A stretch of 33,731 nt of DNA from Melioribacter sp. (GTDB lineage Bacteria > Bacteroidota > Ignavibacteria > Ignavibacteriales > Melioribacteraceae), in NCBI GenBank assembly GCA_003155655.1, contig PMDS01000064.1, positions 23,671-57,401 of the forward strand, given 5' to 3'. The position numbers and the translations under genes were made by a program. The first letter of the stretch is position 1, and every line of letters starts with the position of its first letter. Positions 1-33,731 of the stretch are shown here, one piece after another. The notes under the pieces are model-generated. The model was not told the DNA's origin. It searched no databases and was given only the letters and a program-made list of their open reading frames with translations.

Positions 1-511
1 GCTTTTCTATTGGGATTATAACTTCGTGTGCAGCAATTTGAAAAACTGAATCAGCAGACGTATAAATAATTGGAAAGCCGGTGCGCACATGTTCTTCACC
101 TAGTACTTTTATAATTTCAGTACCCGAGGATGCATAATTTCCTAAAACTCCTTTTATGCCAGTCTCTAATATAAATTTATCTACTAATTCTTTTGGAAAG
201 CCATTTGGGTAAAATGGAAATTCAATCTCAACTTTTAATCCTCCAAGTTCCCAATGACCCGTGATAGAATCCTTGCCCAATGAGATTTCAGCAAGTTTTC
301 CGAAGGAAGCTAAAGGATTTTTTTGCGGTTCTATTCCTTCAATTGGAATGATATTACCAAGTCCAATTTTTTCAAAGTTGGGTAAATTCAAACCGCCTAG
401 AACCTTCGCCATATTTCCAAGGGTGTTGCTTCCCTCATCAGAATAATTTTTGGCGTCCGGCAATTCTCCAACGCCAACACCATCAAGAACAGTAATATAA
501 AAGTTGTTCAC
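1..511 (-). CDS. deoB: Phosphopentomutase, N-terminal part (3' end outside window)
   Basis: Interconverts ribose (or deoxyribose) 1-phosphate and 5-phosphate in nucleoside salvage; a cytosolic Mn-dependent alkaline-phosphatase-fold enzyme. The first 170 residues are visible: the metal-site motif LDGVGVGELPDA near residue 9, LGKDSITGHWELGG near residue 80, and YTSADSVFQIAAHE near residue 150, all hallmarks of DeoB. The gene runs off the low-coordinate edge of the window. The chosen start is GTG at 511, with AAAGG about 7 bases upstream; an in-frame TTG at 526 is possible but less well placed. It begins 15 bases after the stop of the GAF/GGDEF-like gene, so the two may be co-transcribed. The position equivalent to the phosphorylated Thr of the Bacillus cereus enzyme is Ser here. 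Confidence 0.95.
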   Translation of the reverse strand, partial: MNNFYITVLDGVGVGELPDAKNYSDEGSNTLGNMAKVLGGLNLPNFEKIGLGNIIPIEGIEPQKNPLASFGKLAEISLGKDSITGHWELGGLKVEIEFPFYPNGFPKELVDKFILETGIKGVLGNYASSGTEIIKVLGEEHVRTGFPIIYTSADSVFQIAAHEVIIPIEK

Positions 512-526
512 AGATTTGCCTTTCAA

Positions 527-2404
527 TTAACTTATACTTTTAACTGAATTGCCCCCTTTTTCAACTGCTTTCTTAAGCGCCAATTCTGCATGCGTTAAAA
601 TTTCTTGAACGTCAACCTTGTTAGTTGTTGCTGCAACACCAATTGAAACAGTAAATGTGGTTTGTTTGGATACAACAGCAATAGGCTTGCGGGCAATTTT
701 AACTCTCAATTTCTCGGCCCACAAAAAAACATCCTTGGGGGTTGAATTAAAGAAATAAACGGCAAAAACTTTTTGACTTAATCGTCCGAATAAATTTAAA
801 GGCGTCATTTCTTCTCGGATTATCTGACTTATTGCCCGCAAAACCTTAGGGAACGGGTCTCCCTCAAATAATGAATCCTGTTCCAAAAATTCATCAATCT
901 GAATTAATGCTAGCGCCCCTTCAATTCCAAGTTCCTTACTTCTTACAAGATCAACAGTAAATTGTTCAATAAATGAATTATAGTTCAAGGCTTTGGATTC
1001 AACATCAACAGAAAGAAGATTTTTCAATATGTTTATTGTTGAGTATGAATGAAGCATAAATGCAAATATCTTTGTAGCATTTTTTATAAAAGATACCTCA
1101 TTGTTTGAATAAACACTTTTCTTCAAACTCTCAAAACACAAAACGCCATAATTATTATCATCATATACAAGGGGTATAGCCAGAAACGAACCGTCAAATC
1201 TAACATCTTCTTTTTTTGCATATCTTGGAATATCCGATGTCGAAGTGTCGTCAATTTTTACAGGCGTTGCGCTCAATATTGATTTGCCTACTAATGTACC
1301 GCTTAGTTCAATTTCTAAATTATCACCGGCATACTTGAGTGATGTTTTATTATATATTTTTGATGTTTTAAATTTTTGCTCGTTTGGATGATATGAAACA
1401 AATGTAAATGCGTCCCAATCAATTAATCCCTGCACAGAATTTTCAATAAGCTGGTACAGGTCGGTTTCAGATTCAAATTTTTTGTCGTAGCTCAACATAT
1501 TGAGAATACTCTTAAGGCGCTGATCCGCTTGTGATTCAGCAAACTTTTCTTCAAACATTGAAATAATTATTGATATAACACGAACAATCCTGCCTAGCGA
1601 ATAAACTTGCTCTATTCCAAATGCGTCATTCATTTTTGAATCAAGAACAAGGATACCGGTTAACGATTTTCCATAAAATAATGGCACACCGATAAAACTC
1701 TTAATCCCCTGTGGTGCATTATAATATCTTATTACATCTTTTTCTGCATTTGAAGAAATATCAGTTAGAATTTCCGGTTCTTCTTTTTGCACAATCTTTC
1801 CAAGTATATCATCTTCCAAATTAAATTTTTGCTGGGTAATATGAGCAGAGTTTGTAATGAATCGTTCCAGGGTCAATCGTTTCCTGTTTTTGTTATACCA
1901 GAAAAATGCTGCAGTATGGGCCATGAAAGCATCTTTAACAACATTCAATATTTTTTCAAGCACAAAACCAAATTGTTCATCATGGTTTACATCAGCAGGT
2001 AATTCTTCATGAACAATTTTTTCATAATTTTGCTTAAAATCAGGTGGCTTGAATAAATCCCTGTTATCGCGGTTAACTGCTGAACTAAAATTTTCGGCAG
2101 TAATTACTTCAATATCTTTTGCATAAGATACTATTTTAAAATCTTCACCGGTATCAGTATCGTATTTAGTGCGTTTATTTGTTTGTTCATCTCGAAATAG
2201 ATCATTTGTTAAATCAGTAGTAAGAGCTTTAAATCCTGACTGGATCGAATCTCTTAAAAAAATAATGAACCCAACATAGATTACTAATATTGCTGCAGCA
2301 ATTACGCGGAAGATTATATCTTCGGTAAGGAAGAATATTGCAGTTAGAACAGGGATAAACAAAAAAATTAAAATTCTATTCCTAATTTTTCCCGAGTTGC
2401 CCAT
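527..2404 (-). CDS. Membrane-anchored GAF-GAF protein with degenerate GGDEF domain
   Basis: Probable signalling protein of 625 residues. Two hydrophobic segments (about 9-26 and 30-50) form a membrane anchor, followed by a charged linker, a GAF-like domain (about 145-285, with FIGVPLFYGKSLTGILVLDS), a second GAF-like domain (about 312-455, with FLAIPLVYDDNNYGVLCFES) and a C-terminal domain (about 470-625) with the layout of a GGDEF cyclase: IQIDEF, TVSIGVA and ALKKAVEKGGNSV are in the right order. The signature loop is lost: FGRLSQKVFAVYF stands where a YGGDEFAVL-like stretch is expected (539-551). From family knowledge it should not make cyclic di-GMP; it may be a sensor, GTP binder or protein scaffold. 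The ATG is preceded by only a weak ribosome binding site. The specific function is unknown. Confidence 0.85.
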   Translation of the reverse strand: MGNSGKIRNRILIFLFIPVLTAIFFLTEDIIFRVIAAAILVIYVGFIIFLRDSIQSGFKALTTDLTNDLFRDEQTNKRTKYDTDTGEDFKIVSYAKDIEVITAENFSSAVNRDNRDLFKPPDFKQNYEKIVHEELPADVNHDEQFGFVLEKILNVVKDAFMAHTAAFFWYNKNRKRLTLERFITNSAHITQQKFNLEDDILGKIVQKEEPEILTDISSNAEKDVIRYYNAPQGIKSFIGVPLFYGKSLTGILVLDSKMNDAFGIEQVYSLGRIVRVISIIISMFEEKFAESQADQRLKSILNMLSYDKKFESETDLYQLIENSVQGLIDWDAFTFVSYHPNEQKFKTSKIYNKTSLKYAGDNLEIELSGTLVGKSILSATPVKIDDTSTSDIPRYAKKEDVRFDGSFLAIPLVYDDNNYGVLCFESLKKSVYSNNEVSFIKNATKIFAFMLHSYSTINILKNLLSVDVESKALNYNSFIEQFTVDLVRSKELGIEGALALIQIDEFLEQDSLFEGDPFPKVLRAISQIIREEMTPLNLFGRLSQKVFAVYFFNSTPKDVFLWAEKLRVKIARKPIAVVSKQTTFTVSIGVAATTNKVDVQEILTHAELALKKAVEKGGNSVKSIS

Positions 2405-2497
2405 CCGTTTTTCTTAAATCCATTTGATGAAAAATTCAGTGACAAGTTGAATTACTTTCAACTCAATATTCAATAATAATAAAGATTTAAGTCATTT

Positions 2498-3079
2498 TCA
2501 TGTAATGAACAATTCTGAAACCAGTTTCATTACTTCTTTTTTGCCCGTTCCTTTAATTGCAGAATAAAATAAAAAATTTTCGCCGTAAATCAGTTCCGGA
2601 AAGAATTGTATTATTTTCTTCTTCATTATAGCCAATTCGGATTGTTTTAACTTATCTGATTTGTTAAGCATTATGAAAAAAGGAATGTTTTTTAATTTAA
2701 GAAAATTATGAAGGTCAATATCTAATATTGTGGGTTCATGGCGGCTGTCAATTAAATGAATTGCCAGTTTAATAAACTTGTTGATATAAAAATATTTATC
2801 TAATAAACGCTGCCATGCATCCCTTTCTCCCTTGGATACCTTTGCATAACCATAGCCGGGCAAATCTACAATAAAGAATTTATTTTCAACCAAATAATAA
2901 TTAATAGAACGGGTTTTACCGGGCGAAGAAGAAGTTTTTGCCATTTTTGTATTAAATAACGAATTAAGGAAAGACGATTTGCCAACATTCGATCGACCGC
3001 ACAAAACTACTGTTGGCAATTCTTGTTTTGGTAATTCATTCAAATTATAAACCGGTTTTACAAATTCAATCTTTTTCAT
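2498..3079 (-). CDS. engB: Ribosome-assembly GTPase EngB (YsxC/YihA family)
   Basis: GTPase needed for late assembly of the large ribosomal subunit in bacteria where it has been studied. At 193 residues it has the family's usual length. All G motifs are visible: GRSNVGKSS at 28-36 (P-loop), the switch I stretch SSPGKTRSINYY at 51-62, DLPGYGYA at 72-79, NKSDK at 139-143 and SAI at 173-175. The ATG has no clear ribosome binding site. It sits 235 bases after rplQ, beyond a terminator, so it probably has its own promoter although the theme of ribosome building continues. The next gene downstream (GAF protein) starts 93 bases further on. Confidence 0.96.
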   Translation of the reverse strand: MKKIEFVKPVYNLNELPKQELPTVVLCGRSNVGKSSFLNSLFNTKMAKTSSSPGKTRSINYYLVENKFFIVDLPGYGYAKVSKGERDAWQRLLDKYFYINKFIKLAIHLIDSRHEPTILDIDLHNFLKLKNIPFFIMLNKSDKLKQSELAIMKKKIIQFFPELIYGENFLFYSAIKGTGKKEVMKLVSELFIT

Positions 3080-3314
3080 GGTTCAATATAGGATAATTGT
3101 CCGTTATGAAGAATATTAAAACTATTGAGTCTTGTAGTGCGCATCCAAACATCGCTTATTTTATACTATTCAGGATTGATTAATACATACTTTGTGCGTC
3201 TTTACGGTATAAGATAGAAAGAGGTTCAAAATTTTGAAGGGTCGGCTAATTTAAAATAAAAAGAGTAACCATTACTGATTACTCTTACTTTATTAAATAA
3301 ATCTATATTAAAAA
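3080..3314. other. Intergenic region between rplQ and engB
   Basis: The longest gene-free stretch in the window (235 bases). It holds the terminator of the ribosomal cluster (3253-3286) and a perfect 14-base palindrome TTCAAAATTTTGAA at 3225-3238. An engB promoter is expected here, but no pair of boxes is convincing enough to annotate. No tRNA or small open frame with family resemblance was seen. Confidence 0.6.
3253..3286 (-). terminator. Rho-independent terminator after rplQ
   Basis: Read on the minus strand, AAGAGTAA, a 10-base loop and TTACTCTT form an 8-bp stem (3261-3268 with 3279-3286) followed at once by TTTTTATTTT. It lies about 28 bases past the rplQ stop and is the clearest terminator of the whole cluster. 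The stem is rather AT-rich, so read-through is possible. Confidence 0.85.
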
Positions 3315-3872
3315 TTAGCTGCCTTTTTTCTGAGGAGTTTTTGTAGTCTTTACTTTCTTCTCAGTTTTTTCCTTTGGAGCTTTTTCTTTTTTTACTTTAG
3401 GAGCTGTTGTTTTCTTTGCAGCTTTTTCTTTCTTCTCATCAACTCCGGCAGCTTCAGATTCAGGAGATTTTCCTTCGCTTTTAACTTTCTTTGGAGCTTT
3501 TGGTTTTATAATACCGCTAAAATCTACTAATTCAATAATAGCCATTTCAGCGCCATCACCTTTTCTTCTACCCAATCTTACAACACGTGTATATCCGCCG
3601 GCTCTTTCTCCAACTTTAGGAATAATATCACTAAATAATCCTTTAACTACTTCCCTGTCTTTAATCTGGTCAGAAACATACCTTCTTGTATGAACTGAAT
3701 CAGTTTTTGCCTTTGTAATCAAAGGCTCAACAAAGCCTCTAAGCTCTTTTGCCTTTGCGGTTGTTGTGGATATTTTTTTATGTTTTAATAGCGATGTAGC
3801 CAATGATCGTAAAAGAGCATGCCTGTGACTTGCTGTTCTTCCTAATTTTCTGCCTCTAACTTGATGTCTCAT
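3315..3872 (-). CDS. rplQ: 50S ribosomal protein L17 with long Lys-rich C-terminal tail
   Basis: Large-subunit protein near the tunnel exit. The start MRHQVRGRKLGRTASHRHAL and the block AGGYTRVVRLGRRKGDGAEMAIIELV are L17 signatures. The core ends near residue 118; residues about 119-185 form a low-complexity tail of Lys, Glu, Ala, Pro and Thr, making 185 residues against about 120 in E. coli. Such tails occur in Bacteroidota-type L17. It is the last gene of the alpha group, 19 bases after rpoA, with AGAAGG seven bases before the ATG, and is followed by the cluster terminator. Confidence 0.98.
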   Translation of the reverse strand: MRHQVRGRKLGRTASHRHALLRSLATSLLKHKKISTTTAKAKELRGFVEPLITKAKTDSVHTRRYVSDQIKDREVVKGLFSDIIPKVGERAGGYTRVVRLGRRKGDGAEMAIIELVDFSGIIKPKAPKKVKSEGKSPESEAAGVDEKKEKAAKKTTAPKVKKEKAPKEKTEKKVKTTKTPQKKGS

Positions 3873-3891
3873 TCTTTAACCTTCTGGGATA

Positions 3892-4887
3892 CTAGTTATT
3901 TTCTGGTTTATCTTTTATATACTTATCAACATCCATACCGAACTCGAGCCCAAAGTTTTCAACAATCTCTATCAACTCTGCCAATGATTTTCTGCCAAAA
4001 TTTCTAAACTTTAGCATTTCACTTTCATCTTTTTTAACCAGGTCGGATAAATTTTTAATGTTGGCAGCTTTCAAGCAATTATGAGAACGAACGCTAAGCT
4101 CAAGATCATCAACGCTTGTTAAAAGAATTTTTCTAATTCTTTCAGTTTCAGCATCTTTTTCATTTTCAACTTTTACTTCTTCAGGTTCAGCATCAAAGTT
4201 GATAAATATCTGCACGTGATCTTTCAAAATTTTAGCGGAACTTGAAAGTGCTTCTTCTGGTGTAATTGAACCATCCGTCTGAACTTCCAGAGTCAATTTT
4301 TCAAAATCATTTTTTTCACCAATACGTACATTTTCAACATCGTAATGAACATTAACTATCGGGGTATATATTGAATCTATTGGTATTGTACCTATTGTAG
4401 CTTCCGGAATCTTTTGTTCGTTAGAAACAACATACCCTTTACCAATACCAAAATGTAATTCCATATTCAACTTTGCATCTGCATTTAAGCGCGCAATGTG
4501 GAGATCAGGATTTAGAATTTCAATATCAGGGCAGGCTTTTTGAATATCACCAGCTTTAAATTCTTTTGAGCCGCTAAGAGCTATTTCACAGCTAAGTGTT
4601 TTCTTATTCGCGATTCTCATTCTAACTTTTTTCAGGTTAAGAATAAGCTCGGTAACATCTTCAACCACACCAGGTACAGTTGAGAATTCATGCAATACGC
4701 CCTCTATTTTTATGGCATTAATTGCAGCTCCAGTGAGTGATGATAATAAAACTCTTCTCATAGCATTACCGAGAGTTACAGCAAAACCTCTTTCAAGGGG
4801 TTGTATGAAAAACTTACCAAATCTCTCATTGCTAGAGGACTCGTCGAGAACTACACCATCGGGCATCTTTATGAATGGATTACTCAT
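3892..4887 (-). CDS. rpoA: RNA polymerase alpha subunit
   Basis: Assembly platform of RNA polymerase and contact for promoter UP elements and activators. 331 residues, the normal length. The N-terminal dimerisation domain carries LERGFAVTLGNAMRRVLLSS (31-50). The C-terminal domain (about 255-320) has VDDLELSVRSHNCLKAANI and the helix-hairpin-helix FGRKSLAELIEIVENFGLEF. A flexible Glu-rich linker (about 232-250) joins the two. AGAGGAT precedes the ATG. It lies in the usual alpha-operon place between rpsD (26-base gap) and rplQ (19-base gap). Confidence 0.99.
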   Translation of the reverse strand: MSNPFIKMPDGVVLDESSSNERFGKFFIQPLERGFAVTLGNAMRRVLLSSLTGAAINAIKIEGVLHEFSTVPGVVEDVTELILNLKKVRMRIANKKTLSCEIALSGSKEFKAGDIQKACPDIEILNPDLHIARLNADAKLNMELHFGIGKGYVVSNEQKIPEATIGTIPIDSIYTPIVNVHYDVENVRIGEKNDFEKLTLEVQTDGSITPEEALSSSAKILKDHVQIFINFDAEPEEVKVENEKDAETERIRKILLTSVDDLELSVRSHNCLKAANIKNLSDLVKKDESEMLKFRNFGRKSLAELIEIVENFGLEFGMDVDKYIKDKPENN

Positions 4888-4913
4888 TTAGTATCCTCTT
4901 TTATAATTTTTAA

Positions 4914-5540
4914 TTACTTAGAATACAATTCAACAATTAATTGTTCATTAGCATTCAATGGAATGTCTTCTCTTTCCGGAATATTTAGAAAAGTACCGGA
5001 TAGAGTAGCTTTATCTACGGACAACCAATTATAGACGTTATCTTTTGTTCTTCTTAATGAATTATGGATTGCGTCCAGTTTCTTGCTTTTATCTCTAACA
5101 GCAATAACTTCTCCGGCAGCAAGAGAAAAAGAAGGAATATCAACAACCCTGTTATTTACAGTAAAATGACGATGAAGAACCAACTGACGTGCAGCTTTTC
5201 TAGAAGCTGCAAAACCCAGGCGATATATTGTATTATCTAATCTTCTTTCAAGAAGTTTGATCAAGTTTGCGCCTGTAACACCTTTCTGATGAATTGCTCT
5301 ATCGAAATAATTGTGAAATTGAGTTTCTTGTAAACCGTAAATTCTTTTTACTTTTTGTTTTTCTCTAAGCTGCACACCATATTCCGAAAATTTAGCTCTG
5401 CGCGTCAAACCATGTTGACCGGGTGCATAATTCCTCTGTTCAAGAGGGCATTTTTCGGAAAGGCATTTGGAGCCTTTTAAAAATAATTTTTGTTTTTCCC
5501 TTCTGCACAATCTGCAACTAGGGCCAGTGTATCTTGCCAT
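4914..5540 (-). CDS. rpsD: 30S ribosomal protein S4 (zinc-binding type)
   Basis: Primary 16S rRNA binder that nucleates 30S assembly, and the alpha-operon translational repressor in E. coli. 208 residues. Cysteines 9, 12, 26 and 31 form the CxxC...CxxxxC zinc site seen in the Thermus-type protein. The S4 RNA-binding domain follows (about 97-160, [30 protein letters not shown]). Start ATG with AGGAG nine bases upstream; 15 bases after rpsK. Whether it also autoregulates this operon cannot be seen from the leader. Confidence 0.98.
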
Positions 5541-5555
5541 CTAATGTTTCTCCTA

Positions 5556-5942
5556 TTAAACTCTTCTGCGTTTTGGTGGTCTGCATCCATTATGAGGAAT
5601 TGGAGTTTGATCTTTGATTGAAAGAATATCCAATCCCGCTGTATTTAAAGCTCTTATAGCAGCTTCTCTACCTGAACCGGGACCTTTAACAAACACATCA
5701 ATTTTTCTCAATCCCAAATCATACGCCTCTTTTGCGGCTGCTTCTGCTGTTGTTTGGGCAGCGTAAGGTGTATTTTTTCTTGAACCTTTAAACCCATTTT
5801 TACCTGCAGAAGACCAGGAAATTGTATTGCCATAAATATCAGTTAATGTAACTATAACGTTGTTGAATGATGCTTTAATATGAGCAACTCCAACAGCATC
5901 AACATGAACTTTCTTCTTAGTTTTTTTGACAACCTTTGCCAA
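5556..5942 (-). CDS. rpsK: 30S ribosomal protein S11
   Basis: Small-subunit platform protein next to the mRNA exit. 128 residues, ending in the diagnostic [34 protein letters not shown] is the conserved central block. The start codon is TTG (5942), supported by AGGAG five bases upstream and by the usual N-terminal length; no ATG exists nearby in frame. It sits between rpsM (24 bases) and rpsD (15 bases). Confidence 0.98.
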
Positions 5943-5947
5943 TTTAA

Positions 5948-5952
5948 CTCCT
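5948..5952 (-). promoter_or_regulatory. Ribosome binding site fixing the TTG start of rpsK
   Basis: AGGAG on the minus strand, five bases before TTG at 5942. It supports use of the rare start codon for this highly expressed protein. Confidence 0.8.
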
Positions 5953-5966
5953 TAAAAAATTATTAA

Positions 5967-6350
5967 TTACTTCTTTGCTGCAACTTTTTTCTTGCCAGCA
6001 ACTGTTTTGCGTTTACCTTTACGTGTTCTTGAATTGGTTCTTGTACGCTGACCACGAACAGGTAAACTTCTTCTATGTCTTACGCCGCGGTATGAACCTA
6101 TATCCATCAATCTTTTAATATTTTGCTGTACTTCACTTCTAAGGGAACCTTCAACTTTGTAATCTGCGGTCATTATTGAACGAATTCTTGCAATCTCTTC
6201 TTCAGTAAGATCCGAAACTTTTTTATCGGGATTTACATTTGCTTTTGTTAGTATTTCCATTGATGAAGTTTCACCAATACCAAAAATATAGGTCAACCCG
6301 ATGAATGCTTTTTTATTTTTTGGTAAATCGATACCAGCTAAACGAGCCAA
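5967..6350 (-). CDS. rpsM: 30S ribosomal protein S13
   Basis: Head protein of the small subunit that contacts the large subunit and P-site tRNA. 127 residues; the hallmark [19 protein letters not shown] lies near residue 88, followed by a basic tail rich in Lys, Arg and Ala, as in Bacteroidota relatives. [10 protein letters not shown] at the N-terminus matches the family and begins with TTG at 6350, behind a perfect AGGAGG at 6359-6364. First gene of the alpha group, 18 bases after rpmJ. Confidence 0.98.
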
Positions 6351-6358
6351 ATTTATAA

Positions 6359-6364
6359 CCTCCT
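6359..6364 (-). promoter_or_regulatory. Ribosome binding site fixing the TTG start of rpsM
   Basis: AGGAGG on the minus strand, eight bases before the TTG at 6350. It is among the strongest Shine-Dalgarno sequences in the window and decides the start. Confidence 0.85.
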
Positions 6365-6368
6365 AAGT

Positions 6369-6482
6369 TTAACCTTGTCTTTGTTTATGTTTCGGGTTCT
6401 TGCAGATTACTCTTACAACCCCTTTTCTTTTTATTATTTTACAGTTCTCACAAATCTTGCGAACAGATGAGCGGACTTTCAT
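6369..6482 (-). CDS. rpmJ: 50S ribosomal protein L36
   Basis: A 37-residue protein in the gap between infA and rpsM. It begins [14 protein letters not shown] and ends [10 protein letters not shown]. Cys11, Cys14, Cys27 and His32 make the zinc ribbon of the classic zinc-dependent L36. GGAG lies seven bases before the ATG and the stop TAA is at 6369-6371. The infA-rpmJ-rpsM order is the usual one. L36 sits at the base of the L7/L12 stalk region of the large subunit. Confidence 0.97.
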
Positions 6483-6494
6483 TTATATTCTCCG

Positions 6495-6713
6495 TTATTT
6501 ATATCTGTATGTTATTCTACCTTTATTCAAATCGTATGGTGATAATTCAATTGCAACCTTATCACCTACCAAAATTTTAATGAAGTGCATCCTCATTTTA
6601 CCGGATATATGAGCAAGTATTTCATGACCATTATCAAGACGAACTTTAAAATGAGCATTTGGTAATGTTTCTGTAACTATTCCGTCTACTTTAATGGGAC
6701 CTTGTTTAGCCAT
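6495..6713 (-). CDS. infA: Translation initiation factor IF-1
   Basis: A 72-residue OB-fold protein that occupies the ribosomal A site during initiation. [20 protein letters not shown], the core [17 protein letters not shown] and the end [12 protein letters not shown] match IF-1 along the full length. The gene starts three bases after the map stop and has no obvious ribosome binding site of its own, suggesting translational coupling to map. Twelve bases separate it from rpmJ. Confidence 0.98.
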
Positions 6714-6716
6714 CTA

Positions 6717-7478
6717 TCAGCACTTAGTTAAAATTTCTGGTTTACCGTCAATAATTGCTACAGTATGTTCAAAATGCGCGGATGGCATACTATCTGCCGT
6801 TTTAACCGTCCAGCCGTCATTAGTAACAATAACTCTATATGAACCCATATTTACCATAGGTTCTAATGCTAAGGTCATTCCGTTTTTAATTACTGCTCCG
6901 TTTCCTTTTTTTCCGTAATTTGAAATCTGTGGATCTTCATGGAGGTGCTTTCCAACTCCGTGACCACATAAATCCCTTACAACTGAAAAACCATTTGACT
7001 CAACGTGTTCTTGAACTGTACTTGAATAATCTCCAAGTCTGTTTCCGGAAATTAACTGTTCAATTCCTAGATATAATGATTTTTCCGTAACATCCATCAG
7101 TTTCTGCTTTTCTTCAGAAATCTTTCCGACGGCAACTGTCAACGCTGCATCACCAAAATAACCTTTTTTATCTACGCCAACATCTATTGAAAGAATTTCA
7201 CCTTCCATTAAAACTCTGTTGCCGGGAATACCGTGAACAACCTCATCATCAATTGAAGAACAAATTGAACCGGGAAAATCAAATGACCCTGATTGCGAAT
7301 AACCTTTAAAAGCAGGTCTTGCATTGCTGCTTAAAATATAGTCTTCAGCAACCTTATCAAGTTCAATCGTAGTTATGCCCGGTTTAACATAACGTTTCAA
7401 TAATTGAAGAACTTCTGCAACTATCAAACAACTTTCACGTATATAATCAATCTCTCTTTTGCTCTTAAGTAAAATCAC
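6717..7478 (-). CDS. map: Methionine aminopeptidase, type I
   Basis: Removes the initiator Met from nascent proteins. 253 residues with all five metal ligands of the family by alignment: Asp99 (LSIDVGVD), Asp110 (YFGDAAL), His173 (CGHGVGKHLHEDP), Glu206 (ALEPMV) and Glu237 (HFEHTV), plus His82 in the substrate pocket. Start GTG at 7478; no clear Shine-Dalgarno, but the N-terminus fits the family and no ATG is nearby. It sits 30 bases after secY with no adk between, and three bases before infA. Confidence 0.98.
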   Translation of the reverse strand: MILLKSKREIDYIRESCLIVAEVLQLLKRYVKPGITTIELDKVAEDYILSSNARPAFKGYSQSGSFDFPGSICSSIDDEVVHGIPGNRVLMEGEILSIDVGVDKKGYFGDAALTVAVGKISEEKQKLMDVTEKSLYLGIEQLISGNRLGDYSSTVQEHVESNGFSVVRDLCGHGVGKHLHEDPQISNYGKKGNGAVIKNGMTLALEPMVNMGSYRVIVTNDGWTVKTADSMPSAHFEHTVAIIDGKPEILTKC

Positions 7479-7508
7479 GATTAAGCAGCTTATCTTAAAA
7501 ATATGTAA

Positions 7509-8846
7509 TTAAAATCTTCTTCCTTTTAATTTCCCGGATTTCATAAACCCGTCGTAATGCCTCATCAACAAATGCGACTCAATCTGCTGCAATGTATCCA
7601 ATGCAACACCAACAATAATCAGCAAGCTTGTACCTCCAAAAAATGAAGCAAAACTTCCGCTAACACCAAATTTGGAAATAAATGTTGGAAGTATAGCTAT
7701 AATAGCCAGAAAGATTGAACCTGGTAATGTTATCTTTGTTAAAATATTATCAATAAAGTCTGCTGTTTGTTTTCCAGGACGAATACCTGGTATAAAACCA
7801 CCCTGTTTCTTCATATTTTCGGCTACGTCTTGCGGGTTAAAAGCAATAGCAGTATAAAAATAAGTAAAGAAGATAATCATCAAAGCGTAAATAACAGAAT
7901 AAGTAAAAGAACGATATGTAAAATATTGAGCAACGACTCCAATAAATTCGTTATTCGGGAAGAAAGAAAACAAAGTGCTCGGAATAAACATAATTGACTG
8001 AGCAAATATAATAGGCATTACACCGGCAGTATTAACACGTAAAGGAATATACTGTGTTACTCCGCCATAAACCTTCCTTCCTACAACCCTTTTTGCATAT
8101 TGAACAGGAATCCTTCGGGTTCCTTGCGTAACCAATACAACGCCCGCAATAATAAGCACCATTAATGAAAGAATTACAACCTCAATCACAATGTTTCTTT
8201 GACCGCTAGCCATTAAACGGTATTCATCAAGCAGCGCAAAAGGAAAGCGGTTGATTATACCAATAAATATTATAAGTGAGATTCCATTACCTATACCTTT
8301 TTCGGTAATTTGTTCACCCATCCACATTATAAACATTGTACCGGCAACTAAAATAGATATCGTTGACATACTCCATATAATGCCTCTAACAGCTTCTGGA
8401 ACAATTGGAGCGCTGTTATATTGCATGCTTAAAAGGTGAATTGTTACACCCCATGCTTGCATCGCTGCGATAACAACTGTGCCGTAACGTGTTAACTGGG
8501 TTAGTTTCTTTCTACCTTCTTCTCCTTCCCGCTGAAGTTTTTGAAAATATGGAATTACTGCGCCTGCAATCTGCAAAATAATAGATGAAGAAATATAGGG
8601 CATAATTCCTAAAGCAAGAATTGCAGCATTAGAAAAGGCGCCGCCGACAAATAGATCATAAAGACCGAATAAATTATCGGATGTGCCGGATCTAGTTGCA
8701 GAATGAAGAAGTGAAGTGTCGATACCCGGTAATGTAATGTGGGTACCAATCCTTACAATTACGAGCAAAGCAAGGGTATAAAGAATTCTCTGACGTAATT
8801 CATGGATTTTAAAAATGTTCCGGAATGTTTCTTGAATTTTTGCCAT
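7509..8846 (-). CDS. secY: Sec translocon pore subunit SecY
   Basis: Central channel of the protein export machinery in the inner membrane. 445 residues with about ten hydrophobic segments. Recognisable blocks: LPGIDTSLL near the first loop, the plug region FVGGAFSNAAILALGIMPYI, GIGNGISLIIF, and FNPQDVAENMKKQGGFIPGI in the cytosolic loop that binds SecA and the ribosome. The ATG overlaps the rplO stop by one base (TAATG), implying coupled translation. SecE is encoded at the other end of this cluster. Confidence 0.98.
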   Translation of the reverse strand: MAKIQETFRNIFKIHELRQRILYTLALLVIVRIGTHITLPGIDTSLLHSATRSGTSDNLFGLYDLFVGGAFSNAAILALGIMPYISSSIILQIAGAVIPYFQKLQREGEEGRKKLTQLTRYGTVVIAAMQAWGVTIHLLSMQYNSAPIVPEAVRGIIWSMSTISILVAGTMFIMWMGEQITEKGIGNGISLIIFIGIINRFPFALLDEYRLMASGQRNIVIEVVILSLMVLIIAGVVLVTQGTRRIPVQYAKRVVGRKVYGGVTQYIPLRVNTAGVMPIIFAQSIMFIPSTLFSFFPNNEFIGVVAQYFTYRSFTYSVIYALMIIFFTYFYTAIAFNPQDVAENMKKQGGFIPGIRPGKQTADFIDNILTKITLPGSIFLAIIAILPTFISKFGVSGSFASFFGGTSLLIIVGVALDTLQQIESHLLMRHYDGFMKSGKLKGRRF

Positions 8847-9310
8847 TAAGCTTTAATCTCTTTAATAGTTCCGCCAACAGATTCAATTTTTTCTTTTGCA
8901 GAAGCACTAAAAAAATGTGCTTCAACATTGAGTTTTGCTTTTAGCTCACCTTGAGCCAGAATTTTAAATGGTGCTGCCGCTTTGGAGATTGCACCACCTT
9001 TATATAATGATACTGCATTAATTAATCCGTCAACAACCTTATTTTCATCAACTAATCTTTGCAAAGTGCTTAGGTTAACAACCTGGTTAACAATTTTAAA
9101 CGGGCTGTGAAAACCGCGCTTTGGAATTCTTCTTTGCAAAGGCATCTGACCGCCTTCAAACCAAACTTTATATTTTGCACCGGCACGGGACCGCTGACCG
9201 TTTTCTCCACGGGTTGCCGTTCCGCCATGTCCTGATCCTTCACCACGTCCTATACGTTTAACTTTTTTATTTGATCCCTTTGCAGGTTTTAGATTACTTA
9301 AAATATCCAT
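8846..9310 (-). CDS. rplO: 50S ribosomal protein L15
   Basis: Late-assembling large-subunit protein. 154 residues. The Gly/Arg-rich N-terminal extension (GRGEGSGHGGTATRGENGQ) that threads into 23S rRNA and the block MPLQRRIPKRGFHSPF are diagnostic. The stop codon overlaps the secY start by one base; rpmD ends nine bases upstream. Confidence 0.98.
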   Translation of the reverse strand: MDILSNLKPAKGSNKKVKRIGRGEGSGHGGTATRGENGQRSRAGAKYKVWFEGGQMPLQRRIPKRGFHSPFKIVNQVVNLSTLQRLVDENKVVDGLINAVSLYKGGAISKAAAPFKILAQGELKAKLNVEAHFFSASAKEKIESVGGTIKEIKA

Positions 9311-9319
9311 TTATTTCCT

Positions 9320-9508
9320 CTACCCTTCAATTTCTTCAACTTTAACTAGATGATGCACTTTCTTTACCATTCCTCTTATTTGAGGGGTATCAGTATGCAC
9401 AACAAAATGATTTGGTCTGCTTAAACCTAAAGCTTTAATTGTAAGCTTTTGTGGAACCGGTCTATCTATAACGCTACCAACCTGAGTAATTTTTATTTTC
9501 TTTGCCAT
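9320..9508 (-). CDS. rpmD: 50S ribosomal protein L30
   Basis: Small 62-residue large-subunit protein. The core ITQVGSVIDRPVPQKLTIKA and NHFVVHTDTPQIRGMVKKVHHLVKV match the L30 fold. It lies in its expected place between rpsE (11-base gap) and rplO (9-base gap). Absent from some bacteria, but complete here. Confidence 0.97.
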   Translation of the reverse strand: MAKKIKITQVGSVIDRPVPQKLTIKALGLSRPNHFVVHTDTPQIRGMVKKVHHLVKVEEIEG

Positions 9509-9519
9509 GTTTGCCTCAA

Positions 9520-10032
9520 TTACAAATTGAATAACTCGGTAACTTTCATTCCGCGTTTGTGAGCCATTGCTCTTGCATCAATTAAATTTAACAACGCATT
9601 TAATGTTGCTTTAACCTGATTGTGCGGATTACTTGAACCGAGAGACTTTGTCAAAATATCTTGAACACCAGCTGCTTCCAAAACTGCTCGAACGCCGCCG
9701 CCGGCAATCAATCCCGTTCCGGGAGTTGCAGGTTTTAACAGAACCGAACCAGCGCCAAATTTTCCAATAATCGAATGAGGAATTGTTCCTTTAAGAAGAC
9801 TAACTTTATATACGTTCTTCTTTGCATCATCAATGCCTTTCGAAATTGCATCAGTAACTTCGTTTGCTTTTCCAAGACCAACGCCTATATGTCCTGAACC
9901 ATCTCCAACAACAACAATTGCATTAAAGCTGAAACGGCGTCCGCCTTTTACAACTTTTGCAACTCTATTGATGTGAACAATTTTTTCTTTTAGATTCTCA
10001 AGACCCGATACTTTTTTGTACTTGAAATTCAA
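9520..10032 (-). CDS. rpsE: 30S ribosomal protein S5
   Basis: Small-subunit protein important for decoding accuracy and mRNA unwinding. 170 residues: the double-stranded RNA-binding part (about 19-85, [20 protein letters not shown]) and the C-terminal domain with [20 protein letters not shown] and [16 protein letters not shown]. Start TTG at 10032, with AAGGGAG seven bases before it. It is separated from rplR by 155 bases that contain a tRNA gene, unlike the usual tight rplR-rpsE junction. Confidence 0.98.
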
Positions 10033-10039
10033 TTTTTAA

Positions 10040-10046
10040 CTCCCTT
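10040..10046 (-). promoter_or_regulatory. Ribosome binding site fixing the TTG start of rpsE
   Basis: AAGGGAG on the minus strand, seven bases before TTG at 10032. The gene needs its own site because a tRNA precedes it and coupling to rplR is impossible once the tRNA is cut out. Confidence 0.8.
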
Positions 10047-10088
10047 GTTTACGTACTATTTAATCTTCAGTGAACCGTCTAATTCTTG

Positions 10089-10159
10089 CTGCCGGAAGAG
10101 GACTCGAACCTCTACAGACGCCTCCAAAGGGCGTTGTCCTGCCATTAGACGATCCGGCA
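10089..10159 (-). tRNA. tRNA-Gln (anticodon UUG)
   Basis: A full cloverleaf reads on the minus strand: acceptor TGCCGGA/TCCGGCA (7 bp), D arm GTCTAATGGCAGGAC, anticodon stem ACGCC/GGCGT with loop CTTTGGA (anticodon TTG, reads CAA and probably CAG), variable loop CTGT, and T arm AGAGG-TTCGAGT-CCTCT. The U1-A72 end pair and G73 discriminator are classic bacterial Gln identity elements. 71 bases without CCA; CCA is not encoded (CAA follows), so it is added enzymatically. It lies inside the spc operon, 28 bases after rplR and 56 before rpsE, in the same direction. Confidence 0.97.
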
Positions 10160-10187
10160 ATAAATTTAAATTCGCCGGAAGCACGGA

Positions 10188-10553
10188 TTAGACTTTAATT
10201 CCGCCTTCGCGAGCTCCATCTGCAACGGCTTTAACTCTTCCATGAAATTCATAGCCACTTCTATCAAAAACCGCTGTAGAAATTCCTAATTCTAGTGCTT
10301 TTTTTGCTAAAAGCTTACCTACTAATTTACTTTTGGAAACTTTCCCTTTACTGCCTTTTATTTCATCTAAAATTTCTTTTGATAAAGAAGAAGCCGAAGC
10401 TAATGTAACACCTTTTACATCATCAATCAGTTGAGCATGCATATTAACTGCACTTCGGTATACAGAAATTCGCGGACGTTCCGAAGTTCCTGATAATTTT
10501 TTACGAACTCTAATTCTTTTTCTTATTCTTCTTTTATTGTCTTTCAAAAACAT
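10188..10553 (-). CDS. rplR: 50S ribosomal protein L18
   Basis: Binds 5S rRNA together with L5. 121 residues with [20 protein letters not shown] and the C-terminal [23 protein letters not shown], both diagnostic. I place the start at ATG 10553 because AGGAG (10563-10567) is nine bases upstream; an in-frame TTG at 10559 is only three bases from that site. Fifteen bases after rplF; the stop is followed by a tRNA-Gln gene. Confidence 0.97.
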
Positions 10554-10562
10554 TTTCAATTT

Positions 10563-10567
10563 CTCCT
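10563..10567 (-). promoter_or_regulatory. Ribosome binding site choosing the ATG start of rplR
   Basis: AGGAG on the minus strand. Spacing is nine bases to ATG at 10553 and three to TTG at 10559, so the ATG is preferred. Confidence 0.65.
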
Positions 10568-10568
10568 A

Positions 10569-11105
10569 TTACTTACCGGCAGTTTTGCCTGCTTTACGAA
10601 CAATAACTTCACCGCTGTATTTAACACCTTTGCCTTTGTAAGGTTCAGGTTTTCTGAATGATCTTACTTTTGCAGCAATCATTCCAACTAATTCTTTATC
10701 AAAGCCTGAAATTTTCAACTGAGTTGGAACCGGAACTTCTATTTTTATTCCCACCGGAGGCATAAAAAGTATTGGGTGAGAATAACCAAGACTGAAAAGA
10801 ACTGCTTCGCCTTTTTGTTCTGCTTTATAACCCACACCAACAATCTCTAAAGATTTTGTGTAACCTTCCGTTACTCCTTTAACCATGTTGGCAATCAATG
10901 CCCGTGTTAGACCATGCAGAGCCCTGTTTTCTTTTTGATCGTCCGGCCGTTTAACTACAATTTCTTCTTTAGTAACATCAACAGTAATGTTAGGATGAAC
11001 TTTCATCTGTAACTCACCAAGTTTTCCTTTTACCTTAATGATATCACCGGTTTTAGTTACTGTTACATCTTTGATAACTATTGGTTTTTTACCTATACGT
11101 GACAC
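10569..11105 (-). CDS. rplF: 50S ribosomal protein L6
   Basis: Large-subunit protein near the sarcin-ricin loop and factor-binding site. 178 residues made of two similar domains; MSRIGKKPI at the N-terminus and KPEPYKGKGVKYSGEVIVRK near the C-terminus are diagnostic. Start GTG at 11105, preceded by AGAGG at seven bases. Gap of 21 bases to rpsH and 15 to rplR. Confidence 0.98.
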   Translation of the reverse strand: MSRIGKKPIVIKDVTVTKTGDIIKVKGKLGELQMKVHPNITVDVTKEEIVVKRPDDQKENRALHGLTRALIANMVKGVTEGYTKSLEIVGVGYKAEQKGEAVLFSLGYSHPILFMPPVGIKIEVPVPTQLKISGFDKELVGMIAAKVRSFRKPEPYKGKGVKYSGEVIVRKAGKTAGK

Positions 11106-11126
11106 TTTTTTTCCTCTTAAAATTTT

Positions 11127-11522
11127 TTACCAAACATGGCAGACAATTTCGCCGCCAACAGATTCTTTTTTAGCTTGCCTGTCGCTTAACAAACCTTTAG
11201 GAGTTGAAATAACCGCCATTCCCAGTCCATTATAAACACGCGGGAGCTTATCTTTTGCAACATAAGTCCGCAATCCGGGTGTCGAAATTCTTTTAATTCC
11301 TGTTATTGATGGAACGCCATTAATGTATTGAAGATGAACACGTAGAACGTTCTGCTTTTTATCTTCAACAACATTATAATCTTTAATAAATTTGTTGTTC
11401 TTTAGAATTTCAGCAAGGCTGATCTTCATCTTCGAAGAAGGAATATTGACAAATTTCTTTTTAGCTTTAACAGCGTTTCTTACTCTAGTTAAAAAATCCG
11501 CAATCGGATCGGTTGTAGGCAT
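11127..11522 (-). CDS. rpsH: 30S ribosomal protein S8
   Basis: Binds the central domain of 16S rRNA; in E. coli it represses the spc operon by binding near rplE. 131 residues. DPIADFLTRVRNAVKAKKK at the N-terminus and STPKGLLSDRQAKKESVGGEIVCHVW at the C-terminus are the family signatures. Start ATG with a good upstream site. Gap of 17 bases to rpsN. An S8-binding mRNA site was not identified by eye. Confidence 0.98.
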   Translation of the reverse strand: MPTTDPIADFLTRVRNAVKAKKKFVNIPSSKMKISLAEILKNNKFIKDYNVVEDKKQNVLRVHLQYINGVPSITGIKRISTPGLRTYVAKDKLPRVYNGLGMAVISTPKGLLSDRQAKKESVGGEIVCHVW

Positions 11523-11539
11523 TTACATTTCTCCTCTAG

Positions 11540-11809
11540 TTACCAACTTGCTTTTTTAAGGCCGGGAATTTCACCGCGCAAAGCCATTTCGCGCAGAACC
11601 AAACGTGAAACTCCAAATTTTCTATAATATGCTCTTGGTCTTCCAGTCATAAGGCACCTGTTGTGCAAACGTGTTGGTGCTGAATTTCTAGGAAGAAGCT
11701 GCAATCCATCATAATCGCCCTTTTCTTTCAGTTCTTTTCTCTTTTGGGCAAATTTTGCTGTCAATCTTCTTCTCTTATCCTCGCGTGCGAGTAAACTTTT
11801 TCTTGCCAT
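11540..11809 (-). CDS. rpsN: 30S ribosomal protein S14, long zinc-free form
   Basis: Small-subunit head protein. At 89 residues this is the long form lacking the CxxC pairs of the short zinc form. [31 protein letters not shown] and [18 protein letters not shown] are diagnostic. Gap of nine bases after rplE. Confidence 0.98.
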
Positions 11810-11818
11810 GTTTTCCCT

Positions 11819-12475
11819 TTAGTTAATTTCTTTTTTTCTAAACGGCAGACCGAACGCGGCTAGTAGTTCATATGCTTCCTTATCAGTCTTTGCTGTTGTA
11901 ACAAAAGTTATATCCATTCCTAAAACCTTTGTTACCTTATCAGGATTGATTTCAGGAAAAATAATCTGCTCTTTTAAGCCGAGAGTATAATTTCCGCGTC
12001 CATCAAATGATTTATCGGATACTCCTCGGAAATCGCGAACGCGCGGTAAAGCAAGAGAAATAAAACGGTCCAGAAATTCATACATAATTTCCCTGCGCAA
12101 TGTAACCTTTGCTCCAATTTTCATTCCTTCACGCAGCTTAAAATTTGATATCGATTTTTTTGCAATTCTTACTGAAGCTTTTTGACCTGTTATTGTCTCC
12201 AGATCTTTTACAGCTTCATCTAAAATTTTTGCATCTTGAACAGCCTGCCCAACTCCCATGTTAACAACAATTTTGCTAAGACGAGGAACTTGCATAATGC
12301 TTTTATAACCAAATTGTTCTTTTATCTTTGGAACAATATCCTTAGCATATCTTTCTTTTAGACGAGCAGGGATCTTAGGTTCGACTACTTTTGCTTTGGG
12401 TTCAGCAACTTTTTCTTCGCCGGCTTTAGCTTTTTTGTCCTTTTGCTCTTTCTGTGGTTTTTGTTCTTTTGCCAT
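11819..12475 (-). CDS. rplE: 50S ribosomal protein L5 with Lys/Glu-rich N-terminal extension
   Basis: Binds 5S rRNA and contacts P-site tRNA and S13. 218 residues against about 180 usually. The first 36 residues are a low-complexity run of Lys, Glu, Gln, Ala and Pro before [19 protein letters not shown], where the normal protein begins. The core blocks [27 protein letters not shown] and [12 protein letters not shown] are intact. The ATG at 12475 lies 27 bases after rplX. No ATG near residue 37 offers a shorter start, so the extension is probably real. Confidence 0.96.
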
Positions 12476-12502
12476 TATAATTATATATCCTTAAAATTAC
12501 TC

Positions 12503-12829
12503 TTAGGCAATCATTTCGCCGCTTGAACGGCTGATTCTTGCACTTTTCTTTTTACCAGTTTTTTCGTCAATAATAAGTCTTGCACCAATTCTTGTTTTTG
12601 TATTTGTTTTTGGATCAAGAATCATAACGTTAGAAACATTAATTGCAGCTTCTTTTTCAGTAATACCTCCCTGCGGAGTTTTCTGATTTGGCTTTGTATG
12701 TCTCTTACGAAGATTAACGCCTTCAACAATTACGCGGTTAACTTTTGGAAACACTTTCAATACTTTTCCCGTCTTACCTTTTGAGTTTCCCGCAACAATA
12801 ACTACTGTATCGCTTTTTCTAATTTTCAT
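12503..12829 (-). CDS. rplX: 50S ribosomal protein L24
   Basis: Early assembly initiator of the large subunit, later near the tunnel exit. 108 residues. The N-terminal KOW motif (VIVAGNSKGKTGKVLKVFP, about 10-28) and NLRKRHTKPNQKTPQGGI are diagnostic. Ten bases after rplN, ATG start. Confidence 0.98.
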   Translation of the reverse strand: MKIRKSDTVVIVAGNSKGKTGKVLKVFPKVNRVIVEGVNLRKRHTKPNQKTPQGGITEKEAAINVSNVMILDPKTNTKTRIGARLIIDEKTGKKKSARISRSSGEMIA

Positions 12830-12839
12830 TTGCCGATCC

Positions 12840-13208
12840 TTATAATACCTCTGGTGCCAGAGAAATAATCTTCATAAATTTTTTATCTCTAAGTTCTCTT
12901 GCAACAGGTCCAAAGATACGGGTACCTCTCGGTTCACCCTGGGCATTTAAGAGAACTGCTGCATTTTCATCAAAGCGAATATATGAACCATCATTTCTTC
13001 TAACTTCTTTTTTTGTACGGACAACAACTGCGCGGGAGACTTCACCTTTTTTAACTCCGCCGCCTGGGATTGCTGTTTTAACACTTACAACAATCACATC
13101 ACCGACACTAGCGTACCGGCGACTGCTACCGCCAAGTATACGGATACACCGCACCCGCTTTGCACCGGAGTTATCCGCAACCACTAAATTTGTTTCTTCT
13201 TGTACCAT
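12840..13208 (-). CDS. rplN: 50S ribosomal protein L14
   Basis: Interface protein of the large subunit and the docking point for silencing factor RsfS. 122 residues, the standard length. [19 protein letters not shown] and the C-terminal [20 protein letters not shown] are diagnostic. First gene of the spc group, 27 bases after rpsQ with no visible terminator, so transcription probably continues from the S10 group. Confidence 0.98.
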
Positions 13209-13235
13209 GATTTATGTCTTCCTTATCAAACTTTT

Positions 13236-13493
13236 TTACTTGGCTTTTTCAACAATCTCAACTAAGCGCCAGGTTTTTCTTTTACTCAAAGGACGTGTTT
13301 CCATAATTTTAACAACATCGCCAACACCACATTCATTCTTTGCGTCGTGCGCCATCAGCTTTGTAGTTTTCTTAAAATATTTCTTATAAATAGGATGGGC
13401 TACACGTCTTTCGATTGCAACCACGATACTCTTCTGCATTTTATTGCTTACAACAGTACCTATCCTTGTTTTTCTTAAACTTCTTTTCTCCAT
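13236..13493 (-). CDS. rpsQ: 30S ribosomal protein S17
   Basis: Early-binding small-subunit protein with an OB fold. 85 residues. [20 protein letters not shown] and [19 protein letters not shown] are diagnostic. Last gene of the S10 group, 20 bases after rpmC. Confidence 0.98.
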
Positions 13494-13513
13494 ATAAACT
13501 CGAACACTCCTAA

Positions 13514-13729
13514 TTAATTGGCCTTTGAGTTTTTAGCTTCCAACGTTTCACGTTCCTTTAATATTGTTTTCAACTTAGCAATATCCTTTTTAACAAGATA
13601 AAGTTTTGCAGTGTTGGTTAGCTGCTTTAATTCTTGTTGAAATCTTAGATCCACTAGAAGTTTTTGATCTTCAACTATACGTTTCCGAATTTCTTCTGTG
13701 GCCATTTCTCTTATTTCAAAAATCTTCAT
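13514..13729 (-). CDS. rpmC: 50S ribosomal protein L29
   Basis: Small helical protein at the tunnel exit, beside L23 where trigger factor docks. 71 residues; [30 protein letters not shown] is the conserved helical hairpin. In its standard place between rplP (16 bases) and rpsQ (20 bases). Confidence 0.97.
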
Positions 13730-13745
13730 TTTCTATAAAATCCTT

Positions 13746-14165
13746 TTATGATTCTAAATCAGGACGTTGACAAACTTTTGTTTTAATTGGCAATTTATGA
13801 GAAGCAAGATTTAATGCTTCAACAGCTGTGGCTTTATCAACACCGCCAATTTCAAACATAATTCTTCCTGGTTTAACAACTGCTACCCAAAATTCAGGAG
13901 CACCTTTTCCTTTTCCCATTCTAGTTTCAAGCGGTTTCTTTGTAACTGGTTTGTCAGGGAAAATTCTAATCCACATTTTTCCGTCACGTTTCATATGACG
14001 TGATAAAGCAACACGGCAAGCTTCAATTTGACGGCTTGTAATCCAAGCTGGTTCCAATGCTTTCAATCCATAATCGCCAAAGTTCACAAGATGACCACGA
14101 GTAGCTTTTCCTGCTCTTCTACCTCTATGCGCTTTACGATACTTAACTCTTTTCGGCATTAACAT
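13746..14165 (-). CDS. rplP: 50S ribosomal protein L16
   Basis: Organises the A-site region of the large subunit. 139 residues. [15 protein letters not shown] matches the usual MLxPKR start; [20 protein letters not shown] is the diagnostic loop near the peptidyl-transferase centre. The first ATG (14165) is preferred over the one two codons on because AGGAG lies nine bases before it. Gap of 21 bases to rpsC. Confidence 0.98.
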
Positions 14166-14186
14166 GAAAAAAAACTCCTAAACTTT

Positions 14187-14828
14187 TTATTCGGTTGAAC
14201 GTTTACCTAAAATTTCTCCACGGCAAATCCAAACTTTAACTCCAATTGAACCATAAATTGTCTGTCCTGTAGCAGTACCATAATCAATATCTGCTCGCAG
14301 TGTATGAAGTGGAATTCTACCCTCTTTATACTGTTCGGTTCTTGCCATTTCCGCTCCTCCTAATCTTCCAGCACACATAATCCTAATTCCTTCAGCACCC
14401 ATTCTCATAGAGGAGGTAATTGCCTGCTTCATTGCTCTTCTAAATGAAACTCTTCCTTCAATTTGCTTTGATATATTCTCTGCAACCAGACGTGCATCCA
14501 GTTCCGGTCTTTTAATTTCTGTAATCTGTATTTTTACTTCTTTATCAGTCAACTTCTTTAATTCTTCTTCAATCTGCGCAATTTCTTTTCCGCTCTTTCC
14601 AATAACAACACCTGGTCTGGATGTATTGATTGTAAGAATTATATTCTTTGAAGTTCTATCAATAATTATTGTTGATATACCGGCATTTTGTAATCTTTTC
14701 TTTATATAGTTTCTTAGTTTTTTATCCTCAACAAGTTTTACTGCATAACTCTTGTTTTCGTACCAGTTCGATTCCCATCCTCTAATGATGCCTACTCTAA
14801 AACCGATTGGATTAACCTTCTGACCCAA
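14187..14828 (-). CDS. rpsC: 30S ribosomal protein S3
   Basis: Lines the mRNA entry channel. 213 residues. [14 protein letters not shown] is diagnostic; the KH domain carries [17 protein letters not shown] (about 74-90), and the C-terminal domain has [12 protein letters not shown]. The start is TTG at 14828, preceded by AGGAGG (14834-14839) five bases upstream. Fourteen bases after rplV. Confidence 0.98.
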
Positions 14829-14833
14829 AACTA

Positions 14834-14839
14834 CCTCCT
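14834..14839 (-). promoter_or_regulatory. Ribosome binding site fixing the TTG start of rpsC
   Basis: AGGAGG on the minus strand, five bases before TTG at 14828, confirming that the conserved MGQKVNP N-terminus begins with TTG. Confidence 0.8.
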
Positions 14840-14842
14840 AGA

Positions 14843-15193
14843 TTACTTTTTTGTTGCAACAACTATTGTTATATGATTAGACCGTTTTCTAATTCTGTAT
14901 GCTCTACCCATCGGAGCGGGAGAAATTCTTTTTAACGTTGGACCGCCATTAACAAATGCTTCTTTAACAAAGAGGTCAGCTACTTCATGTTTTGTACCTT
15001 CGTCCTTGTTCATCAAATTGGATATTGCTGAGCGTAAAACTTTTTCAGCATCTTTTGATGAATGCTTTGGAGAAAAATGAAGTATCTCGACTGCGTGATC
15101 AACAGATTTACCTCTGATTAAATCAACTACCAGCCTCATCTTTCGCGGTGAAGTTCCAATATATTTGTGCGTTGATTTTGCTTCCATCATCAT
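14843..15193 (-). CDS. rplV: 50S ribosomal protein L22
   Basis: Forms part of the exit-tunnel constriction with L4. 116 residues. SPRKMRLVVDLIRGKSVDHAV and the tunnel hairpin RISPAPMGRAYRIRKRSNHI are diagnostic. The gene opens with three consecutive ATG codons behind GGGA; which is used is unclear and shifts the N-terminus by at most two residues. Eight bases after rpsS. Confidence 0.97.
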   Translation of the reverse strand: MMMEAKSTHKYIGTSPRKMRLVVDLIRGKSVDHAVEILHFSPKHSSKDAEKVLRSAISNLMNKDEGTKHEVADLFVKEAFVNGGPTLKRISPAPMGRAYRIRKRSNHITIVVATKK

Positions 15194-15201
15194 TTTTCCC
15201 G

Positions 15202-15492
15202 TTATGCTTTTACTTTAGTAGCTTTTTCTGCTTTAGTTCCAGGATGTCCTCTAAAAATTCTAGTTGGTGAGAACTCGCCGAGTTTATGACCAACCATATT
15301 TTCAGAAATGTAAACAGGAATCATCTTGTTTCCATTATGAACTGCAATTGTATGACCTACAAATTCCGGTGAAATTGTGCTAGTACGTGACCAAGTTTTA
15401 ACTATCTTTTTTTGGTTAGTCTCGTTAAGCTTTCTAACTTTTTTCATCAATTTAATATCGATGAATGGACCTTTTTTGACTGATCTTGGCAT
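15202..15492 (-). CDS. rpsS: 30S ribosomal protein S19
   Basis: Head protein that contacts S13 and A-site tRNA. 96 residues. [11 protein letters not shown] at the N-terminus and [18 protein letters not shown] near the C-terminus are diagnostic. Twelve bases after rplB. Confidence 0.98.
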
Positions 15493-15504
15493 TGTTTACC
15501 TAAA

Positions 15505-16329
15505 TTATTTTCTTCTCTTTACAATATATTTATTGGAAGGATTCTTCCGTTTTCTTGTCTTTAGTCCTTTTGCTTTTTGTCCCCATGGCGATACCGGATG
15601 ACCTCCACCGGATGTTTTACCTTCACCGCCACCCATCGGGTGATCTACAGGGTTCATTGTTACACCACGATTATGAGATCTTCTTCCAAGCCACCTGCTT
15701 CTTCCTGCTTTACCAAGACTAATATTCTCATGATCCATATTTCCAACAACACCATAAGTAGCCATACAGTCAACACTAACATTTCTAATTTCGCCGGAAG
15801 GCATTTTTAACTGGGCGAATTTTCCTTCACGTGCCATAAGCTGAATTGATGCACCGGCAGAGCGTCCTATTTGTCCGCCTTTGCCCGGTTTCAGCTCAAC
15901 ATTATGAATAAAACTTGCAAGCGGAATTTCTTTCAATGGCAAAGCGTTACCAACTTTTATTTCTGATCCGCTGCCGGACGTTACAGTATCTCCAACCTTT
16001 AATCCGTCGGGTGCAATAATGTATCTTTTCTCGCCATCAACGTAATGCAGTAATGCAATTCTTGATGTTCTATTAGGATCATACTCAATAGAAAAAACAT
16101 TTGCAGTAATTCCAATTTTTTCACGTTTGAAATCTATAATTCTATAACGTCTCTTATGCCCACCGCCCCTGTGACGTGAGGTAACTCTTCCAAGATTATT
16201 TCTTCCGCCGGATTTTTTAATAACGCCTAATAAAGATTTTTCCGGTGTAGTTTTGGTAATCTCTTCAAAAGAAGAGATGCTCATAAATCTTGTTCCGGGG
16301 GTATTTGGTTTTAATTTTCTAATTGCCAT
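15505..16329 (-). CDS. rplB: 50S ribosomal protein L2
   Basis: Needed for subunit association and for the peptidyl-transferase centre. 274 residues, full length. [19 protein letters not shown] in the N-terminal domain and [19 protein letters not shown] with the conserved His near the catalytic centre are diagnostic. Gap of 27 bases after rplW and 12 before rpsS. Confidence 0.99.
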
Positions 16330-16356
16330 TTAATTCTGCTCCGAATTTCGGTATTG

Positions 16357-16653
16357 CTATGCTTGTCCAAAAATATCTATTGTTTGACCTTCCTTTAAGG
16401 TAACAATTGCTTTTTTAAATTTCGGCGTTCTACCTGTAAATCTTCCCTTCTTGGTGAACTGGGTTCTTTCTTTTCCTTTATATCTTACCGTATTAACCGA
16501 AACAACATCAACTTCAAATTTGGCTTTTACAGCTTTTGCTATTTCTATTTTATTGGTATCGATATTTACTATAAATCCAAATTTTGTAGGATTTTTTTCA
16601 CTGATACCACTCATTTTTTCAGTTATCAAGGGTCTTACTAAAACACTTTTCAT
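16357..16653 (-). CDS. rplW: 50S ribosomal protein L23
   Basis: Tunnel-exit protein that docks trigger factor and SRP. 98 residues from the preferred ATG at 16653; an in-frame TTG two codons upstream (16659) is possible, and neither has a strong ribosome binding site. VLVRPLITEKM at the N-terminus and GRTPKFKKAIVTLKEGQTIDIF at the C-terminus are diagnostic. Twelve bases after rplD, so translation may be coupled. Confidence 0.95.
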   Translation of the reverse strand: MKSVLVRPLITEKMSGISEKNPTKFGFIVNIDTNKIEIAKAVKAKFEVDVVSVNTVRYKGKERTQFTKKGRFTGRTPKFKKAIVTLKEGQTIDIFGQA

Positions 16654-16665
16654 TTTCAAACCAGT

Positions 16666-17292
16666 TTAATTTATTGAGGTTTCTAAAAGATTAACCGCGC
16701 CTTTTTGTAAAACTAAAACCTGGTTATTTACCAGATCGTATGTAGAAGCGTTATTAGCTTCAAGAATATTTACTTTTTGAACGTTCCGTCCTGATTTATA
16801 AAGGTTAAGCTTTGTTCCATTAGTTAACAGTAATGTTCTCTTACCTTTTATATTCAATGCATTTAGCAACGATACAAATTCTTTTGTTTTTGGTGCTTCA
16901 AAGTCGAAATCTTCTACTATAACTATCTGATTTGCTTTAGCTTTATATGAAAGAGCAGATTTCCTTGCAAGAGCATTAACTTTCTTATTTAATTTCTGTG
17001 TATAGTCTCTAGGTTTAGGACCAAATATAGATCCGCCGCCAATCCAAAGCGGAGAGCGTGTTGTACCTGCGCGGGCACCGCCACGACCTTTTTGCTTCCA
17101 TGGTTTTTTACCGCCGCCATTTACCTCACTTCTTTCTTTTGCTTTGTGAGTGCCCTGACGCTGATTAGCAAGATATGCTTTAACTGCCAAATAGATAACA
17201 TGATCATTTGGTTCAATTTCAAAAATATCTTTGGAGAGTTCTATTGTCTCGCCAGATTTTGTACCGTCTTGTTTATAAACTTCTAATTTCAT
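16666..17292 (-). CDS. rplD: 50S ribosomal protein L4
   Basis: Tunnel protein, and the S10-operon autoregulator in E. coli. 208 residues from ATG at 17292. The open frame continues nine codons upstream into rplC, but those codons are not L4-like and the ATG leaves a normal 10-base gap. The loop with QGTHKAKERSEVNGGG and KQKGRGGARAGTTRSPLW reaches into the tunnel and is diagnostic. Confidence 0.97.
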   Translation of the reverse strand: MKLEVYKQDGTKSGETIELSKDIFEIEPNDHVIYLAVKAYLANQRQGTHKAKERSEVNGGGKKPWKQKGRGGARAGTTRSPLWIGGGSIFGPKPRDYTQKLNKKVNALARKSALSYKAKANQIVIVEDFDFEAPKTKEFVSLLNALNIKGKRTLLLTNGTKLNLYKSGRNVQKVNILEANNASTYDLVNNQVLVLQKGAVNLLETSIN

Positions 17293-17302
17293 TTTTATCA
17301 AA

Positions 17303-17923
17303 TTATTTGTTGATAGCAACGATTGAATTTATTGAGCCTGGAACAGCTCCTTTTACCATTAAAATATTTTTCTCTGCAATTATTTTTACAACTTTTAATT
17401 TAGATATGGTTGTATTTTCAAAACCCATTCTACCTGCCATGCGTGTACCTTTGAATACTCTTGACGGATAAGAACTTGCACCAATTGAACCAGGGGCTCT
17501 TAATCTATCACTTTGTCCGTGTGTAGTTCCGCCAACACCGCCAAAGTTGTGTCTTCTCATTACACCTTGAAAACCTTTTCCTTTATTTCTGCCGGAAACT
17601 TTAACTTTATCGCCAACCTGGAAAATATCGGTTTTAACTTCATCACCAATTTTAAATTGTGATACTTCAAAATTTTTAAATTCTTTCAAAATTTGCGGAG
17701 TGGTAATTCCCTGCTTTTTGAAATACTCAAGTTGAGGTTTATTAGTTCTCTTCTCTTTCTTCTCACCAAAGCCAAGTTGAACAGCTTCATAACCATCCTT
17801 GTCTTTAGTTTTAATAGAACAAACTTTACAAGGACCAGCTTCTAGAACTGTTACCGGAATAATTTGACCATCTTCCGAAAATATATTTGTCATTCCTAAC
17901 TTTTTAGCTAATAAGCCTGGCAT
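17303..17923 (-). CDS. rplC: 50S ribosomal protein L3
   Basis: Early 23S rRNA binder reaching toward the peptidyl-transferase centre. 206 residues. The N-terminus LLAKKLGMTNIFSEDGQIIP and the central loop GGTTHGQSDRLRAPGSIGAS, containing the Gln methylated in E. coli L3, are diagnostic. Ten bases after rpsJ. Confidence 0.98.
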   Translation of the reverse strand: MPGLLAKKLGMTNIFSEDGQIIPVTVLEAGPCKVCSIKTKDKDGYEAVQLGFGEKKEKRTNKPQLEYFKKQGITTPQILKEFKNFEVSQFKIGDEVKTDIFQVGDKVKVSGRNKGKGFQGVMRRHNFGGVGGTTHGQSDRLRAPGSIGASSYPSRVFKGTRMAGRMGFENTTISKLKVVKIIAEKNILMVKGAVPGSINSIVAINK

Positions 17924-17933
17924 TTCTGTATTC

Positions 17934-18242
17934 CTATAACTTAATCTCTATATCGACGCCTGCGGGTATATCCAGCTTGCTTAATGCGTCTACTGTTTTA
18001 TTATTTGAGTTATGAATATCTATGATTCTTTTATGCGCCCTGATTTCGAACTGTTCTCTAGATTTTTTATCAACGTGTGGTGATCTTAAAACGGTGAACA
18101 CTGTCCTTCTCGTTGGAAGAGGAATTGGCCCTGAAACAACAGCACCAGTGCTTTTAACTGTTTTAATTATTTTCTCTGTTGACTTATCAATAAGAATATG
18201 ATCGTACGATTTTAATTTAATTCTAATTTTCTGACCGGGCAC
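17934..18242 (-). CDS. rpsJ: 30S ribosomal protein S10
   Basis: Small-subunit protein that also serves as NusE in antitermination complexes with NusB and NusG. 102 residues; [20 protein letters not shown] and [13 protein letters not shown] are diagnostic. Start GTG at 18242 behind AAGGAG at 18252-18257. It opens the S10 group, 71 bases after tuf, with an 8-bp stem-loop in its leader. Confidence 0.98.
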
Positions 18243-18269
18243 TTTTTAAATCTCCTTGTTAATCACATT

Positions 18270-18298
18270 GAAAGCGTCACTTATGCAGCAACGCTTTC
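18270..18298 (-). promoter_or_regulatory. Stem-loop between tuf and rpsJ
   Basis: GAAAGCGT and ACGCTTTC form a perfect 8-bp stem around a 13-base loop. No T-tract follows on the minus strand, so a simple intrinsic terminator is unlikely. It ends 12 bases before the rpsJ ribosome binding site and could be an RNA processing or leader control element for the S10 group. Confidence 0.5.
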
Positions 18299-18313
18299 TA
18301 ATTTATCATCTGT

Positions 18314-19519
18314 TTATTTGATAATCTTTGTAACTATACCAGCACCTACTGTTCTGCCGCCTTCACGAATAGCGAACTTTAAACCTTCTTCCATGGCAAT
18401 TTCAGTAATCAAGTCAATTTTAAGTGTTACACTATCGCCAGGCATAACCATTTCTGTTCCTTCAGGTAATGTAGCAACACCGGTTACATCTGTTGTTCTG
18501 AAATAGAACTGTGGTCTGTAGCCATTAAAGAACGGTGTATGACGTCCACCTTCTTCTTTTGAAAGAATAACAACTTTTCCTTCAAAAATAGTATGAGGAG
18601 TAATTGAACCTGTTTTTACAAGAACCATACCTCTTTCAATTTCATTTTTGTCAACACCGCGAAGCAGCAACCCGGCATTATCACCGGCAATTGCAGATTC
18701 AAGTTCTTTACGGAACATTTCAATACCCGTAACAACTGTTTTCTTGTGAACACCAAGACCAATTAATTCAACTTCTTCGTTCAATTTAACAGTTCCTCTT
18801 TCAACTCTACCGGTAGCAACTGTACCACGGCCGGTAATTGAGAAAACATCTTCGACAGGCATTAAGAATGGTTTATCAGCATTTCTTTCAGGAATTGGAA
18901 TATAAGAATCAACAGCATCCATAAGTTCCCAAATGCAATTATATCTTTCATCTTTTGGATCGGCATTAGATGTACCTGCTTCCAAAGCTTTCAAAGCTGA
19001 ACCCCTGATAATTGGAATTTCATTTCCCGGGAATTCATAATATGTTAAAAGTTCTCTTAATTCCATTTCAACTAAATCTAATAATTCAGGATCATCAACA
19101 GCGTCAACTTTATTCATGAACACAACCATTCTTGGTACACCCACCTGGCGGGCAAGAAGAATGTGTTCGCGTGTCTGGGGCATAGGACCATCTGTAGCAG
19201 CAACAACAAGAATTGCACCGTCCATTTGCGCGGCACCAGTAATCATGTTTTTAACATAGTCTGCGTGACCAGGGCAGTCAACGTGAGCATAATGTCTGTT
19301 TGCAGTTGAATATTCAATGTGAGCTGTTGCAATTGTAATACCTCTTTCTCTTTCTTCAGGGGCATTATCAATACTGTCGAATGTTCTGATCTGTGACAAA
19401 CCCTTCTTTGCTAACGCCATGGTGATGGCAGCAGTAAGAGTAGTTTTACCATGGTCTACGTGTCCGATAGTTCCTATATTAACGTGAGGTTTACTACGGT
19501 CAAATTTTTCTTTTGCCAT
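18314..19519 (-). CDS. tuf: Elongation factor Tu
   Basis: GTPase that delivers aminoacyl-tRNA to the ribosome. 401 residues. G motifs: GHVDHGKT (19-26), [12 protein letters not shown] (switch I), DCPGHADY (81-88, with catalytic His85) and NKVD (136-139). Domains II and III follow, ending [22 protein letters not shown] lies eight bases before the ATG. 58 bases after fusA. One copy is in this window; another could exist elsewhere. Confidence 0.99.
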
Positions 19520-19577
19520 CTTAAGTACTCTCCTTAATATTTTTTATTTTCTTTAATGATTTATATTTAATTATTAT

Positions 19578-21677
19578 CTAATATGATTCAACGGTTTTCT
19601 TTGCTTGAGATTTTTCAGTAATCTCTTCAGCAACCGATTTAGGCACTTCTGAATAATGAGCAAACTGCATTGTATATATTGCACGACCCTGAGTCATAGA
19701 ACGAAGTATAGTAGCATATCCGAACATCTGTGCAAGCGGAACCATAGCTTTAATAACCTGGGCATCTTTACGCGAAGTAAATCCTTCTATTTTGCCTCTC
19801 CTGGAATTTAAATCGCCCATAACATCGCCCAAATATTCTTCCGGAGTAATAACTTCAACGCTCATCATTGGTTCAAGTAAAATTGGACCGGCTTTTTGAG
19901 CACCCTGTTTAAATGCAATTGAACCCGCAACTTTAAATGAAATTTCATCCGAGTCTACATCATGATAAGATCCATCAAACAACTTAGCTTTAACGTCAAC
20001 AACAGGATAACCGGCCAAAACACCATTTCTCATAGCTTCCTGTAATCCATGCATAACCGGGTTAATATATTCTTTTGGAACAACACCGCCTACAATACCA
20101 TTTTCAAATTCAAACCCTTTACCAGGAGTATTAGGAGAAAACTCAATCCAAACATGTCCATACTTTCCGCGTCCACCTGACTGTTTAATAAATTTACCTT
20201 CCGCTTGAACAGTTTTAGTAATTGTCTCTCTGTATGCAACCTGTGGTTTTCCAACGTTAGCTTCAACTTTGAATTCTCTTTTCATTCTATCTACAAGAAT
20301 TTCAAGATGAAGTTCACCCATTCCGCTAATTAAAGTCTGACCGGTTTCATCATCAACTTTAATTTTAAAGGTAGGATCTTCGTCAGAAAGCTTAGCAAGC
20401 GATTCAGAAAGTTTATCCTGATCAGCTTTAGTTTTAGGTTCGATTGCAATTTGTATAACCGGTTCCGGAAAGATCATCTTTTCAAGTAAAATAGCATCTT
20501 CTTCAGTACAAAGAGTATCGCCGGTTCTTGTATGTTTTAAGCCTACCAAAGCAGCAATATCACCACATCTAATTTCATCCATATCAACACGTGTATTAGC
20601 GTGCATCTCAAGAACTCTTCCAACTCTTTCTTTTTTATCTGAAACAGAATTATAAATATAAGAACCAGCTTTTAAAGTACCTGCATAAACTCTAACAAAA
20701 GTCAGCTTGCCTACATAAGGATCAGTCATAATTTTAAATGCAAGCGCCGTAAATTTTTCTTTAGGATCAACCTTTCTTTCAACATGATCATTTTTATGTA
20801 TATGGTGTGCAACAAGTTCCGGGTTATCTACAGGAGAAGGAAGAAAATCAACAACAGAATCCAACAATTGCTGAACACCTTTATTTTTAAATGAAGAACC
20901 GCAAAGAACAGGAATAATTTTATTTTGTATAGTCGCTTCTCTAAGAACTTTCTTTATTTCTTCTTCCGAAATCTCTTTGCCTTCAAGAAATTTCTCTAAT
21001 AAAGTGTCATCCACATCAGATACAGCTTCTAACATTAGTGTTCTGAATTTTTGAGCAAGAGAAACTAGATCTGCAGGAATTGCAACTTCTTCAAATTCAA
21101 TTCCTAAGGATTCATCGTTGAACATAATTGCTTTCATTTTCATTAAATCAATTATGCCTCTAAACAAATCTCCTTCACCAACAGGAAGATTAATTGGAAC
21201 TGCATGAGCTCCCAATTTTTCTTTCATCATTTGTACTGCATGAAAGAAATCAGCGCCAACCCTATCCATTTTATTAACAAATGCAATTCTCGGAACGTTG
21301 TATTTATCTGCCTGTCTCCAAACGGTTTCAGACTGAGGTTCAACACCGCCAACTGCACAAAACAATGCTATAGCGCCATCCAATACTCTTAATGATCTTT
21401 CAACTTCAACTGTAAAATCTACGTGACCGGGAGTATCAATAATATTAATCTGATTTTCTCTCCAAAAAGTTGTAGTTGCAGCGCTTGTAATAGTAATACC
21501 GCGTTCTTTTTCCTGTTCCATCCAATCCATAGTTGCCGCACCATCATGTACTTCACCCATTCTATGCAGTTTACCTGTATAGTATAGAATGCGCTCTGTA
21601 GTTGTAGTTTTACCAGCATCTATGTGAGCCATAATACCAATATTTCTAACTTTATTTATTTCAACACGTTTTGACAT
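19578..21677 (-). CDS. fusA: Elongation factor G
   Basis: GTPase that drives translocation and ribosome recycling. 699 residues. G motifs: AHIDAGKT (17-24), RGITITSAA (59-67), DTPGHVD (81-87) and NKMD (135-138). Later domains carry [18 protein letters not shown] and the C-terminal blocks [21 protein letters not shown] and RGKIEGF. All five domains are present. Twenty bases after rpsG. Confidence 0.99.
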
Positions 21678-21697
21678 TTAAACTAGTTATTCCTTTC

Positions 21698-22165
21698 TTA
21701 CCACTTATAATGGGCGAATGCTTTATTAGCTTCAGCCATGCGATGAGTATCATCTTTTTTCTTAACTGCGGATCCTTCGCCATTTGCAGCAGCCATTAAT
21801 TCAGCAGCTACTTTAAGCGCCATAGATTTATCTTTTCTTTCTCTTGAATAAGTCTTAATCCAACGAAAAGCCAGCGCAACTCTTCTTTCAGGTCTAACTT
21901 CCATGGGAACCTGATAAGTAGCACCGCCAACCCTGCGGCTTCTAACTTCAACCAGAGGCTGAACATTTTGAATCGCTTTTTTGAAAATTTCTATTGCCGG
22001 TTTTTTGGTTTTTTGTTCAATCAGATCAAGACTATCGTAAACTATTCCCCTTGCCGTGGATTTTTTTCCATCCCACATAATGTAATTAATAAACTTGGCA
22101 ATTAGAATGTCATTGAATCTTGGATCAGGCTTTAGATATCTTTTTTCTGCTCTTTTCTTTCTCAT
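21698..22165 (-). CDS. rpsG: 30S ribosomal protein S7
   Basis: Head assembly initiator lining the E-site; the str-operon repressor in E. coli. 155 residues. [20 protein letters not shown] and [19 protein letters not shown] are diagnostic. The ATG follows the rpsL stop after two bases, so translation is probably coupled. Confidence 0.98.
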
Positions 22166-22167
22166 AG

Positions 22168-22545
22168 TTATTTAGCTTTTGGTTTTTTAGTACCGTATTT
22201 AGATCTGCCTTTTTTTCTATCTTCAACACCACTTGTATCTAATGTGCCTCTAATAATATGATAACGGACACCAGGTAGATCTTTTACTCTTCCACCTCTA
22301 ATTAATACAATTGAATGCTCTTGTAAGTTATGGCCTTCACCAGGAATATAAGCCGTAACTTCCATTCCGTTTGTTAAACGGACTCTAGCGACTTTACGTA
22401 AAGCCGAGTTTGGTTTTTTTGGAGTTGTTGTGTACACCCTAGTGCAAACTCCTCTTTTTTGTGGACATGCATCTAAAGCCGGGGCTTTATTTTTAGATGA
22501 TACCACTAATCTACCTTTTCTAACCAACTGGTTTATCGTTGGCAC
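22168..22545 (-). CDS. rpsL: 30S ribosomal protein S12
   Basis: Decoding-centre protein. 125 residues. [20 protein letters not shown] and [17 protein letters not shown] are diagnostic; the Lys at the classic streptomycin-resistance position in TPKKPNS is retained, the sensitive-type sequence. Start GTG at 22545 with GGAGG seven bases upstream. The leader region holds a promoter and an inverted repeat. First gene of the str group. Confidence 0.98.
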
Positions 22546-22552
22546 GTAAAAT

Positions 22553-22557
22553 CCTCC
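22553..22557 (-). promoter_or_regulatory. Ribosome binding site fixing the GTG start of rpsL
   Basis: GGAGG on the minus strand, seven bases before GTG at 22545. Confidence 0.75.
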
Positions 22558-22582
22558 AAAAAATAAATTTTTGATAAAAATT

Positions 22583-22629
22583 CAGACTTGTAATTTATTG
22601 ATAAATGAATGCTTTGTCAAGCAAGTCTG
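22583..22629 (-). promoter_or_regulatory. Inverted repeat in the rpoC-rpsL gap (operator or terminator-like hairpin)
   Basis: CAGACTTG (22622-22629 read on the minus strand) and CAAGTCTG (22583-22590) form a perfect 8-bp inverted repeat 31 bases apart. As RNA it could fold into a long-loop hairpin followed by AATTTTTATC. As DNA its arms bracket the predicted rpsL promoter, an arrangement seen for repressor or activator sites. Confidence 0.5.
22592..22620 (-). promoter_or_regulatory. Predicted sigma70-type promoter for rpsL-rpsG-fusA-tuf
   Basis: On the minus strand, a consensus -35 box TTGACA (22615-22620), a 17-base spacer and a -10 box TAAATT (22592-22597, four of six matches). Transcription would start near 22585, giving a leader of about 40 bases with the ribosome binding site inside. 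Prediction from sequence only. Confidence 0.55.
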
Positions 22630-22651
22630 GTTATTTTTTTATATTCTCTTA

Positions 22652-25600
22652 CTAAACTGGTTCTTTTTCTGCTTCAGTTGCCTCTACAATTTCCTTTTGT
22701 TCAACTTCTTCACTGGTTAATATTATATTTCTATACTTTTTCAGACCAGTTCCGGCTGGAATTAAATGACCCATTACAACATTTTCTTTTAAACCAATTA
22801 GATGATCAACTCTTGCTTCAGTAGCTGCATTAGTTAATACTTTTGTTGTTTCCTGGAAAGACGCTGCAGATATAAAACTTTCTGTTGAAAGAGCTGCATG
22901 TGTAATTCCAAGAAGAATATTATCAAATGTTGCCGGTTCAGCATCCCTTGATTTAATAGGTTTTTTACTTTTCTTTGTCAGGTCGGCGTTCAGTTCACGG
23001 AATTTAACTTTTGTAAGTAGTTGAGCCATTTTATATTTAGACTGCCCTGGATCACTTATATAAATCATCTGTTTTATTTTTTCATTTTCTTCAATGAATT
23101 TATTTCTGTCTACCAAATCTTCTTCAATAAAAATTGTATCACCGGCAGAAATAACCTGCAATTTCTGTAACATCTGGCGTACAATTACTTCAATGTGTTT
23201 ATCATTAATTTTAACTCCCTGTAAACGATAAACATCCTGTATTTCATTTACCAGATATTCCTGAACAGCGTTAGTGCCTTTAATTTTCAAAATATCATGA
23301 GGATCTATTGGACCGTCGGTTATTTTTTCACCGGCTGGTATTTCATCATTTTCCTGAACGAGAACATGCTTTCCATATGCAACATTGTAAATTTTCTGTA
23401 CTGATCCATCAAGTGATTCAATAATTATTTCGCGTGAACCTTTTTTTCTCGCGCCAAATTTAACCTTGCCTTCAATCTCTGAAACAACTGCAGGATCATG
23501 TGGACTTCTTGCTTCAAAAAGTTCAGTTACTCTGGGTAAACCACCTGTGATATCTCTTGATTTGGTCGATGATTTGGAAATCTTTGCAAGAATGGTACCT
23601 GATTGAATATCCTCACCCTCTTCCACAGATAAATAAGCCCTGGTAGGAATGTTAAACATTTTCTCATTTCCTTTAGCATCCCTGATCTGTACGCTAGGAG
23701 TTAAAGTTTTATCTTTTGACTCAATTACAACTTTTTGAACGTGACCTGTTTGTTCATCTGCAACCTGCTGCAATGTAACGTTATCAATCAAATCAACAAA
23801 AGAAACTTTACCGCTAACATCTGCAACAATTACAGAGTTGTAAGGATCGTGGTTATATAAAGGCTGTCCTTTTTTAACTTCCTGCCCGTCAGAAACCAGT
23901 AACTCAGCACCATACGGTATTTCAAATTTCTTTATCTGCCTGTTATCTTCATCAAATATTCCAAGTGACCCGCGTCTGCCAATAACAACCTTTACTTTTC
24001 CAAAGAAATCTGTTTTTTCAACAAAGTTAATTCTATCAAATTTTATTGTACCGCTAATATTCGCTTCAACCTGGGATTGAGATGCAATACGTGATGATGT
24101 TCCGCCCAAGTGGAATGTACGCAAAGTTAATTGTGTACCGGGTTCACCAATTGACTGTGCAGCAATAATTCCAACAGCCTCGCCATTTTCTACTAATTGA
24201 CCGGTGGTTAAATTACGTCCGTAGCATTTTGCACAAACGCCGCGTTTTGCTTCGCATGTTAATACTGTTCGAATATATACCTGGTCAATATTTGCTTCAT
24301 CAATTTTTTCTGCAATAATTTCGGTAATTGGTTCGCCGGCTTCAATTAATAATTCATCATTACGCGGATCATAAATATCTTCCTGTGCAACACGGCCAAT
24401 AATTCTTTCTGCAAGTGGTTCACGTTCAAGTTCAATATCCTTAAGCGCTGAAATATATACACCACGGATAGTACCGCAGTCAAGTTCAGTTATAATTACG
24501 TCCTGTGCAACGTCGCATAAACGGCGGGTTAAGTAACCGGCATCAGCAGTTTTCAAAGCTGTATCAGCAAGACCTTTACGGGCACCGTGAGTAGATATAA
24601 AATATTCAAGAACTGATAATCCTTCTTTAAAATTTGCAACAATTGGATTTTCAATGATTTCGCCGGATTGACCAGTTAAGCTTTTTTGTGGTTTCATCAT
24701 CAACCCGCGCATTCCTGCGAGCTGGCGTACCTGGTCTTGAGAACCTCTTGCACCGGAATCAACCATCATATGAAGAGAATTAAAACCAGCTTGATCAGTC
24801 TTGATCCTATCCATCAAAGATTTTGCTACGTTGTTTGTTGTATGTGTCCAAACGTCAACTATTTTATTGTAACGTTCAGCATCTGTAATTAAACCCTGTT
24901 CATGCTCACTTAAAATTCCTGCAACTTTTTTATTCGAATCTTCAATAAGTTTAACTTTTTCATCAGGAACAATCATATCGCTGAAGCTGATAGAAATTCC
25001 TGCGGCAGTTGCGTATCTGTATCCAAGATCTTTCAAATCGTCCAGGAATTTAGCAGTAGCAACATTTCCAAGTTTGATGAACATTTTATAAATAAATCCG
25101 GAGAAGCTTTTCTTAACAAGCAGCTCGTTTATGTAGCCCATCTCTTTAGGAACTATTACGTTAAAAATCACTCTTCCTACTGTGGTTTCTAACATTTCAT
25201 TTTCTATTTTAACTTTTATTTTAGAATGCAGTTCAACAACTTTTGAATTATATGCAATTATTACTTCTTCAGCGCTTCCAAAAATTTTACCTTCCCCTTT
25301 GGCGCCATTTTTAACTTTTGTCAAATAATAAAGTCCAAGTACAATATCCTGCGAAGGAAGAACAATTGGTAATCCATTTTGTGGAGAAAGAATATTATGG
25401 CTGCTTAACATTAAAACTGCAGCTTCAAGCTGAGCCTCATATGAAAGAGGAACGTGAACCGCCATTTGATCGCCATCGAAATCTGCGTTGAATGCTGTAC
25501 AAACCAAAGGATGCAATTGTATAGCTTTTCCATCAATTAATATTGGCTGAAATGCTTGTATGCCCAGACGGTGCAAAGTTGGGGCGCGGTTCAACATTAT

Positions 25601-26893
25601 CGGATGACCATCAATTAATTTTTCAAGTATATCCCAAATTAAAGCATCTTTTCTATCAACGGCTTTACGCGCACTCTTGACAGTCTTGAAATGCCCGCGC
25701 TCGATCAGCTTACGGATAATAAACGGTTTAAACAATTCAACCGCCATATCTTTTGGCAAACCGCATTGATGCAGTTTTAATTCAGGACCTACAACAATAA
25801 CAGAACGGCCTGAATAATCTACACGTTTACCAAGCAAATTCTGACGGAAGCGTCCTTGCTTTCCTTTCAGCATATCGCTGAGAGACTTCAATGGTCTATT
25901 TCCATCACTGCGGACTGCACTTGCACGGCGTGAATTATCGAATAAAGCGTCAACTGCTTCCTGAAGCATTCTTTTTTCATTACGCAAAATTACTTCAGGA
26001 GCTTTTATATCAATTAATCTTTTTAAACGGTTGTTACGGATGATCACTCTTCTATAAAGATCATTCAAATCAGAAGTTGCAAATCTACCTCCTTCGAGAG
26101 GAACAAGAGGACGAAGTTCCGGTGGTATAACAGGAACTACATTTAAGACCATCCATTCAGGTTTGTTTGGAACTTTGCCTTCATATTCACGGAAGGCTTC
26201 TAAAACTCTTAATCTTTTTAGAAGGTCGGCACGTTTTTGCTGCGATGTATCCGGACCAAGCTGAGATTTTAAATCAGCAAAAGTATATTCAATGTCTATC
26301 TTCTTTAACAGTTCTTTTATTGCATCGCCGCCAATCCGGGCTACAAACTTCTTTGGATCTTCATCATCCAAAGAATCATTTTCATGAGGCAGAGAGCTGA
26401 CAATTTCATAATACTGATCTTCAGAGATCAAATCTTTCTTGCTTAACCCTGTTGGACCCGGGTTTATTACTACATAAGCTTCATAATAAATTACTTTTTC
26501 AAGTTCCTTGGTTGTCATACCAATGATATTGCCGATCTTTGATGGCAATGCTTTGAAAAACCAAATATGAACAACAGGAACAGCAAGTTGAATGTGTCCC
26601 ATTCTTTCACGGCGAACACTTTTTAAAGTTACTTCTACTCCGCAGCGGTCGCAAACTATTCCTTTGTAACGGATGCCTTTATACTTTCCGCATGCACATT
26701 CCCAATCTTTAACAGGACCAAAAATTTTCTCGCAGAAGAGTCCATCTTTTTCAGGTCTGAAAGACCGGTAATTGATAGTTTCAGGTTTTGTAACTTCGCC
26801 ATGTGACCTGGATAGAATATCATCCGGACTAGCCAGACTAATAGTCAAACTTTCAATTTGCTTAACTTTATTTTCTTGCGCTTTCAATCGCAT
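22652..26893 (-). CDS. rpoC: RNA polymerase beta' subunit
   Basis: Carries the catalytic magnesium site of RNA polymerase. 1413 residues. The N-terminal zinc site uses Cys66, Cys68, Cys81 and Cys84. The catalytic loop [16 protein letters not shown] is at 469-484 with Asp471, Asp473 and Asp475. The second Cys cluster includes [11 protein letters not shown], followed by the bridge helix and trigger loop region ([19 protein letters not shown]). Start ATG with AGGAG upstream, 56 bases after rpoB. The C-terminal end is Glu-rich. Confidence 0.99.
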
Positions 26894-26926
26894 TTTATAC
26901 TCCTTTAGTCAAACTCTTGGTTGATC

Positions 26927-26944
26927 CCGGAAAAAATTTTCCGG
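26927..26944 (-). promoter_or_regulatory. Palindrome in the rpoB-rpoC gap
   Basis: CCGGAAAA and TTTTCCGG arms with a 2-base centre. As RNA, CCGGAA/TTCCGG can close a short hairpin around a six-base loop. It is near the rpoB stop, about 34 bases before rpoC. It may stabilise or process the message; there is no T-tract outside the stem. Confidence 0.35.
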
Positions 26945-26949
26945 ACGAG

Positions 26950-29900
26950 TTAGTTAATTTTTATATCCAGACCTAGACCTTGAAGTTCTTTAATCATTAC
27001 ATTGAACGCTTCAGGTATATTTGGTTCAGGTACATTTTCACCTTTAACAATTGCTTCATAAGTCTTAGCTCTTCCTGTAACATCATCGCTTTTAACAGTC
27101 AAAATTTCCTGAAGGACGTGAGAAGCGCCGTAACCTTCAAGCGCCCAAACTTCCATTTCACCAAACCTCTGTCCGCCAAATTGTGCCTTTCCGCCTAATG
27201 GCTGTTGAGTAATAAGCGAGTATGGGCCAATTGAACGTGCATGAATCTTGTCATCAACCATGTGACCTAGTTTCATCATATAGATATAACCACATGTTAC
27301 TTTCTGATGGAATTTTTCTCCGCTTCTTCCATCATACAACCATGTTTTACTTCCTTCTGCAAGTTCTGCTTCCTTCAACCAATCTTCAACTTCGCTTACT
27401 TTTGCACTGTCGAATATTGGCGTTTCGAACTTAACGCCAAGTTTATGACCTACCCATCCTAGGGCTGTTTCATATAATTGACCCAGGTTCATACGTGAAG
27501 GTACGCCAAGCGGATTCAGAACTATATCAACCGGAGTTCCATCTTCATGGTAAGGCATGTCTTCAACGGGAACAACTTTAGCAACAACACCTTTATTACC
27601 ATGACGGCCTGCCATTTTATCACCGACCGATACTTTTCTTTTCTTGGCAACGTAAACTTTGGCAAGCTGAGTAATTCCAGGCGGTAATTCATCACCACTT
27701 TGGATCTTTAATTTTTCCCGTTTGTAATCTTCTTCAATTTCCGCCAAAAGAATAAAATAATTTGAATATAACTGCTTGATCATTTCATTTGTGCTCTTAC
27801 GTTCGAACCACTCTTTTGTATAATCAAGTTTAGTTATATCATCTATATCAGCAAAAGTATTTTCTTTTATTGTATTTCCGCTTCTTAAAACTACTGTTCC
27901 ATCAACATCTCTAATACCTGTTGTAGTTTTATCTTCGGTTATCCTGGTTACTTTAGCAACTAATTTCTGATAATGATTGTCTTTTCTTTTTTTGTATTCA
28001 GATTCCAGAGTATCGAGCTGTTTCTTCTCAAGTTTTTTAGATTCAATATCCTTACGCTTACGGCTAAATAATCTTGTCTTAATAACAACACCTTTCAAAC
28101 CTGGAGGTGCTTTAAGTGATGCATCTTTAACATCACCTGCTTTATCTCCAAAGATTGCTTTTAACAATTTCTCTTCGGGTGTAGGATCAGTTTCTCCCTT
28201 AGGAGTAATTTTACCAATTAAAATGTCACCTTCTTTAACTTCAGCGCCTTCGCGTACAATTCCATTTTCGTCAAGATCTTTTGTAGCCTCTTCACTAACG
28301 TTTGGAATATCCCGTGTTAATTCTTCTTCGCCTCGTTTAGTTTCGCGAACCTGCAATTCAAATTCTTCAATGTGTATCGAGGTAAATACATCATCTCCAA
28401 CAAGGCGTTCACTTAGTACAATAGCATCCTCAAAGTTATAACCACGCCATGGCATGAACGCAACCGATACATTGCGTCCAAGTGCAAGTTCACCCTTATC
28501 AATTCCAGGACCATCAGCAAGTACTTCACCTTTTTTAACACGCTGACCCGTTACAACAATTGGTTCTTGTGTGAAGCAAGTTTCCTGGTTTGTTCCGGCA
28601 AACTTTGTAAGTTTATATGTAACCCTTTTTTCATCATCAAAACTTACCAATGTTTCCGGAGCTTTCTCATCAACATCATATTTAACAATAACTTTTGTCG
28701 CATCAGAATATTCAACAACTCCATCATCTTCAGCAATTAATATAGAACGGGAGTCACGTGCAATTTTTGCTTCCATTCCCGTACCAACAATTGGCGCCTG
28801 AGGGACTAATAATGGAACTGCCTGGCGCTGCATGTTTGAACCCATCAATGCTCTGTTTGCATCATCATGTTCAAGGAATGGTATTAATGCTGCCGCTGCA
28901 GAAACTATTTGTGCAGGAGCAACATCCATATAATGAACTTCATTACGCGGAACAACAGGGAAATCTCCACGTTCACGGCATCTTACCCGGTTTTCAGTAA
29001 ATCTGCCCTGATCGTCTAATGGTACGTTTGCCTGCGCAATAATAAATTCATCTTCCTGATCTGCGCTTAAGAAATCTATACTATTTGAAACTTTTCCTTC
29101 TTTAACTTTTCTATATGGTGTTTCTAAAAATCCATATTGATTAACTCTTGCATAAATTGTAAGGGATGAAATCAAACCAATGTTTGGGCCTTCAGGAGTT
29201 TCAATAGGACACAAACGGCCATAATGTGAATGGTGCACGTCGCGGACTTCAAAGCCTGCCCGTTCACGTGTTAAACCGCCGGGACCTAAAGCAGAAATTC
29301 TTCTCTTATGTGTTAGTTCCGAAAGCGGATTTGTTTGATCCATGAATTGCGAGAGCTGATTGGTTCCGAAGAATGCATTAATAACGCTGCTTATTGTTCT
29401 TGCATTTACAAGATCCTGAGGCTGCATATTTTCGTTGTCGCGCATATTCATTCTTTCTTTAATTGTGCGCGCCATTCTTGCCAAACCAACATTATATTGC
29501 TGCTGTAACTGCTCGCCGACAGTTCTCACCCTTCTATTTCCAAGATGATCAATGTCATCAACACTTAAATTCCCATTTTTTAGGTGGGTAATATTTTTCA
29601 TTATCGCAATTATATCTTCAACTGTAAGCACCTTAATATTATCAGGAACCTCAAGATTTAAGCGGTCATTCATTCTGAACCTGCCAACCTCACCAAGGTC
29701 ATATCTTTTATCATTGAAAAATAATTTGTCAATCAAACCAACTGCCGTTTCAACATCAGGGGCTTCACCCGATCTTAACTGGCGGTAGATTGCATAAAGT
29801 GCTTCTTCTTTATTTGTTGAAGTATCTTTTTTAAGTGTATTGATAATCAGATCCTGCTCCATTGAAGTTTCAAGACTGATCAATTGTAATTTTGTAACTC

Positions 29901-30729
29901 CGGAATGTTTGATGCTGTCAATAATTTCTTCAGTAAGTTCGGTGTCTTTTGATGCGTAAATTTCACCTGTTGTTGTATCTATAATATCATTTGCAGCCAC
30001 TCTTCCGGTATGTTTATCTACGTTTAGCTGTTTTGCAGTTAATTCTTCAATTAATCCGAAAAGATTTAAAATTTGCTCATCAGTTTCATATCCAAGAGCG
30101 CGTAGCAAAGTTGTAGAAGGGAATTTCTTTCTCCGGTCGATATAAACGTAAAGAATATTATTAATATCTGTAGCAAATTCAACCCAGGAACCCCTGAAAG
30201 GAATTATTCTAGCTGAATAAATTGGTGTTCCATTTGGATGAAATGTCTGCGAGAAAGCTACACCCGGAGAACGGTGGAGCTGGCTGACAATTACTCTTTC
30301 TGCACCGTTAATAATAAATGTTCCACGGTGCGTCATAAAAGGTAGATTACCAAGATATACTTCCTGCTCTACAGAATTTACGTATTCACCTGTTTCATCA
30401 TCCTTTGTAGAAAGACGTAATTTTGCTTTAAGAGGAGCAGAGTAAGTTAAACCTCTTTCCTCGCATTCAGTCATTGAGAATCTTGGTTTCTCAATGTAAT
30501 ACTCAATAAAATCCAGCCTGTAAAATTCTTTATTATCGAGGATGGGGAAGTTGGTATCGAATACTGCCTGCAAACCTTTGCCTTCTCTTTGCTCCGGAAT
30601 AACTTTCAATTGAATAAATTCCTCGAATGAATCCAACTGAATGTTTAATAAGTCCGGGACTTTAACAGCTTGAGAAATTGAAGCAAATGTAATTCTACCA
30701 GTGCTTCTGTTAATTTTTTGTTTTTCCAA
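26950..30729 (-). CDS. rpoB: RNA polymerase beta subunit
   Basis: Forms the active-centre cleft with beta'. 1259 residues. The rifampicin-site region runs from about 456 to 490 (GTNQLSQFMDQTNPLSELTH followed by KRRISALGPGGLTRERAG), with Asp464, His474 and Ser479 matching the sensitive-type residues 516, 526 and 531 of E. coli. Later blocks include NFEDAIVLSERLV and HGNKGVVAKVVPVEDMP. Start TTG at 30729 with GGAGG (30736-30740) six bases upstream. 118 bases after rplL, with hairpins in the gap. Confidence 0.99.
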   Translation of the reverse strand: MEKQKINRSTGRITFASISQAVKVPDLLNIQLDSFEEFIQLKVIPEQREGKGLQAVFDTNFPILDNKEFYRLDFIEYYIEKPRFSMTECEERGLTYSAPLKAKLRLSTKDDETGEYVNSVEQEVYLGNLPFMTHRGTFIINGAERVIVSQLHRSPGVAFSQTFHPNGTPIYSARIIPFRGSWVEFATDINNILYVYIDRRKKFPSTTLLRALGYETDEQILNLFGLIEELTAKQLNVDKHTGRVAANDIIDTTTGEIYASKDTELTEEIIDSIKHSGVTKLQLISLETSMEQDLIINTLKKDTSTNKEEALYAIYRQLRSGEAPDVETAVGLIDKLFFNDKRYDLGEVGRFRMNDRLNLEVPDNIKVLTVEDIIAIMKNITHLKNGNLSVDDIDHLGNRRVRTVGEQLQQQYNVGLARMARTIKERMNMRDNENMQPQDLVNARTISSVINAFFGTNQLSQFMDQTNPLSELTHKRRISALGPGGLTRERAGFEVRDVHHSHYGRLCPIETPEGPNIGLISSLTIYARVNQYGFLETPYRKVKEGKVSNSIDFLSADQEDEFIIAQANVPLDDQGRFTENRVRCRERGDFPVVPRNEVHYMDVAPAQIVSAAAALIPFLEHDDANRALMGSNMQRQAVPLLVPQAPIVGTGMEAKIARDSRSILIAEDDGVVEYSDATKVIVKYDVDEKAPETLVSFDDEKRVTYKLTKFAGTNQETCFTQEPIVVTGQRVKKGEVLADGPGIDKGELALGRNVSVAFMPWRGYNFEDAIVLSERLVGDDVFTSIHIEEFELQVRETKRGEEELTRDIPNVSEEATKDLDENGIVREGAEVKEGDILIGKITPKGETDPTPEEKLLKAIFGDKAGDVKDASLKAPPGLKGVVIKTRLFSRKRKDIESKKLEKKQLDTLESEYKKRKDNHYQKLVAKVTRITEDKTTTGIRDVDGTVVLRSGNTIKENTFADIDDITKLDYTKEWFERKSTNEMIKQLYSNYFILLAEIEEDYKREKLKIQSGDELPPGITQLAKVYVAKKRKVSVGDKMAGRHGNKGVVAKVVPVEDMPYHEDGTPVDIVLNPLGVPSRMNLGQLYETALGWVGHKLGVKFETPIFDSAKVSEVEDWLKEAELAEGSKTWLYDGRSGEKFHQKVTCGYIYMMKLGHMVDDKIHARSIGPYSLITQQPLGGKAQFGGQRFGEMEVWALEGYGASHVLQEILTVKSDDVTGRAKTYEAIVKGENVPEPNIPEAFNVMIKELQGLGLDIKIN

Positions 30730-30735
30730 CCCTAA

Positions 30736-30740
30736 CCTCC
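30736..30740 (-). promoter_or_regulatory. Ribosome binding site fixing the TTG start of rpoB
   Basis: GGAGG on the minus strand, six bases before the TTG at 30729; no ATG lies close by in frame. Confidence 0.8.
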
Positions 30741-30760
30741 AATGTGGTTTTTGTCAGTTT

Positions 30761-30785
30761 TTTCTTTCATCAAAAATGAAAGAAA
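30761..30785 (-). promoter_or_regulatory. Second hairpin in the rplL-rpoB gap
   Basis: TTTCTTTCAT and ATGAAAGAAA form a perfect 10-bp AT-rich stem with a 5-base loop. It directly abuts the stronger hairpin at 30785-30817 and contains that hairpin's T-rich tail as its 5' arm. It ends about 20 bases before the rpoB ribosome binding site. Confidence 0.5.
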
Positions 30786-30817
30786 GTGGTAGGACAGATT
30801 TCAACCATCCTACCACT
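30785..30817 (-). terminator. Terminator-like attenuator hairpin between rplL and rpoB
   Basis: AGTGGTAGGA and TCCTACCACT form a perfect 10-bp stem with a 13-base loop, followed on the minus strand by TTCTTTCATTTTTG. In E. coli a partial terminator lies in the same gap and lowers rpoBC transcription relative to L7/L12. The same role is inferred here, since rpoB has no evident promoter of its own in the gap. Confidence 0.65.
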
Positions 30818-30847
30818 CTAATTTTATATAAAAAAAGAAAAGAAATG

Positions 30848-31225
30848 CTACTTAACTTGAACTGTAGCGCCAGCTTCTTCTAATTCTTTTTTAATCTTTT
30901 CTGATTCGTCTTTTGATATAGCTTCTTTTACAGTCTTTGGTGCGCCATCAACTAAATCTTTGGCTTCCTTTAATCCAAGTCCTGTATGAGCGCGAACAAC
31001 TTTAATTACGTTGATTTTTGTTGCACCGGCTGCTTGAAGAACAACATCAAATTCGGTTTTTTCTTCAACGGGAGCTGCTGCCGGACCTGCTGCTGGTCCT
31101 GCCATCATCATTGGTGCTGCGGCAGTAACGCCGAATTCATCTTCTAATGCCTTTTTTAATTCTGAGGCTTCAACGAGTGTGAGAGCTTTTATTTTCTCTA
31201 CAATCTCTGCAATTTTTTCTGACAT
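30848..31225 (-). CDS. rplL: 50S ribosomal protein L7/L12
   Basis: Multicopy stalk protein that recruits translational GTPases. 125 residues: N-terminal dimer helices (1-35), an Ala/Gly/Pro-rich hinge (about 35-54) and a globular C-terminal domain with [20 protein letters not shown] and [11 protein letters not shown]. Stop TAG. 45 bases after rplJ and 118 before rpoB. Confidence 0.99.
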
Positions 31226-31270
31226 TTTTTATTACTCCTGTTACTTTTAATTAATTATTCAATTTTTATA

Positions 31271-31792
31271 TTATGCAGCTTTCTTCTTGCCAACTTCATC
31301 AATAACACTAACAAGATCTCTAATAACTGCATTGATAGCACCAACAATACCGCTTGCAGGGGCAGCAACACTTCTGACAATACCTGCCATGATTTCTTCT
31401 TTAGTAGGCATTGATGCAATTGTATCTAACTGTTCTGCACCATAGTATGTTGATTCAAGGTAACAACCTTTGAAGGAAAATTTTTTGGATTCATCAAAAT
31501 ATTTTTTGATAATCTTAGCCGGCGCAACAAAATTCTCGCCCGCAAAAGCTATACCAATCATTCCTACAAGCTGCGTGTTAAATTTTTCGTATCCGCCTGT
31601 TTGTTCAAGCGCTTTTTTGAAGAGTGTGTTCTTAAAGACCTTGTATGTAACTCCTTCTTTTCTAAAATTAGAACGCAATTTGTTGATACCCGCAACATTA
31701 ACACCGCGGTAATCAACAAGAAACATTGCAGAAGAATTATTTACAAGCTCTTTAATCTTCTCAACCATCTCTCCTTTTTCTTCTTTTTTCAT
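31271..31792 (-). CDS. rplJ: 50S ribosomal protein L10
   Basis: Stalk base that carries the L7/L12 dimers and, in studied bacteria, represses its own mRNA. 173 residues. SAMFLVDYRGVNVAGINKLR and YKVFKNTLFKKAL are diagnostic, and the C-terminal helix that holds L7/L12 follows. AGGAG is only four bases before the ATG. The 65-base leader after rplA folds into a predicted stem (31816-31851). Confidence 0.98.
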   Translation of the reverse strand: MKKEEKGEMVEKIKELVNNSSAMFLVDYRGVNVAGINKLRSNFRKEGVTYKVFKNTLFKKALEQTGGYEKFNTQLVGMIGIAFAGENFVAPAKIIKKYFDESKKFSFKGCYLESTYYGAEQLDTIASMPTKEEIMAGIVRSVAAPASGIVGAINAVIRDLVSVIDEVGKKKAA

Positions 31793-31815
31793 CGTACTCC
31801 TGTTCAGTTATAACG

Positions 31816-31851
31816 ACACACTTAATAATGTAGAAGCATTTATGAGTGCGT
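31816..31851 (-). promoter_or_regulatory. Candidate structured leader of rplJ
   Basis: On the minus strand ACGCACT pairs with AGTGTGT (7 bp, one G-U), then an internal loop CATA/ATTA, then AATG pairs with CATT around CTTCTA. A bent helix with an internal loop is the general form of the L10-binding leader in other bacteria. Match to the known L10 leader is not proven. Confidence 0.4.
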
Positions 31852-31857
31852 AAAAAT

Positions 31858-32565
31858 TTATTCGTGTTTAGAGGATATAGAAGATTCTTCTTTTGTAATT
31901 CTTAGACCAGGACCCATAGTTGAAGACAAATATAAACTCTTTATGTATACTCCTTTAGCAGAAGATGGTTTCATTTTCATAATTGTTATAAGAAATGCAC
32001 GCGTGTTATCTGCAAGCTGTTCGGCAGTAAAATCTAATTTACCTAGCGCTGTATGAACTATGCCTGCTTTTTCAACTCTAAATTCAATTTTACCGGCTTT
32101 AACTTCTTTAACAGCTTTTGCAACATCGGCAGCAACTGTTCCGCTTTTTGGGTTTGGCATTAAACCTTTAGGACCAAGTACACGGCCAAGCTTACCAACT
32201 TCTCCCATAGTATCAGGAGTAGCAATAATTACATCAATATCTGCCCAGCCGCCTTTAATTTTTTCAATGTATTCTTCAAACCCTGCGTACTCTGCCCCGG
32301 CTTTCAAAGCTGCTTCTGCCTGTGCGCCTTTGGCAATAACAAGCACAGAAACTTTTTTGCCGGTTCCATGCGGAAGAGAAACAGTACCTCTTATCATTTG
32401 ATCTGCATGACGCGGATCAACACCCAGGCGGATTGCGCAATTCAATGTTTCATTAAATTTAACTTTTGAATTTTCCTTCAAAAGTTTAATTGCAGCTTCA
32501 AGAGTATATTCTTTTGCTGTATCAACATTTTTATTAATGGCTTTAATTCTTTTTGAAACTTTCAT
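31858..32565 (-). CDS. rplA: 50S ribosomal protein L1
   Basis: Mobile L1-stalk protein at the E-site; represses the L11 operon in E. coli. 235 residues from ATG at 32565, with AGGA about six bases upstream; an in-frame TTG at 32580 is less likely. GTVSLPHGTGKKVSVLVIAKG and GRVLGPKGLMPNPKSGTV are diagnostic. Thirty bases after rplK. Confidence 0.97.
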   Translation of the reverse strand: MKVSKRIKAINKNVDTAKEYTLEAAIKLLKENSKVKFNETLNCAIRLGVDPRHADQMIRGTVSLPHGTGKKVSVLVIAKGAQAEAALKAGAEYAGFEEYIEKIKGGWADIDVIIATPDTMGEVGKLGRVLGPKGLMPNPKSGTVAADVAKAVKEVKAGKIEFRVEKAGIVHTALGKLDFTAEQLADNTRAFLITIMKMKPSSAKGVYIKSLYLSSTMGPGLRITKEESSISSKHE

Positions 32566-32595
32566 TTTTAATCCTGGCAAAAAATTATTTTCAAA

Positions 32596-33021
32596 TTAGT
32601 CTTCAACTGTAAAACCCATACTGCGGGCTGTTCCGGCTACCATGCTCATTGCGTGATCAACATCATGAGCATTAAGATCAGGCATTTTCAAAGTTGCAAT
32701 TTCGCGAACCTGTGCTTTTGTAACTTTTGCAACTTTTGTTTTATTTGGCTCGGGAGAACCTTTTTCAACTTTTGCAGCTTTCTTTAATAATATAGCAGCA
32801 GGAGGCGTTTTGGTAATAAATGTAAATGATTTATCCGAATAAACAGTTATTACTACCGGAATAATTAATCCTTGTTTATCAGAAGTTCTTGCATTGAACT
32901 GCTTACAGAACTCCATTATGTTAACACCTTTCTGACCTAAAGCAGGACCTACTGGTGGAGAAGGATTAGCTGCACCTGCAGGTATTTGCAATTTAATATA
33001 GCTGTCAATTTTCTTTGCCAT
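32596..33021 (-). CDS. rplK: 50S ribosomal protein L11
   Basis: GTPase-centre protein that binds the thiostrepton loop of 23S rRNA. 141 residues, the standard length. The Pro-rich N-terminal [20 protein letters not shown] and the C-terminal [17 protein letters not shown] are diagnostic. Nineteen bases after nusG. Confidence 0.99.
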
Positions 33022-33040
33022 AATTTAACCTATGTAATTT

Positions 33041-33586
33041 TTATTTTTCAAATTCAGCTTGAGCAAAATCAATTTCAACCGGCGTCTTTCTTCCAAAGAT
33101 TGATACCATAACTTTAATTTTCAATTTTTCTTCATTCACTTCCTGAATAAAGCCTGAAAAATTATTGAATGGACCGTCTATGATTTTTACAAAATCGCCT
33201 GTTCTGAAAACTGTCTCTGTACGTTCTGTTTCATCATTTTGAGTAAGTCTTCCAACTATTCTTTTTACTTCTTCCACCAGAAGAGGAACCGGATGATTTG
33301 CCGATCCAAGAAACCCCATTACAGATGCAGTGTTGATAATAAAATCTTTTACCTTAATATCAAGATCGGCACAAACCAGAATATAACCGGGGAAGAAATT
33401 TTTCTTCTTGGTTTTTTTCTTGCCGTCTTTAACTTCAAAAACTTTCTCGGTGGGAACGAGCACATCAAACACCCTGGCGCGCAGTTCTTCGCTTTCTTTA
33501 AGCTCTGCTTCAATTAACGTTTTCACTTTATTTTCGTGACCTGAAAACGTTCTAACTACATACCATTTTGCTTTCTCGTTTTCCAA
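33041..33586 (-). CDS. nusG: Transcription elongation/antitermination factor NusG
   Basis: Binds RNA polymerase and couples it to the ribosome or Rho. 181 residues: NGN domain (about 7-110, WYVVRTFSGHENKVK and FFPGYILV) and C-terminal KOW domain (from about 125, DGPFNNFSGFIQEVNEE). Start TTG at 33586, two bases after the secE stop; AAGGA lies 11 bases upstream, rather far, so coupling to secE is likely. Confidence 0.98.
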   Translation of the reverse strand: MENEKAKWYVVRTFSGHENKVKTLIEAELKESEELRARVFDVLVPTEKVFEVKDGKKKTKKKNFFPGYILVCADLDIKVKDFIINTASVMGFLGSANHPVPLLVEEVKRIVGRLTQNDETERTETVFRTGDFVKIIDGPFNNFSGFIQEVNEEKLKIKVMVSIFGRKTPVEIDFAQAEFEK

Positions 33587-33588
33587 AC

Positions 33589-33731
33589 CTAAAAGATTCC
33601 TTGTAGGATTTTATTGACTGCCATATCTACCACATAAGTAAATGCTGCTAATACCAGACAAACAACAATTACTATAGAAGTAGATTCTTTTAATTCATCT
33701 CGTGTTGGCCAGGTAACTTTTTTCATTTCCT
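33589..33731 (-). CDS. secE: Sec translocon subunit SecE, C-terminal part (5' end outside window)
   Basis: Small membrane protein that clamps SecY. The last 46 full codons are visible, from EMKKVTWPTRDELKEST, the conserved amphipathic helix, through one transmembrane segment (IVIVVCLVLAAFTYVV) to the stop TAG at 33589. The ATG inside EMKK is internal by comparison with the family, so the gene starts beyond the window edge. Two bases separate it from nusG. Confidence 0.94.
   Translation of the reverse strand, partial: EMKKVTWPTRDELKESTSIVIVVCLVLAAFTYVVDMAVNKILQGIF

Follow-up and report, generated by a model that had tools for sequence, protein, structure and literature searches.

A conserved tRNA-Gln(UUG) gene between rplR and rpsE in the spc operon of Ignavibacteriota and its probable expression by read-through

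Introduction

The spc operon of ribosomal protein genes is among the most conserved gene orders of bacteria. tRNA genes are known as parts of longer transcripts of the translation machinery; in rRNA operons with spacer tRNAs, the tRNA is excised from such a transcript, and in the tufB operon the tRNAs come first. According to the excerpt of PMC8046335 considered here, the tufB operon of Gammaproteobacteria contains four tRNAs (Thr, Tyr, Gly, Thr) together with tufB, an arrangement described there as highly variable; the same excerpt places tRNA-Trp in the secE operon on the model of the operon structure in Bacilli (PMC8046335).

In open-licence PMC papers, no text naming a tRNA at the rplR–rpsE junction was found, which is weak evidence of absence. 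Such a gene, for tRNA-Gln(UUG), is present in the window, by which the whole analysed stretch of 33,731 nucleotides of Melioribacter sp. DNA is meant. Its structure, distribution, evolution and likely mode of expression are described below.

Results

Structure of the Locus

Genes of the S10, spc and alpha ribosomal-protein operons were found on the minus strand of the window (ten products tested). The gene rplR, encoding ribosomal protein L18 (123 aa; TIGR00060, 120 bits; PF00861, E 8.0e-39), is located at 10188..10559, and rpsE, encoding ribosomal protein S5 (170 aa, TTG start; TIGR01021, 218.8 bits), at 9520..10032, both TIGRFAM matches being above the cut-off. The upstream neighbour in the spc operon is rplF, encoding ribosomal protein L6 (10569..11105; TIGR03654, 231.5 bits), and the downstream neighbour is rpmD, encoding ribosomal protein L30 (9320..9508; TIGR01308, 79.2 bits); in all, eight more genes of the run were confirmed by profile, namely those for L6, L30, L15, SecY, MAP, RpoA, L17 and L16.

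The gap between rplR and rpsE is 155 nt long and has three parts, all on the minus strand. A 28-nt spacer (10160..10187), the putative leader removed by RNase P, extends from the rplR stop codon to the tRNA; it is followed by the 72-nt gene of tRNA-Gln with anticodon UUG (10088..10159) and by a 55-nt spacer (10033..10087) up to the rpsE TTG, which would include the 3′ trailer of the tRNA and the leader of rpsE. A motif scan showed the Shine–Dalgarno-like sequence GGGAG before rpsE at 10040-10044. The tRNA-Gln is the sole tRNA called by ARAGORN in the window, with the anticodon ttg at position 33, and the Rfam model RF00005 matched 10089-10159 of the minus strand over its full length (positions 1-71 of 71), scoring 59.6 bits (E 1.2e-10) where the gathering score is 29.

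ARAGORN, RF00005 and the flanking TIGRFAM matches thus bear out the sequence-only reading of this locus, according to which a complete tRNA-Gln(UUG) lies between rplR and rpsE in the same direction. Its span of 10089-10187 comprises the tRNA plus the upstream spacer, to which the minus strand, unmentioned there, has to be added. The absence of an encoded CCA, also pointed out in that reading, is true, since GCAA follows the acceptor stem, though it is ordinary in this genome: only 4 of the 37 tRNAs found in the window genome encode CCA, so that its lack is unremarkable. Among junction tRNAs, CCA is encoded in 29 of 109.

Distribution of the rplR–tRNA–rpsE Junction

The window's family and two sister families are designated f1–f3. 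A 301-base junction query, compared with 57 genomes, gave matches in 51, the window's own included; 30 of these were then read at the junction, and some others later. In all 30 loci (L002-L031, the window genome and 29 relatives from f1–f3), rplR, tRNA-Gln(UUG) and rpsE are found in that order. The junction tRNA-Gln(UUG) is present in 11 of 11 genomes of the same genus and in 50 of the 51 genomes of f1–f3 that were read, the exception being G023. Two genomes missed by the DNA query, G043 and G050, nevertheless contain it, and it is also present in the single-contig genomes G045, G047 and G164; G013 gave no match to the junction query, and its junction is outside the count.

In the class as a whole, rplR was found in 285 of 294 genomes, and 40 sample loci were chosen among the matches listed. 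The junction tRNA is present in 21 of these loci and absent from 19; the sample overlaps the f1–f3 set and includes genomes picked for missing a DNA-query match, so that the fraction 21 of 40 does not estimate a frequency in the population. The comparison of the junction across related genomes that had been proposed together with the sequence-only reading was thus carried out at both levels, for f1–f3 and for the class. The assertion that rplR and rpsE are normally nearly adjacent agrees with the 19 sampled loci without a junction tRNA, where the two genes are separated by 7-53 nt in 15 cases and by 81-135 nt in the other 4. In L036, L037 and L052, the gaps measure 126-135 nt, and no tRNA was called in them. 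By family, the junction tRNA occurs in 8 of the 22 examined (f1, f2, f3, f8, f14, f15, f20 and f24) and is missing from 14; these 22 of 31 families are represented outside f1–f3 mostly by one or two genomes each, with f10-f13, f19, f23, f26, f30 and f31 left out.

A tRNA-pattern scan of public genomes, recognising only the window's type of tRNA-Gln, yielded at least 116 loci. Among those listed, both flanking genes accompany the tRNA in 87; in 3, which lie where the locus or contig ends, only rplR does, and in the other 26 neither gene is close by. According to NCBI taxonomy, the 87 junction loci listed belong to Ignavibacteriota (61), to unplaced Bacteroidota (23) or to records without a phylum (3), and the 26 non-spc loci listed belong to Rhodothermota (14), unplaced Bacteroidota (8), Latescibacterota (2), Acidobacteriota (1) and Pseudomonadota (1). 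This type of tRNA extends beyond the clade, and the spc position, among the matches listed, is found only in Ignavibacteriota or in loosely named records. Loci with the same type of tRNA-Gln away from spc in Rhodothermota and Latescibacterota include L108, L128, L136, L199 and other non-adjacent matches.

The tRNA lies on the same strand as both neighbours in 142 of 142 junction tRNA genes from 141 loci, which overlap in organisms. Such overlap is common to all junction sets; distinct junctions, counted by sequence, number 120.

Fold, Copy Number and Maturation of tRNA-Gln(UUG)

Across 52 distinct junction tRNAs, 14 of the 20 stem pairs were changed on both sides, with 99.8% of cells paired. 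The corresponding value in shuffles was 5.5, none of 500 shuffles being as high as 14, and slid controls gave at most 7. The fold of this tRNA-Gln is under selection. A chance cloverleaf is excluded by the full-length covariance match together with conservation in relatives and the compensatory changes.

The count of tRNA-Gln genes, suggested earlier as a check, was made with a tRNA-Gln model and 150 candidates per genome. In each of six single-contig genomes, it found one tRNA-Gln(UUG), located at the junction; the other tRNA-Gln has the anticodon CUG and is located elsewhere. In the window genome, 37 tRNAs were found, including one tRNA-Gln(UUG) at the junction and one CUG elsewhere (150 of 308 candidates scored). 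This list is incomplete, containing no Trp, Tyr or Ile, so that the uniqueness of the UUG gene rests also on two further searches: neither the junction-DNA query nor the tRNA-Gln model, with 150 candidates scored, revealed a second UUG gene in the window genome. As part of the read-through explanation discussed below, it is likely that the tRNA-Gln(UUG) is functional and, as far as found, the only one of the genome.

The window genome contains a gene of GlnRS (TIGR00440, 748.2 bits), and charging of the tRNA-Gln is predicted. RNase E/G is also encoded (TIGR00757, 483.5 bits). For RNase Z, the model TIGR02651 gave no match above the cut-off in 16 genomes, including the window's; 14 showed weaker matches, the best of 122.6 bits, and the match in the window genome is partial, with 26.8 bits. 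In the control genomes, the cut-off was passed in 9 of 14. The presence of a divergent RNase Z is possible. It was also observed that, with RNase Z not above this cut-off in the 16 genomes, 33 of the 37 tRNAs in the window genome are nonetheless without encoded CCA.

Among 8,810 codons in 35 ORFs of the window, CAA occurs 122 times and CAG 143 times; glutamine codon demand was dropped as an explanation, there being no striking bias between the two.

Evolution of the Slot

On a tree of L18 and S5, the distribution of the tRNA corresponds to 6 changes against 18.2 in shuffles, the included near-copies helping the clustering, and well-supported branches force at least 2. The tree is a quick one of 146 rows with modest support, 10 duplicate and 7 short rows having been dropped. 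The placement of the tRNA appears to be old within Ignavibacteriota.

The tRNA-Gln model was applied to 16 of the 19 class-sample genomes with a tRNA-less junction, G023 apart; in 14 of them it found a standalone tRNA-Gln(UUG) whose sequence is of a different type, and in G251 and G301, the best locus found with the model is a tRNA-Glu. In G023 (L056), the slot is empty, and an unlike tRNA-Gln(UUG) is found elsewhere in the genome. A remnant of the tRNA in its empty junction was considered and rejected, because the local alignment was no better than in shuffles, 256 of 500 scoring as high. The location at the junction is dispensable, given the empty slot of G023 and the 14 of 22 examined class families without the tRNA.

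Two further changes occurred in place. In the genus g18 (G028 and G299), an unlike tRNA-Gln(UUG) occupies the same slot (L057, 356-427; L064, 357-428), and in L201 the rplR–rpsE junction contains two tRNA-Gln genes, at 5174-5245 and 5343-5414, one with UUG and the other a near-copy reading CUG, apparently an in-place duplication yielding a new isoacceptor. The replacement in g18 and the duplication in L201 may point to a favoured slot or may have arisen by gene conversion and tandem duplication. By eye, the tRNA-Gln(UUG) in the slot of g18 resembles the CUG-type tRNA-Gln of relatives.

Signals Around the tRNA

A scan for sigma70-type promoters and terminators found neither in the 155-nt gap of the window. 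A Bacteroidota-like promoter is represented by TTTG, about 20 nt and TAnnTTTG, and this motif often accompanies the standalone tRNAs of the window genome. With its position restricted, the promoter score of the window fell below that of almost every shuffle (z -1.6, p 0.99). The mean z was 0.90 for standalone tRNAs, 9 of 34 reaching p<=0.05, and 0.17 for junction tRNAs, 6 of 108 reaching this level, which is about chance; one of the 109 junctions was left out here because 60 clean nucleotides upstream were not available. With a trained promoter model free of a position limit, 13 of the 34 standalone tRNAs and 5 of the 108 at junctions exceeded the threshold of 10.08. The window scored 6.99 with this model, above the junction mean of 1.03 and below the threshold. 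The best -7-like match of the window, from the motif comparison, stops 1 nt short of the tRNA, a distance too small for starting an intact tRNA. Both promoter tests are low-powered, as seen from the 13 and 9 of 34 standalone tRNAs that they recover. Terminator-like sites follow 13 of 35 standalone tRNAs versus 2 of 109 junction tRNAs.

The five junctions over the trained threshold are L039, L040, L137, L165 and L031, and in the position-restricted test L039 and L165 had p<=0.05 and L137 p 0.095; accordingly, the tRNA may be transcribed separately in some relatives. These promoter-like sites are situated upstream of the tRNA in junctions with long leaders. Within 60 nt before rpsE, a promoter-model match was present in 7 of 109 junctions.

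The distance from the rplR stop codon to the tRNA is 3-8 nt in 49 of the 120 distinct junctions and <=20 nt in 76; with leaders of 3-8 nt, a separate promoter could hardly be fitted in outside the coding sequence. On balance, the promoter and terminator tests point to read-through. An isolating promoter and terminator, named in the sequence-only reading as evidence against it, were sought in the window gap and not matched there by tests of which the promoter one has the low power stated above.

A Shine–Dalgarno-like motif precedes rpsE in 80 of 109 junctions versus 27.1 in shuffles, so that a separated rpsE message could be translated; in tRNA-less junctions, it was found in 9 of 19 versus 5.3 in shuffles. 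The whole 155-nt gap of the window folds no better than shuffles (z -0.81). The sequence CCGGC upstream of the tRNA in the window can pair with the 5′ acceptor strand, and this pairing is present in the centroid fold; a conserved switch formed by such an anti-acceptor hairpin was rejected, the 6-mer occurring in 3 of 109 junctions versus 0.86 expected.

Discussion

Expression by Read-Through and Alternative Explanations

The tRNA-Gln(UUG) is probably expressed by read-through from the spc operon and excised, its supply being tied to ribosomal-protein transcription. It would be transcribed within the spc ribosomal-protein message, in which RNase P would form the 5′ end of the tRNA by a cut a short way past the rplR stop codon. 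The 3′ end would be processed and CCA added, and the downstream rpsE message would be translated from its own Shine–Dalgarno sequence. Since the placement is common to many relatives, the tRNA-Gln is probably cut out of their ribosomal-protein messages. The sequence-only reading had also connected tRNA-Gln supply with ribosomal-protein output; as the sole tRNA-Gln(UUG) found sits here, this may reasonably be expected of transcription, with the reservation that the promoter test is weak. The splitting of the message by tRNA cutting and different stabilities of its halves, also put forward in that reading, are hypothetical. The placement may have persisted for one of two reasons: an essential single-copy tRNA can be expressed well enough from this site, or its coupling to ribosome synthesis is of use.

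That the gene is an artefact, namely a pseudogene, a chance cloverleaf or an assembly error, is extremely improbable in view of the full-length Rfam match, the compensatory changes and the conservation in other assemblies, including single-contig genomes. Independent expression from a non-consensus promoter of the tRNA's own, located in the 3′ end of rplR or in the spacer, which would make the embedding only positional, is unlikely. It would agree with the promoter-like sites that some long-leader relatives show (p<=0.05 for L039 and L165, p 0.095 for L137, five over the trained threshold), with the unrestricted window score of 6.99, above the junction mean, and with a model that misses most known standalone tRNAs (13 of 34 pass). 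Against it, no sigma70-like site is present in the window gap, the position-restricted z there is -1.6, leaders of 3-8 nt offer a promoter no space outside the coding sequence, and 6 of 108 junctions at p<=0.05 are about what chance gives.

Two other explanations concern the reason for the placement, and both are compatible with read-through expression. One of them makes a stronger claim, that the tRNA is kept mainly as a processing signal, its excision splitting rplN–rplR from rpsE–rplQ, which would differ in stability or translation. The conserved slot, its occupation by an unlike tRNA-Gln in g18 (G028, G299) and the common Shine–Dalgarno-like motif before rpsE accord with this; nevertheless, such motifs are seen where no junction tRNA is present as well (9 of 19 versus 5.3 in shuffles), the tRNA is absent from 19 of 40 sampled loci, 15 of which have gaps of 7-53 nt, and an essential single-copy tRNA would stay anyway. 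A role mainly as a signal is judged improbable. The other, a frozen accident, is a serious candidate, judged slightly more doubtful than not: the tRNA landed in the clade ancestor and stays as an essential single copy, without benefit from its location. Its clustered presence on the L18 and S5 tree (6 changes versus 18.2 in shuffles, with help from near-copies) fits such a history, as does the occurrence of relocation, seen in G023 with its empty junction and unlike tRNA-Gln(UUG) elsewhere; the in-place replacement in g18 and in-place duplication in L201 could instead mean a favourable slot, which they do not prove.

Read-through expression leaves room for a more speculative idea, a coupling between the translation of rplR and the excision of the only tRNA-Gln(UUG) that the clade has; this is quite unlikely. 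The footprint of a terminating ribosome reaches past the stop codon. With the rplR stop codon 3-8 nt before the tRNA, as in 49 of 120 distinct junctions, this ribosome would overlap the RNase P site and the acceptor strand; in the window, with its 28-nt spacer, coupling would be looser. The in-place replacement in g18 and the UUG/CUG pair in L201 fit selection for the slot. If the idea were true, the output of tRNA and the fate of the rpsE half-message would report on L18 translation, and ribosomal-protein synthesis would be linked to glutamine decoding by the locus itself.

A stable RNA gene inside spc across a broad clade would imply that the message is cut there or competes with tRNA processing. 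Being natural and widespread, it allows one to test whether stoichiometry changes when a ribosomal-protein message is split; it is also testable whether control of a sole tRNA together with the ribosomal proteins adjusts its supply to growth. The order rplR–tRNA–rpsE may, in addition, be a useful gene-order marker of many genomes of Ignavibacteriota.

Comparison with Known Systems

The spacer tRNAs of rRNA operons are similar to the junction tRNA in the proposed excision from a longer transcript, but there the flanks are rRNAs and not translated messages. As in the tufB operon, a tRNA and a gene for a translation protein are combined in one operon, in a cluster which, in the excerpt of PMC8046335, includes spc, and the tRNA and protein genes share a strand both in the window and in 142 of 142 junction tRNA genes; unlike the four tRNAs of the tufB operon given in that excerpt, one tRNA is located here between two ribosomal-protein genes inside spc. 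The tRNA-Trp of the secE operon, as assigned in the same excerpt, is likewise a tRNA gene in an operon of this cluster (PMC8046335), but the tRNA and the operon are different ones, and its position is not inside spc. tRNAs in protein operons are known from tufB and secE (PMC8046335), and what is new in the present case is a clade-wide and apparently sole tRNA-Gln(UUG) inside the spc operon.
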